A DNA stretch of 64,000 nt, from positions 62,001 to 126,000 of the forward strand of contig NZ_CANMKO010000007.1 of assembly GCF_947498515.1 (NCBI RefSeq). Direction: 5' to 3'. This document shows positions 1-64,000 of the stretch, in pieces. The stretch comes from an uncultured Pelagimonas sp. Its GTDB lineage: Bacteria; Pseudomonadota; Alphaproteobacteria; Rhodobacterales; Rhodobacteraceae. Every line of letters starts with the position of its first letter. Positions within the stretch are counted from its first letter, which is position 1. The notes under the pieces are model-generated. The model made no database searches, was not told where the DNA came from, and was given only the letters and a program-made list of their open reading frames with translations. Made by a program: the position numbers and the translations under genes.

Positions 1-737
1 AACAGGTTGTCAGTCAGGATAACGTCAAACTGCTTGGGCGCACGAACCAGCTGCATCGCACCGTTGTCGGCGTACATATGGCTCAGCTCAACCTCAGGGT
101 AGTCAGCGGCAACGCGGCTAACCACTTCGCGCCACAAGATACCCGATTCCATAACGTTGGCTTTTTCCATCGAACACAACTTTTTGTTGCGGCGCATGGC
201 CAGTTCAAAGGCACTGCGGGCGGCGCGTTCGATTTCGGATTCGGTATAGCGTTGGGTGTTGATACCGACGCGCTCGTTACCTTCTTCAAAGATACCGCGC
301 GGTTCGCCGAAATACACACCCGAGGTCAGTTCGCGGACGATCATGATGTCAAGACCGGCAACAATATCGCGCTTTAGAGACGAAAAATCAGCCAAGGCAT
401 CAAAGCATTGGGCCGGGCGCAAATTAGAATACAGGTCCATTTCCTTGCGCAGGCGAAGAAGGCCGCGCTCTGGTTTGACGCTAAAATCCAAGTCATCATA
501 TTTCGGGCCACCAACAGCGCCCAACAAAACCGCGTCGGCTTCTTGCGCCTTGGCCATAGTGTCATCATGCAATGGCACACCATGCGCGTCATAGGCAGCA
601 CCGCCGACAAGATCTTCGCTCACGTCAAAAGCCAGATCACGCTTGTCGCCAAACCATGTGATGATCTTGCGCACTTCGGCCATAACTTCGGGGCCAATCC
701 CGTCACCGGGGAGGATAAGAAGCGAGGGGTTGGTCAT
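1..737 (-). CDS. leuB: 3-isopropylmalate dehydrogenase, 3' end cut by window edge
   Basis: LeuB oxidatively decarboxylates 3-isopropylmalate with NAD+ in leucine biosynthesis. I translated this strand by hand: it begins [18 protein letters not shown], the nucleotide-loop start typical of the family. Further in it carries [15 protein letters not shown] and [15 protein letters not shown], both hallmarks of beta-decarboxylating dehydrogenases. About 245 residues are present of an expected 365-370, and the C-terminus lies left of base 1. The ATG at 737 has AAAGGACAG just upstream. It follows leuD and leuC on the same strand, but several unrelated genes lie between, so it is probably transcribed separately. 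Several plus-strand ORFs opposite it are shadows. Confidence 0.95.
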
Positions 738-794
738 GAGAGCTGTCCTTTGTCCTTTGAGTTGCCATGGGCCTAGCCCGCAGCGCCCGCAGGG

Positions 795-1691
795 TCAAGA
801 AACGCTGGGCAAAAGGCCGGAAGCAAGGGCATCCCAGACACGCTTTATTCGCGGGGTAGAACGAACGGCCTCATGCGCCGCCAACCATAGCGGCAAAGTC
901 GGTAAAGGAAGCTCGGGAAACAAGCGCTCTACATCTGGATGGGCGTCTCCGATACAAACTTGCGCAAACCCAATACCACAGCCAGCTCGGATTAACTCCC
1001 AGTAGGCCGTGTGGTGATCACAACGTGTTGTGAACCAGTCTCGCTGCGCCTCTATCCCAATATCGCGCATTCCACGCAAAATATCATCGTTTTGGTCATA
1101 CCCGACCAAATCGCATTGAAGCATTTCATCAAAGCTTTGCGGGCGGCCAACGCGATCCAGAAATGTCGTAGCCGCGTAAATGCCAAGCTCAAGTTCACCC
1201 AAATGCCGTGTCACGATGTCGAGCTGAGTGGGTTCGTACATTCGAACGGCAATGTCTGCCTCTCTGTACAAAAGGTTTTCAGTTCGATCCGAAGCAACAA
1301 GATCAACCGTAATATCCGGCTCTTCGGCGCGTAATCGGGCTAAAATCGGTGGTAATTGATACTGAGCGGTGAACACACTGGCCGTTATTCGAACAGGTCC
1401 GGACAGTTTGTCTGAACGACCCGCAGCGGTGAGACTTAGCGCACGTAACCCATCTGCCATAGCCTGTGCATGCGGCAGTAGCGCCAAGCCGGTATCTGTA
1501 GGCGACAACCCCCTAGCCTGCCTCGTAAAAAGGGAAACCTCGAGATCGGCTTCGATCTGTTTTATCTGGCGGCCGACCGTGGGTTGGGACACTCCAAGTC
1601 GACGCGCCGCTTGAGACAGAGAACCGGTTTCCGCCACCGCGAGAAAGGATTGGATCAATGACCAATCTAGGTTTGAAAGCGCCGCATCCAT
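795..1691 (-). CDS. LysR-family transcriptional regulator
   Basis: This is a 298-residue protein of the usual LysR length. An N-terminal winged helix-turn-helix lies around residues 8-67 (AAETGSLSQAARRLGVSQ type, then SQPTVGRQIKQIEADL), followed by a periplasmic-binding-like effector domain. It is transcribed away from the Rossmann-fold oxidoreductase starting at 1787, with 95 bp between the two start codons. By LysR custom it probably controls that gene and itself from this gap. I could not identify the effector from sequence. No strong ribosome-binding site precedes the ATG. Confidence 0.93.
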   Translation of the reverse strand: MDAALSNLDWSLIQSFLAVAETGSLSQAARRLGVSQPTVGRQIKQIEADLEVSLFTRQARGLSPTDTGLALLPHAQAMADGLRALSLTAAGRSDKLSGPVRITASVFTAQYQLPPILARLRAEEPDITVDLVASDRTENLLYREADIAVRMYEPTQLDIVTRHLGELELGIYAATTFLDRVGRPQSFDEMLQCDLVGYDQNDDILRGMRDIGIEAQRDWFTTRCDHHTAYWELIRAGCGIGFAQVCIGDAHPDVERLFPELPLPTLPLWLAAHEAVRSTPRIKRVWDALASGLLPSVS

Positions 1692-1786
1692 TCAGTGATG
1701 AATACATGCAATGCAAAAATTGGCAATTCCCTATTTAAAATGAATGGGTCACCCTTGGGCAGCGACAGGAAAATGAGGTCATAACA

Positions 1787-2704
1787 ATGGGAACGGTTTT
1801 AATTTTGGGGGCCAATGGCCGATTTGGTCGACACGCCGCCGAAGCATTTTGGAACGCAGGCTGGCGTGTTCATCTTTTTGACCGTGCAAGGGACGACCTA
1901 GCGCTGGCCGCAACGGGCGTGGATGTCATCATCAATGCATGGAACCCCTCCTATACGGACTGGGCTATGCAGTTGCCAAACTTGAGGAAACAGGTGATTT
2001 CCGCCGCCAAGACCAATGGTGCAACGGTACTTGTTCCCGGGAATGTTTATGTTTTCGGCGAGGGACGTTCCGAAATAATGAAGGCGCGCTCTCCTCATGA
2101 GGCGACCAATCCACTCGGCCTGTTACGCCGTAGAATAGAAGACGCTTATAAAGAATCAGGTGTCCAAACTATCATCCTAAGGGCCGGGGACTTTCTGGAC
2201 ACAGAAGCCTCAGGAAACTGGTTCGACAAGGTGATGGCCCGTTCACTACACAAGGGTGTCCTAACTTACCCCGGCGCATTGGATGTTCCTCACGCGTGGG
2301 CGTATTTGCCCGATATGGTGCGCGCCGCTGTTGGAATCTGCAATAAGCGCGCCGAACTACCAACATTCTTAGATCTTCCTTTTCCGGGATATACGTTTAC
2401 CGGCCATGACCTTGCACGTTTGTGTTCCTTGAGTACGGATTCAAAAGTATCCGCTCAAAAGATGAATTGGCTGCCGCTCCAAATTGCGCGCCCGTTCTGG
2501 CCGATGGCAAAACACATTCTGGAGATGAGGTATTTGTGGGATATGCCCCATCAACTCGACGGAACAGAGTTTGAAAAATTGCTACCAGATTTTGTGGCAA
2601 CCGCTCCTGACATTGCTGTGCAAAACGCCATTGCGCCTTTCAGTTCAAGGTCACGTCCACCCAAACAAGACGGTGGGGCCCTGCGGTCGGTTCCAACGGC
2701 ATGA
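1787..2704 (+). CDS. NAD(P)-binding epimerase/reductase-like protein
   Basis: This 305-residue protein opens with a Rossmann dinucleotide-binding motif, GANGRFG, at residues 8-14. It has the general pattern of the extended short-chain dehydrogenase / NAD-dependent epimerase superfamily (an asparagine-proline-rich segment near residue 50 and VFGEGRSE near 88). The substrate is unknown. GAGGT lies 8 bases before the ATG. It is divergent from the LysR gene, its likely regulator. Its last 65 bases overlap, tail to tail, the 3' end of the minus-strand phosphodiesterase-like gene, an unusually long convergent coding overlap. Confidence 0.8.
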   Translation: MGTVLILGANGRFGRHAAEAFWNAGWRVHLFDRARDDLALAATGVDVIINAWNPSYTDWAMQLPNLRKQVISAAKTNGATVLVPGNVYVFGEGRSEIMKARSPHEATNPLGLLRRRIEDAYKESGVQTIILRAGDFLDTEASGNWFDKVMARSLHKGVLTYPGALDVPHAWAYLPDMVRAAVGICNKRAELPTFLDLPFPGYTFTGHDLARLCSLSTDSKVSAQKMNWLPLQIARPFWPMAKHILEMRYLWDMPHQLDGTEFEKLLPDFVATAPDIAVQNAIAPFSSRSRPPKQDGGALRSVPTA

Positions 2705-3704
2705 CCTTGGCGTCTACGACATCCAGAACTTTGTCTGGAAGAACATAAGACACTCTCATTTCTCCAACCCGTTCCCATTCAACGGTCGGCAAATCCGGCA
2801 AGGGATCCTGCAACCGCGGATGTGAAAGGACCTGTTTTGCGGCAGCATGAATCCCTTCTCCCCGAATGGGATCTAGATTGAAGTTCCCAATCAGAACCAC
2901 CGGGGCCTTATACAAACCCGGCTCTTGAGCCAGGGAATATGTCCAAAGCAGAACCTCATCGTGGTTCCGTCGTCCATTTCGATCTTCAGGGCCGTCGAAA
3001 ACCGGAGGAGTAGCCGCAAGTGTCAGCAAGGTGACCGCCCTTTCATTCACTTTCACCGTCACAGCCCAGTGAGCGGAAGATGACACGCGTTGAACTTTGC
3101 CAGCGGGATCGTCTGGTGCAATCAAACTATGAGACAGATCGCTCCAAGTTACATCGGACTTGTCAGCGGTTAGCTCCAGCGGAAAGCGAGACAAAACCGC
3201 CTGCCCACCCTGACCGGAAAAATACCCGAATCCTTGTGCGTCGCGCGGACCGCCCCGACGGCCGTCGCCATCGATGTCTAAACCTGTTGACATACCAGTG
3301 TTTGGTTTGCGGGCAAAACTATGGTCTAGCGACAACCCTCTGTCTGCCAACTGCATTTGTAGCGCCTTGAGCGTCACAAGCCCGGCATCAAAATCAATGT
3401 TGGTGAGATGCAGAATGTCGGGTTGTGCCTGAACAATCGTTTCTATTCCTGCCACCGGTTCATCGCCAACCAGTTCCCGAAGCATGAGACCCGGCCCCTT
3501 GCGGCTAAAATCCCCATGCCAAGTTGCTATTCGAATTGGGTCTGCGACGGCGGCGGCGGCAACCAACAAGTAGCTGGCAAGCAGGATTAGGCCACCTGCA
3601 ATTCGGCCTGCGCATAAGCGCGCCTGCGCTTTTCTTCGATCAGATCGGCGATGCGCATCAAGGCGACACCCCGCATGATCAAACTTACCGGCAAGAAGGC
3701 CCAT
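2640..3704 (-). CDS. exported endonuclease/exonuclease/phosphatase-fold protein
   Basis: The C-terminal half shows the fold's signatures: GNFNLDP at residues 273-279 (equivalent to the GDFN motif) and GPHR at 342-345 (the catalytic histidine region). RIATWHGDF near 58-66 matches the first strand. The usual Glu of the LQE motif is not obvious: the aligned stretch reads LTNIDFD. A signal-like hydrophobic run ending AVADP lies at 39-56. The only in-frame ATG is at 3704, 118 bases inside the upstream membrane-protein gene, which gives a long n-region. Translation may instead begin near 3600 at a non-ATG codon, so the start is uncertain. It overlaps its neighbours at both ends. The substrate (phosphodiester or phosphate ester) is unknown. 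Confidence 0.75.
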   Translation of the reverse strand: MGLLAGKFDHAGCRLDAHRRSDRRKAQARLCAGRIAGGLILLASYLLVAAAAVADPIRIATWHGDFSRKGPGLMLRELVGDEPVAGIETIVQAQPDILHLTNIDFDAGLVTLKALQMQLADRGLSLDHSFARKPNTGMSTGLDIDGDGRRGGPRDAQGFGYFSGQGGQAVLSRFPLELTADKSDVTWSDLSHSLIAPDDPAGKVQRVSSSAHWAVTVKVNERAVTLLTLAATPPVFDGPEDRNGRRNHDEVLLWTYSLAQEPGLYKAPVVLIGNFNLDPIRGEGIHAAAKQVLSHPRLQDPLPDLPTVEWERVGEMRVSYVLPDKVLDVVDAKVMPLEPTAGPHRLVWVDVTLN

Positions 3705-4417
3705 GCGCTCATTGTCCAGATCAACGTTTGCGGATCGGTCAAAGACAATGACACAGCAAAGACCGAAGCGGCTTTGAGGACCGCTGGTATTAGGAATGGC
3801 AGCAGAAAGCCTAAAGCCACGTTAACGTGACTATCTCTTTTTAACCTGCGGAGCACATCGCCACCCGCTGTTGGGTCAAACAACGGGAGATTTACCCAGA
3901 AATTAAAGGCCCCATGGCCGAGAGGCCAGTCCATCACCCGGACCAGAGCCACAAAAACCAAAAGCATCAGCAACGAAGTCAAATAGGAAAACCCAGCATG
4001 CATGCGAATTTGATCTAGTTCAGGTGGCGTCGCCCCGTCTGGCGCCAAAAGCAGCATCAGCCGAACCGGTGAAAACGGGAAATCCATAGCATGGCCGACG
4101 GCATCACCCAAAGCAGTCAAAGATACACTTAAGGTCGTTGGCACCACCTGCCCGCGAGCAATCAGTGACAGCATGAGAACCGTCAGGAATAAAGCCAGAA
4201 AGCGAATGCGGTTAAAAGGCGGGGCATCTCTGAACTCGATCAGGCTCGGGTATTCCGAACTATATTCGACAAAGACCAACAAGGCCGCAACCAGCGACAG
4301 CAACACGACCATTTGGACCGTGTCGGCCGATGTGTCGGGCAATAAAATTGCGGGCAACGAAAACACCGATGCCACAAAAGTCGCCCGAACGGCTGCGCCG
4401 AACATACGTTTGATCAC
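3587..4417 (-). CDS. conserved multi-pass membrane protein of unknown function
   Basis: This 276-residue protein has about six hydrophobic segments (roughly residues 8-28, 34-52, 73-92, 138-162, 203-224 and 232-255) and a charged C-terminal tail (IEEKRRRAYAQAELQVA). I do not recognise a characterised family. Its 3' end overlaps the start region of the exported phosphodiesterase-like gene, which suggests translational coupling of the two. The pairing of a membrane protein with an exported hydrolase points to an envelope role, but this is inference only. Confidence 0.8.
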   Translation of the reverse strand: MIKRMFGAAVRATFVASVFSLPAILLPDTSADTVQMVVLLSLVAALLVFVEYSSEYPSLIEFRDAPPFNRIRFLALFLTVLMLSLIARGQVVPTTLSVSLTALGDAVGHAMDFPFSPVRLMLLLAPDGATPPELDQIRMHAGFSYLTSLLMLLVFVALVRVMDWPLGHGAFNFWVNLPLFDPTAGGDVLRRLKRDSHVNVALGFLLPFLIPAVLKAASVFAVSLSLTDPQTLIWTMSAWAFLPVSLIMRGVALMRIADLIEEKRRRAYAQAELQVA

Positions 4418-4783
4418 TTAATCTGCCCTTTCAGTCCGGACGAAAACGATACGATGCCGTTTCCTTGTTCCATCCCGATGCCGTCGTTTGTGACGGTCTG
4501 CCTCATTGTTGCCTTAGTTTTGCCCCAGTTCGGATTCGGCGACAACCTGCCGATGGGTTTGAGCCCGATTTTGCGGCAACTTCGCAAAGCAACTGGTGCG
4601 AGAATGCATCATCTTTATTAAGAGATGCTTACAACCTACTGGAAAATCGCAATATCTTGGGGAGGTCGGCATGCGCGGCACAAGCGGGTCGGAAATCGGT
4701 GCCCCAAACTAACGACTTGGGCTGGACATCAAAAAACCCGGCCCAAATTGGACCGGGTTTCTGAGATTACCAAATCGGTCGAG
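4418..4783. other. intergenic region between membrane protein and leuD
   Basis: These 366 bases hold the leuC-leuD terminator near the leuD end and presumably the promoter of the minus-strand membrane-protein gene near 4420-4480. The open frames across it have no ribosome-binding site, no recognisable domain and unnatural composition. I see no RNA gene. Confidence 0.6.
4731..4760 (-). terminator. Rho-independent terminator of leuC-leuD
   Basis: An 8-bp perfect stem pairs bases 4734-4741 with 4753-4760 around an 11-base loop. On the minus strand it is followed by a run of six T. It lies about 23 bases past the leuD stop codon. Confidence 0.88.
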
Positions 4784-5389
4784 TTAAACCCAAGGGCGCG
4801 CCTGTGCTGCTTTCTCTTCGAAGCTGTCGATCGAGGCGACCTTTTCGAGCGACAAACCAATGTCATCAAGACCGTTCAGTAGGCAATGCTTCTTGAACGC
4901 ATCCACTTCAAACGGGATCGCTTCGCCATCAGAGGTGGTCACAGTTTGCGCTGCGAGATCCACGGTCATACGGGCGTTTTGGCCTTTTTCCGCGTCTTTC
5001 ATCAACACATCGACTTGCTCCTGCGGCAAGACTATCGGCAGGATGCCATTTTTGAAACAGTTGTTGAAAAAGATGTCGGCAAACGACGTGGAGATAACGC
5101 ATTTGATGCCAAAATCTTTGATGGCCCATGGTGCGTGTTCACGCGACGATCCACAGCCAAAGTTATCGCCAGCAACCAAAATCTCGGCTTCGCGATATTG
5201 CGGCTTGTTCAGAACGAAATCCGCGATCTCAGTGCCGTCACGGTTGTAGCGCATCTCATCAAACAGATTAACGCCAAAGCCGGTCCGCTGGATCGACTTT
5301 AGGAAAATCTTGGGGATGATCATATCGGTGTCGATATTAACAAGCGGCATAGGGGCCGCAACACCGGTGATGGTTTCAAACTTTTCCAT
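4784..5389 (-). CDS. leuD: 3-isopropylmalate dehydratase small subunit
   Basis: LeuD is the swivelling small subunit that, with LeuC, isomerises 2-isopropylmalate to 3-isopropylmalate in the cytoplasm. The 201-residue length is normal. The N-terminus ([15 protein letters not shown]) and the [16 protein letters not shown] motif are diagnostic of aconitase-swivel domains of this enzyme. The start codon overlaps the leuC stop by one base (TAATG), so translation is coupled. A clear terminator follows. Confidence 0.97.
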
Positions 5390-6795
5390 TAGATCATCTC
5401 CCGAACGTCGGTGAGTTTACCGGTGAGCGCCGCGGCCGCGGCCATGCCCGGAGAAACAAGATGGGTCCGGCCTTTGTAGCCCTGACGCCCTTCAAAGTTA
5501 CGGTTCGAGGTCGAGGCACAGCGCTCGTTCTCAGCCAACTGATCTGGGTTCATCGCAAGGCACATTGAACAGCCTGCAAGGCGCCATTCGAAACCGGCTT
5601 CGCGGAAGATATCGGCAAGGCCTTCTTCTTCAGCCTGTGCGCGGACAAGGCCCGACCCCGGAACGATCATCGCCCGCATACCTTCTTTGATCTTCTTGCC
5701 TTTGACTACTTCGGCCACGGCCCGGAAATCTTCGATACGACCGTTGGTGCACGACCCGATAAACACCGTGTCGATTTCAATGTCGGTCAGTTTCTGACCA
5801 GGTGTCAGGCCCATATATTCGATCGAACGGCGCGCCGCTTCGACTTTGCCGCCTTCAAAGTCTTCGGGGTTGGGGACAACACCTGTGATTGGCAGCACGT
5901 CCTCGGGCGAAGTGCCCCAGGTAACAACCGGCTGAATGTCTTCACCTTTCAGGGTGACGACCTTGTCGAAATGCGCACCTTCGTCGGTGAAGAGTGTTTT
6001 CCACCAGTCCAAGGCGGCCTCAAACTGGGCACCTTTGGGGGCGTGAGGACGGCCTTTGACGTACTCAAAAGTCTTCTCATCAGGTGCAATCAAACCGGCG
6101 CGGGCACCGCCTTCGATAGCCATGTTGCAGACAGTCATGCGACCTTCCATCGTCAGATCGCGGATTGCCTCGCCGCAATACTCGATGACGTAGCCAGTGC
6201 CGCCGCCGGTTCCGGTTTCACCGATCACGGCGAGCGTGATGTCCTTGGCCGTGACGCCGGGCTTCAACTTGCCGGTGATCTCAACCTTCATGTTCTTGGA
6301 CTTTTGCTGGATCAGCGTCTGGGTGGCCAGAACGTGCTCAACCTCAGACGTGCCAATCCCATGGGCCAGCGCACCAAAGGCACCGTGGGTCGCGGTGTGG
6401 CTATCACCACAAACAACGGTCATGCCCGGAAGGGTCCACCCTTGCTCTGGACCAACAATGTGGACGATCCCCTGGCGTACATCGGACACAGGGTAGTAGT
6501 GCACACCAAATTCTTTGGCGTTTTTGTCGAGCGCATCAACCTGAATGCGTGACTCTTCGGTCATTTGGGTCGGGTCTTCACGTCCAGCCGTTGTCGGAAC
6601 GTTGTGATCCGGCACTGCGATGGTTTTTTCCGGCGCGCGCACTTTGCGGCCCGCCATGCGCAGACCTTCAAAGGCCTGCGGCGACGTCACTTCGTGAACG
6701 AGGTGACGGTCGATATAAAGAAGGCTGGTGCCGTCGGCATCTTCGTGCACGACATGGGCATCCCAGATCTTGTCATAGAGCGTTTTGGGGGACAT
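5389..6795 (-). CDS. leuC: 3-isopropylmalate dehydratase large subunit
   Basis: LeuC is the catalytic [4Fe-4S] subunit of isopropylmalate isomerase. Cluster ligands are visible as the Cys of GSCTNG (about residue 349) and the two Cys of CSMC (about 409 and 412). An open frame extends upstream to a GTG at 6804, but I prefer the ATG at 6795 because GGGAG lies eight bases before it and the family begins [16 protein letters not shown]. That gives 468 residues. It forms a two-gene operon with leuD. Confidence 0.97.
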
Positions 6796-6804
6796 TCGGT
6801 CCAC

Positions 6805-7294
6805 TCCCGTATTGTTTGCTATAAGGTATGGCTGTTTCGGGAGGCGTTTTCACGCCGTACAATTATAGTCGGGCCAGAACCGTGAAGGTGGCACCGTAAA
6901 AGCGTTCACGAAGGCGCGCGCGGTCGCCGAAGTCGAAAAGCGGAAACATGGGATGCGTGTACCGGCAGCAGGCCTTGAAATCAAGTGAGTCGAGAGGACC
7001 ATGTATATGACCTAAAGATCACGCCATTCAGGCCTCGCCATCAACTGCCCACAACTCAAGGCAATATCAAACCAAGCTAGTGTGCGTCTTTGGAACCACG
7101 AAAGAACGCCTTTCTCCGAACAATCCATTTCTGGATAAAGAACATTCAAAATGCATCATTTTGTTGCTTTTCCTTGTCCCGAAACGCAAGAATAGACCGA
7201 ATTCAGAAATTTGCCCTTTTGTCGCATTGTAGGAAAGAGGCCGAGCGCCTTGATAAGGGCTTTGCAACAACCCGACTTGGGTGACGAAGGTAAG
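6805..7294. other. intergenic region upstream of leuC
   Basis: These 490 bases must hold the leuC promoter. I looked for a leucine-rich leader peptide with attenuator on the minus strand and did not find a convincing one. A 12-base dyad (arms CTTGA/TCAAG) near 6976 is present but without a clear partner. Open frames here lack start signals and look like noise. Confidence 0.5.
6862..6867 (-). promoter_or_regulatory. leuC: candidate -10 box for leuC
   Basis: On the minus strand these bases read TATAAT, a perfect sigma-70 -10 hexamer, 66 bases upstream of the preferred leuC ATG. No good -35 hexamer lies at 16-18 bases, so this remains a candidate only. Confidence 0.3.
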
Positions 7295-7453
7295 ATGATG
7301 CGTAGCGGTCTCAACATGTTGAACTTGGGCTTAATGGCAGTGCTTTTGGTGGCTGCTATGTCTGTGCACGCGCGTGGCATGACTCCGACACATGATGTTC
7401 AGACGGATGTTGTGCTGCCAACTATCTTTAACCAATACCACATCTGGGATTAA
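7295..7453 (+). CDS. putative small secreted peptide
   Basis: This 52-codon frame begins at one of two adjacent ATGs with GAAGG just upstream. The first 27 residues look like a signal peptide (a hydrophobic core LGLMAVLLVAAMSV, then HARG). About 25 mature residues remain, without cysteines. I recognise no family. It ends 12 bases before a perfect hairpin. The support is the ribosome-binding site and the signal-like composition, so it remains uncertain. Confidence 0.35.
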   Translation: MMRSGLNMLNLGLMAVLLVAAMSVHARGMTPTHDVQTDVVLPTIFNQYHIWD

Positions 7454-7464
7454 CCCTTTTGTAA

Positions 7465-7498
7465 TCTGCGTCATGGCATATTTTGACCATGACGCAGA
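7465..7498 (+). promoter_or_regulatory. perfect 12-bp hairpin covering a start codon
   Basis: TCTGCGTCATGG (7465-7476) is the exact reverse complement of 7487-7498, with a ten-base loop. There is no T-tract on either side, so it is not an obvious terminator. The ATG of the following small ORF (7489) lies inside the right arm, which would hide it when folded. It could be a translational switch or a protein-binding dyad. Confidence 0.55.
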
Positions 7499-7716
7499 CC
7501 GAAAACAACTCTTCACGCGATACTTGGCATGATGTGGCACGCCGCCCCTATGACGTGTCGCCGGGGCCACATGTTCCACAACGCGGCGCACGCGCTACTG
7601 GAAAACCATCGGTGTGGCGCGGCTTGTTGCAGCTTATAATACCATCTGTTGAAACCAAATCTCACTCGGTGAAAACCGCATCTAACCGCGACAAATACCA
7701 TAGCGCCCGATACTAG
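7489..7716 (+). CDS. putative small protein, unknown function
   Basis: This 75-codon frame begins MTQTENNSSRDTWHD and is polar and proline-rich, with one short hydrophobic patch (WRGLLQLIIPSV). The ATG lies within a perfect hairpin and has no ribosome-binding site exposed before it; a TTG two codons upstream is an alternative start. No family is recognised. It ends just before the convergent EthD gene. It may be noise. Confidence 0.3.
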   Translation: MTQTENNSSRDTWHDVARRPYDVSPGPHVPQRGARATGKPSVWRGLLQLIIPSVETKSHSVKTASNRDKYHSARY

Positions 7717-7726
7717 CGAAAACTCG

Positions 7727-8035
7727 TTAACCTGCGACCTCCCCTATTAGGATGTTAGGCTGAACATTGGTAAATTTCGGGATGTCTTCCATCACCGGAC
7801 CTGCCGCTTGCATCGCCGCATCCATCTTTTCCTGATCGGCAAAGACGATTGACGCAATCGCGTAATATCCCGCCGCAGTATCTGGCCCCCCTGCAATCCC
7901 TTTCGTGACAAGGGTGCTGCCAATATGCGGGCCCATATGCTCGCCAACTAATTCCATATGCTTTGAAAAATAATACTCGTAATCGAATGTTGTGCCGTCA
8001 CCGATGGGGTACAGCACCTGAAGAGAAACGCTCAT
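7727..8035 (-). CDS. EthD-family small protein
   Basis: This 102-residue single-domain protein begins MSVSLQVLYPIGDGTTFDYEY. It has the EthD / dimeric alpha-beta barrel pattern: an N-terminal strand, then YYFSKHMELVGEHMG, and a late IPKFTNVQPNILIGE. EthD-type proteins are small dimers found with oxidative or degradative enzymes, and a specific reaction cannot be assigned. It is divergent from the thiolase gene. Confidence 0.8.
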   Translation of the reverse strand: MSVSLQVLYPIGDGTTFDYEYYFSKHMELVGEHMGPHIGSTLVTKGIAGGPDTAAGYYAIASIVFADQEKMDAAMQAAGPVMEDIPKFTNVQPNILIGEVAG

Positions 8036-8171
8036 CTCAGTATCCTTTTTGAATAGAGCGCCAGCCTACTTCAAATTTCCATTTGCCCCAAAGGATTTGT
8101 GACGGGACGTTGTGGCTGACATGCCGCGACGCAGCACGCATAATTGGTTCAAACCTGTGAGGAGGACAGAC

Positions 8172-9350
8172 ATGAGCGACGATATCGTCATTCTAAGCGG
8201 TGTGCGCACCGCAATCGGGACATTTGGCGGCAGCTTGGCAAACACGACGCCGATTGATCTCGGAGCAACGGTTGCCAAAGAGGCGATTGAACGCGCGGGA
8301 GTCGACGCCGCTCAGATCGGACAAACCGTTTTTGGACATATCATCAACACCGAACCCCGCGACATGTATCTGTCGCGCGTTGCGGCAATGCAGGCTGGCG
8401 TGCCAGACGTTGTTCCTGCGATGAATGTAAACCGTCTTTGCGGATCGGGCGTTCAGGCGATCATTTCTGGCGCTCAATCTTTGATGCTGGGTGACGCGGA
8501 TTTCGCCTTGGTTGGTGGCGCGGAAAACATGTCGCGCAGCCCCTACATTGTACCTAGCCAACGCTGGGGTGCCAAAATGGGCGATATCAAAACACTCGAC
8601 ATGATGCTTGGTGCTTTGAATTGTCCCTTTGGCACTGGTCACATGGGTGTGACGGCGGAAAACGTTGCGGCCGAACATGACATCACCCGAGATCAGCAAG
8701 ACGCCTTTGCACTGGAAAGCCAGAACCGCGCTGCGGCGGCCATAGAGGCCGGGTATTTCAAAGACCAGATCGTTCCGATTGAGGTCAAACGCAAGCGTGA
8801 GATGGTTGCCTTTGACACCGATGAACACCCCAAGGCTACGACGCTTGATGTTCTGGCCGGGCTTCGCACCGTTTTCCAAAAAGATGGCACTGTCACCGCT
8901 GGGAACGCCTCCGGCATCAACGATGGGGCTGCGGCACTGGTGTTGGCGCGGGCAAGTGCGGCGGATGCCGCCGGCCTGAAACCCCGAGCCCGTATTATCG
9001 GCTATGCACACGCCGGTGTGCGCCCAGAAGTCATGGGCATTGGCCCGATCCCAGCTGTGGAAAACCTGTTCAAGCGCACTGGGCTAACTGCGTCCGATTT
9101 CGATGTGATCGAAAGCAACGAAGCCTTTGCCAGCCAAGCGCTTGCAGTGAACAAGGGCCTTGGGCTTGATCCGTCAAAGGTTAACCCAAATGGTGGGGCC
9201 ATCGCGTTGGGTCACCCTGTCGGGGCGACCGGTGCCATCATCACTGTCAAGGCGTTGTATGAACTGGAGCGGATTGGTGGTTCCAAAGCTTTGGTCACTA
9301 TGTGCATCGGCGGCGGTCAGGGCATCGCCTTGGCGATTGAACGCACGTAA
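8172..9350 (+). CDS. acetyl-CoA acetyltransferase (thiolase)
   Basis: A biosynthetic-type thiolase that condenses or cleaves acetyl-CoA and acetoacetyl-CoA (or a longer 3-ketoacyl-CoA). From the preferred ATG at 8172, preceded by GAGGA, it has 392 residues, the normal length. The catalytic residues are in place: nucleophilic Cys90 in NRLCGSGVQAI, His348 in GHPVGATGA and Cys378 in CIGGGQG. A frame extending back to 8112 lacks family similarity before MSDDIVILSG. The neighbours do not show whether it serves polyhydroxyalkanoate synthesis or degradation. Confidence 0.93.
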   Translation: MSDDIVILSGVRTAIGTFGGSLANTTPIDLGATVAKEAIERAGVDAAQIGQTVFGHIINTEPRDMYLSRVAAMQAGVPDVVPAMNVNRLCGSGVQAIISGAQSLMLGDADFALVGGAENMSRSPYIVPSQRWGAKMGDIKTLDMMLGALNCPFGTGHMGVTAENVAAEHDITRDQQDAFALESQNRAAAAIEAGYFKDQIVPIEVKRKREMVAFDTDEHPKATTLDVLAGLRTVFQKDGTVTAGNASGINDGAAALVLARASAADAAGLKPRARIIGYAHAGVRPEVMGIGPIPAVENLFKRTGLTASDFDVIESNEAFASQALAVNKGLGLDPSKVNPNGGAIALGHPVGATGAIITVKALYELERIGGSKALVTMCIGGGQGIALAIERT

Positions 9351-9357
9351 CATCGGC

Positions 9358-9409
9358 GGGACGGTGGGTGGGGCGAGGCTCGGTTACGAGCCAGCGACAC
9401 CCCCGTCCC
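9358..9409. terminator. nested hairpin at a convergent gene junction
   Basis: An outer 7-bp stem (9358-9364 with 9403-9409) encloses an inner 6-bp stem (9377-9382 with 9387-9392, loop GTTA). It lies between the thiolase stop codon and the end of the opposing DUF1203 gene, partly inside the latter's coding tail. No T-tract follows, so it is weak as an intrinsic terminator. Confidence 0.35.
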
Positions 9410-9866
9410 TATAGGCCCGTGCCAACCAACAATTGTTGCGGGCCGAACGTACATCGACAAACGCCACATCTGCCCTGTTTAGACGCGCGAAAATCGCAAT
9501 CTCCACCTCTGCTTGCGCAACAACCTCGCCCGTTCCATACAAAATCCGCTCATCTGACGTATAGGCTTTGATCAAATACTGCGGCGACAAGGTCAAAACC
9601 TCAGGCACCCCATTACCCGAATAACCCTCACATGCCTCGGCGCACAAAAATATCGGACCTGTCTCGGCGTAGGGTTGCAATGCGCCAAACGGGCGGTGGG
9701 CCAAGATCAACATGCCTTGCCCTTCGCAAACCGGTTTCAAGCAGTGGCGGCATGGATTGCAGCTCCCTACTGCAATCACGTGTTCCGGTTTCAACCCATA
9801 GGCATCTGCCCCGCCCCGTTGATAGTGGCGCGCTTGATCTGTTGTTAACCCATTGTAGATTGTCAT
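9384..9866 (-). CDS. DUF1203 family protein
   Basis: This 160-residue cytoplasmic protein matches the DUF1203 pattern. It has paired cysteines in SCNPCRHCLKPV near residues 35-43, a GPIFLCAEACEGY segment, and a C-terminal strand with ARNNCWLARAYRDG. The cysteine spacing could bind metal, but no function is established. It is convergent with the thiolase and downstream of pbpC on the same strand, with a 69-base gap. Confidence 0.8.
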   Translation of the reverse strand: MTIYNGLTTDQARHYQRGGADAYGLKPEHVIAVGSCNPCRHCLKPVCEGQGMLILAHRPFGALQPYAETGPIFLCAEACEGYSGNGVPEVLTLSPQYLIKAYTSDERILYGTGEVVAQAEVEIAIFARLNRADVAFVDVRSARNNCWLARAYRDGGVAGS

Positions 9867-9935
9867 CTCATGTCTCCCTTTGGACCTAGGGAGTAAGTCA
9901 TTGTCGCTTTTCAGAGCGACCCGAAGCTTGCTGTT

Positions 9936-11951
9936 TCAACGCAGCTCGATCGAGACCCGACCTGAACTTCCAAGCGCATCAATGACCGAAAGCGTCGAAA
10001 ATCCGCGCCCCTGAACCGGGGCAAAGAACTCCGCGCGGCGCAAATCCGATGCCATCACGGCTCCGTCGACCAACAAGGAATAAGGGGGAACACCGCCGCG
10101 TATTTTGACGGGTATGCCACCAGCTTCCAGTGCCAAGCGCGCACCATCGGGTGGAAATGTTACCTGCAAAGCAGGGGCCTTTTCACGCGGGCCAAAGCTC
10201 TGCAACGCCGTGGGCAATTGCGCCCGAGAGATCAGCAGCGTTTCAGGCGGCGGCGGCGGCAAAGGCACCGGAGAAATTCGTGCACGCTCCAAAGTCTGGA
10301 ACAAAACTGGCGCGGCGTCTGATCCGCCAAAGGCCCCCGGAACCGGAGTACCATCAGGCCGACCGATCCAGACGCCGGCCACAAACTGCCCATCCCAGCC
10401 CAGCGCCCAAGCATCCCGATGGCCGTAAGATGTTCCGGTTTTATAGGCGACACGTCCAGCGGGCCCCGCGGTAGGCGGCGGGCTTAACCCCGCCAAAATA
10501 TTGCCAACCTGCCAAGCTGCCGCATCGGATAAAACCCGCTGTGTCGGGTGTTTCGGGTTGGCACGAGTCCATCGCAAGGGCACCGCAACCCCACCGCGCG
10601 CCACCGCCGCATAAAGCTGCACCATGTCTTGCAAGGTCACGCCCACACCGCCAAGGCTAAGCGCCAGCCCCGGTGCGCCTCCCTGAAGCTGCGCATCAAC
10701 ACTTGCACGCTTTAACCCGGCCATAACATGTGCGGGTCCCAAGGCGTCGGTCAGACGGATAACCGGGATATTCAGCGACAGTTGCAACGCCTTGCGCACC
10801 GATATTTCACCGCGAAAAAGGCCGTCAAAGTTTTGCGGGGCATAGCGTCCGAATTGCACCGGTGTGTCCAATATCAAGGTTTCTGGATGCGCCAACCCGC
10901 GATCAAATGCCAACCCGTACACTAATGGTTTCAATGTCGAACCGGGAGAACGGATCGCTTGGGTCATGTCGACGAACCCCTGACCTTGCGTATCCGCATA
11001 ATGAGGCGATCCGACCGAGGCCAAAATCTCACCCGTTTGGTGATTAGCCAGAACAATTGCCATCGACAGACGCGGATCACGCCCGGACATGTGCTGGGCC
11101 ACCAATGTTTCAAGGCCGTGCTGCACCTCTGCATCGAGGGTTAAGTCATGCCGCCCGGGCCCAAGCGCGACGGCACGATCCGCCAAATGCGGGGCAATCT
11201 GCGGAACCGGTTGGCGCCCTTTGGGGGCTGGATCACGTTGGCCTGCCAAGGCGGCCTCCATATCGATCACCCCAGCGCCCTGCATCCTCATCAAAACCCG
11301 GTCCCGTGCAAATTTCGCCGCCTCGGGGTGACGATCCGGCCGGCGGCTTTCGGGGGCTTGCGGCAGTGAAACAAGAAGAGCGGCCTCGGCCGGGGTAAGG
11401 CGCGTTGGCTCCTTGCCCAACCACGCCAAAGACGCGGCGCGCAGCCCTTCGATATTCCCACCATAAGGCGCAATTCGCAGGTAAAGCGCCAAAATCTCCT
11501 GTTTGCTTAACCGCCGCTCAAGCGCCAGTGCCAAGCGCATCTGTCGGAGCTTCCCGGCCCATTTTCCGGTCGATCCATCCTCAAGCAGACGCGCAACCTG
11601 CATTGTCAAGGTCGACGCCCCCGACACAATACGGCCATGACGCACTGCTTGACCAAAGGCCCGAGCCGTGGCCACCAAGTCGACCCCGCTATGCCGGTAA
11701 AACCGTTTGTCCTCATAGGCGACCAGCATCTTGTAAAACAGCGGATCAACCTGATCCGGCGAAAGCTCCATCCGCCACAACCCGCCATCAACCATATAGG
11801 CCCGCAGCAATACGCCATTGCGGTCACGGACTTCGGGCGAAGTTGCATGCACCAACACCGGCAATTCAGTCGCGTCGACATAGGCATCTAGTTGGTCGCG
11901 CGCCAAGGCGACGCTCCAAAACAAGACAACCAGTGATACCAGCCAGCGCAT
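9936..11951 (-). CDS. pbpC: penicillin-binding protein 1C
   Basis: A bifunctional inner-membrane peptidoglycan synthase of 671 residues. An N-terminal membrane anchor is followed by the glycosyltransferase domain (catalytic Glu80 in EDKRF, GASTLTMQ at 111-118). The transpeptidase domain has Ser338-x-x-Lys341, SLN at 392-394 and KTG at 504-506. A C-terminal PBP_C beta domain completes the PBP1C architecture. Its ATG overlaps the stop codon of the alpha-2-macroglobulin gene by one base. That pairing is widely conserved in bacteria and is thought to couple wall repair with protease defence. Confidence 0.96.
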   Translation of the reverse strand: MRWLVSLVVLFWSVALARDQLDAYVDATELPVLVHATSPEVRDRNGVLLRAYMVDGGLWRMELSPDQVDPLFYKMLVAYEDKRFYRHSGVDLVATARAFGQAVRHGRIVSGASTLTMQVARLLEDGSTGKWAGKLRQMRLALALERRLSKQEILALYLRIAPYGGNIEGLRAASLAWLGKEPTRLTPAEAALLVSLPQAPESRRPDRHPEAAKFARDRVLMRMQGAGVIDMEAALAGQRDPAPKGRQPVPQIAPHLADRAVALGPGRHDLTLDAEVQHGLETLVAQHMSGRDPRLSMAIVLANHQTGEILASVGSPHYADTQGQGFVDMTQAIRSPGSTLKPLVYGLAFDRGLAHPETLILDTPVQFGRYAPQNFDGLFRGEISVRKALQLSLNIPVIRLTDALGPAHVMAGLKRASVDAQLQGGAPGLALSLGGVGVTLQDMVQLYAAVARGGVAVPLRWTRANPKHPTQRVLSDAAAWQVGNILAGLSPPPTAGPAGRVAYKTGTSYGHRDAWALGWDGQFVAGVWIGRPDGTPVPGAFGGSDAAPVLFQTLERARISPVPLPPPPPETLLISRAQLPTALQSFGPREKAPALQVTFPPDGARLALEAGGIPVKIRGGVPPYSLLVDGAVMASDLRRAEFFAPVQGRGFSTLSVIDALGSSGRVSIELR

Positions 11952-14900
11952 CAGGGTAATATCACTACCCGAGCAGACGCAGTGTTGGCACGGTAATCCG
12001 GGCGATACATATCCTCGACCAAGGCCGCGGGATGATGGAATTCACCCGGTGAGACGGCCCTGAGAATATAGGCCAATTGGATCGTATTGTCGCCAGACTG
12101 GGTAACAGCCGCCAAGAACCGATCCGACCGGAACTCGGAATGCTCGGTTTGGGATGGCTTTAGCCAGTCCAGGCCACGCAAATCTCCGGCTCGCAAAAGA
12201 TTGGGATTGTCGATTTCAAACCCGGCGGGCAGCGGATCATTGATCATCAACCGGGCATTGGTTTTGTCGGCGGGGCGCACCGTCAGAACCGCGACCAAGC
12301 GGTCACCGGCATGGATATCGCCGTCAATCCTATCACCCTCCATCGAGTAATACTCACGCGTGATGCCATAGCCGTAGCCCGTCGCATCAACCGAACCCTC
12401 CGGGACACCAAGCGTTGTTAACGTAATGTCGGTTGGACGATCAGAAGTGTTGGTGATCTCCATCGGGTCCAAATGCGCCCCATCAATCCGGCGCACAAAG
12501 GGACCAGACAGGGGGGCACCATCGACGTTTAGACCGGAAACCGTTGGGTCCTGAACCATCGCATGCGCAGCAAGCAGCGTCCAACTCTGCTCTTGTGTTG
12601 AAAGCGGACGGTTCACATCGGCAATCCGCCCGGTCAATGCATTGCGATCAACGGCATCGCTGCGGGCTTCGACTGCAAGCGACAATACCCCAGCCGCATC
12701 GCGCACCGCGCTGCCATAGTCGGCGCGATAAATCCGCGCTTTGCCCCAGACCTGCTCCGGGATTAGCCCCGCCGCACTGGCAAACATCAGGTCAGCACGC
12801 TTTTGATCCCCATAAGACGCCAAGGCAGCGCCAAGTTGGGCACGGGCCAACGGCGTGGCAAAAGCGGTTGCACGTTCATCCGCGTAATAGCGTAGGTCTC
12901 CCATTGCGGCCTCGCCCTCGCGGGCGAGAACCATCAAGGCATAGGCGATATCTTCTCCGCCTTTGTCGAAATCAGGAGCATAAGCAATACGATTGCGCAG
13001 GTTATCCAAGGCGTTGCGCCATGCCAGCGCAGGCACATCATAGCCAGCGGCACGTGCACGACCAAGGAAGTCGGTTACATAGGCATCCAGCCAAAAATCA
13101 CCGGAATACGCGCCCCAAAGCCCAAAGGCTCCATTGGGTGCCTGCCGTGTCAGAACCCGAGTGATCGATTGTTTGATCCGTAGCGAAATGCGATCCGTGT
13201 CGCCTAGGCCAAGCGGTTCGGCAATGGAACTCATATAGAGCAAGGGCAGCGCTTGTGATGTCACCTGCTCCGTACAGCCATAAGGGTAGCGATCCAACGA
13301 GGCCAGCAAACCGGGCGCATCAAAACGCGCCAAAGGCCCGGCCGAAACCAGCGCCGAGGCGCTTTCCAAGCGCAAGCCAGCAAACACATCGCGGTTCAAC
13401 GTAAAGGTTTGACCGGATGCCAATGACAAACGCCGGGTCGCACCGATAGCCGGATCATTTGAGCGTACGCCCAAGGTCAGAGATTTGGTCAACGTCGCGC
13501 CATCAGGGGTCGTCAAAGCGATATCGATCTTGTGATCCCCAACCAAATCCGCCCGAATGGGCAGGTCAAAGGCCAGCTTGCCGCCTTCCTCTAGCACGAC
13601 ATTTGCAGGGATGATCGCCGTGTCCAGCGCAACACCCGTCGCCGAAAAGGCAAGCGGCATCTCACCCGTAGCGCCTTTGATATGCGTAAGTTCAAGATGC
13701 AGACGCGATGTGTCGCCGGGGGCAAGGAAGCGCGGCAGAGACGCGCTCATCACCACCGGATCACGCACCAAAACATCGGCTTCGGCCTGCCCAACGCCTT
13801 TGTCGGACCACGCCACCGCCATCAAACGTACAGTGCCGTTGAAATCCGGCATGTCAAAACTGATCTCGGCTTTGCCTTGGGCGTCAACGCGTACTGGACC
13901 GGTGAAAAAGGCGACGAGGTCTTCGGTTGGTGGCGGGCTTTGCATCCGCATCCCGGCGGCATAATCCCCCCCCGATCGCACCGCCCCCATCGCGCCGTTC
14001 ATCCCGTCAATCAGACGTCCGTAAATGTCGCGAATTTCAACACCCAAGCGACGTTGGCCGAAATAGTGGCCCGCCGGATCGGGCGATTGAAATCCCGTCA
14101 GGTTGAGAATGCCGAGATCAACCGCCGCGACAGTGACATGCGCTGTATCGCCGTCATTCAACCCATCGATTTGAACTATCGCCGACAAAGGCCCGCGCGG
14201 GGTAACTTCTTCTGCCACGTCAAAGGAGACATCCAACTTGCGCGCCCCCGGATCAACCGAGGCATGGGCAAGGCCCAACGCGCGCGCCGGATTTTGACCG
14301 GCGACAACATCCATCGGGCGAATGACCTGAGCGGTGACATAAACGCCCGCGCCCCAATCGTCGGTGACCGCTAGGTCCAATGTTGTCTCGCCTTCGGACA
14401 CATCAACCGCCTGCATGGAAATCACCCGATCTGACAAAACAGTGACCAAAGCCTTGCCAGCATAGCGGGGAGCCATGCGAAGACGCGCTGTTTCACCGGA
14501 CCTATACGCAGGTTTGTCGAGCGATAGCTCTAGCATGTCGGGCGTATCGGTCGTGTCCGCCGCCCCATACCAACCGGCATAGAAATCCATCGAGGCCGCG
14601 ACATAGCTGCCGTCTGTACGTTCGACCACAACCTCATATTGGCCCCATTCGACATCGGCGCTTAGCTGCATCGGCTCTTGCCCCAAAAGGCCCGTGCCGC
14701 GTGCAACCGTTTTGCGCGTGGTGATCGGCTCCCAATGCCAATTTCCGTATTGTTGATACCATTGGTAGCGGGTGCGCACCCGGTTGACCTGCCAGCTGAC
14801 TTCCATCACCTGCGGGGTCAAATCCGGGCCAAGCGCAACAACGTCAAACATGGCCTTGGCCCCTTCGGGCAACTCATCGTCAAAGGCCGGGCGGATGCCG

Positions 14901-17404
14901 ATCATAGGTGTAGTCGGCAGCACGGCGCGCGAAATCTCGCGCTCAACCGGGCGCCCCGAGGCTTCGGAGAGTCGCAGAGTTGCCCGTGCCGTCATTGGCC
15001 GCCCTTTTGCATCAACATCGGGCAATGGCAGGTCCAAAGACGCCTTGCCCGCCGCATCGGTAACCAAATTGGCGGCAAAACTGTTGGTGCGCACAATACG
15101 CCCGTCGTCGTGACGACCAAACCGATAACGCGGGTAATCCTTGAGGGTCGTCTGGCTTGATAGCTGCAACTCACCTTCGATTGGTAAATCTGCCCCAACG
15201 GCCCCGAACAAATACCGTGCGTCGACCGCAAGTTTCGGCGGATCAAGCGGATTGATCGCCCCATCCGGCAGAGTCAGATCGAAATCGATCCGCTCGGGTA
15301 CAAAATCCTCAACCAAGACACTGGTTTTGGCTACGGCGCTGGCGTCCGGGTCCGAATAAACCGCAATTTGCCATGTGCCGCGTGGAACAGATGGGGCAAG
15401 CGGCAGCGTATAGACATGCCCCCCACCGGTCCCACCATCGGAAATGTGGCGCGAATACTCGACACCATCAGGCCGTGTCAAAACCGCCGTCAGCGGCAGG
15501 TTTTCAATCGCCGCCGCCTTGTCATCACGCAGCAATGTGGTGACATAAATCACCTCACCGGCGCGATAAGCCCCGCGATCCGTGGTCATAAACGCATCGA
15601 TGGGGCCGGAAGGGTCCCGCCCTTCGACACCTCGATCTGACAGGTCAAACGCCGGGTCGGTCAGGGATAAAAACGCCAAATCCTCATCACCGCGCTTGGC
15701 AGTCACCAAAGCGGCTTTGGTGCCGCCCTTGCCGCGCAACAGACCCGGAGCAAAATGCGCCATACCGTTCGCATCCGACAAAACCGTCGCCAAAACGCGG
15801 TTGGCTGAAGACATGAGCGCCACCTCGACCCCTTCAAGCGGGCTTGCGTCGCCTAGACCTCGGGCAAATACAGTCAGGCCATCGTTGCCTTGCAGAGTGG
15901 TCAGGCCAATATCCGAAAGCAAAAACCATTGCGTCGCACGGCCGTCGGCGAACTCATCCTTGCCGGGAACCGCAGCGGTCAGGGCATAGACCCCCGCAGG
16001 CAAATCGCCAACCACATCACCCATCGGAAGGCGGGTGGTGATATCGGTGTTCAGCTGGTTTTCAACCTCACCTTTGCCGCGCCAAATTTCTTCGGCAATG
16101 TCACGACTGAAATGCTGTTCTTCCCATTTCGACAGGGGTTTACCGAAATAGCTGTCTTGAATAGCGCGTAGCAAATTGCGATCCGACACGCGTCGCAAGA
16201 CAAGATCAACTTCGGCAATATTGACGGTTTCAATCGGTAGGCCAGCATCAGCAGAACGCGGCAATACATAGGCCCGCCCCGGAAAGCCAACCTTTGGGGT
16301 GCGATCCCGGACATAGGCGGTTATATCGGTGTTGCGGATGAGGCTTTCGCCATTGTCTGCTGGCAAACCAGATCGGAAGGTCAGCGTATAGCGCCCACCG
16401 TGTTGCAGCCCGGAAACGCAAATACGTTGATCATCCGCCGTCACCGCCATCCGCGGATCAGGAAGACGGACATAGGGGCTATAATCAACCCCCGCCCGAA
16501 CCAGTTTTTCCGAGAACTCAACGCAAATACGCGGGTCGGCACTATCGGCTTCGACGGTGTGTTCCTGAATTCGGAACCCATATTTGCCAATCGCTTTGTC
16601 CAACAATGCGGTCACATCATACCGCGCGCCATAGAATTCGGCCAAACGTAGCGCCGGGATCATGTCGCGCCCGCGTCCCATCGTCTCTAACACCACAGCC
16701 ATATCATGAAGCGCATCCATCAACTCTGTGGCGTTTTCGCCGCGCAAATAGGCGTTGATCGCTGCAAAATAGGCGCGCTGATTGTATTTACGCTGATCCG
16801 ATCCTTTGATCTCAGTGGCGTATCGCGCCGAAAGTTGGCCGTAGTGCAGCCAATCTTGCGCCGTATCGGTTTGCGCCACCGCCGCCGCCGCCCAATGAAC
16901 AGCATCTCGCAACTTGCCGGAATTTGCGCTGTTTTCCGCCGCATCCAAAAGGGCGCGCGGGCTCCATTGGCCGCCGGAATGACGCGAACCCAATGCCGCC
17001 GCTTCGGATTTGGCACGTTCTAGATCAATGTCGTTCAAGAACCCCAAATCCAAGCGGCGCTCAGCCGCGCGGGCCAAAATATCGGGCGTCGTGTTACGAA
17101 CCAAAGCCGACACAGCCCCTTCGTAGGCTTGACGGTCTGTCACCTCGGTTTTGGGAAAACAGGAATTTGACCGGGAGTTAAACGTAAAAGCCTGGCAATC
17201 AGGGTTGTCCAAACACAGCTTTTGGCAGGCATCCAACGTCGTATCAAAAAGCGATTGTAGGTCAGATCCAAAGAAATCCACATCGCGGGTTACAATCAGC
17301 CGCCGCTCGGGCATGGCCCCATCGTCACCACTTTGGGCAAATGCAGAATGAGCCATCGGAGAACCGAGAACAGCCACAATCAAGGCCAGCATAAAACGTC
17401 GCAT
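11951..17404 (-). CDS. bacterial alpha-2-macroglobulin (YfhM type) with N-terminal PAN/Apple domain
   Basis: This 1817-residue exported protein traps proteases in the periplasm. It has a signal peptide (residues 1-24, ending AFAQ) and no lipobox, unlike the E. coli homologue, so it may be soluble. Residues about 40-100 have a PAN/Apple-like pattern with paired cysteines (ACQKLCLDNPDCQAFTF). MG domains and a bait region follow. The thioester motif YPYGCTEQ is intact with Cys1377, then the alpha-helical TED domain and the receptor-binding-like C-terminus. It is the first gene of the pair with pbpC. Many long antisense frames opposite it are artefacts. Confidence 0.95.
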   Translation of the reverse strand: MRRFMLALIVAVLGSPMAHSAFAQSGDDGAMPERRLIVTRDVDFFGSDLQSLFDTTLDACQKLCLDNPDCQAFTFNSRSNSCFPKTEVTDRQAYEGAVSALVRNTTPDILARAAERRLDLGFLNDIDLERAKSEAAALGSRHSGGQWSPRALLDAAENSANSGKLRDAVHWAAAAVAQTDTAQDWLHYGQLSARYATEIKGSDQRKYNQRAYFAAINAYLRGENATELMDALHDMAVVLETMGRGRDMIPALRLAEFYGARYDVTALLDKAIGKYGFRIQEHTVEADSADPRICVEFSEKLVRAGVDYSPYVRLPDPRMAVTADDQRICVSGLQHGGRYTLTFRSGLPADNGESLIRNTDITAYVRDRTPKVGFPGRAYVLPRSADAGLPIETVNIAEVDLVLRRVSDRNLLRAIQDSYFGKPLSKWEEQHFSRDIAEEIWRGKGEVENQLNTDITTRLPMGDVVGDLPAGVYALTAAVPGKDEFADGRATQWFLLSDIGLTTLQGNDGLTVFARGLGDASPLEGVEVALMSSANRVLATVLSDANGMAHFAPGLLRGKGGTKAALVTAKRGDEDLAFLSLTDPAFDLSDRGVEGRDPSGPIDAFMTTDRGAYRAGEVIYVTTLLRDDKAAAIENLPLTAVLTRPDGVEYSRHISDGGTGGGHVYTLPLAPSVPRGTWQIAVYSDPDASAVAKTSVLVEDFVPERIDFDLTLPDGAINPLDPPKLAVDARYLFGAVGADLPIEGELQLSSQTTLKDYPRYRFGRHDDGRIVRTNSFAANLVTDAAGKASLDLPLPDVDAKGRPMTARATLRLSEASGRPVEREISRAVLPTTPMIGIRPAFDDELPEGAKAMFDVVALGPDLTPQVMEVSWQVNRVRTRYQWYQQYGNWHWEPITTRKTVARGTGLLGQEPMQLSADVEWGQYEVVVERTDGSYVAASMDFYAGWYGAADTTDTPDMLELSLDKPAYRSGETARLRMAPRYAGKALVTVLSDRVISMQAVDVSEGETTLDLAVTDDWGAGVYVTAQVIRPMDVVAGQNPARALGLAHASVDPGARKLDVSFDVAEEVTPRGPLSAIVQIDGLNDGDTAHVTVAAVDLGILNLTGFQSPDPAGHYFGQRRLGVEIRDIYGRLIDGMNGAMGAVRSGGDYAAGMRMQSPPPTEDLVAFFTGPVRVDAQGKAEISFDMPDFNGTVRLMAVAWSDKGVGQAEADVLVRDPVVMSASLPRFLAPGDTSRLHLELTHIKGATGEMPLAFSATGVALDTAIIPANVVLEEGGKLAFDLPIRADLVGDHKIDIALTTPDGATLTKSLTLGVRSNDPAIGATRRLSLASGQTFTLNRDVFAGLRLESASALVSAGPLARFDAPGLLASLDRYPYGCTEQVTSQALPLLYMSSIAEPLGLGDTDRISLRIKQSITRVLTRQAPNGAFGLWGAYSGDFWLDAYVTDFLGRARAAGYDVPALAWRNALDNLRNRIAYAPDFDKGGEDIAYALMVLAREGEAAMGDLRYYADERATAFATPLARAQLGAALASYGDQKRADLMFASAAGLIPEQVWGKARIYRADYGSAVRDAAGVLSLAVEARSDAVDRNALTGRIADVNRPLSTQEQSWTLLAAHAMVQDPTVSGLNVDGAPLSGPFVRRIDGAHLDPMEITNTSDRPTDITLTTLGVPEGSVDATGYGYGITREYYSMEGDRIDGDIHAGDRLVAVLTVRPADKTNARLMINDPLPAGFEIDNPNLLRAGDLRGLDWLKPSQTEHSEFRSDRFLAAVTQSGDNTIQLAYILRAVSPGEFHHPAALVEDMYRPDYRANTASARVVILP

Positions 17405-17530
17405 GAAAAATGCTCCTTTTCGGTCAATACCTTCATGCTGCCACGCCCCTTGGATTCGGACAAGGCTGGCATTTTAAACTGATCTTCACCCCCTGCGCGC
17501 AACAGTGCCCTGCACGCAGGAGGATATGGA

Positions 17531-20062
17531 ATGAGTTTGGCCTCACGTCTGGCCGAGGAACGACGCGCGCGGTTGGCAGCAGAACGCCTGCTAGACCTCA
17601 AACAAGCTGAGCTGTTTGAGGCGAACCGCCGTTTAGGGAAGCACGCCAGACAGCTGAGCAATGAGATCAAAGAAACCCGGACTGAGGTGGCTCAAGTCCG
17701 GCAACGCCACCAGCGTGTCGTGCATGAATTGGGCGAAGCCACACAGCGTATTGAGGTTGTAACCGACCAGTTATGGAAGGCTCTGAAGTCCATTCAGGAT
17801 GGCTTTGCGCTCTTTGATCCCAATGGTCGTATTGAGTTGGCCAATCAAGCTTACCTGTCGGTCTTTGACGAGATCGAGGACATTGGCATCGGGGCCAGTT
17901 ATCTTCAGGTCCTAGAAGTATTGTCCCAAGAGGGGATTGTCGACCTTCAAGGCGAATCGGCCGTTGGATGGCGGGATCGCATGTTGGCCCGTTGGGAAGA
18001 ACACCCCATTCCGCCGCAAACAATTCGCCTATGGAATGGCCGTTTCATTAAAATCCAAGATAAAAGATTGCCAGACGGCGGTGTTGTTAGTTTGGCTATC
18101 GACATCACCGAATTGGCCCGCATGTGGTCAGCCGTCGAAGAACTTCCGGATGGGTTTGTCATGTACGACGCCGAAGACCGGCTACTTATGTGCAATGAGC
18201 CTTACAAACAGATTTACAGCGCCTCTGCTCCGGCGATGGAGCCAGGCACCCCGTTCGAAGACATTCTCCGCTATGGGTTGGTCCGAGGCCAATACACCGA
18301 AGCCTTGGGTCGTGAGGAAGAATGGATAGAAGAACGCCTCAAAACCCACCGCGCTGCACGGTCTCAAATTGAGCAACGTCTCGAAGACGGGCGTTGGATT
18401 CGTGTCTATGAAAGCGAAACCAGTGATGGTGGCCGCGTCGGATTGCGCATTGATGTCACCCAAATCAAAGAAGATCAGCAGCGCTTAAAAGAGGCGATGA
18501 ACCGGGCTGAGGCTGCGAACCGCGCCAAGTCGGCTTTCCTTGCCAACATGAGTCATGAAATTCGAACACCGATGAATGGTGTTGTCGGAATGGCTGATCT
18601 GATGATGGATACTGAGCTTTGTGAGGAACAAAAGCTTTACGTTGATACGATCCGCAGCTCCGGAGAAGCGCTGCTGGTTATCATCAACGATATTCTTGAC
18701 TACTCAAAGATCGAAGCCGAAAAACTTGTTCTACATCCCGAACCCTTTGATTTGGAACGCGCAATTCATGAGGTTGTGATGCTGTTGCAGCCAACAGCCC
18801 GTGACAAGGATATCGCCCTTTTGGTCGATTATGACATGTTCCTATCGACGCGGTTTATTGGTGATGTCGGCCGATTCCGTCAGATCTTGACCAATTTGCT
18901 TGGTAATGCGGTGAAATTCACGGTCGAGGGCCATGTGCTTGTCCGCGTGGTTGGCGTTGGCGATGAAGAAGGCGAAACCGCCATTCACCTCACGATTGAA
19001 GACACTGGAATCGGCATTCCACCTGACAAAGTCGACCACGTCTTTGGAGAGTTCAATCAGGTCGAAGATGAACGCAATCGCAAGTTCGAAGGCACCGGCC
19101 TTGGCCTCGCAATTACACGTCGGTTGGTTGAGTTGATGGGCGGTGAGGTTTGGGCCGAATCCGAGCTTGGCAAAGGCAGCTGTTTCGGCTTGCGAGTGGT
19201 GCTCCCGGCGGAAGAACCCGTTGTGTTTGAGACGGCGAAATTACCGGACTACTTAAAACGCGTGTTGGTCGTTGATGATCATAGCGCCAACCGAACAATT
19301 ATGGCCAAGCAGCTCGAGGTTCTGGGACTCAAGACCGAATATTGCAAAACTGGCTCTGAAGTGATCGACAAAATGGTCGATCCACCCGATTTGATGATCT
19401 TGGAGCAAGAGCTGCCCGACATGGATGCAGAAGAACTTGTCGCTCATCTAAAAAGGGCCGGGCATCGAATTCCCGCCGTTGTCCTTACTGACAACCCTGG
19501 TCAGGTCAAAGCAGATGAGGCCAAGGGGATCCATGCGGTTTTGCAAAAACCTGTGCCGCGTCGAATGCTCTTTGGGACCTTGGAAAAGGTTGGGCCGGCC
19601 CAACGTGCCGAAAAAGTACCTGAATCTGATAAGCCCAAACAAAAACCAGCTGAGGCAAGTGAACCCGAAATTATCCTTGATGTCATTGTTGCCGAAGACA
19701 ACAAAACCAATCAGCTTGTTTTCAAGAAGATGGCTGCAGCGTTCAATGTCGAATTGCGCTTTGCCAATAACGGCCTTGAGGCGGTCGAGGAATTCCAAAA
19801 ACAGCGGCCCGATTTGATTTTCATGGACATCTCAATGCCCCAGATGGACGGCAAACAAGCCACTCGTGAAATCCGCCGCCTCGAAGCTGAAGATGACCCG
19901 GTACCAATTGTTGCCGTCACCGCCCATGCCATGAGCGGCGACAAGGAAAGTATTCTAGAAGCCGGGCTTGACGATTATCTGACCAAACCGCTGCGCAAGG
20001 CGCATTTGGCCGAAAAAATCGCCTATTACACCAAGATTATTCTAGCCCAGCGCGATAATTGA
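17531..20062 (+). CDS. hybrid sensor histidine kinase with two receiver domains
   Basis: This 843-residue cytoplasmic kinase lacks membrane segments. An N-terminal coiled coil (residues about 5-75) is followed by two PAS-like regions (about 80-320). The dimerisation domain has His342 in NMSHEIRTPMN, and the ATPase domain has DTGIGIP and FEGTGLGLAI. Receiver 1 begins VLVVDDHSAN, but its phospho-acceptor position is Glu625 (MILEQELP), so it cannot accept phosphate normally. Receiver 2 is intact, with Asp766 in FMDISMPQMDG. GGAGG precedes the ATG. No partner regulator is adjacent. It is divergent from the macroglobulin gene. Confidence 0.95.
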   Translation: MSLASRLAEERRARLAAERLLDLKQAELFEANRRLGKHARQLSNEIKETRTEVAQVRQRHQRVVHELGEATQRIEVVTDQLWKALKSIQDGFALFDPNGRIELANQAYLSVFDEIEDIGIGASYLQVLEVLSQEGIVDLQGESAVGWRDRMLARWEEHPIPPQTIRLWNGRFIKIQDKRLPDGGVVSLAIDITELARMWSAVEELPDGFVMYDAEDRLLMCNEPYKQIYSASAPAMEPGTPFEDILRYGLVRGQYTEALGREEEWIEERLKTHRAARSQIEQRLEDGRWIRVYESETSDGGRVGLRIDVTQIKEDQQRLKEAMNRAEAANRAKSAFLANMSHEIRTPMNGVVGMADLMMDTELCEEQKLYVDTIRSSGEALLVIINDILDYSKIEAEKLVLHPEPFDLERAIHEVVMLLQPTARDKDIALLVDYDMFLSTRFIGDVGRFRQILTNLLGNAVKFTVEGHVLVRVVGVGDEEGETAIHLTIEDTGIGIPPDKVDHVFGEFNQVEDERNRKFEGTGLGLAITRRLVELMGGEVWAESELGKGSCFGLRVVLPAEEPVVFETAKLPDYLKRVLVVDDHSANRTIMAKQLEVLGLKTEYCKTGSEVIDKMVDPPDLMILEQELPDMDAEELVAHLKRAGHRIPAVVLTDNPGQVKADEAKGIHAVLQKPVPRRMLFGTLEKVGPAQRAEKVPESDKPKQKPAEASEPEIILDVIVAEDNKTNQLVFKKMAAAFNVELRFANNGLEAVEEFQKQRPDLIFMDISMPQMDGKQATREIRRLEAEDDPVPIVAVTAHAMSGDKESILEAGLDDYLTKPLRKAHLAEKIAYYTKIILAQRDN

Positions 20063-20069
20063 CACGCGG

Positions 20070-20843
20070 CTAACCTGCATCCGCAGGCCGGACAAAAACC
20101 GGTTTGTCTGGTTCTGACATTTCCGGGCGATGCTCATAACCGCCGACATCAAATCCGGTAATCGCATCGGCATCGACCAAGCGGTTTTGAACAATAAACC
20201 GCGCCATAGCCCCGCGTGCACGTTTGGCGAAAAAACTGACGATCTTTGGCGTGCCGTTTTTGTCTTCCATGAACTGCGGAGTGACTACGCGCAATTTCAA
20301 CGTCTTAAGCGGAACTGCGCCAAAGTATTCCTGGCTCGCGCAATTGACCAAAACATCCGTTCCGATCTTGTCTGCCTGCGCGCGCAGTTCTTTGGAGATC
20401 TGATCCCGCCAATAATCGTAAAGGGTCTTACCCCGTCGCGTTTTCAGCCGAGAGCCCATTTCCAATCGATAGGCCTGCATTGCGTCCAACGGGCGTAACA
20501 CCCCATAAAGACCCGACAAAATGCGCAAATGATCTTGTGCCCAAGCCATTTCCGCATTGTCCAATGACGCAGCTTCAAGACCTAAGTATGTATCCCCGGC
20601 AAAAGCCAAGGCCGCAGGCCGGATATCTTCAACACCTGGTGCTTCAGAAAAGGCACGGAACCGGTCGCGGTTTAATCGCGCCAAATCGTCACTCAAATCC
20701 ATCAACCCTTTGAGGTCCCCCAAAGTTTGATTGCGCATTGTTTTGGCCAATCGATTGGCATCTGCGGTCATAACCGGTTCGGTCATGTCGACCTGACGCT
20801 CTGTCCAATCCAGCCGTTTGGCCGGTGAAATCACCACCAACAT
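20070..20843 (-). CDS. yaaA: peroxide stress protein YaaA
   Basis: YaaA lowers free intracellular iron and limits DNA and protein damage during peroxide stress. The protein is 257 residues, the family's usual length. It begins MLVVISPAKRLDW and carries FAGDTYLGLEA, LRPLDAMQAYRLEMG and the C-terminal FFAKRARGAMARFI block diagnostic of the UPF0246 family. It is convergent with the histidine kinase, with only seven bases between the stop codons. Confidence 0.96.
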   Translation of the reverse strand: MLVVISPAKRLDWTERQVDMTEPVMTADANRLAKTMRNQTLGDLKGLMDLSDDLARLNRDRFRAFSEAPGVEDIRPAALAFAGDTYLGLEAASLDNAEMAWAQDHLRILSGLYGVLRPLDAMQAYRLEMGSRLKTRRGKTLYDYWRDQISKELRAQADKIGTDVLVNCASQEYFGAVPLKTLKLRVVTPQFMEDKNGTPKIVSFFAKRARGAMARFIVQNRLVDADAITGFDVGGYEHRPEMSEPDKPVFVRPADAG

Positions 20844-20995
20844 GCGCGCACTCCCTTGCTTTGTTCTTGATTTAGTCCACCACTAACCAAAGGTCCAGCG
20901 CCGCGAAAAAGTGCGGGCATTTTTGCCAGAGTTCTCCGAATCGCGATGTTGCGTTACCCTGGGGGCACTTTTTGAAGCCTTTTTGGAGAAAACCC

Positions 20996-21247
20996 ATGTC
21001 GATTTTACGACTGGCCGCGCTGGCCCCTTTTGCAATTGTTGCAGCAACTTCATCCGCGTCTGCTTGGCAGGACACATCCCATCCCTACCCTTGGGATCGT
21101 GATTGCGACAAGGACAACTGCTTTGAACCCTATACCGCCTATCAGCATGGGCATTATTCGTATTTGAAATGCAAAGACCCGTATAAATACCTGACCTATG
21201 TCAGCGGGAAACTGGCCTGTGTGCCGCGGTTGGGCGCGTCGAACTAA
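20996..21247 (+). CDS. small secreted protein with four cysteines
   Basis: This 83-residue product starts at the ATG at 20996 with TTGGAG upstream; the frame extends to a TTG at 20972, which I reject. A signal peptide (MSILRLAALAPFAIVAATSSASA) is followed by about 60 residues rich in Tyr and Asp, with four cysteines that could form two disulfides in the periplasm. I recognise no family. It is convergent with recQ, leaving only four bases between stops. Confidence 0.7.
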   Translation: MSILRLAALAPFAIVAATSSASAWQDTSHPYPWDRDCDKDNCFEPYTAYQHGHYSYLKCKDPYKYLTYVSGKLACVPRLGASN

Positions 21248-21251
21248 GCGC

Positions 21252-23315
21252 CTAATCGGCAGTATTCAAAACGTCGAGAAAGGCGGGGCCAAAGCGTTCT
21301 GCCTTTTGCTCACCCATACCCGGCATCGCCTCAATCGCAGAGAGGCTGTTTGGACGCATCTTCGCGATTTTGGCCAATGTGGCGTTGGTACAGGACAGGT
21401 ATTTTCCGGTCCCGTCTTCGCCCCGCGCCAATTGCACCTGCGCTTCCATCAATGCGTCGTAAACCGAACCCGCGTTGCTTCCGGCCAATTTGCGGCGAGT
21501 TGGGTGAAGCGTTTCCACGGCACCGGTCACAACTTCCAGAAAAGCCGCGCCATAGCGTTCAAGCTTTTTCGCGCCGACGCCGCTAATCCGCGCCATCTGA
21601 TCCAGTGTCGAAGGCCGGTTTTCAGCTATTTCGATCAAAGTACGGTCGGGGAAAATAACATAGGCGGGCGCGCGGGCGGCTTCGGCCAATGCGCGGCGCT
21701 TAGCTTTGAGCGCCGACAAAAGCGGCGCATCCTCATCGCTGACCAGAGTTTTGACAGCAGGGCGACGTTCCGAGGCTTTTCGGATCATATCCTTGCGCAG
21801 CTGAATGTTTTCTTCACCCCGCAAAATCGGGCGCGCCGCTTCTGTCATGACCAAAGCACCATGGCGTTCTGCATCGGGGCGCATAAGATCATGACCCATC
21901 ATTTGGCGAAACACTGCCTGCCATTGGCCTTTGGTCAAATCTTTGCCCACACCAAAGGTCGGCAAAGTTTCATGGCCGCGCGACAGAACTTTATCGGTTA
22001 AATTTCCAAGCAAAATATCGATCAGATGACCGGCTCCAAAGCTTTCTCCGGTCCGCAGGGCCGCCGACAACGCCTTGCGAACGGCTTCGGTTCCATCAAA
22101 CACCTCTGGCGGGGTATCGCATAGATCGCAATTGCCACAGGGGTCCGCCTCTTCTCCGAAATAGCCCAGCAAAACCCGACGCCGACATCCCTGCGCCTCG
22201 GCCAAACCTAGCAAGGCGTTTAACCGCCCGTGATCCGCGTCGCGCCGTTCAGGTGGGGCCAAACCTTCGTCGATCTGGCTGCGGCGCAGGCGAATGTCAT
22301 CAGGCCCAAACAAGGTCAATGTTTCCGCCGGTGCGCCGTCTCGCCCGGCGCGGCCAATTTCTTGATAGTAGGCCTCGATGCTTTTGGGCAGATCGGAATG
22401 CGCCACCCAGCGGATATCCGGTTTGTCGACCCCCATGCCAAAGGCCACGGTCGCAACAACGATCAACCCGTCTTCGCGTGCAAAACGTGTTTCAACGGTA
22501 CGCCGGTCCTCGGCCTCCATCCCGCCATGGTAAAAACACGTGCTGTGCCCCTGTTCCGCCAAGGCGCGGGAAAGCGTTTCGGTCCGTGCCCGCGTGCCAC
22601 AATACACAATGCCGGATTGCCCTTTGCGGGCGGCAGCAAAGTTCAAAATCTGTTTGCGTGGGCTGTCTTTGGGCTGAAACGCCAGATGGATATTGGGCCG
22701 ATCAAACCCACGCAAGAAACTTTGCGGCGCGTTTCCGTCGAATAGCCGGGTCACAATTTCTTGTTGGGTTTCGCTATCGGCGGTGGCGGTAAAGGCCGCC
22801 AGTGGCACGTCTAGCGCCCGGCGCAATTCTCCAATGCGCAGGTAATCAGGTCGAAAATCATGGCCCCATTGGCTCACGCAATGGGCCTCGTCTACGGCGA
22901 TCAATGAAATGCCCGCTTGGGCCAACATCCGTTGCGTGCCCGAGTTGGCCAATCGCTCAGGTGCGAGATAGAGCAATTTCAACTCGCCGCTGTGCAGCAT
23001 GTCCCAAACCGCGTCGGTCTCTTCTTGGGTATTGCCCGAGGTTAGCGCCCCGGCGGCCACTCCGGCCTCTCTCAAACCGCGGACCTGATCGCGCATCAGG
23101 GCAATCAATGGGGAAATCACCACGGTTACACCGTGGCGCATCAAGGCAGGCAGTTGGAAACAGAGGGATTTTCCGCCACCGGTTGGCATGATCGCCAACA
23201 CGTTTTCACCCCGCGCCACGGCCTCTACAATCTCGCCCTGACCGGGGCGAAAGGCGTCAAAGCCAAAGACATCTTTCAACAGTGCCTCGCTGGGCACGGT
23301 GTCGTCACGTGGCAT
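21252..23315 (-). CDS. recQ: ATP-dependent DNA helicase RecQ
   Basis: A 3'-5' superfamily-2 helicase acting in recombination and fork repair. Visible motifs are GGGKSLCFQLP (Walker A), VDEAHCVSQWGHDFRPDY (DEAH and the aromatic-rich loop), and a four-cysteine zinc region ending CGNCDLCD. Two C-terminal HRDC-like repeats are present, near residues 525-575 and 635-687, each with a conserved G-x-G-x-x-K-x-x-R/E-x-G pattern. Two HRDC units are more than the single one of E. coli RecQ. Its length is 687 residues. Confidence 0.97.
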   Translation of the reverse strand: MPRDDTVPSEALLKDVFGFDAFRPGQGEIVEAVARGENVLAIMPTGGGKSLCFQLPALMRHGVTVVISPLIALMRDQVRGLREAGVAAGALTSGNTQEETDAVWDMLHSGELKLLYLAPERLANSGTQRMLAQAGISLIAVDEAHCVSQWGHDFRPDYLRIGELRRALDVPLAAFTATADSETQQEIVTRLFDGNAPQSFLRGFDRPNIHLAFQPKDSPRKQILNFAAARKGQSGIVYCGTRARTETLSRALAEQGHSTCFYHGGMEAEDRRTVETRFAREDGLIVVATVAFGMGVDKPDIRWVAHSDLPKSIEAYYQEIGRAGRDGAPAETLTLFGPDDIRLRRSQIDEGLAPPERRDADHGRLNALLGLAEAQGCRRRVLLGYFGEEADPCGNCDLCDTPPEVFDGTEAVRKALSAALRTGESFGAGHLIDILLGNLTDKVLSRGHETLPTFGVGKDLTKGQWQAVFRQMMGHDLMRPDAERHGALVMTEAARPILRGEENIQLRKDMIRKASERRPAVKTLVSDEDAPLLSALKAKRRALAEAARAPAYVIFPDRTLIEIAENRPSTLDQMARISGVGAKKLERYGAAFLEVVTGAVETLHPTRRKLAGSNAGSVYDALMEAQVQLARGEDGTGKYLSCTNATLAKIAKMRPNSLSAIEAMPGMGEQKAERFGPAFLDVLNTAD

Positions 23316-23404
23316 GGGTGATCCTGCGGGATTATACTATATCTGCTCTTATCCCGACATTCTCATACTAAGATTCGGTGAATCAAGCCCCAATGGCACA
23401 AACA

Positions 23405-23423
23405 CCACGGGATTACCCCGTGG
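23405..23423 (-). terminator. candidate terminator after yggT
   Basis: A 7-bp perfect stem (23405-23411 with 23417-23423) has a five-base loop. On the minus strand it is followed by the weak T-rich sequence TGTTTGTG, 50 bases past the yggT stop codon. Confidence 0.4.
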
Positions 23424-23472
23424 CGTCATCAATTCGATGCGAATAGGCGGCGATCCGCCCCAACGCTCCGGT

Positions 23473-23766
23473 TTAGTATCCGAAAAACAGCCCAGCGTTG
23501 TTCGCCAAAACAATCCGAATGATCATCAAGCCAATAAGCGCCACCAGTGGGGCAAGGTCCAAACCACCCATTGGCGGCAGAATTTGGCGCAATTTGGAGT
23601 ATAGAGGTTCAAGGATACGGTTTAGTCCGTCCCAAATCTGGGAAACCAGTGGTTGACGCAGATTTAGCACCTGGAAATTTATCAGCCAGCTCATGATCAC
23701 ATGCGCGATGATAAAGAACCAAGCGATGTCCAGTAAAAGCATCAGAATTTGATATAGCGACTGCAT
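23473..23766 (-). CDS. yggT: YggT family membrane protein
   Basis: This 97-residue protein has two hydrophobic hairpins (residues about 5-28 and 70-92) around a conserved middle, with NRILEPLYSKLRQILPPMGGLDLAP typical of YggT. YggT proteins are linked to membrane organisation and osmotic adaptation, but their exact function is unsettled. I chose the ATG at 23766 because GAGG lies seven bases upstream; an upstream in-frame ATG at 23814 adds an unrelated stretch. Confidence 0.9.
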   Translation of the reverse strand: MQSLYQILMLLLDIAWFFIIAHVIMSWLINFQVLNLRQPLVSQIWDGLNRILEPLYSKLRQILPPMGGLDLAPLVALIGLMIIRIVLANNAGLFFGY

Positions 23767-23868
23767 CAGGGGGCCTCGTTGAATGGATCGACCAACACCT
23801 AAGCACCCGAACACAAAAGCGCAAGTTTGCCGCGAGGTTGTGGTTGACGTTCGATGAAAGCTGCGCCA

Positions 23869-23888
23869 CCTGAACCGAATAGTTCAGG
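23869..23888 (+). promoter_or_regulatory. hairpin overlapping the thioesterase ribosome-binding site
   Basis: CCTGAAC (23869-23875) is the exact complement of 23882-23888, with a six-base loop. The right arm contains the AGG of the AGGAG Shine-Dalgarno sequence for the ATG at 23897, so folding would partly block initiation. Confidence 0.4.
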
Positions 23889-23896
23889 AGCGCGCA

Positions 23897-24442
23897 ATGT
23901 ATCCCTTTATTCGAATGACCAAAGGCCTTCTTCTTAGTCGCAAGGCCCCCAAGATGGACCTTCTCGATACGCATGTGTCTCACCACATGTGCTGGCCTTG
24001 GGATATTGATCTGTGGATGGAGCTGAACAATGGCCGGACGCTGACCCTTTACGATTTGGGCCGCCTGCCCGCCGGGGATCGCGCCGGCATGTATGGGCCG
24101 ATGAAAGACAACAAATGGGGCATGACCGTTGCCGGATCGGTGATCCGCTATCGTCGCCGCGTTCGCATGTTTGAGAAATTCGAAATGCGCACCCGGATGT
24201 TGGGATGGGACAAGCGGTTTTTCTACATGGATCAAAGCAGTTGGAAGACCGACGGGGAATGTTCAAGCCACGTGGTGTTGCGCATGGCGCTCACCGGAAA
24301 AACCGGCATTGTGGACCCGCAAAACATGATGGATCTGCTCAAACCGGGCGCGACGTCGCCCGATCTTCCGGAATGGGTGCAAAAGTGGAAAGAGGCCGAG
24401 GGTATGCGCCCGTGGCCGCCGGTAAAAACCGACGCGACCTAG
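23897..24442 (+). CDS. hotdog-fold acyl-CoA thioesterase
   Basis: This 181-residue protein has a 4HBT-type active-site region (WDIDLWMELNNGRTLTLYDLGR, with the Asp and Asn expected) near residues 34-55. A central strand follows (TVAGSVIRYRRRVRMFEKF), typical of the acyl-ACP thioesterase / YbgC-like branch. It hydrolyses an acyl thioester of unknown chain. It reads towards the transporter gene, with a gap of at most 67 bases. Confidence 0.85.
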   Translation: MYPFIRMTKGLLLSRKAPKMDLLDTHVSHHMCWPWDIDLWMELNNGRTLTLYDLGRLPAGDRAGMYGPMKDNKWGMTVAGSVIRYRRRVRMFEKFEMRTRMLGWDKRFFYMDQSSWKTDGECSSHVVLRMALTGKTGIVDPQNMMDLLKPGATSPDLPEWVQKWKEAEGMRPWPPVKTDAT

Positions 24443-24509
24443 GTAATCCTTGCTACTGCCCCCCGAACAGGATTCTATGCCCGCAAACGGGCGGGGGCAT
24501 CTAGACCAC

Positions 24510-25838
24510 ATGGAAGACACATCACTACGCAAGCGTATATGGGGCTGGTTCTTTTTCGATTGGGCCTCTCAACCCTATAACACCTTACTGCTGACCTTCA
24601 TTTTTGGCCCCTATGTCAAAGATTTGATGGGCGATGGAACCGCCGCCCAAGCCGCGTGGGGATATGGCATCGCCGCTGCGGGTATCGTCATTGCCCTTCT
24701 CGCGCCGATCCTTGGAGCGATTGCGGATACCGGCGGCAACCGGCTGCGGTTTATCTGGGGCTTTTCTGTTCTGTATGTGCTTGGCTCTTCGATGCTTTGG
24801 TTCGCCGATCCGAATGATTTCAACCTGTATGGCACCCTGTTCTTCTTTGCCATCGGCCTGATCGGCATGGAATTTGCCACGATTTTCACCAACTCGATGC
24901 TTCCCGATCTTGGCCCAAAAGAAGAAATCGGTCGCATTTCCGGCAATGGCTGGGCGTTTGGCTATGTAGGTGGGTTGATTGCCTTGGTGACCATGCTCGT
25001 GTTCTTTGCCGAAAGCAAAACCACCGGAAAAACCCTGATCGGTCTTGACCCTCTCTTTGGTCTCGATCCCAAAAATCGCGAAGGCACCCGTGCCGTTGGC
25101 CCATTAACAGCCATCTGGTACATCATTTTCATGGTGCCGTTTTTCCTGTGGGTGCGCGATCCGCGCCAGCACGCCGCGCCCAAGGGCGCCGTCGGCAAGG
25201 CCCTGCGTCAGCTTTGGAAAACCGTCACTTCCCTGCCCAACCACCCGTCACGCTTTGCCTACCTTGGCTCATCGATGTTTTATCGCGATGCTCTCAATGG
25301 CATGTACACCTTTGGCGGTATCTATGCTGCGGGGGTCTTGGGCTGGTCTGTTGTTGACGTCGGTGTCTTTGGCATCTTGGCGATCCTGGCCGGGGCGATT
25401 TTTGCCAAAATCGGTGGCCATTTGGATGACCGTTTCGGCCCGAAACCTGTCATAACAACCTGTGTTTGGATTCTCATGGGGGTTGGTATTGGCATCGTGA
25501 TGATCCGCCCCGATAGCCTGTTTGGCGTCGCGCTCCCAGAAGGATCAAACCTCCCCAATATCGCGTTTTATATCTTTGGCGCTTGTATTGGGGCCGCCGG
25601 CGGTGTGATCCAATCGGCGTCCCGCACCATGATGGTTCGCCAAGCAGACCCTGAGCGCATGACCGAAGCCTTTGGTCTCTATGCTTTGTCGGGCAAGGCA
25701 ACCTCGTTCCTTGCGCCTCTGTCGATTGCCATCGTCACCTCCCTGACTGGCTCCCAATCTCTCGGCATCACTCCGCTTATCGGGCTTTTCGTAATCGGGT
25801 TGGTTCTGCTACGCTGGGTTAACGCGGACGGAGATTGA
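24510..25838 (+). CDS. UMF1-type major facilitator transporter
   Basis: A 12-helix transporter of the UMF1 / Atg22-like MFS branch, recognised from the opening RKRIWGWFFFDWASQPYNT and the overall hydropathy. I use the ATG at 24510, which places the family motif close to the N-terminus as usual. An ATG at 24477 has a better ribosome-binding site (AGGA) and would add eleven residues. The substrate is unknown. Its stop codon lies five bases before the mepA start, so the two are likely co-transcribed. Confidence 0.88.
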   Translation: MEDTSLRKRIWGWFFFDWASQPYNTLLLTFIFGPYVKDLMGDGTAAQAAWGYGIAAAGIVIALLAPILGAIADTGGNRLRFIWGFSVLYVLGSSMLWFADPNDFNLYGTLFFFAIGLIGMEFATIFTNSMLPDLGPKEEIGRISGNGWAFGYVGGLIALVTMLVFFAESKTTGKTLIGLDPLFGLDPKNREGTRAVGPLTAIWYIIFMVPFFLWVRDPRQHAAPKGAVGKALRQLWKTVTSLPNHPSRFAYLGSSMFYRDALNGMYTFGGIYAAGVLGWSVVDVGVFGILAILAGAIFAKIGGHLDDRFGPKPVITTCVWILMGVGIGIVMIRPDSLFGVALPEGSNLPNIAFYIFGACIGAAGGVIQSASRTMMVRQADPERMTEAFGLYALSGKATSFLAPLSIAIVTSLTGSQSLGITPLIGLFVIGLVLLRWVNADGD

Positions 25839-25843
25839 TTGGT

Positions 25844-26782
25844 ATGTTTCGAGCATTGATTTTGGTGACCTTAATAGCGAGCCTCTCGGCCTGTGGGGGC
25901 GAGCGCGGCAAAAGCCGGAAAAACTCTGCACGGACAACCCCGGTCGAACGCAGCATTGACCCAATCCTATCAACCAAACAGGCCAAACAGCTGTTTGGGG
26001 CCAAAGCAACCGCCAGCGATCAATCCTCGGCCCCCTTCGGGAGCTATGCCAAAGGCTGTTTGGCAGGCGGAGAACAATTGGCGGAAACCGGCCCGACGTG
26101 GCAGGCCATGCGCCTATCGCGAAACCGCAATTGGGGCCATCCCGTTTTACTTGACTATGCCAAAGACCTGAGCCGAAAAGCCGCCAAGCAACCGGGGTGG
26201 GATGGTCTCTATTTCGGTGACTTTAGCCAGCCGCGCGGCGGACCCATGCTCACCGGTCACCGCAGCCACCAGATCGGGCTAGACGCCGATATTTGGCTCC
26301 GTCCTGCGGATAACTTGAACCTATCCGTGAAAGATCGTGAAAACATCTCGTCGATCTCTATGCGCCGCTCGTCCGGGGCCTATACGAACAACAATTGGAC
26401 CCGCTCGCATCACGAAATCCTCAAGGCCGCCGCAAGCGACCCACGTGTGGCGCGCATTTTCATTTTCCCCGGTGCAAAAGTCAAAATGTGCAATGACGAA
26501 AAGGGCGATCGCGCTTGGCTCCGCAAAGTTCGACCATGGTGGGGGCATCACTACCATTTCCATGTGCGTTTGAACTGCCCAAAAGGGATGAAAGGTTGTG
26601 TGGACCAAAACCCGATCCCCAAGGGTGATGGCTGTGCCGAGGCGCAGGGCTGGGTTGACCGCATTCTGAATCCGCCCCCACCTAAACCGCGCGATCCAAA
26701 CGCCCCAAAACCAAAACCGCGCCGCGAATTGACGATGGGTGACTTGCCCAACGCCTGTGTCGGTGTTTTGGCGGCAAAATAG
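25844..26782 (+). CDS. mepA: penicillin-insensitive murein endopeptidase, lipoprotein
   Basis: MepA is a LAS-type zinc metallopeptidase that cuts D-Ala-mDAP cross-links in peptidoglycan. The start at 25844 gives a lipoprotein signal peptide with lipobox LSAC near residue 17. Zinc-site motifs are present: HRSHQIGLDADIW (H-x6-D type) and the HHYHFHVRL block. A proline-rich segment (PPPPKPRDPNAPKPKPRR) precedes the C-terminus. Its stop codon is directly followed by the next ATG, so the two genes are coupled. Confidence 0.94.
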   Translation: MFRALILVTLIASLSACGGERGKSRKNSARTTPVERSIDPILSTKQAKQLFGAKATASDQSSAPFGSYAKGCLAGGEQLAETGPTWQAMRLSRNRNWGHPVLLDYAKDLSRKAAKQPGWDGLYFGDFSQPRGGPMLTGHRSHQIGLDADIWLRPADNLNLSVKDRENISSISMRRSSGAYTNNNWTRSHHEILKAAASDPRVARIFIFPGAKVKMCNDEKGDRAWLRKVRPWWGHHYHFHVRLNCPKGMKGCVDQNPIPKGDGCAEAQGWVDRILNPPPPKPRDPNAPKPKPRRELTMGDLPNACVGVLAAK

Positions 26783-27682
26783 ATGAAACCCACATCATTG
26801 AGCAGCATCGCCGCATTTGCCGTGGCGATACTTACCCTGTGGGCCCTCGCCGCCCCGGCGGCATCGCCGCGCAAGGTTCAGTTTGTCGGAAGCTACACGT
26901 GGCCGAGCTCTGCCCACAATCTGGGTGGCTTCTCCGGCCTAGAACTCTCGGACAATGGCCGCGATTTCACTGTGATCAGCGACCGCGCCGGCCTGTTCAC
27001 CGGATCTTTCAAACGAAACGGCTTGCGCATCACTGGCGTTTCAACTGGCGGGCCCATTCGTCTAAGGGACCCAAAAGGCCGTGCGCTCAAAGGCTGGCGT
27101 GCGGATTCCGAAGGCTTGGCCATTGGCCCGGACGGACGGGTATTTGTATCCTTTGAAGGCGACCATCGTGTCTGGTCTTACACCAATCACAAACGGGCCG
27201 CCCGTGTCCCAAGCGACAAAGCCTTTGAAGCTTTTCAAGGCAACTCCGGGCTGGAAGCACTGGCGATCGACGCGAAAGGACAGCTTTTCGCGATTCCCGA
27301 GCGATCCGGCAAACTCACCCGCCCCTTCCCGGTTTGGCGCTACAGCGGCAAACGATGGACCACCCCTTTTTCACTTCGTCGCGACGGTGGGTTCCTACCG
27401 GTTGGGGCCGATTTTGGACCCGATGGAAAGCTCTACCTTTTAGAACGCGAATTTACCGGCTTTGGGTTTCGGTCCCGTGTGCGCCGCTTTTCCCTGTCCA
27501 ATACCCAAGTCAAATCCGAAGAAACACTCTTAGAAACAAATGTTTGGCGTCACGACAATCTCGAAGGCTTGTCGGTTTGGCGCGACGCGTCTGGCCATAT
27601 TCGCTTGACCATGGTTTCGGATGATAACTTCCGCAAACTGCAACGCACCGAATTCGTCGAATACCGGGTGCTCAAAAACTAA
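26783..27682 (+). CDS. exported esterase-like protein of the phytase-like family
   Basis: This 299-residue protein has a signal peptide (hydrophobic core AAFAVAILTLWALAAPAA) followed by a beta-propeller-like pattern (GGFSGLELSDNGRDFTVISDRA, DSEGLAIGPDGRVFVSFEG, NLEGLSVWRD) typical of the esterase-like-activity-of-phytase domain (PF13449). The substrate is uncertain. It starts immediately after the mepA stop codon, which suggests a shared transcript. Confidence 0.85.
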   Translation: MKPTSLSSIAAFAVAILTLWALAAPAASPRKVQFVGSYTWPSSAHNLGGFSGLELSDNGRDFTVISDRAGLFTGSFKRNGLRITGVSTGGPIRLRDPKGRALKGWRADSEGLAIGPDGRVFVSFEGDHRVWSYTNHKRAARVPSDKAFEAFQGNSGLEALAIDAKGQLFAIPERSGKLTRPFPVWRYSGKRWTTPFSLRRDGGFLPVGADFGPDGKLYLLEREFTGFGFRSRVRRFSLSNTQVKSEETLLETNVWRHDNLEGLSVWRDASGHIRLTMVSDDNFRKLQRTEFVEYRVLKN

Positions 27683-27774
27683 ACACTTGCGCCAATGCGC
27701 CGCAGTCGTTAAACGCCGCCTGTCCGAAATGACTCGGGCCAAGTCCCCGCAACCTTGCAAAAACGGGTCCATAC

Positions 27775-28416
27775 ATGACACGCACGCATATTCCTGGCAT
27801 CCTTGCCATGGCAGCCATTGTTCTGGCTTCCAACATTCTCGTCCAATTCCTGTTCGGCCAATGGCTGACTTGGGGCGCTTTTACCTATCCGCTCGCCTTT
27901 TTGGTCACTGACCTGATGAACCGCATCTATGGTGCCCAAGCCGCCCGCAAAGTTGTCTTTGTTGGTTTTATTGTCGGCGTCATCTGTTCGCTAATCGGCA
28001 CCCAGATCATGTTGCAGGGTGATGGCTACACCTTCCCCGCCGTGACATTGCGCATCGCTCTTGGCTCTGGTCTTGCCTTCTTGACTGCTCAATTGATGGA
28101 CGTTGCGATATTTGATCGTCTGCGTAGTGGCGCGTGGTGGCGTGCGCCGCTGGCCTCAACTTTGGTCGGCTCGTCGCTTGATACGGCGATTTTCTTCACT
28201 ATCGCATTCTCGTCTCAATTGGTGTTTTTGGAACCCGGCAATGACGTCAGCTGGGCCAACGAAGCGATCCCAATGTTGGGTGCGGGTCCGGTTGCGCCAC
28301 TTTGGGTGTCGCTGGCGGTGGCCGATTGGATGGTCAAACTGAGCCTTGCCCTGATCGCACTCATTCCGTTCCGAATGATCGTTTCGCGGGCAGGGGCCGT
28401 AAATACTACCGCTTGA
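27775..28416 (+). CDS. queuosine-precursor transporter family (YhhQ/VUT) membrane protein
   Basis: This 213-residue protein has about six membrane helices and the family signature FTYPLAFLVTDLMNRIYGAQAARKVVF near residues 40-66. Members import queuine or preQ0/preQ1 for tRNA modification. I looked for a preQ1 riboswitch in the 92-base gap upstream and found no convincing match. It is 123 bases upstream of the strong-ribosome-site mini-ORF described below. Confidence 0.88.
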   Translation: MTRTHIPGILAMAAIVLASNILVQFLFGQWLTWGAFTYPLAFLVTDLMNRIYGAQAARKVVFVGFIVGVICSLIGTQIMLQGDGYTFPAVTLRIALGSGLAFLTAQLMDVAIFDRLRSGAWWRAPLASTLVGSSLDTAIFFTIAFSSQLVFLEPGNDVSWANEAIPMLGAGPVAPLWVSLAVADWMVKLSLALIALIPFRMIVSRAGAVNTTA

Positions 28417-28439
28417 AGCAAAGAAAACACTTTGTGGTT

Positions 28440-28492
28440 TTGCCATGTCATGGCAACATCATGTTGAGGCAACAAATTTGAAACACGTTTCA
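28440..28492 (+). promoter_or_regulatory. cluster of three inverted repeats
   Basis: Three dyads follow each other: 28440-28456 (arms TTGCCATG/CATGGCAA, one-base centre), 28462-28474 (TGTTG/CAACA) and 28479-28492 (TGAAAC/GTTTCA). They lie after the transporter stop and before the mini-ORF's ribosome site, where an operator/promoter for the following unit is expected. No T-tract marks them as terminators. Confidence 0.4.
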
Positions 28493-28539
28493 GATAGGCT
28501 GACCTCATCGCGTTTTAACAGCTGAAAGGAGGTGATCCA

Positions 28540-28596
28540 GTGATTAGAGAACCATTGGAGAAGGGTGTAGGGACAATTCGAGAGGCTGAGCTCTAG
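28540..28596 (+). CDS. 18-codon mini-ORF with an extreme Shine-Dalgarno sequence
   Basis: Bases 28524-28540 are the exact complement of the last 17 bases of a typical 16S rRNA (ending GGATCACCTCCTTTC). A GTG seven bases after the GGAGG core opens the 18-codon frame MIREPLEKGVGTIREAEL, ending TAG. A strong intrinsic terminator follows about 65 bases later, then arfB. It may be a leader peptide, a small protein, or a ribosome-binding decoy RNA. It is also conceivable that the match is a chance rRNA-like fragment. No family is recognised. Confidence 0.4.
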   Translation: MIREPLEKGVGTIREAEL

Positions 28597-28662
28597 GGTA
28601 ACTCCGGGCAACTGCCTATCAAATTGGCGAGCAGCCTAACCGGCCCCGCCTCCGTATTCTCG

Positions 28663-28693
28663 AAGGGTCGTCCCACGGGCGGCCCTTTTAGCT
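28663..28693 (+). terminator. intrinsic terminator between mini-ORF and arfB
   Basis: An 11-bp stem (28663-28673 with 28677-28687, two G-T pairs) has a three-base loop and is followed by TT and further T-rich sequence. It faces the plus strand, 39 bases before the arfB ATG. It either ends the upstream unit or acts as an attenuator of arfB. Confidence 0.75.
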
Positions 28694-28729
28694 TTCTAAT
28701 AAAAACCGCAGCCAATATCGGGGGATCTG

Positions 28730-29152
28730 ATGCTGCAAGTGAACGACGACATCGCCATCGAAGATTGGGAACTGACCGAACAATTTGTTCGTTCAAGCGG
28801 CCCCGGCGGGCAGAATGTCAACAAGGTCTCCACCGCTGTCGAGCTCCGTTTTGAGGCGGAACGCTCGCCCAATTTGCCTGCTCCAGTGAAAACACGATTG
28901 CGCAAATTGGCCGGTCGCCGTTGGACAAACGAAGGAGCGTTGATCCTTCAGGTTGAGGAAACCCGATCTCAGGCGCGTAACCGTGAAATCGCCCGCCAAC
29001 GGCTTGTCGAATTGATCCAGAAAGCGCTTCAAAAACCCAAACGACGCATTCCAACGCGCCCAACACTCGGGTCAAAAAAGCGTCGGCTGGCGGGCAAAAA
29101 AGCCCGTGGTGAGGTTAAAACACTGCGTGGCAAAGTCGACCCCACCGACTAG
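28730..29152 (+). CDS. arfB: alternative ribosome-rescue factor ArfB (YaeJ)
   Basis: A peptidyl-tRNA hydrolase that frees ribosomes stalled on mRNAs without a stop codon. The 140-residue protein has the catalytic GGQ at residues 26-28 in SSGPGGQNVNK. The basic C-terminal tail (from about residue 100, KPKRRIPTRPTLGSKKRR onward) inserts in the empty mRNA channel. The length rules out a full release factor. GGGGGAT precedes the ATG. An intrinsic terminator lies just upstream. Confidence 0.95.
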   Translation: MLQVNDDIAIEDWELTEQFVRSSGPGGQNVNKVSTAVELRFEAERSPNLPAPVKTRLRKLAGRRWTNEGALILQVEETRSQARNREIARQRLVELIQKALQKPKRRIPTRPTLGSKKRRLAGKKARGEVKTLRGKVDPTD

Positions 29153-29168
29153 GTTTTAGCAAAAGCCA

Positions 29169-31718
29169 CTAAAACCGCTCTAACAAACGATCCAAATAGT
29201 TCTTTTCGATCTCGGGGCGATCTGCCTCGCTTGACCGACGGCGGATTTCATCCAAAAGCTCTTCGGCCCGGCGATAAACATCTTCACCCTGCAAAAGCCC
29301 TTCATCCGTATCGGACCGACCGGAATTGCCCTGACTACGCCCAAGTGGATCGCGTTGCTCTCCCGGCTCACCACCTTCGGCGAACCCCTGTTGGCCCTGC
29401 TGCTGTGCACGTTGCTGCGCCATCGCTTCGCCCAGCGCGCGCATCCCATCACGAAGGGCTTCCATCGCTTCTGATTGCTGGTCGATTGCCTCGGCCAAGT
29501 CACCATCCCGCAAGGCCTCTTCGGCCCCGTCCATGGCGTTGTCCGCATCCTCAAGCGACTGGGCCGAGCGTTCACCCGCCTCCGTCCCCTGACCGGGCAA
29601 ATTGCGGCGCTGGCGGTTTAATTCATCACGCAAGGCTTGTTGGCGATCGGCAAGGCTTTGCTCCAAACCCTGTTCGCCTTGGCCTTGACCATCGCCGCGT
29701 TCCCGCGCCTCACCCTGCCCCGGTTGCTGATCCCCCGGCTCCCCGCCCGGATCACCCTCTTGCTGGCTGGGTTGCTGGCCATCTTGGCGTTGCGACGGGT
29801 TAAATTGCTCCTGCAAGTCGCGGAATGCCTCGTCCGACAACTCTTGTTGCTCACGCAGCGTATCCGACAGTTGATCCATCGCCTGTTCACCCGGCGATTG
29901 ACCGCCTTCCCCTTGGGTGACCTGCATGTTTTCCATCATTTCTTGAAGCTGCTGCAAGGCCTCCATGGCTTCCGCCATCCGACCTTGTTCCATCAACTCT
30001 TGAATACGATCCATCATGCGTTGCAAATCATCTTGCGACATTTCGATGGTATTCTCGGGGTCCGCAGGCTCGCCCGGCTCCTCATTTTGCCGGTTCTGGC
30101 GCGCCAATTCGCGCATATAATCCTGTGTCGCCTCGCGCAATTCCTGCATCAGCTCCGCGATTTCTTGGTCCGAAGCGCCATTTTTCATCGCCTCTTCAAG
30201 CCGCTCTTGCGCGCGCTGTAACCGCTCCAAAGCGTCCTGAAGATCGCCCTCTTCCAACTCAACCGCAAGATCCCAAAGCGCCTGTGCCAGTTCGCCTTGC
30301 TGTTCATCGCTTATGCCGTCCAAGGCCTCAAGTTTCGCCAAAATTTCGCTCAAGGTCTTGCGGGGCTCCGGTTTGCGGAAAATCTCATCTGGGCGGTTGG
30401 ACATGGCGCGCAGCAATTGCGAAATCGTATCAACATTGTCCCGGTTCCACAGTAACGCTTGGCGTTGTTCGATCACCGCCTTGGCCATCGGATCAAAGAA
30501 CCGACGACCGGGTAGCGTAATCAGCTCAGGTTCGGTGCGTGCCGTTTGGCCGCGCCCATCCGTGACGCTCATCTCTAGGCGAACCGGCAGGTTGGCCCAT
30601 GGATGCAATGAAAAATTTCCGCCCAGCGCTTCTTTGAAATCGGCGCGGCTCCCAGCAAGCGGCATCGGCAGCGGGACATTGATCACTTCTTGAAACTCAG
30701 GTTCCAGCGCGCGGCCATAGCGCCGATCAACCTCGCCCAATGCCAGAACAAGCCGCGCTTGCCCGGCCTCGATGCCAAAATCATCTTGCGCCTTAAAGGG
30801 GATCTGGGCCGCACCGTCATAGGCGACCTCAATCTCGCCATCGCGCTCAATCCGCGGTGCGGCATCTGGGATCATGGCGATCTGCCACGCCCGTCCGTTT
30901 GGGCCATCAATCGCCAAGCGTCCGGCTTGGGCAACTTCGAAATCCTGCGCGGTGTCCTGCGCCTGTTCGGGCGTTCGGGACAACCCCGACACGCTTTCAT
31001 CCAAAGACAGCGCGCCGACCTCACCGTACATGCGTAAGGTTATCAACGCGCCTTCGGGCACGTCCAAGTTTTCGGCTGTGATATCATTTAGATAAACGGT
31101 TGGAAGACGTGTGTAACCGGGCGGTGACATCCAACCTTCCCAGCTTGGACCCTGCGCCAATTCCGGGCCGCCAACCCCCATGTTCGTGACCGATTGCACC
31201 CGCACAAAAGAGCCAAACAAAAAAGCCACAGACAACGCCAAAAGCGCGACAAACCGCAAGGCATAAGGGTCGGCGTTGGAAACCCGCAAATCCGGTTCGA
31301 CTGGTTTTGCTTCCTTCAAACGCGCCCGCATCCGGGCCTGATGCGCGTTCCAAACCGCCATTGATGCCGCATCGCCGGTGCCAATCGCCGGGCTGTCTAA
31401 CGCCGCCTGAATTGGGTTGCCTTTGAGCGATCCGTCCAATCGCAGCAACGCCTCGTCCCGGCTAGGCCACTGAAAAACGCGCATTCCACGCCACAACGCC
31501 CAAATAAACAGCGCCGTCAAACCGGCACCAACCGCCCAAACCCATTCAACCGCGACCAAATCCTGTAGGCCAAGCATCAATATCGCCAGCGCCACAAAAA
31601 CCACCGACCAAAGCGGCCACCACGCCCGCACCACCCGTTCGGCCACCAAACCCGCATGGGTTAGCGCCAAAGGCCAGCGGATTGTGCGGCTTAGTTCCGG
31701 GTCATTTTGACGGGCCAT
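29169..31718 (-). CDS. TIGR02302 / DUF4175 family membrane protein
   Basis: This 849-residue alphaproteobacterial protein has two N-terminal membrane segments (about 35-55 and 60-78) plus one near 155-175. A globular region follows, then a long C-terminal half rich in Gln, Glu, Gly and Met (for example MMDRIQELMEQGRMAEAM), with coiled-coil character and a low-complexity stretch near residues 640-760. The function is not established. Its ribosome site (GAGGAA) lies in the arm of an 8-bp hairpin at 31723-31748. It is downstream of lysA on the same strand. Confidence 0.9.
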   Translation of the reverse strand: MARQNDPELSRTIRWPLALTHAGLVAERVVRAWWPLWSVVFVALAILMLGLQDLVAVEWVWAVGAGLTALFIWALWRGMRVFQWPSRDEALLRLDGSLKGNPIQAALDSPAIGTGDAASMAVWNAHQARMRARLKEAKPVEPDLRVSNADPYALRFVALLALSVAFLFGSFVRVQSVTNMGVGGPELAQGPSWEGWMSPPGYTRLPTVYLNDITAENLDVPEGALITLRMYGEVGALSLDESVSGLSRTPEQAQDTAQDFEVAQAGRLAIDGPNGRAWQIAMIPDAAPRIERDGEIEVAYDGAAQIPFKAQDDFGIEAGQARLVLALGEVDRRYGRALEPEFQEVINVPLPMPLAGSRADFKEALGGNFSLHPWANLPVRLEMSVTDGRGQTARTEPELITLPGRRFFDPMAKAVIEQRQALLWNRDNVDTISQLLRAMSNRPDEIFRKPEPRKTLSEILAKLEALDGISDEQQGELAQALWDLAVELEEGDLQDALERLQRAQERLEEAMKNGASDQEIAELMQELREATQDYMRELARQNRQNEEPGEPADPENTIEMSQDDLQRMMDRIQELMEQGRMAEAMEALQQLQEMMENMQVTQGEGGQSPGEQAMDQLSDTLREQQELSDEAFRDLQEQFNPSQRQDGQQPSQQEGDPGGEPGDQQPGQGEARERGDGQGQGEQGLEQSLADRQQALRDELNRQRRNLPGQGTEAGERSAQSLEDADNAMDGAEEALRDGDLAEAIDQQSEAMEALRDGMRALGEAMAQQRAQQQGQQGFAEGGEPGEQRDPLGRSQGNSGRSDTDEGLLQGEDVYRRAEELLDEIRRRSSEADRPEIEKNYLDRLLERF

Positions 31719-31722
31719 ACCA

Positions 31723-31748
31723 TTCCTCGCGCGACGTCTTGCGAGGAA
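31723..31748 (-). promoter_or_regulatory. hairpin containing the TIGR02302 ribosome-binding site
   Basis: An 8-bp perfect stem (31723-31730 with 31741-31748, ten-base loop) lies in the 36-base gap after lysA. On the minus strand the second arm carries GAGGAA, the likely Shine-Dalgarno sequence of the next gene. It could limit or couple its translation. Confidence 0.4.
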
Positions 31749-31754
31749 AGTGCC

Positions 31755-33020
31755 TCACAACCATTCAGGAATGGTATCGCGATTTATCATTTCGTCAAAG
31801 GTTGGCCTTGGGCGGATAACCGCGAATTGATCGCCGTTCACCAAAACCTCGGGAATAAGCGGGCGGGTGTTGTACTCGCTCGCCATCACCGCGCCATAGG
31901 CACCGGCACTGCGGAATGCGACCAAATCACCGGCGGCAAGCGGCGGCATCAGGCGTTGTTTGGCAAATGTATCGCCGGATTCGCAAACAGGTCCAACAAT
32001 ATCATAGGGTTGCGGCTCGACCCCAACCTGCGGCTCAACCAAGGGGACAATGTCGTGATGGGCTTCATACATCGCCGGGCGGATCAAATCATTCATCGCG
32101 CCATCCAAAATCAGGAAATCGCGGCCTTCGCCGTTTTTCAGGTAAATCACCTTGGACACCAAAATCCCGGCGTTGCCTGCGATCAAACGCCCCGGCTCAA
32201 TCTCGATCTCACAGCCCAAATGACCAACAGTGCGCTGGATCAGCTTGCCATAATCGGTCGGCAAGGGCGGTGCTTCGTTGCTGCGGGCATAGGGGATGCC
32301 AAGGCCGCCACCCAAATCCAATCGGCTGATCTCATGCCCATCGGCGCGCAAAGCTTCGGTCAATTCCGCAACCTTGGTATAAGCAAGCTCAAACGGCTCA
32401 AGCTGTGTCAGCTGGCTGCCGATATGCACGTCAATGCCAACAACTTTGATACCCGGCAAAGCGGCGGCATGGGCGTAAACCTCACGGGCGCGGGCAATTG
32501 GAATGCCGAATTTGTTTTCGCTTTTACCGGTGGCGATTTTGGCGTGGGTTTTGGCGTCAACATCCGGGTTCACCCGAACGGCGATCTTGGCCTCAACCCC
32601 CATCGATGTCGCGATCTCAGAGATAACCGCCATCTCAGGTTCGCTCTCGACGTTGAATTGGCGAATCTGCGCCTCAAGCGCGGCGCGGATTTCATCACCG
32701 GTCTTGCCAACACCGGAAAACACGATCCTATCCCCCGGAACACCAGCGGCCAGAGCACGGGCCAATTCGCCACCCGAAACCACGTCCATCCCCGCGCCTT
32801 CGGCGGCCAGAGTGCGCAAAATCGCCTGATTGCTGGCGGCTTTCATCGCGTAGCATACCAAATGCGGGCCCCAATCCAAAGCCTCATCAAAGAGATGGAA
32901 ATGCCGGGTTAGTGTCGCTGTGGAGTAAAGGTAAAACGGCGTGCCCACTTGCGCGGCAATTTCCTTGACCGGCACATCCTCGGCCCACAACGCCCCTTCG
33001 CGATAAAGAAAATGATCCAC
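31755..33020 (-). CDS. lysA: diaminopimelate decarboxylase
   Basis: LysA decarboxylates meso-diaminopimelate to lysine using PLP. It has 421 residues, the usual length. The PLP lysine is Lys60 in CYAMKAASN; GGGLGIPY and EIEPGRLIAGNAG bind the phosphate; CESGD supplies the second-subunit Cys and Asp. The start codon is GTG with GGAGACG upstream. It lies downstream of argH and the LptM-like gene, but separated from them by a terminator. Confidence 0.97.
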   Translation of the reverse strand: MDHFLYREGALWAEDVPVKEIAAQVGTPFYLYSTATLTRHFHLFDEALDWGPHLVCYAMKAASNQAILRTLAAEGAGMDVVSGGELARALAAGVPGDRIVFSGVGKTGDEIRAALEAQIRQFNVESEPEMAVISEIATSMGVEAKIAVRVNPDVDAKTHAKIATGKSENKFGIPIARAREVYAHAAALPGIKVVGIDVHIGSQLTQLEPFELAYTKVAELTEALRADGHEISRLDLGGGLGIPYARSNEAPPLPTDYGKLIQRTVGHLGCEIEIEPGRLIAGNAGILVSKVIYLKNGEGRDFLILDGAMNDLIRPAMYEAHHDIVPLVEPQVGVEPQPYDIVGPVCESGDTFAKQRLMPPLAAGDLVAFRSAGAYGAVMASEYNTRPLIPEVLVNGDQFAVIRPRPTFDEMINRDTIPEWL

Positions 33021-33085
33021 GCCCGTCTCCTGTCCTGCAGCCGTTCCCGCTTAGCGCATCCCAAAAGGCGAAAAAACCCTTGGTT

Positions 33086-33115
33086 TTCTTCTTTCCGAAA
33101 ATATCCCCGCCGGAG
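33086..33115 (-). repeat. dispersed intergenic repeat, copy A
   Basis: On the minus strand this reads CTCCGGCGGGGATATTTTCG followed by GAAAGAAGAA. Related copies occur at 48708-48735 and 54485-54510. It lies just after the hairpin terminator of argH-lptM. Confidence 0.6.
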
Positions 33116-33131
33116 GCTCCGACCGCGACGC

Positions 33132-33163
33132 AAAAGCCCCGGCTCATTTAGAGAACCGGGGCT
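33132..33163 (-). terminator. terminator of argH-lptM
   Basis: An 8-bp GC-rich stem (33135-33142 with 33156-33163) with a 13-base loop is followed by TTTT on the minus strand, 20 bases past the lptM stop codon. Confidence 0.8.
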
Positions 33164-33182
33164 AATCACTTTTTTGGCAATC

Positions 33183-33290
33183 TTACTGGGTAGCCTCTTC
33201 GCCCGGTCGTATCGGCGCGCCATCTGCGCCACATCCGGCGAGGCTGCAAGCCGACAAGGCCAACAGCGCCACAATCATCACTGTCTTCAT
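33183..33290 (-). CDS. lptM: 35-residue LptM-like lipoprotein
   Basis: I found this frame by hand; it is below common length cut-offs. It begins [20 protein letters not shown] and continues GADGAPIRP, matching the L-x-G-C-G-x-x-G-x-x-x-x-P core of LptM (YifL), which assists maturation of the LptD LPS translocon. The lipidated cysteine is most likely Cys20 (LAGC), with Cys15 (LSAC) as an alternative. Its ATG overlaps the argH stop by four bases (ATGA), and AAGGAGG lies inside the end of argH. Its position between argH and lysA supports the call. Confidence 0.82.
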
Positions 33291-34678
33291 ATAAGCACCT
33301 CCTTCCAGCGGGTCACTTGTTCGCGCACCCGCGCTGGGGCTGTGCCACCGTAACTCATCCGTGAGGCGACCGATTTATGCACCGTCAGAACGTCAAAAAT
33401 CCCGTCGGTGATCGCCGAATTCTCTGCCTGCATGTCTTCAAGGCTTAGGTCCGGCAGGTCGCAGCCTTTGGATTCCGCCAAGGCGACAAGCGCCCCCGTC
33501 ACATGGTGCGCATCCCGAAAGGGTAGCCCAGTTTCGCGCACCAGCCAATCGGCAAGATCAGTCGCGGTTGAAAAACCAGCTGACGCAGCGCCTTCCAGCA
33601 CCTGACGATTGCCGGTCATATCCTTGACCATGCCTTCCATCGCCGCCAATGCCAGCATCCAGTTGTCCGCCGCGTCAAAGACCTGCTCTTTGTCTTCTTG
33701 CATGTCCTTTGAATAGGCCAGTGGCAAGCCTTTCATCACCATCATCAACGCAACATTGGCCCCGAAGATCCGCCCGATCTTGGCGCGGATAAGCTCCGCT
33801 GCATCAGGGTTTTTCTTTTGCGGCATGATGCTCGACCCGGTGCTGAACCGGTCCGACAGGGTGACAAAGCGGAACTGCGCGCTTGACCAAATTACTAGTT
33901 CTTCGGCAAAGCGGCTGAGGTGCATCGCTGAAATCGACGCCACCGATAGAAATTCAATCGCGAAATCCCGCGCCGAAACGGCGTCCAACGAATTGGCCAT
34001 TGGGCGGTCAAAGCCCAAGCTTTCGGCGGTCATATGTCTATCAATCGGGAACCCTGTGCCCGCAAGCGCCGCGGCGCCCAAAGGCGATTCGTTCATCCGG
34101 GCGCGGGCATCGCGAACGCGAGAAAGATCGCGCGCGAACATCTCCACATAGGCCATCATGTGATGCCCCCATGTCACCGGCTGCGCGGTTTGTAGGTGGG
34201 TAAAGCCCGGCATCACCCAATCGGCCCCCGCCTCGGCCTGATCCACCAACGCGGAAATCAGGGCGAGCAGACCCTTTTCCGCTGCATCCAGCTGATCACG
34301 TACCCAAAGGCGGAAATCCGTCGCAACTTGGTCGTTACGCGACCGGCCCGTGTGCAAGCGGCCCGCTGGTTCGCCAATCAAGGCCTTCAAACGGGCCTCG
34401 ACGTTCATATGAATGTCTTCTAGCGCCGTGGAAAATTCAAACTCACCGTTCTCAATCTCTGACAAGACTGTGAGCAAGCCTTCCCGAATGGCCTTTGCAT
34501 CGCTATCACTAATAATGCCTTGGGCGGCCAACATGGCGGCGTGGGCCCTTGAACCGGCGATATCCTGTGCCGCCATCCGCTGATCGTATCCGATCGAGGC
34601 GTTGATCGCCTCCATGATCGCATCCGGCCCGGCGGCAAAGCGGCCGCCCCACATCTGGTTTGAGGAAGTATCCGACAT
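33287..34678 (-). CDS. argH: argininosuccinate lyase
   Basis: ArgH splits argininosuccinate into arginine and fumarate, the last step of arginine synthesis. The protein is 463 residues. The fumarase/aspartase-superfamily signature [12 protein letters not shown] is intact, as are the [14 protein letters not shown] and [16 protein letters not shown] substrate-binding segments. The gene overlaps lptM at its 3' end. It is divergent from the tlpA-like gene with only 21 bases between start codons. Confidence 0.98.
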
Positions 34679-34699
34679 GAGCTGTCCTTCGGAGGAAAT

Positions 34700-35260
34700 A
34701 TGAAAAATCTGGGTCTTGCGTTGCTGTATACTGCGACGATGGCGCTTGCAAATCCTGGCTTCGCTGATGTGGCGGCTGCGACCGCCGCGCGGACCGGCGA
34801 TATGAAGAAACTAATCCTTCATTCCGAGCCAAAAACCCGCGAGATGGCCGACTTTATGACCTTTGAAGGGGAACCATTGAACCTATCCGATTGGCAGGGA
34901 AAATGGCTTGTGGTTAATTTCTGGGCCACATGGTGCGCGCCCTGCCGCAAGGAAATGCCGATGCTCTCCGAGCTTCAAACCGAGATGGGCAGCGACACAT
35001 TTGAGGTCATCACCATCGCCACCTCGCGCAATCCGCCCCCGGCGATGAAAGCGTTCTTTGATGATATCGGCATTACCAACCTGCCGCTGCACCGCGATCC
35101 GAAATCGAAATTGTCGCGCGGCATGGGTGTTTTGGGCCTACCCGCGACGGTGATCCTTGACCCTGATGGCAATGAGGTCGGCCGCATGACCGGCGATGCC
35201 GATTGGTCATCTGACAGCGCCAAGGCCGTATTGACGGCGTTGATGGGCCCGGCGAGTTAA
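34700..35260 (+). CDS. TlpA-like periplasmic thiol:disulfide oxidoreductase
   Basis: This 186-residue protein has a signal peptide or anchor (residues 1-22) and a thioredoxin fold. The redox motif WCAPC has Cys79 and Cys82, and the cis-proline region is GLPATVILD. TlpA-type proteins reduce disulfides in the periplasm, for instance during cytochrome c or cytochrome oxidase copper-site assembly. GGAGGAA precedes the ATG and shares the 21-base gap with the argH start signals. Confidence 0.93.
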
Positions 35261-35337
35261 GCCTTTAAACTACTACCGTGAAACTTCGGTCGGCGTCTGT
35301 GGCTTGGCTCGCAACTCCCGCCGTTTGGTCACCAAAT

Positions 35338-35377
35338 CCGTCCCGGAACACCCGATTGAGCACGGGTGTCGGGACGG
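35338..35377. terminator. long bulged hairpin between convergent genes
   Basis: A 15-bp stem with a two-base bulge pairs 35338-35345 and 35348-35354 with 35363-35377. It lies between the tlpA-like gene and the convergent 48-residue basic-protein gene. It lacks a good T-tract but is very stable, and could serve both directions. Confidence 0.5.
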
Positions 35378-35387
35378 CTTTGACATA

Positions 35388-35534
35388 TCATGACTTGTTC
35401 TTGGCTTTTTTGCCGGCTTGAACAGGCCGATCGGCGTGTTTGCCGCCTGAGCTGTTGAACGCTTGGTACCAAGCTGGCTTTTGAGCTGGGTTCGCACCGG
35501 CGCGTTTTACCTTGGGTTTCTTCGATTTGGGCAT
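35388..35534 (-). CDS. 48-residue highly basic small protein
   Basis: Hand translation gives MPKSKKPKVKRAGANPAQ, a middle with WYQAFNSSGGKHADRP, and the end GKKAKNKS. It is rich in lysine at both ends, without hydrophobic segments or cysteines, so probably nucleic-acid or ribosome associated (inference). AAAAGGA lies seven bases before the ATG, and coding composition fits the neighbourhood. No named family is recognised. It is too short for many annotation filters. Confidence 0.6.
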   Translation of the reverse strand: MPKSKKPKVKRAGANPAQKPAWYQAFNSSGGKHADRPVQAGKKAKNKS

Positions 35535-35653
35535 TGTCCGTCCTTTTCAATTCAGCACTGACATAGAAGGATCACCTCAGGATTGATACAGCAACCTTTT
35601 CGCGAGCAAGGTCGACGGGATACGTAGCCAGTTTTTGGATGGCCCAAAATAGT

Positions 35654-35679
35654 ACGGGGTGACCCGATGGCCACCCCGT
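35654..35679 (-). terminator. hairpin downstream of the (GA)n tract
   Basis: An 8-bp stem (35654-35661 with 35672-35679) is followed on the minus strand by ACTATTTTGG. It is the likely end of the transcript that contains the dinucleotide tract. Confidence 0.5.
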
Positions 35680-35683
35680 TTCT

Positions 35684-36265
<582 letters not shown>

Positions 36266-36462
36266 TCTTGCTACTCTCAGGTCATGGGCCCCCACCCAAT
36301 GGTTGATAGAATTGGGCGAAAACAGGGCGCAGCGCAACGTTTTTCTGCCACATTCCTGCCATTGTCTCTAGTGATTATGCTAATAACAACTCAACGCAAT
36401 TATTGATCCCTGTGATGCGACAATATCATTGCTGCGCACCCCAAAACTCCAACGAATTCGGC

Positions 36463-36491
36463 AAAAAAGGGACCCCAGTAACAGGGCCCCT
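36463..36491 (-). terminator. intrinsic terminator of the di-haem peroxidase gene
   Basis: An 8-bp stem (36468-36476 region with 36484-36491, one G-T pair) is followed by six T on the minus strand, 19 bases past the stop codon. Confidence 0.85.
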
Positions 36492-36509
36492 GATTCTTTG
36501 ACGACCAAA

Positions 36510-37559
36510 TTATGGCAAAATTTCGCCCGTGGGACGCGGCGTCGAGGCGGTTTCGGCCGGTAAAACCGGATATTCAACCGTCGGCAACGTGCCGGTCAAC
36601 GCGTTCAAAAAGGCGACAACGGCATCGGCATCGGGGCCGGACAACTCTTCGCCCAATTGCGAGACCGCCATAATTTCGACCGCTGTCTTAAGGTCCCACA
36701 CTTTTCCAGAATGGAAATATGGCGCAGTGACCGCGATGTTGCGCAAAGGCGCCGCGCGGAAAACATAGGCATCATCGGCGGTTTCCGTCACGGCGAACCG
36801 GCCCTTGTCACCTTCGGGCAAAACATCGGCACCAGGTTTTTCGATCAGGCCAAAGGCATAATAATCATGCCCCCCAAGGTTGATGCCGTTGTGACAAGAC
36901 GCACAGCCTGAGTCGACAAACACCTCAAGACCTCGTTTCTGCTCATCGCTGAGGGCTGCGTCATCGCCATTTAGCCACGCATCAAAGGGCGACGGTGTCA
37001 GCAAAGTCGCCTCGTAAGCTTCAATAGCTTTTGCAAAATTGTCAAAAGTCACCGGATCGGCCTGCTCAGGGAACGAGGCTTTGAACCATGTTTTGTAATC
37101 CGACATTGAATTAAGCGTCGCGACCACATTGTCGGGCGTGTTTGCCATTTCCACACCTGCCTGCACCGGTCCCTTGGCTTGTTCCGCCAAATCCGCCGCG
37201 CGGCCATCCCAAAATTGGGCTTCGTTAAAAACCGCATTCAAGACGGTTGGCGCATTGCGCGGCCCCTTTTGCCAACCATGGCCAATCGAAGTCTCAAGAT
37301 TGTCGTCCCCGCCTGTCGCCAGATTGTGGCATGAGTTGCAGGAGAAAACGCCGGACGCAGACATGCGCGGGTCAAAAAACAATGCTTTTCCCAAGGAAAT
37401 TTTTTCGGGGGTAATCGGGTTGTCGGCTACTGCGGGTATTGTTGATGGCAGGGCGGAAAACAAATCCAGAGCATCAGTGCGAAGATCTTGGGCCGCGGCG
37501 GCTTGGGCCGTTAGAACCAATGCAACGGCTGTGAATCCGTGTATGGACATGCGCTTCAT
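36510..37559 (-). CDS. di-haem cytochrome c peroxidase / MauG family
   Basis: This exported protein has two haem c sites: CNSCH near residues 74-78 and CASCH near 222-226. It fits the bacterial cytochrome c peroxidase family (SLGKALFFDPRMSASG, RNAPTVLNAVF, FRAAPLRNIAVTAPYFHSG). It reduces hydrogen peroxide with electrons from small cytochromes or copper proteins in the periplasm. I prefer the ATG at 37559 with GGAG upstream, giving 349 residues; an ATG at 37571 is also open. An FNR-type box lies 75 bases upstream, suggesting oxygen-limited expression. Confidence 0.92.
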   Translation of the reverse strand: MKRMSIHGFTAVALVLTAQAAAAQDLRTDALDLFSALPSTIPAVADNPITPEKISLGKALFFDPRMSASGVFSCNSCHNLATGGDDNLETSIGHGWQKGPRNAPTVLNAVFNEAQFWDGRAADLAEQAKGPVQAGVEMANTPDNVVATLNSMSDYKTWFKASFPEQADPVTFDNFAKAIEAYEATLLTPSPFDAWLNGDDAALSDEQKRGLEVFVDSGCASCHNGINLGGHDYYAFGLIEKPGADVLPEGDKGRFAVTETADDAYVFRAAPLRNIAVTAPYFHSGKVWDLKTAVEIMAVSQLGEELSGPDADAVVAFLNALTGTLPTVEYPVLPAETASTPRPTGEILP

Positions 37560-37633
37560 GTCAGTCTCCATGTGTAGATAAAGGAGCTAAAACCCCTAGT
37601 TTAGAATGATTATACATTCCAACATCGGCATCC

Positions 37634-37647
37634 TTGATCTGCGTCAA
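37634..37647 (-). promoter_or_regulatory. FNR/FixK-type binding site
   Basis: The 14 bases TTGATCTGCGTCAA match the FNR-family consensus TTGAT-N4-ATCAA at nine of ten fixed positions. The site lies between the peroxidase gene and the divergent small membrane-protein gene, well placed to activate the peroxidase under low oxygen. Confidence 0.75.
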
Positions 37648-37717
37648 CATCACCTGACGTAACGCGCACTTTGACAGCGCAATACGAGTTGGTGAAACTA
37701 ATCCAACAGGAGGGGCC

Positions 37718-38110
37718 ATGCCGTTATCAATTCTCGTCACACTTGTGGTTCTCGGTATCGCGGGTATTGCGGTGCTGACCAAATGGCTTGGCATGTCGAG
37801 CCCGAAACGGTTTCAAACTGAACAGGATGTCATCGCCGCTTGGGCGCGGGAGTTTCCGGAAACACCAGTGAGTGACGTGACACTCTGCCAGTCGGGCAAT
37901 GGCGCATTGGTGACAACCGCGCTGGGGCCGGGCTTGGTTTGGGCGATGGGAGCCGATAGCACCGCCCGTTTGCTGTCCAAGGCAAACTTGACCGCAACGG
38001 ACACAGGACTGCGCATCGATCTACCCGATTATAGTGCCCCGCATGTCACCTTGACCCTCACCAAAGCCGAGACCGCGCAATGGTCCGCCCTGATCGGAGC
38101 CTCCGCATGA
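37718..38110 (+). CDS. membrane-anchored protein of unknown function
   Basis: This 130-residue protein has one N-terminal membrane segment (ILVTLVVLGIAGIAVL) and a small soluble domain rich in beta strands. I recognise no family. ACAGGAGG precedes the ATG. The stop codon overlaps the start of the sterol-desaturase-family gene by four bases (ATGA), so the two are translationally coupled and probably work together. Confidence 0.8.
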   Translation: MPLSILVTLVVLGIAGIAVLTKWLGMSSPKRFQTEQDVIAAWAREFPETPVSDVTLCQSGNGALVTTALGPGLVWAMGADSTARLLSKANLTATDTGLRIDLPDYSAPHVTLTLTKAETAQWSALIGASA

Positions 38111-39033
38111 GCGATCTGACTTACCCTGATGTTGTCCAACTCGCGGTGCCGTTTTTCATCGCCGCCATTTTGGCCGAGCTGCTGTGGATCCATACGCAAA
38201 AACGCGGTGGGCGTTATGAAACCCGCGACGCCGTCACGTCGTTGATCATGGGGGCTGGCAATGTCGCTTCGGGCATTGCGCTTGGTTTTATCGCTTGGGG
38301 GTTTTTCACCTTTCTGTGGGAACTCACCCCCTTTGACCTTGGAACGTCGGCTTTGGTTGTCCTGCTTTGTTTTGTTCTCGACGATCTACGTTATTATTGG
38401 GTGCATCGGTTTGGCCACCGCGTCCGTTGGGTCTGGGCCAGCCATGTGAACCACCATTCAAGCCAGCACTACAACCTCACCACGGCGCTTCGTCAGACCT
38501 GGACCTACACCTTTACCTTTATGATGGTGGTGCGCGCGCCGCTTATCCTAATTGGGTTTCACCCGGCGATGGTTCTGTTCTGCGGCGGCTTGAACCTTAT
38601 TTATCAGTTCTGGATTCACACCGAAGCGATCGGCAAAATGCCCCGCTGGTTCGAAGCCATCATGAACACACCGAGCCATCACCGCGTTCACCATGGTCGC
38701 AATCCGCGCTATCTCGACTGCAACTATGCCGGTGTCTTTATTATATGGGACAAAATGTTTGGCACCTTTGTCCCCGAACAGGACGGTGAAAAGGTCGATT
38801 ACGGCCTTGTGCATAACCTCGGCACCTTTAACCCGATCCGCGTGGCCTTTCACGAATGGGTTGGCATTTGGAAAGACGTCACCCAATCCGGCATCACATG
38901 GCACGATCGCTGGATGTATTGCGTCGCGCCCCCCGGCTGGTCCCATGACGGATCGCGCGACACATCTGAGGCGATCAAAGCCAAGCATCTGGCAAAACAC
39001 CCTCAAGACGGCGGAACGGCAGGGTTTTCGTGA
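38107..39033 (+). CDS. sterol desaturase / fatty-acid hydroxylase family protein
   Basis: This 308-residue membrane protein carries the di-iron histidine clusters of the family: HRFGH, HVNHHS and HRVHHGRN. These sit between about four membrane helices. Members hydroxylate or desaturate lipids at the membrane face. The substrate (sterol, hopanoid, fatty acid or ornithine lipid) cannot be told here. The start at 38107 overlaps the previous gene; the longer frame from 38080 is rejected. Confidence 0.93.
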   Translation: MSDLTYPDVVQLAVPFFIAAILAELLWIHTQKRGGRYETRDAVTSLIMGAGNVASGIALGFIAWGFFTFLWELTPFDLGTSALVVLLCFVLDDLRYYWVHRFGHRVRWVWASHVNHHSSQHYNLTTALRQTWTYTFTFMMVVRAPLILIGFHPAMVLFCGGLNLIYQFWIHTEAIGKMPRWFEAIMNTPSHHRVHHGRNPRYLDCNYAGVFIIWDKMFGTFVPEQDGEKVDYGLVHNLGTFNPIRVAFHEWVGIWKDVTQSGITWHDRWMYCVAPPGWSHDGSRDTSEAIKAKHLAKHPQDGGTAGFS

Positions 39034-39048
39034 CACCGGGAAGGTAAA

Positions 39049-39255
39049 ATGGACTACGATCTTTGTCTGCGTTCGACATTCCTAGACTTGGAAAGTTGGG
39101 CTATTGTCCTGACTGGGTTCGCAGTTTCCGTCCTTTTGATGCGATTTGAGAAGAGGGGTTTGGCGATCACCTGCTTTCTCACCTCTCTCGTGTTGGCAAC
39201 AAGTTGGGCCTATTTTTACTATGAACTGAACTGCGTCGAACTCCGCTTCTCTTGA
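39049..39255 (+). CDS. small two-helix membrane protein
   Basis: This 68-residue frame has GGGAAGG just before the ATG and two predicted membrane helices (about 16-32 and 38-57). It follows the desaturase-family gene by 15 bases and is probably in the same transcript. No family is recognised. Confidence 0.6.
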   Translation: MDYDLCLRSTFLDLESWAIVLTGFAVSVLLMRFEKRGLAITCFLTSLVLATSWAYFYYELNCVELRFS

Positions 39256-39451
39256 AAAGGCAGACGCCCCCCAAAAGGCCCAAATTATTCGCCGGTAAGG
39301 CATTCCTGTCTTCCGCAGGTTAACTTTTTGGGGCAGGCTCACCCTGCGCACCATTGTTGCGAGTAATTCGCATCAAGCCCTTGTAACGGGTTCGTGAGGA
39401 CCCCATATGCATTGTATACCAATGAATACACAATCTATCCGTTAGGAAACC

Positions 39452-40207
39452 ATGTTCGATCAATTGCTTTCGGACGGGTTCATCCCGTTCACCATTTCGC
39501 TTGCTATTCTATTTGGCCTGATGGCCCTTGAACTTGTCTTTGCTCTTCTTGGTGCCACGCTATTGGGTGCCGGTGGTGAGGGTGCTGACATTGATGGGCC
39601 GGATATTGACGGGCCAGATTTGGATATTGGCGATCTGGACATTGAGATTGATCTCGATGGGATGGATATCGACGCGGCCGATTTGGAATTGCCCAATTTT
39701 GCCGATGTCGAAATCGAGACGGACACGCCCGATGGTATTGGCAATACCGGCGGTCTCGCGGCATGGCTTGGCTTTGGCAAAATGCCAATGCTGATCTGGC
39801 TGGCCTCGATCCTGATGGCCTTTGGTATCACCGGTGTGGTTTTGCAGAACCTCATTGCCGGTGTCTTTGGAGGTACTGCGCCCGCGTGGATCGTGGCCCT
39901 TCCAGCGGCTTTTGTGGCCATCTTTTTCGCCCGGCATTTTGGTGCGCTCTTTGCGCGTCTGATCCCGAAAACCGAAACCCAAGCCCTTTCTGAACGCCAT
40001 CTTGGCCGTCGTCAGGGCGTTGTCACCCAAGGCACCGCCACCCGCGGTCGCCCCGCCGAGGTCCGTGTCACGGATCGTTACGGCAACATCCACTATCTGC
40101 GTGCCGAACCGCTTCGGGACGAGGCGCAGATTCCGCAGGGTACCGAAGTCTTGGTCCTGCGACATAGATTTGAGGGCGGCTACCTATTGGTGCCGCTCCC
40201 CACCTGA
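39452..40207 (+). CDS. YqiJ-like OB-fold membrane protein with Asp-rich insert
   Basis: This 251-residue protein has an N-terminal helix (12-40) and two central helices (112-160). The C-terminal OB-fold (GRRQGVVTQGTATRG, EGGYLLVPL) is typical of NfeD/YqiJ partners of flotillins. Between the first and second helices, residues about 46-86 form a striking repeat of Asp every second or third residue (DIDGPDIDGPDLDIGD and so on). It starts 25 bases upstream of the flotillin gene, its expected partner in membrane-microdomain organisation. Confidence 0.85.
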   Translation: MFDQLLSDGFIPFTISLAILFGLMALELVFALLGATLLGAGGEGADIDGPDIDGPDLDIGDLDIEIDLDGMDIDAADLELPNFADVEIETDTPDGIGNTGGLAAWLGFGKMPMLIWLASILMAFGITGVVLQNLIAGVFGGTAPAWIVALPAAFVAIFFARHFGALFARLIPKTETQALSERHLGRRQGVVTQGTATRGRPAEVRVTDRYGNIHYLRAEPLRDEAQIPQGTEVLVLRHRFEGGYLLVPLPT

Positions 40208-40232
40208 ATTTTTCAACGAGTTAGGAGACATA

Positions 40233-41942
40233 ATGGATTTAACTACGCTTCTCTTTCTGGTCGGCGCTGTCCTCGCCTTCCTCATCGTCCTCGGCCTTGT
40301 TTTAGGCCGTCTCTATCGCCGCGCCACACGCGAAGTCAGCTTGGTTAAAACCGGGGCTGGCGGCAAAAAGGTCATCATGGATGGCGGTGCGATTGTTGTG
40401 CCCTTGCTGCACGAAATCAGCCCGGTCAACATGAAAACCTTGCGGCTCGAAGTGACCCGCGAGGCAGAAGCCGCCTTGATCACCAAGGATCGGATGCGCG
40501 TTGACGTCGGCGTCGAGTTCTACGTGTCGGTGCAGCCCACCGACGAAGGCGTTGCCCGTGCTGCGCAAACCTTGGGTGATCGCACCTTTGACGTTGATCA
40601 GCTCCGCGAGATGATCGAAGGCAAACTCATTGATGGTTTGCGGGCCGTGGCCGCGCAGATGACCATGGATGAACTCCACGAAAACCGCGCCGATTTTGTA
40701 CAAGAAGTACAAAATGCGGTTTCCGAAGACCTGACCAAAAACGGTCTGTCGCTTGAGGCTGTGTCCTTGACCGCGCTCGATCAGACACCGTTCGAAGCGC
40801 TTGATGAAAACAACGCCTTTAACGCCGTCGGTATGCGCAAATTGGCCGAGGTGATTGCGACGTCGAAAAAGGAACGTGCTCAGATTGATGCCGATGCTCA
40901 GGTTGCAGTGCGCCGCGCCGAGATGGAAGCGGAACGCCAAAGCCTTTTGATCCGTCAGGACGAAGAGCAAGCCCGCATCGAGCAGCAGCAGCAGATCGAA
41001 ACCATGAAGGCCGCCCAAGAGGCTGAGATTGCTGCCCGTATGGAAGACTCGGTCCGCGAAACTGAACGCGCTCGGATTGCACGTGAGGAATCTATTCGAT
41101 CGGCAGATATTGAGCGGGAACGCAAAATCCGCGACGCCGAGATCGCCAAGGAACGTGCCGTTCAAGAGGCAGAGATCGCCAAAGAGCGTGAGCTGGAGGT
41201 TGCCAATCAGGAACGCCAGATCATCATCGCGCAAAAGTCCGAAGAGGAAAGCCGCGCCCGTGCGTCCGCCGACCTTGCACGTGCCGAAGCGACCAAGGCC
41301 ACCGAAGCCGTAGTCACCGCTCAGCAGGTCGCCGAAGCCGAACGGAAGAAGCAGATCGCCTTGATCGAAGCCGCTCGCGAAGCGGAACGTGAAGCGACCA
41401 AAATCCGTCTTGCTGCAACCGCTGAGAAGGATGCCGCGCAAGACCGCGCCGATGCCCGACGCGAAGAGGCACAGGCCGATGCGGATGCGCTGACCATTCG
41501 TGCCGAAGCCAAAAAGCAAGACATGCTGGCCGAAGCCGAAGGTAAACGCGCGATTACCGATGCCGAGAACGCGCTTAGCACCGAATTGATCGCAATGAAG
41601 GTTGAATTGGCCCGTCTCGAAGCGATGCCAAAAGTCTTGGCCGAAGCGGTCAAGCCGGCTGAAAAGATCGACTCGATCCGCATTCATCAAGTCGGTGGCT
41701 TAAACGGCTCAAGCGGCGGTGCGTCGGGAAACGGTGCAGGCGGTGACAAGCCGCCGGTTAACCAAGCGCTCGATTCCATCATGGGCATGGCCGTGCAGAT
41801 GCCGGCGCTGAAAAAGCTCGGGGATGAGTTGGGTCTGACGATGGACGGTACCGTCTCGGGTCTGCTTGGTGACACGCCACCAACGTCAGAGCCAGCTGCC
41901 GAAAAGGCACCGGACATCGACGAAAAACCAGCCGAAGACTAA
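40233..41942 (+). CDS. yqiK: flotillin-like SPFH protein YqiK
   Basis: This 569-residue protein has an N-terminal membrane helix (3-27) and an SPFH/band-7 domain (about 40-200). A very long charged Ala/Glu/Arg coiled coil (about 215-480), then a Gly-rich linker and acidic tail, complete it. It begins MDLTTLLFLVGAVLAF after AGGAGA. A longer frame from 40002 is out of register with the upstream gene and is rejected. It pairs with the YqiJ-like gene and ends at a strong terminator. Confidence 0.93.
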   Translation: MDLTTLLFLVGAVLAFLIVLGLVLGRLYRRATREVSLVKTGAGGKKVIMDGGAIVVPLLHEISPVNMKTLRLEVTREAEAALITKDRMRVDVGVEFYVSVQPTDEGVARAAQTLGDRTFDVDQLREMIEGKLIDGLRAVAAQMTMDELHENRADFVQEVQNAVSEDLTKNGLSLEAVSLTALDQTPFEALDENNAFNAVGMRKLAEVIATSKKERAQIDADAQVAVRRAEMEAERQSLLIRQDEEQARIEQQQQIETMKAAQEAEIAARMEDSVRETERARIAREESIRSADIERERKIRDAEIAKERAVQEAEIAKERELEVANQERQIIIAQKSEEESRARASADLARAEATKATEAVVTAQQVAEAERKKQIALIEAAREAEREATKIRLAATAEKDAAQDRADARREEAQADADALTIRAEAKKQDMLAEAEGKRAITDAENALSTELIAMKVELARLEAMPKVLAEAVKPAEKIDSIRIHQVGGLNGSSGGASGNGAGGDKPPVNQALDSIMGMAVQMPALKKLGDELGLTMDGTVSGLLGDTPPTSEPAAEKAPDIDEKPAED

Positions 41943-41948
41943 ACACCG

Positions 41949-41974
41949 AAAGGGCGGGATCATCCCGCCCTTTT
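41949..41974 (+). terminator. intrinsic terminator after yqiK
   Basis: A 10-bp perfect stem (41949-41958 with 41964-41973) with a five-base loop runs into TTTT, six bases past the stop codon. Confidence 0.92.
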
Positions 41975-42076
41975 CAGTTTTCAAAAAAAACTTCACGCGG
42001 ATGTCCATTGGCCGCGATCTCGTTCGTCATGTTGGTGAAGGCGCTGTTGCCTTTGCTTACACCGAAAGAGGAACTC

Positions 42077-42586
42077 ATGACACTTTGGACACTTTTGCTT
42101 GGCGGGCTCGGCGTTGTTGCCATTTCCGCAGCGGGCACAATGCTACTCCCCCGACACATCCATATTGAACGCCAAAGCACCCTTGCGACCACACCGGATG
42201 CGATTCTCGCCCTCGCCACATCAACGCAGGGTTACCAAGCCTTTAACCCCTACAAAAGCGTTGACCCCAACCTATCCATCACCCCATTTGGCCCAACAAA
42301 TGGCATCGGCGCAGGCTTTCACTTTGACGGCAAAGACGGCAAGGGCAGCCAGACGATCTCTGAAATTGGCCCCTCTCATGTGCGCTATGACATCGATCTT
42401 GGTGCGATGGGGCAACCGGTCCAATCCATCCACGCCATCCCAACCAATGATGGAACCCGTGTGACCTGGCGCATGGATATGGATCTCGGGTTTAACCCCG
42501 TCGCCCGCGTGTTTGGGCTTTTCTTGGACAAGATGCTCGGTCAAACTTTCGACCAAGGGTTGGCCAATCTGGCCGCTGCCACCTGA
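42077..42586 (+). CDS. SRPBCC / polyketide-cyclase-like protein
   Basis: From the ATG at 42077 (GAGGAA upstream) this is 169 residues. An N-terminal helix is followed by an SRPBCC fold (HIERQSTLATTPDAILALATS, then alternating strands and a long C-terminal helix). These proteins bind hydrophobic ligands or act as cyclases. Its position before the DGPF protein and ECF42-type sigma factor suggests it belongs to that regulated cassette. Confidence 0.82.
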   Translation: MTLWTLLLGGLGVVAISAAGTMLLPRHIHIERQSTLATTPDAILALATSTQGYQAFNPYKSVDPNLSITPFGPTNGIGAGFHFDGKDGKGSQTISEIGPSHVRYDIDLGAMGQPVQSIHAIPTNDGTRVTWRMDMDLGFNPVARVFGLFLDKMLGQTFDQGLANLAAAT

Positions 42587-42609
42587 TTTCTTTTAAAGAG
42601 GACAATACA

Positions 42610-42963
42610 ATGCGTTACACCTTCTTGCTTTACACCGACCCTGCTGATCTTGCCGATATGACCCCCGCGGATTGGGAAGCCGAAAAAGAAGTCTACGGGG
42701 CCTATATCGGTGCCCTCAACGAGGCTGGCGTTTTTGTTGATACCGATTGGCTACAACCGGTTCACACCGCCACCACCCTGTCGCTCAAAGGCGGCACAAA
42801 ACAGGTCCAAGACGGCCCCTTTGCCGATACCAAAGAAACACTTGGCGGGTTCTTCGTCATTGACGTGCCCGATCTCGACGCCGCCATGGCATGGGCCGAA
42901 AAATGTCCGGCGGTCAAGGTTGGCAAGGTCGAAATCCGCGCCTCGGCCATGGGGTCAGAATGA
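42610..42963 (+). CDS. YCII-related DGPF-domain protein
   Basis: This 117-residue single-domain protein has the diagnostic DGPFADTKETLGGFFVIDV stretch near residues 73-91. DGPF proteins are the known genomic companions of ECF42 sigma factors. The stop codon overlaps the sigma factor start by four bases (ATGA). The biochemical role is unknown. Confidence 0.93.
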   Translation: MRYTFLLYTDPADLADMTPADWEAEKEVYGAYIGALNEAGVFVDTDWLQPVHTATTLSLKGGTKQVQDGPFADTKETLGGFFVIDVPDLDAAMAWAEKCPAVKVGKVEIRASAMGSE

Positions 42964-44159
42964 CATCCTCTGCCCGCGTTGCTGACATGGCGGCGCGGGA
43001 CTCCTATGGCCGATTGCTGGCCTATTTGTCGTCTCGAACCCATGACATTGCTTTGGCCGAAGACGCGCTTGCCGATGCCTTTGTTCAGGCGCTCGACCTA
43101 TGGCCGACGCGCGGGGTTCCCGACAATCCCGACGCGTGGCTTTTGACAACGGCGCGCAATCGGCTCACCGATCGCCAGCGTCATCAAACTCGATTCCCGA
43201 CCAAGGACGAAATCCCCGATATGCCCGCCGATGACACATCGCCCGCACTGTTTCCCGATGAACGGCTGGCGCTTTTGATGGTCTGCGCGCACCCCTCAAT
43301 TGCGTCCGACCTTCATGTGCCATTGATGCTGCAAACCGTTCTCGGGCTTGAGGCCAAAACCATCGCCCGCCTGTTTCTGGTTTCACCGACCGCTTTGACC
43401 AAACGTTTGGGGCGTGCCAAGGCCAAAATCCGTGACGCCGGAATACCGTTTCATATCCCGGATGCTGCGGTTCTCCCTTCCCGCGCCACGACCATTCACG
43501 AGGCGATTTACGGGTTGCATGCCTATGATTGGCTCAATCCCGCGGATGATTTGGGCGACGAGGCCTTGTATCTGGCGGACCTCATGACAAAATTGATGCC
43601 CGAGAATAGCGAAGGTTTGGCCCTTGCTGCGCTCATCGCGCTAAGCCATGCCCGCGCCAATGCGCGCATTGTAAACCAAACCCTTGTTCCAACCGAAGAT
43701 CAGGACACTTCGCTTTGGGACAAGCGATTGATTTTCTATGGAAGGCAAACCCTTGCACGTGCCTACACCAAGGCCACCGTCGGGCGATTTCAGATTGAAG
43801 CGGCCATTGAAGCCGTCCACATCGCGCGAAAGGACAGTGGTCGTACCGATTGGGAGGCCTTGAACAAGCTTTATTACGCGCTGCTTCAGATCGCCCCGTC
43901 GCTTGGGGCCCTTGTTGCTCAGGCTGCTGTTGTTGGTCGGCTGCACGGCCCCCAAGCTGGGCTAGATGCTTTGGACGCGATGCAAGACCAAGCTGGCACC
44001 GGGTTTCAACCTTATTGGGCGGCGCGGGCCATGATTTTAGCAGAGCTTGGTCAGGTTGCAGAAGCAATCACATGCTTTGAAAAAGCCATCTCGCTTGCGA
44101 CGGACAGCGCGACAATCACCCTGTTGACCAATAGGCGCGACGCTTTGCATCACGGTTAA
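42960..44159 (+). CDS. ECF sigma factor, ECF42 type
   Basis: This 399-residue protein has sigma-70 region 2 (LLAYLSSRTHDIALAEDALADAFVQAL, residues about 17-43) and region 4 (VLGLEAKTIARLFLVSPTALTKRLGRAKAKIRDAG, about 130-164). A 200-residue C-terminal extension with TPR-like helices (ARAMILAELGQVAEAITCFEKAISL) follows. This architecture plus the adjacent DGPF gene is that of group ECF42, which lacks a classic anti-sigma factor. A longer frame from 42891 is rejected in favour of the ATGA overlap. Confidence 0.92.
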   Translation: MTSSARVADMAARDSYGRLLAYLSSRTHDIALAEDALADAFVQALDLWPTRGVPDNPDAWLLTTARNRLTDRQRHQTRFPTKDEIPDMPADDTSPALFPDERLALLMVCAHPSIASDLHVPLMLQTVLGLEAKTIARLFLVSPTALTKRLGRAKAKIRDAGIPFHIPDAAVLPSRATTIHEAIYGLHAYDWLNPADDLGDEALYLADLMTKLMPENSEGLALAALIALSHARANARIVNQTLVPTEDQDTSLWDKRLIFYGRQTLARAYTKATVGRFQIEAAIEAVHIARKDSGRTDWEALNKLYYALLQIAPSLGALVAQAAVVGRLHGPQAGLDALDAMQDQAGTGFQPYWAARAMILAELGQVAEAITCFEKAISLATDSATITLLTNRRDALHHG

Positions 44160-44172
44160 CAAAACGCTGAAA

Positions 44173-44505
44173 TTAAAGCGTGGGCTGCCCGTCAAACCCT
44201 TCGAATCCACCAGTTGTTTCGACGACATCCGCCTCAAAATGGGCAATCATCGGCATAACCTCGTGCTCGATTTTGGTGTTCCAGACCGGCCCGTCGTAAA
44301 AGCCATTCTTGATCACCTCGCGCGCCGCTAGTGACGCAAAGGCCCGCATCCAATGCACCTTGTTCGGGTCATCCAAGTCTCGCATTGGTCCGAAAACCAA
44401 CATCCCGGCATCGCGCAACGCAGGGCGGTTAACCCGTTCAAAGTAATCGACAAACTCATCACGACGGCCGGGATGTAGCGTATAGTGGCGGATTTCGATG
44501 ATCAT
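44173..44505 (-). CDS. NIPSNAP family protein
   Basis: This 110-residue dimeric alpha-beta-barrel protein has the opening MIIEIRHYTLHPGRRDEFVDYFE and the central VHWMRAFASLAAREV typical of NIPSNAP domains. The function in bacteria is not established. It is convergent with the sigma factor gene, 13 bases away. Confidence 0.9.
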   Translation of the reverse strand: MIIEIRHYTLHPGRRDEFVDYFERVNRPALRDAGMLVFGPMRDLDDPNKVHWMRAFASLAAREVIKNGFYDGPVWNTKIEHEVMPMIAHFEADVVETTGGFEGFDGQPTL

Positions 44506-44529
44506 GCCCGACCCCCGGCCTTTTCATGT

Positions 44530-45201
44530 CTATTTACAATAAGACCCGCTGCGATAGCTGGCGGTGTCAAAGTGGAAATGATCCTTGTGGTGACGGTCGG
44601 AATTCGGCCCCAAAACGGTTCCAAATGGTCCACAGGCCGCAGTATGCATTTTACGTAGGGCTTTGCCTTTTTTGCCGCGGCCCCAATCGTTTAGGACCGA
44701 CATTTCAGACCCATCCGCCAATTGCACTGCCGCGATATCAATCGCCTTGCCGCGCCCATGTTCCGAAATCTTGCCACCGGGCTGGTTGTTGCGTGTCCGA
44801 CAGGAATAATGCGCAACCACCCGCAGTCCAGACAACCCGCCACCCTGTTTACCAACAGCCGGGCGAACACCGTTGTTCACCCATGTTTTCAATGCCTTGG
44901 CCGTTTCGCAATTGATCGTCGCCGCTTGGCTAAGCGGCACACCGGACACTGATTGCAAACGGATTGCATTGTCCAATCCACAGCCCGAAATGCGGCCCGG
45001 TACCTTGCCAACGATCTCACCCTGAAGGGCGGGATCACCACAAAGACCGGGGCCGGTCGCCTCGGGATCATCTTGGGAAAACGCGTTGCTTAGAAATCCG
45101 CGCACCCCATCCAGATCACTTTCCGGCTCGGGCGCTTTCTCCCGTCCACCACAGGCGCTTAGCGCCAGAAAAACACATGTCACACCAACCCAATATTTCA
45201 C
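44530..45201 (-). CDS. extensin-like lipoprotein
   Basis: This 223-residue protein starts with GTG (overlapping the tyrC stop as GTGA). A lipoprotein signal peptide has lipobox LSAC near residue 17. The extensin-like C-terminal domain (PF06904) follows: SCRTRNNQPGGKISEHGRGKAIDI and DHFHFDTASY resemble the zinc-binding H and D positions of LAS peptidases. A wall-peptidase role is therefore plausible but is inference. Confidence 0.9.
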   Translation of the reverse strand: MKYWVGVTCVFLALSACGGREKAPEPESDLDGVRGFLSNAFSQDDPEATGPGLCGDPALQGEIVGKVPGRISGCGLDNAIRLQSVSGVPLSQAATINCETAKALKTWVNNGVRPAVGKQGGGLSGLRVVAHYSCRTRNNQPGGKISEHGRGKAIDIAAVQLADGSEMSVLNDWGRGKKGKALRKMHTAACGPFGTVLGPNSDRHHKDHFHFDTASYRSGSYCK

Positions 45202-46118
45202 CGGTCCACCTTTGCTCGGCCAAAATCTGGTGCATCTGTATCCTGTCCGGCCTCAAGAATGCCACGGCGGATGGCGCGGGTATGGGTGAAATAGGCATGA
45301 AGCTGCTCACCATTGCCGGTGCGAATGGCCCGTTGCAGCGCCATCAACTCTTCGGTGAAACGGCCCAGAACCTCGATTGTTGCGTCTTTGTTCGTCAAAA
45401 ACACATCGCGCCACATGGTCGGGTCACTGGCGGCAATTCGGGTGAAATCGCGAAAACCGGCGGCGGAAAATTTGATGACTTCTTTGTCGGTGACACGTTT
45501 GAGATCATCGGCCACGCCCACCATCGTATAGGCGATGAGGTGCGGAATATGGCTTACCACGGCGCAAACCATATCGTGATGTTCCGGGTCCATCCGCTCG
45601 GTGTTGGCCCCCAAAGATTTCCAATAAGTTTCAACACGTTGAATAGCATTTTCATCGCTATCTTCGGTCGGAACAATAAGACACCAGCGGTTGTCAAATA
45701 GCGAAGCAAACCCAGCATCCGGGCCGGAATGTTCAGTTCCGGCCATCGGGTGGGTGGGAACAAAATGCACATAGTTTGGGAGATGCGGAGCGATCGCCTC
45801 GATCACCGTGCGCTTGACCGAGCCGACTTCGGACACCGTCGCCCCCGGTTTCAGATGCGGCGCGATTTGCTCCATCACCGGGCCCATCGCCCCAACTGGA
45901 ACGGCAAGAACAATGAGATCGGCGTCTTTCACAGCCTCTTCGGCGCTGTCGCACACGCTGTGACATAGGTCCAAACGGCGCGCCGTGTCGCGGGTTTCTT
46001 GTGACCTAGCATAGCCTGAGACATGAGCCGTGCTACCCGCGCGTTTCATCGCCCAGAACATCGACGACGCGATCAGGCCAAGCCCGATCAACGCCACGCG
46101 TTTGTATGGTTCACTCAT
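45198..46118 (-). CDS. tyrC: prephenate/arogenate dehydrogenase
   Basis: This 306-residue enzyme makes the tyrosine precursor by NAD(P)+-dependent oxidative decarboxylation of prephenate or arogenate. The Rossmann motif GLGLIASS sits near residues 12-19, and the [16 protein letters not shown] segment holds the conserved catalytic His region. It lacks a chorismate mutase domain. It overlaps hisC upstream (ATGA) and the extensin gene downstream (GTGA), so the three form one operon. Confidence 0.95.
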
Positions 46119-47200
46119 CTGGCACCGGCCTTAAATTGCCCCACCGCATGGGCGACCTGACGACAGGCCGGTTCGTCACCAACCGTGATCCGCAAGCAAT
46201 TGGGCAGGCCATAGCCCCCGACCTGACGCACGATAAGCCCTTGAGTTTGCAGATAAGCGTCACAGGCTTGCGCTTCTTCCGGAGAGCCAAAGCGCGCCAA
46301 AACGAAGTTCGCAGTCGAGGTGTCGCATTGCACCCCATGCTCGGCCAATGCCTCGGACAACCACGCCCGCAAACGGGTATTTTCGTCCCGGCATTTGTTG
46401 GCATAGGCGATGTCACGTACCGATGCCTCGGCCGCGGCAAGCGCCGTGTTTGACACGTTAAATGGCCCGCGCACGCGGTTCAAAACATCAATCACCTCAC
46501 GCGGGGCATAGCCCCAGCCGATCCGCAAGCCACCCAAGCCATATAGCTTGGAAAAGGTCCGGGTCATAACAACATTGTCGCGCATTTCAACAAGCTTGGC
46601 CCCGCCGTCATAGCCGTCGACATATTCGGCATAGGCCCCGTCGAGAACCAACAACGCTTGGTCGGGAATCCCTTCGGCCAGACGTTCAATTTCGGCCATG
46701 CCAATCATGGTGCCGGTCGGGTTATTGGGGTTGGCGATGAACACAAGCTTGGTGTTTTCGTTACACCCCTCAAGGATCGCATCCACATCGGTCACACGGT
46801 CGCGCTCTTTGACAACAACCGGCGTCGCCCCGGAGGCAAGCGCGCATATCCGATACATCGCAAAGCCGTGTTCGGTATAAATAACCTCCGCCCCCGGCCC
46901 GCCGTAGGCTTGGCACAGGAAGGTGATGATCTCGTCCGAACCAGCCCCACAAATGATGTTGTCGGCTTTCAAACCGTGAACTTCGGCTAGCGCACTGCGC
47001 AGCTCGATATGATCCGAAGACGGATAGCGATGCAGCTCATGCACACAGCGTTTCACCGCCTCTTGCGCGGCTGGGCTTGGCCCGAACGGGTTTTCGTTCG
47101 AGCTTAGCTTGATCACATTGGAAACCCCGTCGAGATGCGCCTTGCCCCCGACATAAAGGTCGATGTCCATGATACCTGATTTTGGCTCAATCTTGGTCAT
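46115..47200 (-). CDS. hisC: histidinol-phosphate / aromatic aminotransferase
   Basis: A 361-residue class-II PLP aminotransferase with the HisC pattern ([31 protein letters not shown], and the PLP lysine in [18 protein letters not shown]). Located directly before tyrC, it may act on imidazole-acetol phosphate, prephenate or both, as in other alphaproteobacteria. The ATG at 47200 is the first gene of the three-gene operon. Confidence 0.95.
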
Positions 47201-47333
47201 ATCCGTCTCCTATTGGAAACGTGCTTACCCAAGCGCTTGCCACATGAAAAGCGGCAAAGCCATGCTATGACATTGCGGCTTGGCAATATGTCCTATTTGC
47301 ACTGGGTTTTGTACCGATTGCCCCATCGAGGGG

Positions 47334-48626
47334 TTACACCACGACATCCATCGCGGTTTGATCCCCAACGCCAAAGACCCGCTTGTATCGGGCGATTTCC
47401 TCAGCTGGGCCCATGGCTTTGTTCGGGTTGTCCGACAATTTCACCGTTGGATGGCCATCGGCCTTGATCGCCTTGCAAACCAGACTGAACGGCGCAAGAC
47501 CGTCGTCTGGAGCAAGCCCTCGGAAATCATTGGTGAGCAATGTACCCCAGCCAAAGGACACGCGAACGCGGCCTGCAAACTGTTGGTACAGTTCCAAAAT
47601 TTTGGTCTCATCCAAACCGTCCGAAAAAATCACCAGCTTTTTGGTTGGGTCTTCTCCACGCGACTTCCACCAATCAATCGCGACCTCTGCCCCAGTTGCG
47701 GGATCTCCGCTGTCGATACGAATACCGGTCCAGCCAGCAAGGTAATCCGGCGCATTGCGCAGGAACCCCTCGGTGCCATAGGTGTCGGGCAAAATGATGC
47801 GAAGATTGCCGTCATGCTCTTCGTGCCAATCGGCCAAAACATCATAAGGGGCCCTCTCCAACGCTACGTCATCCTTGGCTAAGGCCGCGTAAACCATAGG
47901 TAATTCATGGGCATTGGTACCAATCGCTTCAAGGTCGCGGTTCTTGGCAATAAGACAATTCGACGTGCCAACAAAACTATTGCCAAGCCCCTCGCCCATC
48001 GCCTGAACGCACCAATCTTGCCACAAAAAACTATGTCGCCGACGGGTGCCAAAATCGGCGATCCGCAACTCAGGAACAGCGCGCAATTTTTCGACCTTTT
48101 CCCAAAGTTTGGTCATCGCGCGGGCATAAAGCACCTGTAATTCAAACCGGCCCATCTGGTCCAAAACCGATCGCCCGCGAAGTTCCATCAAAACCGCCAA
48201 CGCCGGAATTTCCCAAAGCATCACCTCGGGCCAACTGCCCTCAAAGGTAAGCTCATATTGGTCGCCCACCCGCTCCAGATTGTAGTTCGGCAACCGCATG
48301 TTCTCGAACCACTCCATGAAATCTGGGCGGAACATCTGGCGCTTGCCATAAAACGTATTGCCGCGCAGCCAGGTGCTTTCCCCCCGGCTTAGAGACAGTG
48401 ATTGGATATGATCCAACTGCTCGCGCAACTCACCTTCATCAATCAGTTTGGCCAACGGCACATGCTTGGATCGGTTGATCAGACTAAAGGTCACCTGCGT
48501 GTCGCGATTGTTGCGAAACACAGATTGGCACATCAACAGCTTATAAAAATCCGTATCAATGAGGGACCGGACGATTGGATCAATCTTCCATTTGTGGTTC
48601 CAAACGCGTGTGGCAATGTCGGTCAT
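47334..48626 (-). CDS. pncB: nicotinate phosphoribosyltransferase
   Basis: PncB converts nicotinate to its mononucleotide in NAD salvage. The 430-residue protein carries the family motifs LIDTDFYKLLMCQ near the N-terminus, FGTRRRHSFLWQD in the middle and GIRIDSGDPATGAEVAIDWW near the active site. Its length and order are those of the long bacterial form. It stands alone between hisC and the Lrp gene. Confidence 0.97.
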   Translation of the reverse strand: MTDIATRVWNHKWKIDPIVRSLIDTDFYKLLMCQSVFRNNRDTQVTFSLINRSKHVPLAKLIDEGELREQLDHIQSLSLSRGESTWLRGNTFYGKRQMFRPDFMEWFENMRLPNYNLERVGDQYELTFEGSWPEVMLWEIPALAVLMELRGRSVLDQMGRFELQVLYARAMTKLWEKVEKLRAVPELRIADFGTRRRHSFLWQDWCVQAMGEGLGNSFVGTSNCLIAKNRDLEAIGTNAHELPMVYAALAKDDVALERAPYDVLADWHEEHDGNLRIILPDTYGTEGFLRNAPDYLAGWTGIRIDSGDPATGAEVAIDWWKSRGEDPTKKLVIFSDGLDETKILELYQQFAGRVRVSFGWGTLLTNDFRGLAPDDGLAPFSLVCKAIKADGHPTVKLSDNPNKAMGPAEEIARYKRVFGVGDQTAMDVVV

Positions 48627-48707
48627 ACCCGGCCCTCTGATTTCACCGTTTGGTTAAAACAATTGGTTGCGCCCTTGGCAAGCCCGGCTCAGCCTCGAAC
48701 CGTTGGC

Positions 48708-48735
48708 TTCTTCTTTCCAAAAATATCCTGGGGAG
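48708..48735 (-). repeat. dispersed intergenic repeat, copy B
   Basis: On the minus strand it ends GGATATTTTTGGAAAGAAGAA. It follows a GGGGC/GCCCC hairpin region and lies between the Lrp gene end and pncB. It is related to copies at 33086 and 54485. Confidence 0.6.
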
Positions 48736-48812
48736 TCTCGAGCTTGCCTCGTGACGGGGCAGCGCCCCTCACCCGCCCGCCGCAGGCGCTGATCGCAAGA
48801 TCAATCCGCACC

Positions 48813-49283
48813 TTAAACCGGCACCTCCGTCACGTGTTTGACTCGGCTGAGCGCGAAAATCGTATTGGTGCCGGACACGCTGTCATGTTCCAGAACCCGA
48901 CGCATCAGGATTTGTTCAAAATCCGCCATGTCCCGAACCAAAAGATGTAACAGGTAATCCCATTCGCCGGAAATCGAGTAAACTTCGACAATGGTTGGTT
49001 CCAACTCCATCGCGCGTTTGAATTCAGCCCGTGATGCCGCGTCCTGCGCTTTCATGCGCACTTGGCAAAACACGTCCATCTTGCGCCCGACACTTGCCGG
49101 ATCGACAAGGCGCACATGCCGACCCAAAATCCCGGCCTCTTCCAGCGCTTTGATCCTGCGCCAACAGGTTGCCGGTGATGTGTTGGCCTGACGTGCCAAA
49201 TCCGCCATCGAGGCCGAGGCGTCACGCTGCAACAAATCAAGGATGCGTTTGTCGAGATCAGTAATGTGATTGAGTTCAGTCAT
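48813..49283 (-). CDS. Lrp/AsnC family regulator
   Basis: This 156-residue protein, counted from the ATG at 49283 (a GTG at 49292 is also open), has an AsnC-type helix-turn-helix (LDKRILDLLQRDASASMADLARQANTSPATCWRRIKALEEAG) and a RAM ligand-binding domain. It is divergent from the indolepyruvate oxidoreductase gene and so is its likely amino-acid-responsive regulator. Confidence 0.93.
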   Translation of the reverse strand: MTELNHITDLDKRILDLLQRDASASMADLARQANTSPATCWRRIKALEEAGILGRHVRLVDPASVGRKMDVFCQVRMKAQDAASRAEFKRAMELEPTIVEVYSISGEWDYLLHLLVRDMADFEQILMRRVLEHDSVSGTNTIFALSRVKHVTEVPV

Positions 49284-49421
49284 GTGACCCACATTACTGA
49301 AATATGACTTTCACTTTCAACCATCCTCCGCACCATTTTGAACAATCAAACCTGCTATACTGGTTAAAATTCCCGGACGCGCGGGCAATTCGCCCTTTTG
49401 AACAGACCTCAAGGGACCAGC

Positions 49422-52400
49422 ATGACAGATCAAACGCCAATCCTAACCGACTACGAGCTTACGGATCGCTACACCAAAACCAAAGGCCGGGTGTTTTTGA
49501 CCGGGACACAAGCGATTGTGCGGATCGCGTTAGATCAGGCGCGGCGCGATCAGGCCAATGGGCTGAACACACGCGGTTATGTGTCTGGCTATCGCGGGTC
49601 GCCTGTGGGGGGCATTGATCTGGAAATTGGGCGCAACGCCAAATTGGTCGCCGAGGCCGGGGTCGAATTCCTCCCGGCGGTGAACGAAGAATTTGGGGCA
49701 ACCCAGATGATCGGCACCCAACAGGTTGAAACCGACCCGGACAAGCAAGTCGAGGCGGTCTTTGGCCTCTGGTACGGCAAAGGGCCGGGCGTGGATCGCG
49801 CTGCGGATGCGCTCAAGCACGGCAACGCCTATGGGTCGTCCCCCAAGGGCGGCGTTTTGGTTGTGGCCGGGGATGACCACGGTTGCGTCTCGTCCTCCAT
49901 GCCGCATCAATCCGATGTCGCCTTCATGAACTTCTTCATGCCAACCGTGAACCCCGCCAATGTGGCCGAGTTCCTGCCCTTTGCCGAATGGGGTTACGCC
50001 TTGTCGCGGTTTTCCGGCATGTGGGTTGGGTTCAAGGCGATTTCCGAAACCGTTGAAAGCGGTATGTCGTTTGAATTGCCCGACGACCGCGTGTTTGAGA
50101 GTCCTGATTTCACCCCACCCGCCGAAGGTTTGCACTATCGCTGGCCCGACCTGCCCGGACCGCAGATTGAAGAGCGGATGGAGGCCAAAAAGAACGCCGT
50201 GCTTGCCTTTGCCCGCGCCAACCCGATTGACCGCGTTGAGTGGGGGCACGATGAGGCCCGGTTTGGCATTGTCACCACCGGCAAATCCCACCTCGACGTG
50301 CTAGAAGCGCTGCGTTTGCTTGGGATTGATGAGTCGCGCGCTGCGGATCTGGGTTTGGATATCTACAAGGTCGGCATGGTTTGGCCGCTTGAAGACGTTG
50401 GTGCCTTGAAATTCGCCTCTGGCAAACAAGAATTGCTGGTGATCGAAGAAAAGCGCGGCATAATCGAGAGCCAGCTCAAGGAATACTTCTATGATTTCCC
50501 CGGTCAAAAACCCGATCGGATGGTTGGCAAACGGGATGAGAACGGCAATCGCTTGATCCCGTGGACGCATGAACTTGGTGCGGTGATGCTCGCCAAAATC
50601 ATTGCGGAGCGGCTTGATCTGAACTTTGATCTCAAGCTCGCTGACACGGCCGATAGCATTGTGCCTGCGCCAAATCTTATCGCCGTCGACGGGGCGGCGC
50701 GCACGCCGTATTTCTGTTCGGGTTGTCCGCACAATACATCGACCAAAGTGCCCGATGGGTCGCAAGCTATGGCCGGGATTGGCTGCCACTTCATGGCAAG
50801 CTGGATGGATCGAAACACCACATCGCTTATCCAGATGGGCGGCGAAGGGGTGAATTGGGTTGCACGATCAAAGTTCAATGGAAACAAGCATGTTTTCCAA
50901 AACTTGGGTGAAGGCACCTATTACCATTCCGGGTCATTGGCAGTGCGTCAGGCCATCGCGGCGGGCACCAATATCACCTATAAGATCCTGTTCAACGATG
51001 CGGTGGCGATGACCGGCGGCCAAACCGTGGACGGCCCGATTGAAGTCAAAGCGATCGCCAAATCCATGGTGGCCGAGGGGGCCGTCAAAGTTGTGGTTGT
51101 CTCGGATCATCCCGAACAATTTGACCGCGCCGATTTCCCATCGGGGGTCGAGATTTTGCACCGCTCGGAAATGGATCGCATACAACGGGAATTGCGCGAC
51201 ATTCCCGGCACCACGATCCTGATTTATCAGCAAACCTGCGCCACCGAGAAACGCCGTTTGCGCAAGCGTGGCAAGTTGGAGGACCCCAAGAAATTTGCGG
51301 TCATCAATCCACTTGTTTGCGAAGGATGTGGCGATTGCGGTGTTGAATCCAATTGTCTTAGCGTAGAGCCCTTGGAAACTGAATTTGGCCGCAAGCGTCA
51401 GATCAACCTGAACTCCTGCAACAAGGATTTCACCTGTGTAAACGGCTTCTGCCCTAGTTTTGTGACCGTCGAAGGCGGCACATTGAAGAAGCCCAACGCA
51501 GATGGCCACACAGCAGAGTTTGAAACCCTCAAGGCCCGCCTGTCCACCCCGGAATTGCCGAGCCTCGACACGCCCTACGACATCCTTGTCACCGGCGTTG
51601 GCGGCACTGGTGTTGTTACAGTTGGCCAATTGATCGCAATGGCCGCCAACCTAGAAAGCAAAGGCACCAGCGTTCTGGATTTCATGGGATTTGCCCAGAA
51701 ATTCGGCCCGGTTCTAAGCTATATTCGCATGGGCAAAACCGAGGCCGAGGTCAATCAGGCCCGTACCGAGCCAAGCTCGGCTGATGCTCTGATCGGCTGT
51801 GATCTTGTGGTTAGTTCATCCCCCAAGGCTTCGGCCACCTATCGCAAGGGGCATACGCGGGGCGTGGTGAACACGGCGCTGATGCCGACCGGCGATTTCA
51901 CCCGCAACCGCAATGCCGATCTGCGCGCAAACGACCGGTTGAACCGCATAGCCGCCGGCATCGACGGGCAAAGCCTACGCAGTTTGGATGCCAATGCCTT
52001 GTCCGGTGCTTTGATGGGTGACACGGTCTACGCCAATGTGCTGATGCTTGGTGCGGCGTGGCAGGCCGGACTAGTTCCGCTAAGCGAGGCCTCGTTGATG
52101 CGGGCGATTGAGCTAAACGGAGTTAAACCAGACCAAAACAAAGCCGCCTTTACCTGGGGTCGGATTTTTGTCGCCGCGCCCGATGCCGTTGCCCGCGTCG
52201 CCGATCTTCCTAGCACGCCGGTTTTGTCCTTGAACGAAATGATATCGCGCCGGGCCGGGTTTTTGACCGAGTATCAGGATGCGGATTGGGCGCATGAGTA
52301 TCGCCGCGTGATCGAACAGGTGAAAGAGGCCGAAACCCGCGTGTTGGGTCGTGCCGGTGATCTCTCCGAAGCAGCGGCCAAGGGTCTGTTCAAACTGATG

Positions 52401-52853
52401 TCCTACAAGGACGAGTATGAAGTTGCGCGGCTGCATCTGGAAACCGGATTTCTTGAGGGGCTAGAACACCGATTTGAGGGGGATTTCACCGTTAAACACC
52501 ACCTCGCCCCGCCACTTTTGTCCGGAAAATTGGATGCCCGTGGACGGCCAGTTAAACGCGCCTTTGGCCCATGGGTTCGGGTGGGTTTCAAGGCTTTGGC
52601 CCGGATGAAAACCTTGCGCGGCGGGGCGCTTGATGTCTTTGGGCGCACGGCGGAACGGCGGATGGAACGCGCCTTGATCGAAGAATATCGCGACCTTTTG
52701 CAGCGCCTGACAAAGGGGTTGAACGCGGATAACCATGTCGAGGCCGCTCGCATTGCCGGGTTGGTCATGGATATTCGCGGCTTTGGCCCGGTCAAGGAGG
52801 AGGCCGTCACCAAGGTACGTGCAGAGATCGACGCCGCAATGACGGCGTTTTGA
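49422..52853 (+). CDS. single-chain indolepyruvate ferredoxin oxidoreductase family protein
   Basis: This 1143-residue enzyme fuses the alpha, beta and gamma parts of the 2-oxoacid:ferredoxin oxidoreductase family. The alpha domain is N-terminal (GYVSGYRGSPVGGIDLE). The thiamine-diphosphate region holds FCSGCPHNTS and AGIGCHFMA. A four-cysteine cluster lies at Cys633, 636, 639 and 645. The gamma-like domain begins VTGVGGTGVVTVGQLI. Such enzymes convert aryl pyruvates to aryl-acetyl-CoA. I start at the ATG after AGGGACC. It heads an operon with the PaaG-like and thioesterase genes. Confidence 0.92.
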   Translation: MTDQTPILTDYELTDRYTKTKGRVFLTGTQAIVRIALDQARRDQANGLNTRGYVSGYRGSPVGGIDLEIGRNAKLVAEAGVEFLPAVNEEFGATQMIGTQQVETDPDKQVEAVFGLWYGKGPGVDRAADALKHGNAYGSSPKGGVLVVAGDDHGCVSSSMPHQSDVAFMNFFMPTVNPANVAEFLPFAEWGYALSRFSGMWVGFKAISETVESGMSFELPDDRVFESPDFTPPAEGLHYRWPDLPGPQIEERMEAKKNAVLAFARANPIDRVEWGHDEARFGIVTTGKSHLDVLEALRLLGIDESRAADLGLDIYKVGMVWPLEDVGALKFASGKQELLVIEEKRGIIESQLKEYFYDFPGQKPDRMVGKRDENGNRLIPWTHELGAVMLAKIIAERLDLNFDLKLADTADSIVPAPNLIAVDGAARTPYFCSGCPHNTSTKVPDGSQAMAGIGCHFMASWMDRNTTSLIQMGGEGVNWVARSKFNGNKHVFQNLGEGTYYHSGSLAVRQAIAAGTNITYKILFNDAVAMTGGQTVDGPIEVKAIAKSMVAEGAVKVVVVSDHPEQFDRADFPSGVEILHRSEMDRIQRELRDIPGTTILIYQQTCATEKRRLRKRGKLEDPKKFAVINPLVCEGCGDCGVESNCLSVEPLETEFGRKRQINLNSCNKDFTCVNGFCPSFVTVEGGTLKKPNADGHTAEFETLKARLSTPELPSLDTPYDILVTGVGGTGVVTVGQLIAMAANLESKGTSVLDFMGFAQKFGPVLSYIRMGKTEAEVNQARTEPSSADALIGCDLVVSSSPKASATYRKGHTRGVVNTALMPTGDFTRNRNADLRANDRLNRIAAGIDGQSLRSLDANALSGALMGDTVYANVLMLGAAWQAGLVPLSEASLMRAIELNGVKPDQNKAAFTWGRIFVAAPDAVARVADLPSTPVLSLNEMISRRAGFLTEYQDADWAHEYRRVIEQVKEAETRVLGRAGDLSEAAAKGLFKLMSYKDEYEVARLHLETGFLEGLEHRFEGDFTVKHHLAPPLLSGKLDARGRPVKRAFGPWVRVGFKALARMKTLRGGALDVFGRTAERRMERALIEEYRDLLQRLTKGLNADNHVEAARIAGLVMDIRGFGPVKEEAVTKVRAEIDAAMTAF

Positions 52854-52862
52854 GGAGGGATC

Positions 52863-53648
52863 ATGTCGGACACAATCAAGGTTAAGAATCATGGCGTTTG
52901 GGTAGAGATCACCCTGAACCGCCCGGACAAGCTCAATAGCTTCAACGAAGAAATGCACTTGGCCCTGCGCGCCGCCCTAGAAACTGCGCGCGACGGCGGG
53001 GCGCGGGCCGTGTTACTAACCGGGGCCGGTCGCGGGTTTTGCGCCGGGCAGGATTTGGGCGATCGTGACCCAAGCAAAATGACGGGCAAGCCGGACCTGA
53101 GCAAAACCGTTCGCGATTTCTATGCGCCTTTGGTGCGGCTGATCCGGGTTATGAAACTGCCGGTGGTTTGCGCCGTGAACGGTGTCGCGGCGGGGGCCGG
53201 GGCAAACCTTGCTTTGGCCTGTGACATCGTTTTGGCCGGTCACGGTGCCAAGTTCATTCAGAGCTTTTCCAAGGTTGGGTTGATCCCGGATACCGGCGGC
53301 AGCTGGCATTTGCCGCATCTGGTCGGTGAGGCGCGCGCCAAGGGGTTGGCACTGACCGCGATGCCTTTACCCGCGCAAAAAGCGGCCGAGTGGGGGCTGA
53401 TCTGGCACGCCTATCCCGATGCCGATCTGATGGAGGAAGCGCGCGCGTTGACATCACAACTGGCCAACGGACCGACGCTTGGCATGGGGTTGACCAAGAT
53501 GTGTATTCAAGAGGCCGCCACGGCAAGCCTATCGGACCATCTTGAAACCGAGGCCGATGCCATGAAAACCTGTGGCGAAAGTGATGACTACGCCGAAGGT
53601 GTGGCGTCGTTTTTGCAAAAACGCGCGCCCGAATTCAAAGGCCGCTGA
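52863..53648 (+). CDS. paaG: PaaG-like enoyl-CoA hydratase/isomerase
   Basis: This 261-residue crotonase-fold protein has the oxyanion-hole motifs GFCAGQDL near residues 58-65 and AAGAGANLALACD near 107-119, and the FSKVGLIPDTGGSW block typical of PaaG. PaaG converts ring 1,2-epoxyphenylacetyl-CoA to the oxepin in phenylacetate degradation. The rest of the paa pathway is not in the window. GAGGGA precedes the ATG nine bases after the oxidoreductase stop. Confidence 0.87.
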   Translation: MSDTIKVKNHGVWVEITLNRPDKLNSFNEEMHLALRAALETARDGGARAVLLTGAGRGFCAGQDLGDRDPSKMTGKPDLSKTVRDFYAPLVRLIRVMKLPVVCAVNGVAAGAGANLALACDIVLAGHGAKFIQSFSKVGLIPDTGGSWHLPHLVGEARAKGLALTAMPLPAQKAAEWGLIWHAYPDADLMEEARALTSQLANGPTLGMGLTKMCIQEAATASLSDHLETEADAMKTCGESDDYAEGVASFLQKRAPEFKGR

Positions 53649-53649
53649 T

Positions 53650-54045
53650 ATGCAGGACAAGGATTTCACCGGATCGGACGGCAGTGGCATTTTGGCCATT
53701 CGCACCATTGCAATGCCCGCCGATACCAACCCGTCCGGTGATATCTTTGGTGGCTGGCTAATGGCGCAAATGGACCTCGCGGCCTCGAACCTCGCGGCGC
53801 GTTTGGCCAAGGGGCGCGTGGCGACAGTTGCGGTTGAAGCGATGCATTTTCGCGCGCCCGTACAGGTTGGCGATGAAGTCACATTGACGGCAACCTTGCG
53901 ATCAACCGGGCGCAGCAGCATGCGTATCCATGTCGAAGCTTGGGCCCGCCCGATGCGCGAAGAAGACGGAACAACCGTAACAGACGCGGATTTTGTCTTT
54001 GTCGCATTGGATGAGACGGGAAAACCGCGCGACCTGCCGGATTAG
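53650..54045 (+). CDS. acyl-CoA thioesterase, YciA type
   Basis: This 131-residue hotdog-fold protein has TNPSGDIFGGWLMAQMDLAA near residues 29-48, the acyl-CoA thioesterase signature with the catalytic Asp. The start at 53650 lies one base after the paaG stop; a longer frame from 53572 overlaps paaG and is rejected. It probably recovers CoA in the same aryl-acetyl-CoA pathway. Confidence 0.9.
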   Translation: MQDKDFTGSDGSGILAIRTIAMPADTNPSGDIFGGWLMAQMDLAASNLAARLAKGRVATVAVEAMHFRAPVQVGDEVTLTATLRSTGRSSMRIHVEAWARPMREEDGTTVTDADFVFVALDETGKPRDLPD

Positions 54046-54425
54046 ACTTCGTAAAGTTCAAGTGGCAAACCATCGGGATCGGCGAAAAACGTAAACCGTG
54101 CGCCGGTGAATTCATCGATGCGGATGTCTTCGACGGTGATGTCATGGTCGGTCAAATGCGCGACGACAGCATCAAGATCGTCGACAGTAAAAGCAAGATG
54201 GCGCAGGCCCCGAGCCTCGGGTCGCGACGGGCGAGCAGGCGGGTTTGGGAAGGAAAATAGCTCAATCTGACCTCCATCCGGAAGGGCCAGATCAAGCTTC
54301 CAACTATCCCGCTCGGATCGGTGATTTTCGGCCAGCACAGCCAACCCCAAAATGTCACAATAGAAATGCTTCGACACGCCATAGTCGCTGCAAATGATCG
54401 CTGCATGATGAATGTGTCTTAACAT
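54042..54425 (-). CDS. VOC family protein (YaeR-like glyoxalase fold)
   Basis: This 127-residue protein of the glyoxalase/bleomycin-resistance fold has two beta-alpha-beta-beta-beta units. Potential metal ligands are His6 (HIHHAAI), Glu in IELFSF, His in RHLAFTVDD, and Glu in LELYEV. The YaeR/GloA2 resemblance is clear; the substrate is unknown. Its 3' end overlaps the thioesterase gene by four bases, tail to tail. Confidence 0.9.
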   Translation of the reverse strand: MLRHIHHAAIICSDYGVSKHFYCDILGLAVLAENHRSERDSWKLDLALPDGGQIELFSFPNPPARPSRPEARGLRHLAFTVDDLDAVVAHLTDHDITVEDIRIDEFTGARFTFFADPDGLPLELYEV

Positions 54426-54484
54426 AGCGCCTCTGTGCCTCGCCCCGGATCAGGCATGGCACAAATCACATCCACCTCCAATGT

Positions 54485-54510
54485 TTCTTCTTTCCCGACA
54501 TATCCCGGAG
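54485..54510 (-). repeat. dispersed intergenic repeat, copy C
   Basis: On the minus strand it reads CTCCGGGATATGTCGGGAAA then GAAGAA. It lies after the nirN end and after a GGGGC/GCCCC hairpin at about 54533-54545. It is related to copies at 33086 and 48708. Confidence 0.55.
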
Positions 54511-54594
54511 TGAATTGCCGCTTTGTGGCAAGAGGGGCTAGCCCCTTTCACCGCGCCCCCTTTCAAGGGCGCGCAATCTCACACAAGCTAAACC

Positions 54595-56148
54595 TTAGTG
54601 ACTTGTTCCTTCTTCGAAGGTGATCTTGTTCCAGACATTGTATTTGCCCGACGGTTTGCGCATCGGCAAGCGTTTGACAATTTCCAGCGTTTCCGCGTCA
54701 TAAACTAACACCTCGCCATCGTCTTCCCAAACCGAAACCAGTGCGTGGCTACCATCTTTGGTAAATTCCACATGGGCAACGGTCGCGCCGGGAACGGGAC
54801 GCATGGATTTGACAATCTCAAGCGTTTCTTTGTCGATGATGTGCATCACATCCTTGTTCGGACCAAAGAACACATCCGCCCAGACATATTTGGAGTTCTT
54901 ATGGCTACGCATAAAGAAACCGGGGCCTTCGGTCGGGATGGTTTTGACGGTCTTCCACGTCGACATATCGATCACCGAAATGGTCGCGTCTTTGAGGTGC
55001 GGGGTGGCCATCACGGTGCTGTCGCCGTGTTGCCAAGTAATGCCGGAGCCAAGATGCGGCATGCCAGCCAACTCTAGATCGGCAACTTTTTGACCGATCA
55101 CGAGGTCGATCACCAAGCCGTCTTCGCCTTTGCGCGAGGCACCCATAACGTATTCATAGGTCTGATCGAAAAAGAAATCGTCGAGGTAATCAGGCGTGGT
55201 GATTTTACGGATCGGAAAGCGTGTGTCCTGCGGAACCGGCCCTTCGATTTTCCAATCATGCGCCAATCCGCCGGCAAAATAGTTCAAGTCCGGGTGCTTG
55301 CTATAGGAGACTTCCCAAATTTCCGGCACATCCTTGAGAGCAAGGACAAAGCTTTCGCGTGGGGGAGCTTGATAGACGGCGGAAACCCGGCTCGGCGTGC
55401 CATCTTTGCCTTTGACGTCATGCACTTCGGCCACTGAAAGATCATCCGTTGATAGGATGGTCAGCGTGTTGGGTAGGTAGTTGGCCACCGCCAGCCACTT
55501 GCCATCGCCGCTCATCGCGATGTTGCGACTGTTCAAACCGGCGCGGACACGGCCCACCTGTTTCAGCGCCCAAATATCGTACTTCTGCACCCAACCATCG
55601 CGCGACATGATGAAAACGAACCGACCGTTGGGGTCAAATTTCGGTCCGCCATGCACCGCAAAGGGCGTGGCAAAACGATCGAGCACCTCAAAGGTATCCC
55701 CATCCAAAACCGACACATGGTGATCGCCGGTTTCGACGGCCAGCGTGATGTTCATCGGATCAGAGGACCAAACCGGCGCATCGACTGACGCGTAATCTTC
55801 GTCCATCACCCGACTGGCCATGATCTGCTCTTCGCCCCATGGCGGCACGGCCTCTAGCGGGGTTTTGAGGTAGGTGGCGAGTTCGGCGATACGCTCTTCG
55901 CTCAGGTCTTCGGAAAAACCCGGCATCTGGGTGGTCACACGGCCGTCGCGAATAACTGCTTCGACCTTGGGGCCGCGCATACGTTTCAAGGTTTGTGGGA
56001 TCAAAGCCGGGCCGGTACCGCCAAGACGGTTGGCATCATGGCAGTCGGAGCAAAACTCAACATAGTCGGCACGCGGATCGGCCTGTGCCATTGCGGCAAA
56101 CGACATTGACGCCGCAAGCACGAGGGTAAGAGAACGGATCATAGTCAT
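54595..56148 (-). CDS. nirN: NirN, dihydro-haem d1 dehydrogenase
   Basis: This 517-residue periplasmic protein has a signal peptide ending MAQA, a cytochrome c domain with CSDCH at 33-37 and a methionine ligand near residue 75 (QMPGFS), and an eight-bladed d1-haem-binding propeller. It resembles NirS but lacks NirS features in the N-terminal region. NirN carries out the last oxidation of haem d1 and hands it towards NirS. The gene starts six bases after nirF ends. It is the final gene of the nirECFN operon. Confidence 0.9.
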   Translation of the reverse strand: MTMIRSLTLVLAASMSFAAMAQADPRADYVEFCSDCHDANRLGGTGPALIPQTLKRMRGPKVEAVIRDGRVTTQMPGFSEDLSEERIAELATYLKTPLEAVPPWGEEQIMASRVMDEDYASVDAPVWSSDPMNITLAVETGDHHVSVLDGDTFEVLDRFATPFAVHGGPKFDPNGRFVFIMSRDGWVQKYDIWALKQVGRVRAGLNSRNIAMSGDGKWLAVANYLPNTLTILSTDDLSVAEVHDVKGKDGTPSRVSAVYQAPPRESFVLALKDVPEIWEVSYSKHPDLNYFAGGLAHDWKIEGPVPQDTRFPIRKITTPDYLDDFFFDQTYEYVMGASRKGEDGLVIDLVIGQKVADLELAGMPHLGSGITWQHGDSTVMATPHLKDATISVIDMSTWKTVKTIPTEGPGFFMRSHKNSKYVWADVFFGPNKDVMHIIDKETLEIVKSMRPVPGATVAHVEFTKDGSHALVSVWEDDGEVLVYDAETLEIVKRLPMRKPSGKYNVWNKITFEEGTSH

Positions 56149-56154
56149 ATCCCT

Positions 56155-57303
56155 TTAAAGACCGGTGCGATGCGCACGCGCGGTAAAGAAGATTCCCGAG
56201 GGGCTATCAGCTTCAAATTCACCCATCTTCTCAAAACTTTGGGTGTCATAGATCGCCACTTTTCCGGCATCCCGTACGCTTAGCCAAACCTCGTGACCAC
56301 GCGGGGTGAACTCCATATGGAGAACCGCCGGACCGGGTTTGAATTCGTGCACGACCTGTTTGGTCACAGTGTCGATAACCTGAATGGTATCGTTATGCGG
56401 GTGAGCAAAGTTGACCCAAACCTGCCGCCCATCTGGGCGCGCCATGGCGAAAACCGGTTGGCCATAGGTTTTGGTGCGCCCGGTTTCTTGCAATGTGTCG
56501 GAATCGATCCATAGCACTTCGTGATGACCCACCGCAGGCAGGACAAATTCGCCGCCGGTATGCGCCCAACCTTCGAGATGGGGCATCTTGTAGACCGGCA
56601 TTTCTTCTTGCCCGCGACCATAGTTGGGCAACACCCGGATCGGCTCCGGTTTTTCGGCCCAAAGGTCCAGTGCGGTTAGCCCGTCTTCGCCAAACAATCC
56701 GGTGATGTAGGTGCGGCCATTAGCGGTCACTAAGGCATCATAAGGGCGATCGCCCATATCGGGGATCTTGGTGATGTCCGCCGTTCCCGACGACATGTCT
56801 GCGATCCAAGTTTCGCCGGTATCCCACATGGTAAAGACGAACTTAGAGCCGGGTGCGTCAACCAATCCGATGGTTTTACTATCGGTCGGAATATCGGCGA
56901 CCAATGCCAGCGTGTCGGCATCAAAAATGCGCACGCCGCCGGGTTCATAATTGGAGACGGCGACCAACTTCCCGTCATCGGAAATCGCGCCGCCGATGGA
57001 ATTGCCAGCCTGGACCACACGGTTTGCGATCTTGCGCTCGACAATATCGACCTTGGTCAATCCGCCATCACGGCCAAAGACATAGGCAAAACGTTCGTCA
57101 GAGGAGTAGACGAGGCTGGCATGAGAGAGATCGCCAAGCCCCTCGATGCGTTCCAAAGAGGCGCGTTCGGATTGGTCGACCAACAAAACAGAGCCGGTGG
57201 CGCGTTCGATGATCAGGCCAAGATCGCCAGTGGCGATTGTTTCAGCGGACACAGCAGTGCCCAGCGCCAAAGCAAGGGCGCAAACGGTGTTTAGAAGTCT
57301 CAC
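56155..57303 (-). CDS. nirF: NirF, haem d1 biosynthesis protein
   Basis: This 382-residue exported propeller protein is related to the d1 domain but has no cytochrome c part. It begins with GTG (overlapping the nirC stop as GTGA), then a signal peptide (TVCALALALGTAVSA). Its repeats carry GPAVLHMEFTPRGHEVWLSVRD near the C-terminus. NirF is essential for haem d1 maturation in the periplasm. It lies between nirC and nirN with no room for other genes. Confidence 0.95.
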   Translation of the reverse strand: MRLLNTVCALALALGTAVSAETIATGDLGLIIERATGSVLLVDQSERASLERIEGLGDLSHASLVYSSDERFAYVFGRDGGLTKVDIVERKIANRVVQAGNSIGGAISDDGKLVAVSNYEPGGVRIFDADTLALVADIPTDSKTIGLVDAPGSKFVFTMWDTGETWIADMSSGTADITKIPDMGDRPYDALVTANGRTYITGLFGEDGLTALDLWAEKPEPIRVLPNYGRGQEEMPVYKMPHLEGWAHTGGEFVLPAVGHHEVLWIDSDTLQETGRTKTYGQPVFAMARPDGRQVWVNFAHPHNDTIQVIDTVTKQVVHEFKPGPAVLHMEFTPRGHEVWLSVRDAGKVAIYDTQSFEKMGEFEADSPSGIFFTARAHRTGL

Positions 57304-57602
57304 GGGGCTTCTCCTTTGAGAAGATATTCAGCAATCCAGGCCGCTTCGGCCTCGGTCAAAAGGGGGCGCCAAGGCGGCATCGGGGTGCCAGGAACGCCGT
57401 CAAGAATGACGTCTTGGAGAACGTCGATATCGTAGTGTTCTATTGTTTGCGGGCGGATGTCGGGGCCGAGCCCGCCTTTGAGCGTCAGGCCATGACACGA
57501 ACCGCAGTCTTGGATCACAAAACGCTCTAGCGCTACCGGATCAATGGGATCGGCCAACACCGGCGTTGCCAGAAGTATGAGTATGCTCAGAAGCTTAGCC
57601 AT
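57300..57602 (-). CDS. nirC: NirC, periplasmic cytochrome c
   Basis: This 100-residue class-I c-type cytochrome has a signal peptide (MAKLLSILILLATPVLA), CGSCH at residues 33-37, and a PPW segment with the methionine ligand at MPPW. NirC can donate electrons to NirS or support haem d1 maturation. The start at 57602 overlaps nirE by eight bases; a frame extending back to 57665 is rejected as not signal-like. Confidence 0.95.
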   Translation of the reverse strand: MAKLLSILILLATPVLADPIDPVALERFVIQDCGSCHGLTLKGGLGPDIRPQTIEHYDIDVLQDVILDGVPGTPMPPWRPLLTEAEAAWIAEYLLKGEAP

Positions 57603-58368
57603 GTGCGGCGACCTCCGCCGCCTCGTTTTCCAACGGCAACCCTTGCGCGCCATAAAGCGACACAACCTTGCCGATGATAAACAATGTTGGGGGTTTCAGC
57701 CCGGCATCGCGGGCATCGGCGGCGATATTGGCGAGGGAGGACACCATGCGACGCTCATCAACGCTTGTGGCTTTGGAAATTGCCATAACCGGGGTCGATC
57801 CCGGTAGGCCTTCGGTCATCAGGCCAACAGCAATCTGACCAATATTTGCAACACCCATGTAAACCACCAGCGTCGTATCAGGGTTGGCGAGCCGCTTCCA
57901 ATCGAGGTCTAGATGCTTGTCCGCCTGACGATGGCCGGTGACATATTGTACGCCGGTGGCCAGCCCGCGATGGGTCAGCGGCACACCAGTGATAGACGAC
58001 GCCCCTTGCGCCGCCGTGATCCCCGGCACGTATTCGATCTCAATCCCTTGGGCTTGCAAAATCGCCGCCTCCTCGGATCCACGGCCAAAGATCAAAGGAT
58101 CACCGCCTTTGAGGCGGGCAACCCGATGTCCGGCTTGGGCCTCTTCGACGAGAATCTCGTTGATGCGATCTTGGGTAACGGCGTGGCATTGCGGCATCTT
58201 ACCGACAAACACCATCTTCGCATCCGGGTTGGCCATGGCGATGATTTCATCCGACACAAGCCGGTCATAAACAACGCATGTCGCCTCACGCAAAAGGCGC
58301 TCGGCTTTTAGGGTCAGCAGTTCGGGGTCTCCGGGGCCTGCGCCTATCAGGGATACTTTGCCGGTCAT
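57595..58368 (-). CDS. nirE: uroporphyrinogen-III C-methyltransferase
   Basis: This 257-residue SAM-dependent methyltransferase makes precorrin-2, the first committed step to haem d1 (and to cobalamin and sirohaem). Family motifs are VSLIGAGPGDPELLTLKA at the N-terminus and LKGGDPLIFGRGSEEA near residue 85-100. Its place upstream of nirC-nirF-nirN argues for the NirE role rather than CobA. It is preceded by an NNR-type box at 58517-58530. Confidence 0.93.
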   Translation of the reverse strand: MTGKVSLIGAGPGDPELLTLKAERLLREATCVVYDRLVSDEIIAMANPDAKMVFVGKMPQCHAVTQDRINEILVEEAQAGHRVARLKGGDPLIFGRGSEEAAILQAQGIEIEYVPGITAAQGASSITGVPLTHRGLATGVQYVTGHRQADKHLDLDWKRLANPDTTLVVYMGVANIGQIAVGLMTEGLPGSTPVMAISKATSVDERRMVSSLANIAADARDAGLKPPTLFIIGKVVSLYGAQGLPLENEAAEVAAHG

Positions 58369-58516
58369 ATGTCGTCTCGCTCGTCCAAAGGATGGCTAAT
58401 GGCCAAGCGGCACCCACCGTCGAACATGGCGACCATGTCGATTCGTACGTCGGTCGGCGGGTGAAGCTCGGTCCGATATATGAGGTTTAAAGTGGGGCAG
58501 CAGAGACAGCTTTACC

Positions 58517-58530
58517 TTGACAAAAGTTAA
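58517..58530 (-). promoter_or_regulatory. NNR/FNR-type binding site upstream of nirECFN
   Basis: On the minus strand the bases read TTAACTTTTGTCAA, an imperfect dyad fitting the CRP/FNR-family nitrite-regulator pattern TTRAC-N4-GTCAA. It lies about 150 bases before the nirE start. The spacing would place a promoter in the gap. Confidence 0.6.
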
Positions 58531-58646
58531 GCAGGGAGGAGTTTAGGTTTAGTCCGCTGGTTTTTGAAGTACGCCACAAGAGCCAGAAAACTCAGCTACC
58601 TTTGGTCCTATCCCGAAGAGCAGCGCGCGCCCTTTTTGCGCCTATT

Positions 58647-59594
58647 TCAAACGCTCCACCTAAACCCCGTCGCATTTTCAGACACATCCCAGAGTTTTGA
58701 CATAACAGTTTTGTCGTAGGCATGCGGATGCAAGGTACCCTTACCAACGGGCCCGACAAACTCCATACGGCCCGTCGGGCCATAGAGCGCCCGCTGTTCC
58801 AGACCGCTTTCAGTTGCACACATAACTTCCGGGTACGCGCCCTTTTCAGCCGTTTGAACCATCGGTGACTTTGTCATCAGCCACCACACAACACGGGTCA
58901 GAAACCCACCGCTTGTGCTGATCAGCGATGTTGCAGAAGAACCGGGATGGCACACATAGACTTCCACCGTCCTGCCTTCGGCCTTGATGCGATCTTGCAG
59001 CTCATAGGCAAACATCATCTGCGCCAGCTTGGATTGACTATAAACCGGGTTGGCGCTGTAGTTTTTGTCCCAATTCATATCGTCGAACTGAATCGTCTTG
59101 ATCCCCATGTTGTAACCAAGGCTTGCGACAACGACGATCCGGCCTTGCGTTTCTTCGATGCGCTTAAACAGCATCCCACAAAGAACGAAGTGCCCGTAGT
59201 GGTTGGTGCCAAGTTGGCTTTCAAAGCCATCGACGGTTAGCTTTTGTTCCGGCACCTGAGCGATTGCCGCGTTACAGACCAAGGCGTCGATGCGAGGGGT
59301 TGTTGCCAGCACCTCATCCGCTGCGGCACGCACGCTTGCGAGTTCAGAAAGGTCCATGCGCACAAAACTGACATCGGCGTCAGCGCCGAACTCTTGCTTC
59401 AGGTCTTTGAGTGCCGCGTTAGATTTCTCTGCGCTGCGGTTCAACATCACCACTTTCGCCCCTTTGGACAAAAGAATGCGGGACGCTTGAAAACCAGCCC
59501 CGGCGTTGCCCCCGGTGATGACAAAGGTTTTGCCCTTGAGTGAGCCAAGTCGCTCTGGCGTCCAACCCAATGGGCCAAAAGTTTTGTCTGACAT
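58647..59594 (-). CDS. short-chain dehydrogenase/reductase
   Basis: This 315-residue SDR enzyme has TGGNAGAG at residues 27-34 for NAD(P) binding, CNAAIAQVP for the NNA-type motif, and the catalytic YSQSK. It resembles retinol-dehydrogenase-like SDRs. It has no known link to denitrification though it lies between the two nir blocks. It is divergent from the AraC gene, which may regulate it. AAGGGGAAC precedes the ATG. Confidence 0.92.
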   Translation of the reverse strand: MSDKTFGPLGWTPERLGSLKGKTFVITGGNAGAGFQASRILLSKGAKVVMLNRSAEKSNAALKDLKQEFGADADVSFVRMDLSELASVRAAADEVLATTPRIDALVCNAAIAQVPEQKLTVDGFESQLGTNHYGHFVLCGMLFKRIEETQGRIVVVASLGYNMGIKTIQFDDMNWDKNYSANPVYSQSKLAQMMFAYELQDRIKAEGRTVEVYVCHPGSSATSLISTSGGFLTRVVWWLMTKSPMVQTAEKGAYPEVMCATESGLEQRALYGPTGRMEFVGPVGKGTLHPHAYDKTVMSKLWDVSENATGFRWSV

Positions 59595-59762
59595 TGTCGT
59601 TCCCCTTGTGTCGCAAGTCTTCTAATCTTGCTTAATCCGCTACGGCGCTGAGATGTACGTAACTCTCACATCCACACCAAAATAGGCCGGATGCTCGCTT
59701 TTACTTGCCTATTTGTCTCAACGAGGTTGCGAGAGCTTAGCGGCACGTTCTAGATTGCCCCC

Positions 59763-60671
59763 ATGAGCAAAGAACAGATCAAGCAACTAATAGCCGCCCG
59801 CACCGACAATGACGGCCTGACGGAAACCGGTGTAAAAGGGGTGCGTCTATTTCGGGCAACACAATCAATACCCTGCGTACCGGCTGTCTACGAACCCTGC
59901 GTTGTCGCCATTGTCAGCGGGGCCAAAGAAGCCGTTTTGGATGGCCAACGATATGTCTATGACAACAGCCAATACCTATGCTGCCCAATGTCAATGCCCG
60001 TCAAGGCGGGCACGCCGACTGCATCCCCCGATAACCCACTTTACGGCGTTTTCATCTCGCTCGATCAGCAGGTGATGACGGCACTGGCGATGGATATGGA
60101 AAACGCCGGAGGGGTGCTGCCCGTGGGCAAGGGTGACCTGCGCGCTCACGGTATTCGGCTGGCCCGGTGGGAGGAAACGTTTACCGAAGCCTTGCTTCGT
60201 TTGCTAAGCCTTGGGTCGAATGCGACTGATTCCGCCGTCCTTGGAGACGCGCGATTGCGAGAGTTGTATTATGCAATTTTGAAAGGCGAGGCCGGGATTT
60301 TTGCGCGTCAGGCCTTCGGCGCTGGCAACGCCATTGCCCGTTCTATCGCTTATATTTCAGCCCAACTGGACGCACCTATTTCAATTGATGACATGGCATC
60401 CCGCGCCGGTATGAGCCGGGCCGTGTTTCACCGGAAATTCAAGCAAGCGACCACGATGGCACCGATCCAATTCGTAAAGTCGATGCGTCTGAACAACGCC
60501 GCGATGAAAATCGCCGTAGGTATGACGGTCAACGAAGCGGCGCTGGATGTTGGATATGTCAGCCCCTCTCAGTTCAGCAGGGAATTCAAACGCATGTACG
60601 GGCAATCGCCACGACAATGGAGCGAGGCTCAGAACCTTCCCATGGCGGTGACCAAGGGCCTACAAAGCTGA
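59763..60671 (+). CDS. AraC family regulator
   Basis: This 302-residue regulator has an N-terminal AraC_N-like cupin region (QSIPCVPAVYEPCVVAIVSGAKEAVLDGQ, LYGVFISLDQQ) and a C-terminal double helix-turn-helix (DMASRAGMSRAVFHRKFKQAT, AALDVGYVSPSQFSREFKRMYG). It is divergent from the SDR gene across a 168-base gap, which suggests a regulator-target pair that entered the nir locus together. The inducer is unknown. Confidence 0.93.
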   Translation: MSKEQIKQLIAARTDNDGLTETGVKGVRLFRATQSIPCVPAVYEPCVVAIVSGAKEAVLDGQRYVYDNSQYLCCPMSMPVKAGTPTASPDNPLYGVFISLDQQVMTALAMDMENAGGVLPVGKGDLRAHGIRLARWEETFTEALLRLLSLGSNATDSAVLGDARLRELYYAILKGEAGIFARQAFGAGNAIARSIAYISAQLDAPISIDDMASRAGMSRAVFHRKFKQATTMAPIQFVKSMRLNNAAMKIAVGMTVNEAALDVGYVSPSQFSREFKRMYGQSPRQWSEAQNLPMAVTKGLQS

Positions 60672-60717
60672 CATCATTCGCGAGATTGCGGTCGAGACCG
60701 TCGGTACGTTCTTGTCT

Positions 60718-61131
60718 TCACTCCTCAACCGTTACCATCCCGATCATCTTTTGCGTCTCCCAATGGGGGCCGCAGAGGTAGTCTTGGTCGCCGGGAACGA
60801 GGAAGGTGAACTCGATATGTTCTTCGGGAAAGGCGCGGTCGGATTCTGGATTGCTTCCGACCTGAACGCTATGGCTGGTGCGTTTGTCGACATTGACCCA
60901 TCGTACGGTGGTGCCAACCGGCACAGTGATTTGCGCGGGGCAGAAATTGTATTTGTACATGGTGACAACAGTCACCCCGTCGGCTTCGGCCGAGGGTGCG
61001 CCGAACATGTCGACATAGCGTTCCTCGGCTTCGGCACAGATCACAGCCGGGTCTTTGGACCCGCGTGCAAAAACAGGAACGGCCGCGCCCAGCGCAGCCA
61101 CAGCAAGTACAGAAATAGCAAAAGGTTTCAT
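60718..61131 (-). CDS. exported type-1 copper protein (cupredoxin)
   Basis: This 137-residue blue-copper-type protein has a signal peptide (residues 1-22) and the ligand set His87 (RTSHSV), Cys120, His123 and Met129, arranged C-x2-H-x5-M. Pseudoazurins usually have four residues before the Met. Additional cysteines at 32 and 64 could form a disulfide. It follows the multihaem cytochrome gene by 62 bases and is likely an electron carrier to or from NirS. Confidence 0.85.
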   Translation of the reverse strand: MKPFAISVLAVAALGAAVPVFARGSKDPAVICAEAEERYVDMFGAPSAEADGVTVVTMYKYNFCPAQITVPVGTTVRWVNVDKRTSHSVQVGSNPESDRAFPEEHIEFTFLVPGDQDYLCGPHWETQKMIGMVTVEE

Positions 61132-61158
61132 CAGGGCCCCCGGTTCGAAGTCAAAGGG

Positions 61159-61187
61159 TGCTGCGGCCGGAGGTACCAGCCGCAGCA
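61159..61187 (-). terminator. hairpin between the fused cytochrome and cupredoxin genes
   Basis: An 8-bp GC-rich stem (61159-61166 with 61180-61187) follows the cytochrome stop by seven bases. On the minus strand CCCTTTGAC follows, so it may be a partial terminator or an RNA stabiliser between the two genes. Confidence 0.45.
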
Positions 61188-61193
61188 GATGTT

Positions 61194-62996
61194 TTATTGA
61201 CCTACAACGTTGATCATCGCATCCGCGTTGTCCAGTGCGAGGCTGGTGTTCAGCGTCACGTGGTGGAAACGTGCCGACGCAAAGTCATCGTGGATCGCAA
61301 AACCAACGGTATAGGTTTTGCCAGCTTCCAGCGGAATATCACCCGGCGCGTCAGACGCCAGTTTCCGAGAGAAGGTAACGGTCCACATGCCGTCGGCACC
61401 AAGCGAGGCCTCGGCAGCCATGTCACCTTCGTTTTGAACACGACGTTCGAGAAGGTAACCGTTGGCCGAAGACCCATCCGCATAGACACGCATCAGATCC
61501 ATGAACGTCCCGTCCTTAAGGTATTGTTCAATCGCCTCGGCGGTTTGCATTTTGTCCCAACCACCAAGAATAGCGCCACGACGGCCCTTGATCTCCATCT
61601 CTGTCCGGCTTTCGGGCAGGTACTTGGTGATTGTACCAGTGGCCTGCAACTGAGCAGCGACGTCGGCATTGGCGGCAATCGCCTCGGCACCCGGATCGGT
61701 TGGCATATAGGTGTTGTCGGCGTGACAGGTCGCCCAGCAGCCCACTTGTTCACCCATTTCGATACCTGTGCCGGTGATCATCATCGCCACTTTGATCTGG
61801 TTGTCGGGGTCCATTTTGCCACCTTCAACGAAGGGTGCAGGATTGTGACCGCCATCTTCCCACTGCAAGCGGAAAAAGACGTTTTCGCCATCATGGGTGG
61901 CTTGGATTGTGGCCGGGATGGTGCCGCGTTTGCCCGGAATCGGGGTTGGCTCAAGCTCATCCTTTTTGCCACCGCCACCTGCAACGATTTTGTTGCCGAT
62001 CGCGTCCAGTTCAGCCGCGTGACAGGTGGTGCAGGCATCGCCGCCTTTGGTCAACGGACGTGCGCCGCCGTGGGTTTTGCCGTTTTGAACCCATTCAAAC
62101 GAAGCTTGGCCCGGGTAGAACAGAGTCATGTCGGTTGAACCGGCAGCACCCCAATCAAGGTCAGCACCGATACCTGGGCCAGCGGCGGCGGATTCGTCCA
62201 CCTTGCCGGCCATTTCAGCCTCAACAACGGCGCGCTCATCTGCACGGGCGGCTTCAACCGCGGCCAGCAGTTTGGCACGATCCGCTTCTTTTGCCGCTTT
62301 GGCAGCCGCTGCATCTTCGGCCTCTTTGGCCTCAACGCGCGCGAGGCTATCTAGATAGGCCTGCGGGACTTCACGGATAAACTTCGGATTTGGCGCTTCG
62401 AGCGTCGCGAGATATTCTTCATCGGCACGATCACGCAGGTCGAGGTGCGCAATACCCTTGTGGCAATCGATACAGGTCTGACCTGTTTTCATGGCGTTCA
62501 AGTGTTGCTGACGCGCGCGCGGTTTTTGGAACTCCGGCATCATTGACTGGAAGTCGTGACAGTTGCGGCATTCAATCGAATCTGTCTTTTTCATCCGCTC
62601 CCATTCGTTCATCGCCAGATGCAAACGCTTGGCGTCAAACTTTTCTGGGGTCGAAATGGTCCCGGTCAACTTGCCCCAGACTTCGCGAGACGCTTTGATC
62701 TTGCGAATGATCTTGTGGGTCCAGTCCTTGGGCACGTGACAGTCGGAACACACGGCCCCAACCCCGGACCGGTTCACATCGTGAATCGTGCCTTCGTATT
62801 CGGTGTAAACGTAATCGCCCATTTCGTGACATGAGACACAGAATGGCATGGTGTTTGTGGCTTCCATGGCGGTGTTGAACCCGCCCCAGAAGATAATACC
62901 GGCGGCAAAAACGCCGGCGACAGCGGCAATAGGCATTCCAAAAAGGAAGTACCGTTGCCAGATCGGCTTTTTCTCATCGGGACCGTTATCGGTCAT
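61194..62996 (-). CDS. fused NapC/NirT and ethylbenzene-dehydrogenase-like multihaem cytochrome c
   Basis: This 600-residue membrane-anchored cytochrome has a short N-terminus and one membrane helix (about 17-39). A NapC/NirT four-haem domain has C-x2-C-H sites at 53, 83, 143 and 175. An Ala/Glu/Lys coiled-coil linker spans about 210-270. The C-terminal domain resembles the cytochrome c / ethylbenzene dehydrogenase (PF09459) type, with a fifth site CTTCH at 322 and an unusual C-x3-C-H at 420-425 (CWATCH). It probably passes quinol electrons to the cupredoxin, NirC or NirS. Confidence 0.88.
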   Translation of the reverse strand: MTDNGPDEKKPIWQRYFLFGMPIAAVAGVFAAGIIFWGGFNTAMEATNTMPFCVSCHEMGDYVYTEYEGTIHDVNRSGVGAVCSDCHVPKDWTHKIIRKIKASREVWGKLTGTISTPEKFDAKRLHLAMNEWERMKKTDSIECRNCHDFQSMMPEFQKPRARQQHLNAMKTGQTCIDCHKGIAHLDLRDRADEEYLATLEAPNPKFIREVPQAYLDSLARVEAKEAEDAAAAKAAKEADRAKLLAAVEAARADERAVVEAEMAGKVDESAAAGPGIGADLDWGAAGSTDMTLFYPGQASFEWVQNGKTHGGARPLTKGGDACTTCHAAELDAIGNKIVAGGGGKKDELEPTPIPGKRGTIPATIQATHDGENVFFRLQWEDGGHNPAPFVEGGKMDPDNQIKVAMMITGTGIEMGEQVGCWATCHADNTYMPTDPGAEAIAANADVAAQLQATGTITKYLPESRTEMEIKGRRGAILGGWDKMQTAEAIEQYLKDGTFMDLMRVYADGSSANGYLLERRVQNEGDMAAEASLGADGMWTVTFSRKLASDAPGDIPLEAGKTYTVGFAIHDDFASARFHHVTLNTSLALDNADAMINVVGQ

Positions 62997-63055
62997 GTCC
63001 TGGCTCCGTTTTTAGCTGTTTGCCGGAGTCGCCCGACAGATTTGCTTAGGGATGC

Positions 63056-63085
63056 AAAAAGGGGCAGGCGCATGGCCCGCCCCTT
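63056..63085 (-). terminator. terminator between nirS and the fused cytochrome
   Basis: A 7-bp stem (63059-63065 with 63079-63085), extended by a further GGC/GCC pairing, is followed on the minus strand by TTTTT. It lies about 22 bases past the nirS stop codon. Some read-through would supply the downstream genes. Confidence 0.82.
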
Positions 63086-63107
63086 ATGTGTCGTTTCAAA
63101 CCATCAC

Positions 63108-64000
63108 TTAGGTGACGTGGTTGGAACGGTTGTAGACGTTGAATTTGCCGGTCGGAGCATAGAGCCCTTTTACGCGGCCAATTTCTTCCAATGTCTTGGC
63201 GTCAAAGATCACGATCTCACCGTTTGGCTCAAGCGAGTCAGACAGGTTCCACTTGGATACCCAAACTTCGGTACCGTCCGCGTTGAATTCGAAGTGAACA
63301 GCGGCGCTGCCTTCGTCTTCGGTGATCTGGATGGTCTTGACGATTTCACCAGTCTCTTTCGAGATAACCTGAACAGACTGCTGAATCTCTGGCTCTGGGT
63401 GCTTGGTTTGGTCAGCCCAGATGTAGTCAGAGTTCGGGTGAGTCCGAACAAACAGGCCAGCGCCGTCTGTTTCGGTCTCGTAGCAGACCTTCCAAGCGTT
63501 GTCTGGGTGGCCAGCTGGGTCATTGCCCCAAACGGTCACGGTACCAACGCCCAAGTGTGTGGTGCCAGCAACGGGGCCACAGTTCGGGTCAATCCAGTTC
63601 GCGCCAGGACCGGGGTGCGGCAGAGCAGCAACGTCGATCATAGCTTCGAGCTTGTGGGTTTCAGTGTCGACAACAACCATTTTGTTCGATGCGTTTGCAG
63701 CGATCTGGAAGTAACGACCTGTTGGGTCAAAGAAACCATCGTGCAGGAACTTGGCGCTATCGATTTTGTCGATGCTCAGGTTGTCGAGGTCGGAGTAATC
63801 GACCTGCCACAACTGACCAAGTTCTTTCACAGCAACGATCCAAGTAGGCTCGTTCGGTGTGGTGTAGATCGCCGCAACACGTGCTTCTTCTACATACTCA
63901 CCGTCGACGTTTACGCCGCGTGTGGAAACAACTTTGACCGGTTCCATTGTCACCGCGTCAACAATCGCAAAGTGAGGAGGCCAGTAGCCGCCACCGATGA
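63108..64000 (-). CDS. nirS: cytochrome cd1 nitrite reductase, C-terminal part
   Basis: NirS reduces nitrite to nitric oxide in the periplasm. The visible 297 residues are the end of the d1-haem propeller, beginning IGGGYWPPHFAIVDAVTMEP at the window edge and ending with the family's PTGKFNVYNRSNHVT-type terminus. The reading frame continues past base 64000, so the cytochrome c domain, signal peptide and promoter lie outside. It is the first gene in the window of the nirS / fused cytochrome / cupredoxin block. Confidence 0.96.
   Translation of the reverse strand, partial: IGGGYWPPHFAIVDAVTMEPVKVVSTRGVNVDGEYVEEARVAAIYTTPNEPTWIVAVKELGQLWQVDYSDLDNLSIDKIDSAKFLHDGFFDPTGRYFQIAANASNKMVVVDTETHKLEAMIDVAALPHPGPGANWIDPNCGPVAGTTHLGVGTVTVWGNDPAGHPDNAWKVCYETETDGAGLFVRTHPNSDYIWADQTKHPEPEIQQSVQVISKETGEIVKTIQITEDEGSAAVHFEFNADGTEVWVSKWNLSDSLEPNGEIVIFDAKTLEEIGRVKGLYAPTGKFNVYNRSNHVT

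Follow-up and report, generated by a model that had tools for sequence, protein, structure and literature searches.

A CC2171-like unit with a complete complement of the 16S rRNA 3′ tail upstream of arfB in an uncultured Pelagimonas sp.

RESULTS AND DISCUSSION

Organization of the locus and sequence sets

The whole stretch of DNA analyzed here (64,000 nt, hereafter "the window") carries, between the genes for a Vut_1 family transporter (27775–28416) and the ribosome-rescue factor ArfB (28730–29152), a compact unit whose parts follow one another on the forward strand: a putative promoter region, an extended Shine-Dalgarno (SD) sequence, an 18-codon ORF with its start codon in a predicted hairpin, an anti-SD-like element, and a terminator-like hairpin. 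The downstream gene, also on the forward strand, had been named arfB in a preliminary description of the locus, and this was borne out by a Pfam RF-1 domain (3.4e−22) in its 140-aa product; it probably lies outside the functional unit. At 27 loci, same-strand upstream genes of one cluster, to which the Vut_1 gene belongs, ended approximately 55 nt (median) before the SD. The window yielded no Rfam match at the gathering threshold and no tRNA or tmRNA.

Relatives of the unit were compared in several sets; the family, as judged from named records that carry a unit of this type, is Rhodobacteraceae. The covariance model R1 was built from 40 sequences of the window's type (alignment A1, 40 of 42 references, with L054 and L181 omitted), and two further alignments, A2 (24 of 38 sequences) and A3 (13 of 16), were picked by hand. 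The 72 unfiltered family loci consisted of three loci from the same genus, 30 found by the core motif, and 39 found by R1 (40 were taken, and L295 gave no site). Many sequences were gathered via the SD motif itself, which is also contained in R1, the source of the 39 loci. Peptide and length patterns, rather than a tree, were the basis for assigning sequences to six groups (Rhodo, which is the window's own, Sphingo, MSH, MSS, Brady, and "other").

The unit contains a full-length complement of the 16S rRNA tail

The 17 nucleotides at positions 28524–28540 (GAAAGGAGGTGATCCAG) are Watson-Crick complementary to the 3′ tail of the 16S rRNA, in agreement with the preliminary description, and this extended SD runs into the GTG start codon by one base, the initial G. 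The tail was inferred from the same-genus genome G001, in which the 16S rRNA ends in ...GCGGCTGGATCACCTCCTTTCT, because the assembly of the window organism has no recognized 16S gene. The runner-up exact matches to the 16S complement on either strand of the 64-kb window were 11, 10, and 9 nt long, and the chance of a 17-nt match in 64 kb is approximately 4.5e−5 by simple arithmetic with equal base frequencies. Throughout the 4.63-Mb assembly (4,627,816 bases), this was the sole site at two or fewer mismatches, and the reversed control gave none. The predicted duplex with the 16S tail reached −29.7 kcal/mol at the unit's site, and the best duplex upstream of the first ATG or GTG of 47 window ORFs (≥200 aa) reached −15.8 kcal/mol.

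Among the 72 unfiltered family loci, 33 of which had been found by the core motif or the window DNA, pairing with the 16S rRNA extended over all 17 ungapped positions (Watson-Crick or G·U) in 51 and over at least 16 positions in 66. The SD was nearly invariant across the groups, and when position −5 had changed, 22 of the 27 substitutions (86-sequence set) were A→G, which keeps the pair with a U of the 16S rRNA. Because 75.4% of Caulobacter protein-coding genes are reported, in the relevant passages of PMC4117421, to have no SD site, a gene with a full-length SD stands out. In the literature searched, the U-form of the extended SD appeared in one paper, as oligonucleotides complementary to 16S rRNA. 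The SD region also paired with the RNA's own body above the level of shuffled sequences (P ≤ 0.05) in 52 of the 148 sequences tested across all groups, but in none of the 19 Sphingo sequences.

The 18-codon ORF is probably translated

The GTG frame of 18 codons that had been described at this locus was recovered at 28540–28596, where it encodes MIREPLEKGVGTIREAEL and stops at TAG. Loci not selected by peptide kept this length closely: exactly 18 codons were found at 64 of the 72 family loci, with TGA (32), TAG (25), or TAA (7) as the stop, and two other loci of this set, L057 and L060, had ORFs of 26 and 31 codons. In the peptide-filtered set, 80 of 86 ORFs had 18 codons, and the starts were GTG (83), ATG (2), and TTG (1). 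Because all three stop codons exchange freely at one position, translation is the best explanation, and the mini-ORF is probably translated. The peptide motif MSRxxLE[RK]GVGT... was retained in the family. Over codons 2–17, pN/pS was 0.71, about equal to that of the +1 frame (0.70); over codons 2–12, it was 0.57, compared with 0.77 and 0.87 off frame, so that any purifying selection on the peptide would be mild. Some codons were fixed at the third base as well (TTG GAG, ACA), as RNA pairing would predict, so a constraint on the RNA is mixed into the peptide signal.

Other groups encoded other peptides, unrecognizable from one group to the next (MSHGSAxRS..., KRCHLAGIAR, and MSHCH...). Their ORFs had mostly 18 codons in the MSHG types, 14 in the KRCHLAGIAR type, and 18–26 in the MSH types, although these lengths are partly built in, because the groups were defined by peptide and length patterns.

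These data bear on the reading that the unit is a plain small-protein gene, that is, a strongly initiated mini-mRNA whose product is the 18-aa peptide and whose RNA features merely tune synthesis. The fixed ORF length with exchanged stops, the motif retained in the family, and the pN/pS of codons 2–12 would all be expected of such a gene. However, the peptides lose all resemblance between groups while the SD stays nearly the same, and the third-base fixation in several codons is the pattern expected from RNA pairing. Over-long SDs, moreover, have been reported to be inhibitory: according to passages of PMC4611024, too long an SD inhibits translation, IF3 discriminates against it, and the first translocation is perhaps slowed. 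We therefore regard a plain small-protein gene as somewhat unlikely, although it is the strongest of the competing explanations.

The start codon lies in a hairpin that shares a strand with the 16S complement

In the fold of the window sequence, UCCAGUG (28536–28542) pairs with CAUUGGA (28553–28559), so that the hairpin at 28536–28559 encloses the start codon. The helix joins UCCAGUGUC with codons 4–7, and 96.7% of the corresponding cells paired in A1, far above slid controls. The start codon was paired with a probability of at least 0.5 at 66 of the 72 unfiltered loci, compared with 28 of 72 after one shuffle each. When only the segment from the SD to codon 11 was folded (86 sequences), the mean start-codon pairing was 0.90, compared with 0.32 when the ORF was shuffled, and the SD core GGAGGT was mostly open (0.34). 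Because the 5′ strand of the hairpin is the 3′ part of the 16S complement, codons 5–7 and the 16S tail compete for it.

Covariation in this hairpin was slight. In A1, four of the nine pairs were invariant and two had changed on both sides, a number of both-side changes that 75 of 500 shuffles reached; the paired cells and the covariation score exceeded those of all 500 shuffles. In A2, the start-hairpin signal was not significant. Start structure was even stronger in Brady than in the window's group and moderate in MSH; start pairing was hardly higher than in shuffles in Sphingo and no higher in MSS and "other." Fold stability was unremarkable for the whole RNA (z = −1.77) and for its 5′ part (z = −1.14).

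Promoter, anti-SD-like element, and 3′ hairpin

The putative promoter region (28470–28505) was located from relatives: 56 of 85 had a TTGAC in the 70 nt upstream, in agreement with the unit having its own promoter, and a strict promoter scan found no consensus sigma-70 promoter at the window's unit. In many relatives, conservation extended to the spacer that separates TTGACA from the presumed −10 element (e.g., ACACAAAATCTGTG in L160, L184, and L106). This spacer is an imperfect CACA...TGTG dyad, as if bound by a regulator, and CACA.{3,6}TGTG was present in 25 of 85 sequences.

Downstream of the ORF, the anti-SD-like element CGCCTCC (28647–28653) pairs with GGAGGTG (28528–28534) in the full-length minimum free energy fold of the window RNA, which also retains the start hairpin. 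Because the core at 28528–28534 is paired in that fold, an open SD core would be a feature of the nascent RNA and not of the folded full-length RNA. The motif C[ACG][CT]CTCC followed the ORF at 57 of the 72 unfiltered family loci. Within 45 nt before the terminator, it was found in 67 of 81 window-group sequences, compared with a mean of 3.4 and a maximum of 9 in shuffles, and CTAAC was found in 65 of the 81. Other groups carried different SD-complementary stretches at different places.

A helix between the early ORF and the pre-terminator segment was also considered as a universal element, using the 182 sequences that had a recognized terminator and a fitting length; the rest were dropped. 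Overall, codons 2–6 paired better with their own pre-terminator segment (−8.48) than with permuted ones (−6.48, standard deviation 0.15), and this held within MSH, MSS, and "other" as well. The candidate was rejected as universal: within the window's group, the pairing was no better than when permuted (−6.68 versus −6.91), and own and permuted values were equal in Sphingo and in Brady.

Where the preliminary description had placed a strong terminator, a terminator-like hairpin of 11 bp, including two G·U pairs, with the 3-nt loop CAC was seen on inspection at 28663–28687, with TTTT at 28686–28689, and it corresponds to the aligned 3′ hairpin in A1; a strict terminator scan reported none. RNAalifold recovered the terminator pairs and a 3-pair stem within the SD from A2, and one long helix with mostly invariant pairs from A3.

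Relationship to the CC2171 family and distribution

Positions 1–159 of the Rfam model RF01867 (CC2171) aligned with window positions 28516–28686, that is, over the full length of the model, with 32 bits and an E-value of 3.1e−5. This value is below the 75-bit gathering score; the match is collinear and includes both the SD block and the 3′ hairpin. Like this Caulobacter sRNA, the unit consists of a CAACA-like leader, GAAAGGAGGUGAUCCAGUG, a variable middle, and a GC-rich 3′ hairpin, in that order. In contrast, its ORF, its start hairpin, and its CACCTCC element are different, and the middle could hardly be aligned. The unit is related to the CC2171 family but is divergent and scores below its threshold.

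RF01867 matched 61 of 289 genomes of the class at an E-value of ≤1e−3 and reached the gathering cut-off in nine of them; among 14 control genomes, it matched Caulobacter vibrioides only. The model of the window's own type, R1, gave matches in 140 of 148 family genomes at ≤1e−3 and in 126 at ≤1e−10 (counted by hand), with no match in the remaining eight. Terminators or highly diverged units may account for the 14 weak R1 matches (>1e−10) and for the many second matches of approximately 30 bits. The mini-ORF and the 3′ hairpin, on whose conservation the preliminary description had in part made its proposal depend, were retained in relatives, as was the ribosome site.

The core pattern occurred in 64 of 149 family genomes, in one copy each (reversed control, none), and the window's own genome had one CC2171-like match. 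Across the class, the pattern was present in 67 of 385 genomes, with two copies in G014 only. A sample by phylum gave 66 of 398 genomes, comprising 66 of 135 Alphaproteobacteria and none of 263 others; with the pattern shortened by one base, it gave 30 of 200 genomes, comprising 29 of 51 Alphaproteobacteria and 1 of 149 others (both divisions made by hand). Alphaproteobacteria often carry the core, which hardly occurs in the other classes sampled. No match was found in plasmids or phages at the sensitivity used. Homology between the window's type and the units of other groups is suggested by the shared core, the order of the parts, and the single copy; on these grounds the units would be orthologous, although convergence is possible.

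Rfam describes CC2171 as a small RNA and gives no function, and our literature search found neither a description of a function for a CC2171-like RNA nor a paper with both CC2171 and Caulobacter. One covarying pair was added for the family according to passages of PMC11701678. Two previously predicted ncRNAs are reported to be translated in passages of PMC4117421, from which CC2171 is not identifiable as one of the two. Meanwhile, the Mesorhizobium candidate MH_s33 was assigned to RF01867 (PMC5596092), and its expression is implied by the statement, in the same passages, that all of the 35 candidates except MH_s6 had RNA-seq products.

That assignment and the Rfam label favor a trans-acting sRNA, in which the C-rich CCTAACCGGCCCCACCTCC would serve as an anti-SD seed for target mRNAs, with the ORF and the SD being secondary. 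The frequency of C[ACG][CT]CTCC and CTAAC in the window's group is also consistent with a seed. However, the seed motif is a feature of that group, and the SD-complementary stretches of other groups lie elsewhere and have other sequences. A trans-acting sRNA of this kind is, in our judgment, unlikely.

Adjacency to arfB is specific to the family

The ArfB motif was sought 120–900 nt downstream of 85 of the 86 sequences of the window's type, one having been dropped for a short flank. It was present on the same strand in 66; of the 19 sequences with no motif within 900 nt, four (L095, L113, L120, and L278) had one at 1.1–1.2 kb. In 61 of 64 cases, fewer than 130 nt separated the T run from the arfB start that was chosen. 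At the arfB starts of relatives, an SD-like motif was present in just 20 of 65. In the flanks searched, no same-strand ArfB motif was found near the similar units of other alphaproteobacterial groups, and the only ArfB motifs outside the window's group were on the opposite strand, in L093 and L139. The recurrent neighbors in those groups fall in other gene clusters. The arfB adjacency is family-specific.

In 17 of 65 relatives, the arfB ATG was preceded at 6–7 nt by a −10-like hexamer, TANNNT, compared with no more than three relatives at any other spacing from 0 to 39, and the window's own arfB had none at the 6–7 nt spacing. This enrichment suggests that, in part of the family, arfB has leaderless transcripts from its own promoter.

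The preliminary description had raised the possibility that the unit is an attenuator of arfB. In such a leader, the behavior of a ribosome on the mini-ORF would determine whether transcription continues past the terminator into arfB. The frequent same-strand adjacency at short distance fits this idea, and a uORF attenuator that senses translation inhibition has been described, in passages of PMC12218461, for a DUF1127 gene of Sinorhizobium meliloti. The idea is weakened, however, because the adjacency is family-specific, with no same-strand ArfB motif beside the similar units of other groups or, within the window's own type, beside 19 of 85, and because some arfB genes seem to be leaderless with their own promoter, although the window's own arfB lacks the −10-like signal. 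Furthermore, no clear antiterminator was found on inspection. The neighborhood of the unit and arfB is real, but a causal link is doubtful, and we judge attenuation of arfB to be more unlikely still than action in trans. The last alternative, a coincidence or relic in which an ordinary strong SD has acquired chance features, would suit the modest overall fold z-scores, but it is largely refuted by the retention of the unit in 126 to 140 of the 148 family genomes and by the single genomic occurrence, and we give it hardly any credence.

Proposed function

The anatomy of the unit is well supported, whereas its function is what we infer from that anatomy. With a confidence that stops somewhat short of even, we favor an autonomous mini-mRNA or dual-function small RNA of approximately 170 nt, with ends placed from the sequence, that would capture 30S subunits by strand displacement, separately from arfB. 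In the nascent RNA, the hairpin would hold the start codon, and the SD core would be open. A 30S subunit could then dock by its 16S tail on the SD core as a toehold, and the pairing would extend through UCCAG, displace codons 5–7, and free the start. The initiation that follows would probably be slow, given reports that over-long SD duplexes impede both initiation and early translocation. Were no ribosome to arrive, the 3′ CACCUCC-like element would fold back on the SD core and close the RNA. The state of the RNA, together with the amount of peptide, would in this way report the availability of ribosomes or of initiation, and the unit may thus be a reporter of ribosome availability. Candidate outputs are the freed anti-SD element acting in trans, sequestration of 30S subunits (a sponge), or the peptide; a leader-type peptide and a ribosome-titrating RNA, both proposed at the outset, are possible.

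A more specific form of this proposal, which we put forward tentatively as a possibility, is that of a usually single-copy, class-wide RNA switch of the Alphaproteobacteria whose ligand would be the free 16S 3′ tail in the 30S subunit, with the toehold opening the start and ribosome loading gating the anti-SD-like element. If this is true, the switch would give the cell an intrinsic sensor, or buffer, of free ribosomes.

Several described systems share parts of this arrangement. In the S. meliloti attenuator (passages of PMC12218461), a short ORF is translated, its ribosome site is able to pair with early codons, and the leader senses how efficiently translation proceeds; however, the target of that leader is the gene that follows in the same transcript, whereas the present unit is closed by a hairpin of its own and has neighbors that vary between groups. 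Extended SD–anti-SD initiation in Staphylococcus aureus, as presented in passages of PMC13009471, likewise involves an SD duplex extended toward the start, but with a few extra pairs in many mRNAs, in contrast to the whole tail in one gene here. The small RNAs rnTrpL/peTrpL (PMC10117765) and Pos19 (PMC5036791) also have short ORFs; the likeness is by description, and a full 16S complement is not mentioned in the passages concerned. The present analysis shows that CC2171-like RNAs occur in most sampled family genomes, where they score below the Rfam cut-off, and that they carry an ORF that is probably translated. Their near-invariant part is the complement of the entire 16S tail, which interlocks with the hairpin of the start codon. 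Should the RNA respond to the ribosome supply, it would provide a testable route to understanding how alphaproteobacteria monitor free 30S subunits.

Variant units

Two kinds of variant were observed among the sequences collected. In L070, L163, and L086, the ORF behind the extended SD is longer (56, 59, and 57 aa, respectively) and has a hydrophobic, signal-peptide-like start; these are possibly ordinary genes that share the extended SD. The Bradyrhizobium-type units (L133, L143, L147, L150, L168, L187, and L192) have a 14-codon ORF encoding MSxxKRCHLAGIAR, in which UCACCUC, able to pair with the SD, overlaps CUCGCUGG. The latter can pair with the later CCAGCGAG, so that, by inspection, two mutually exclusive helices could form.
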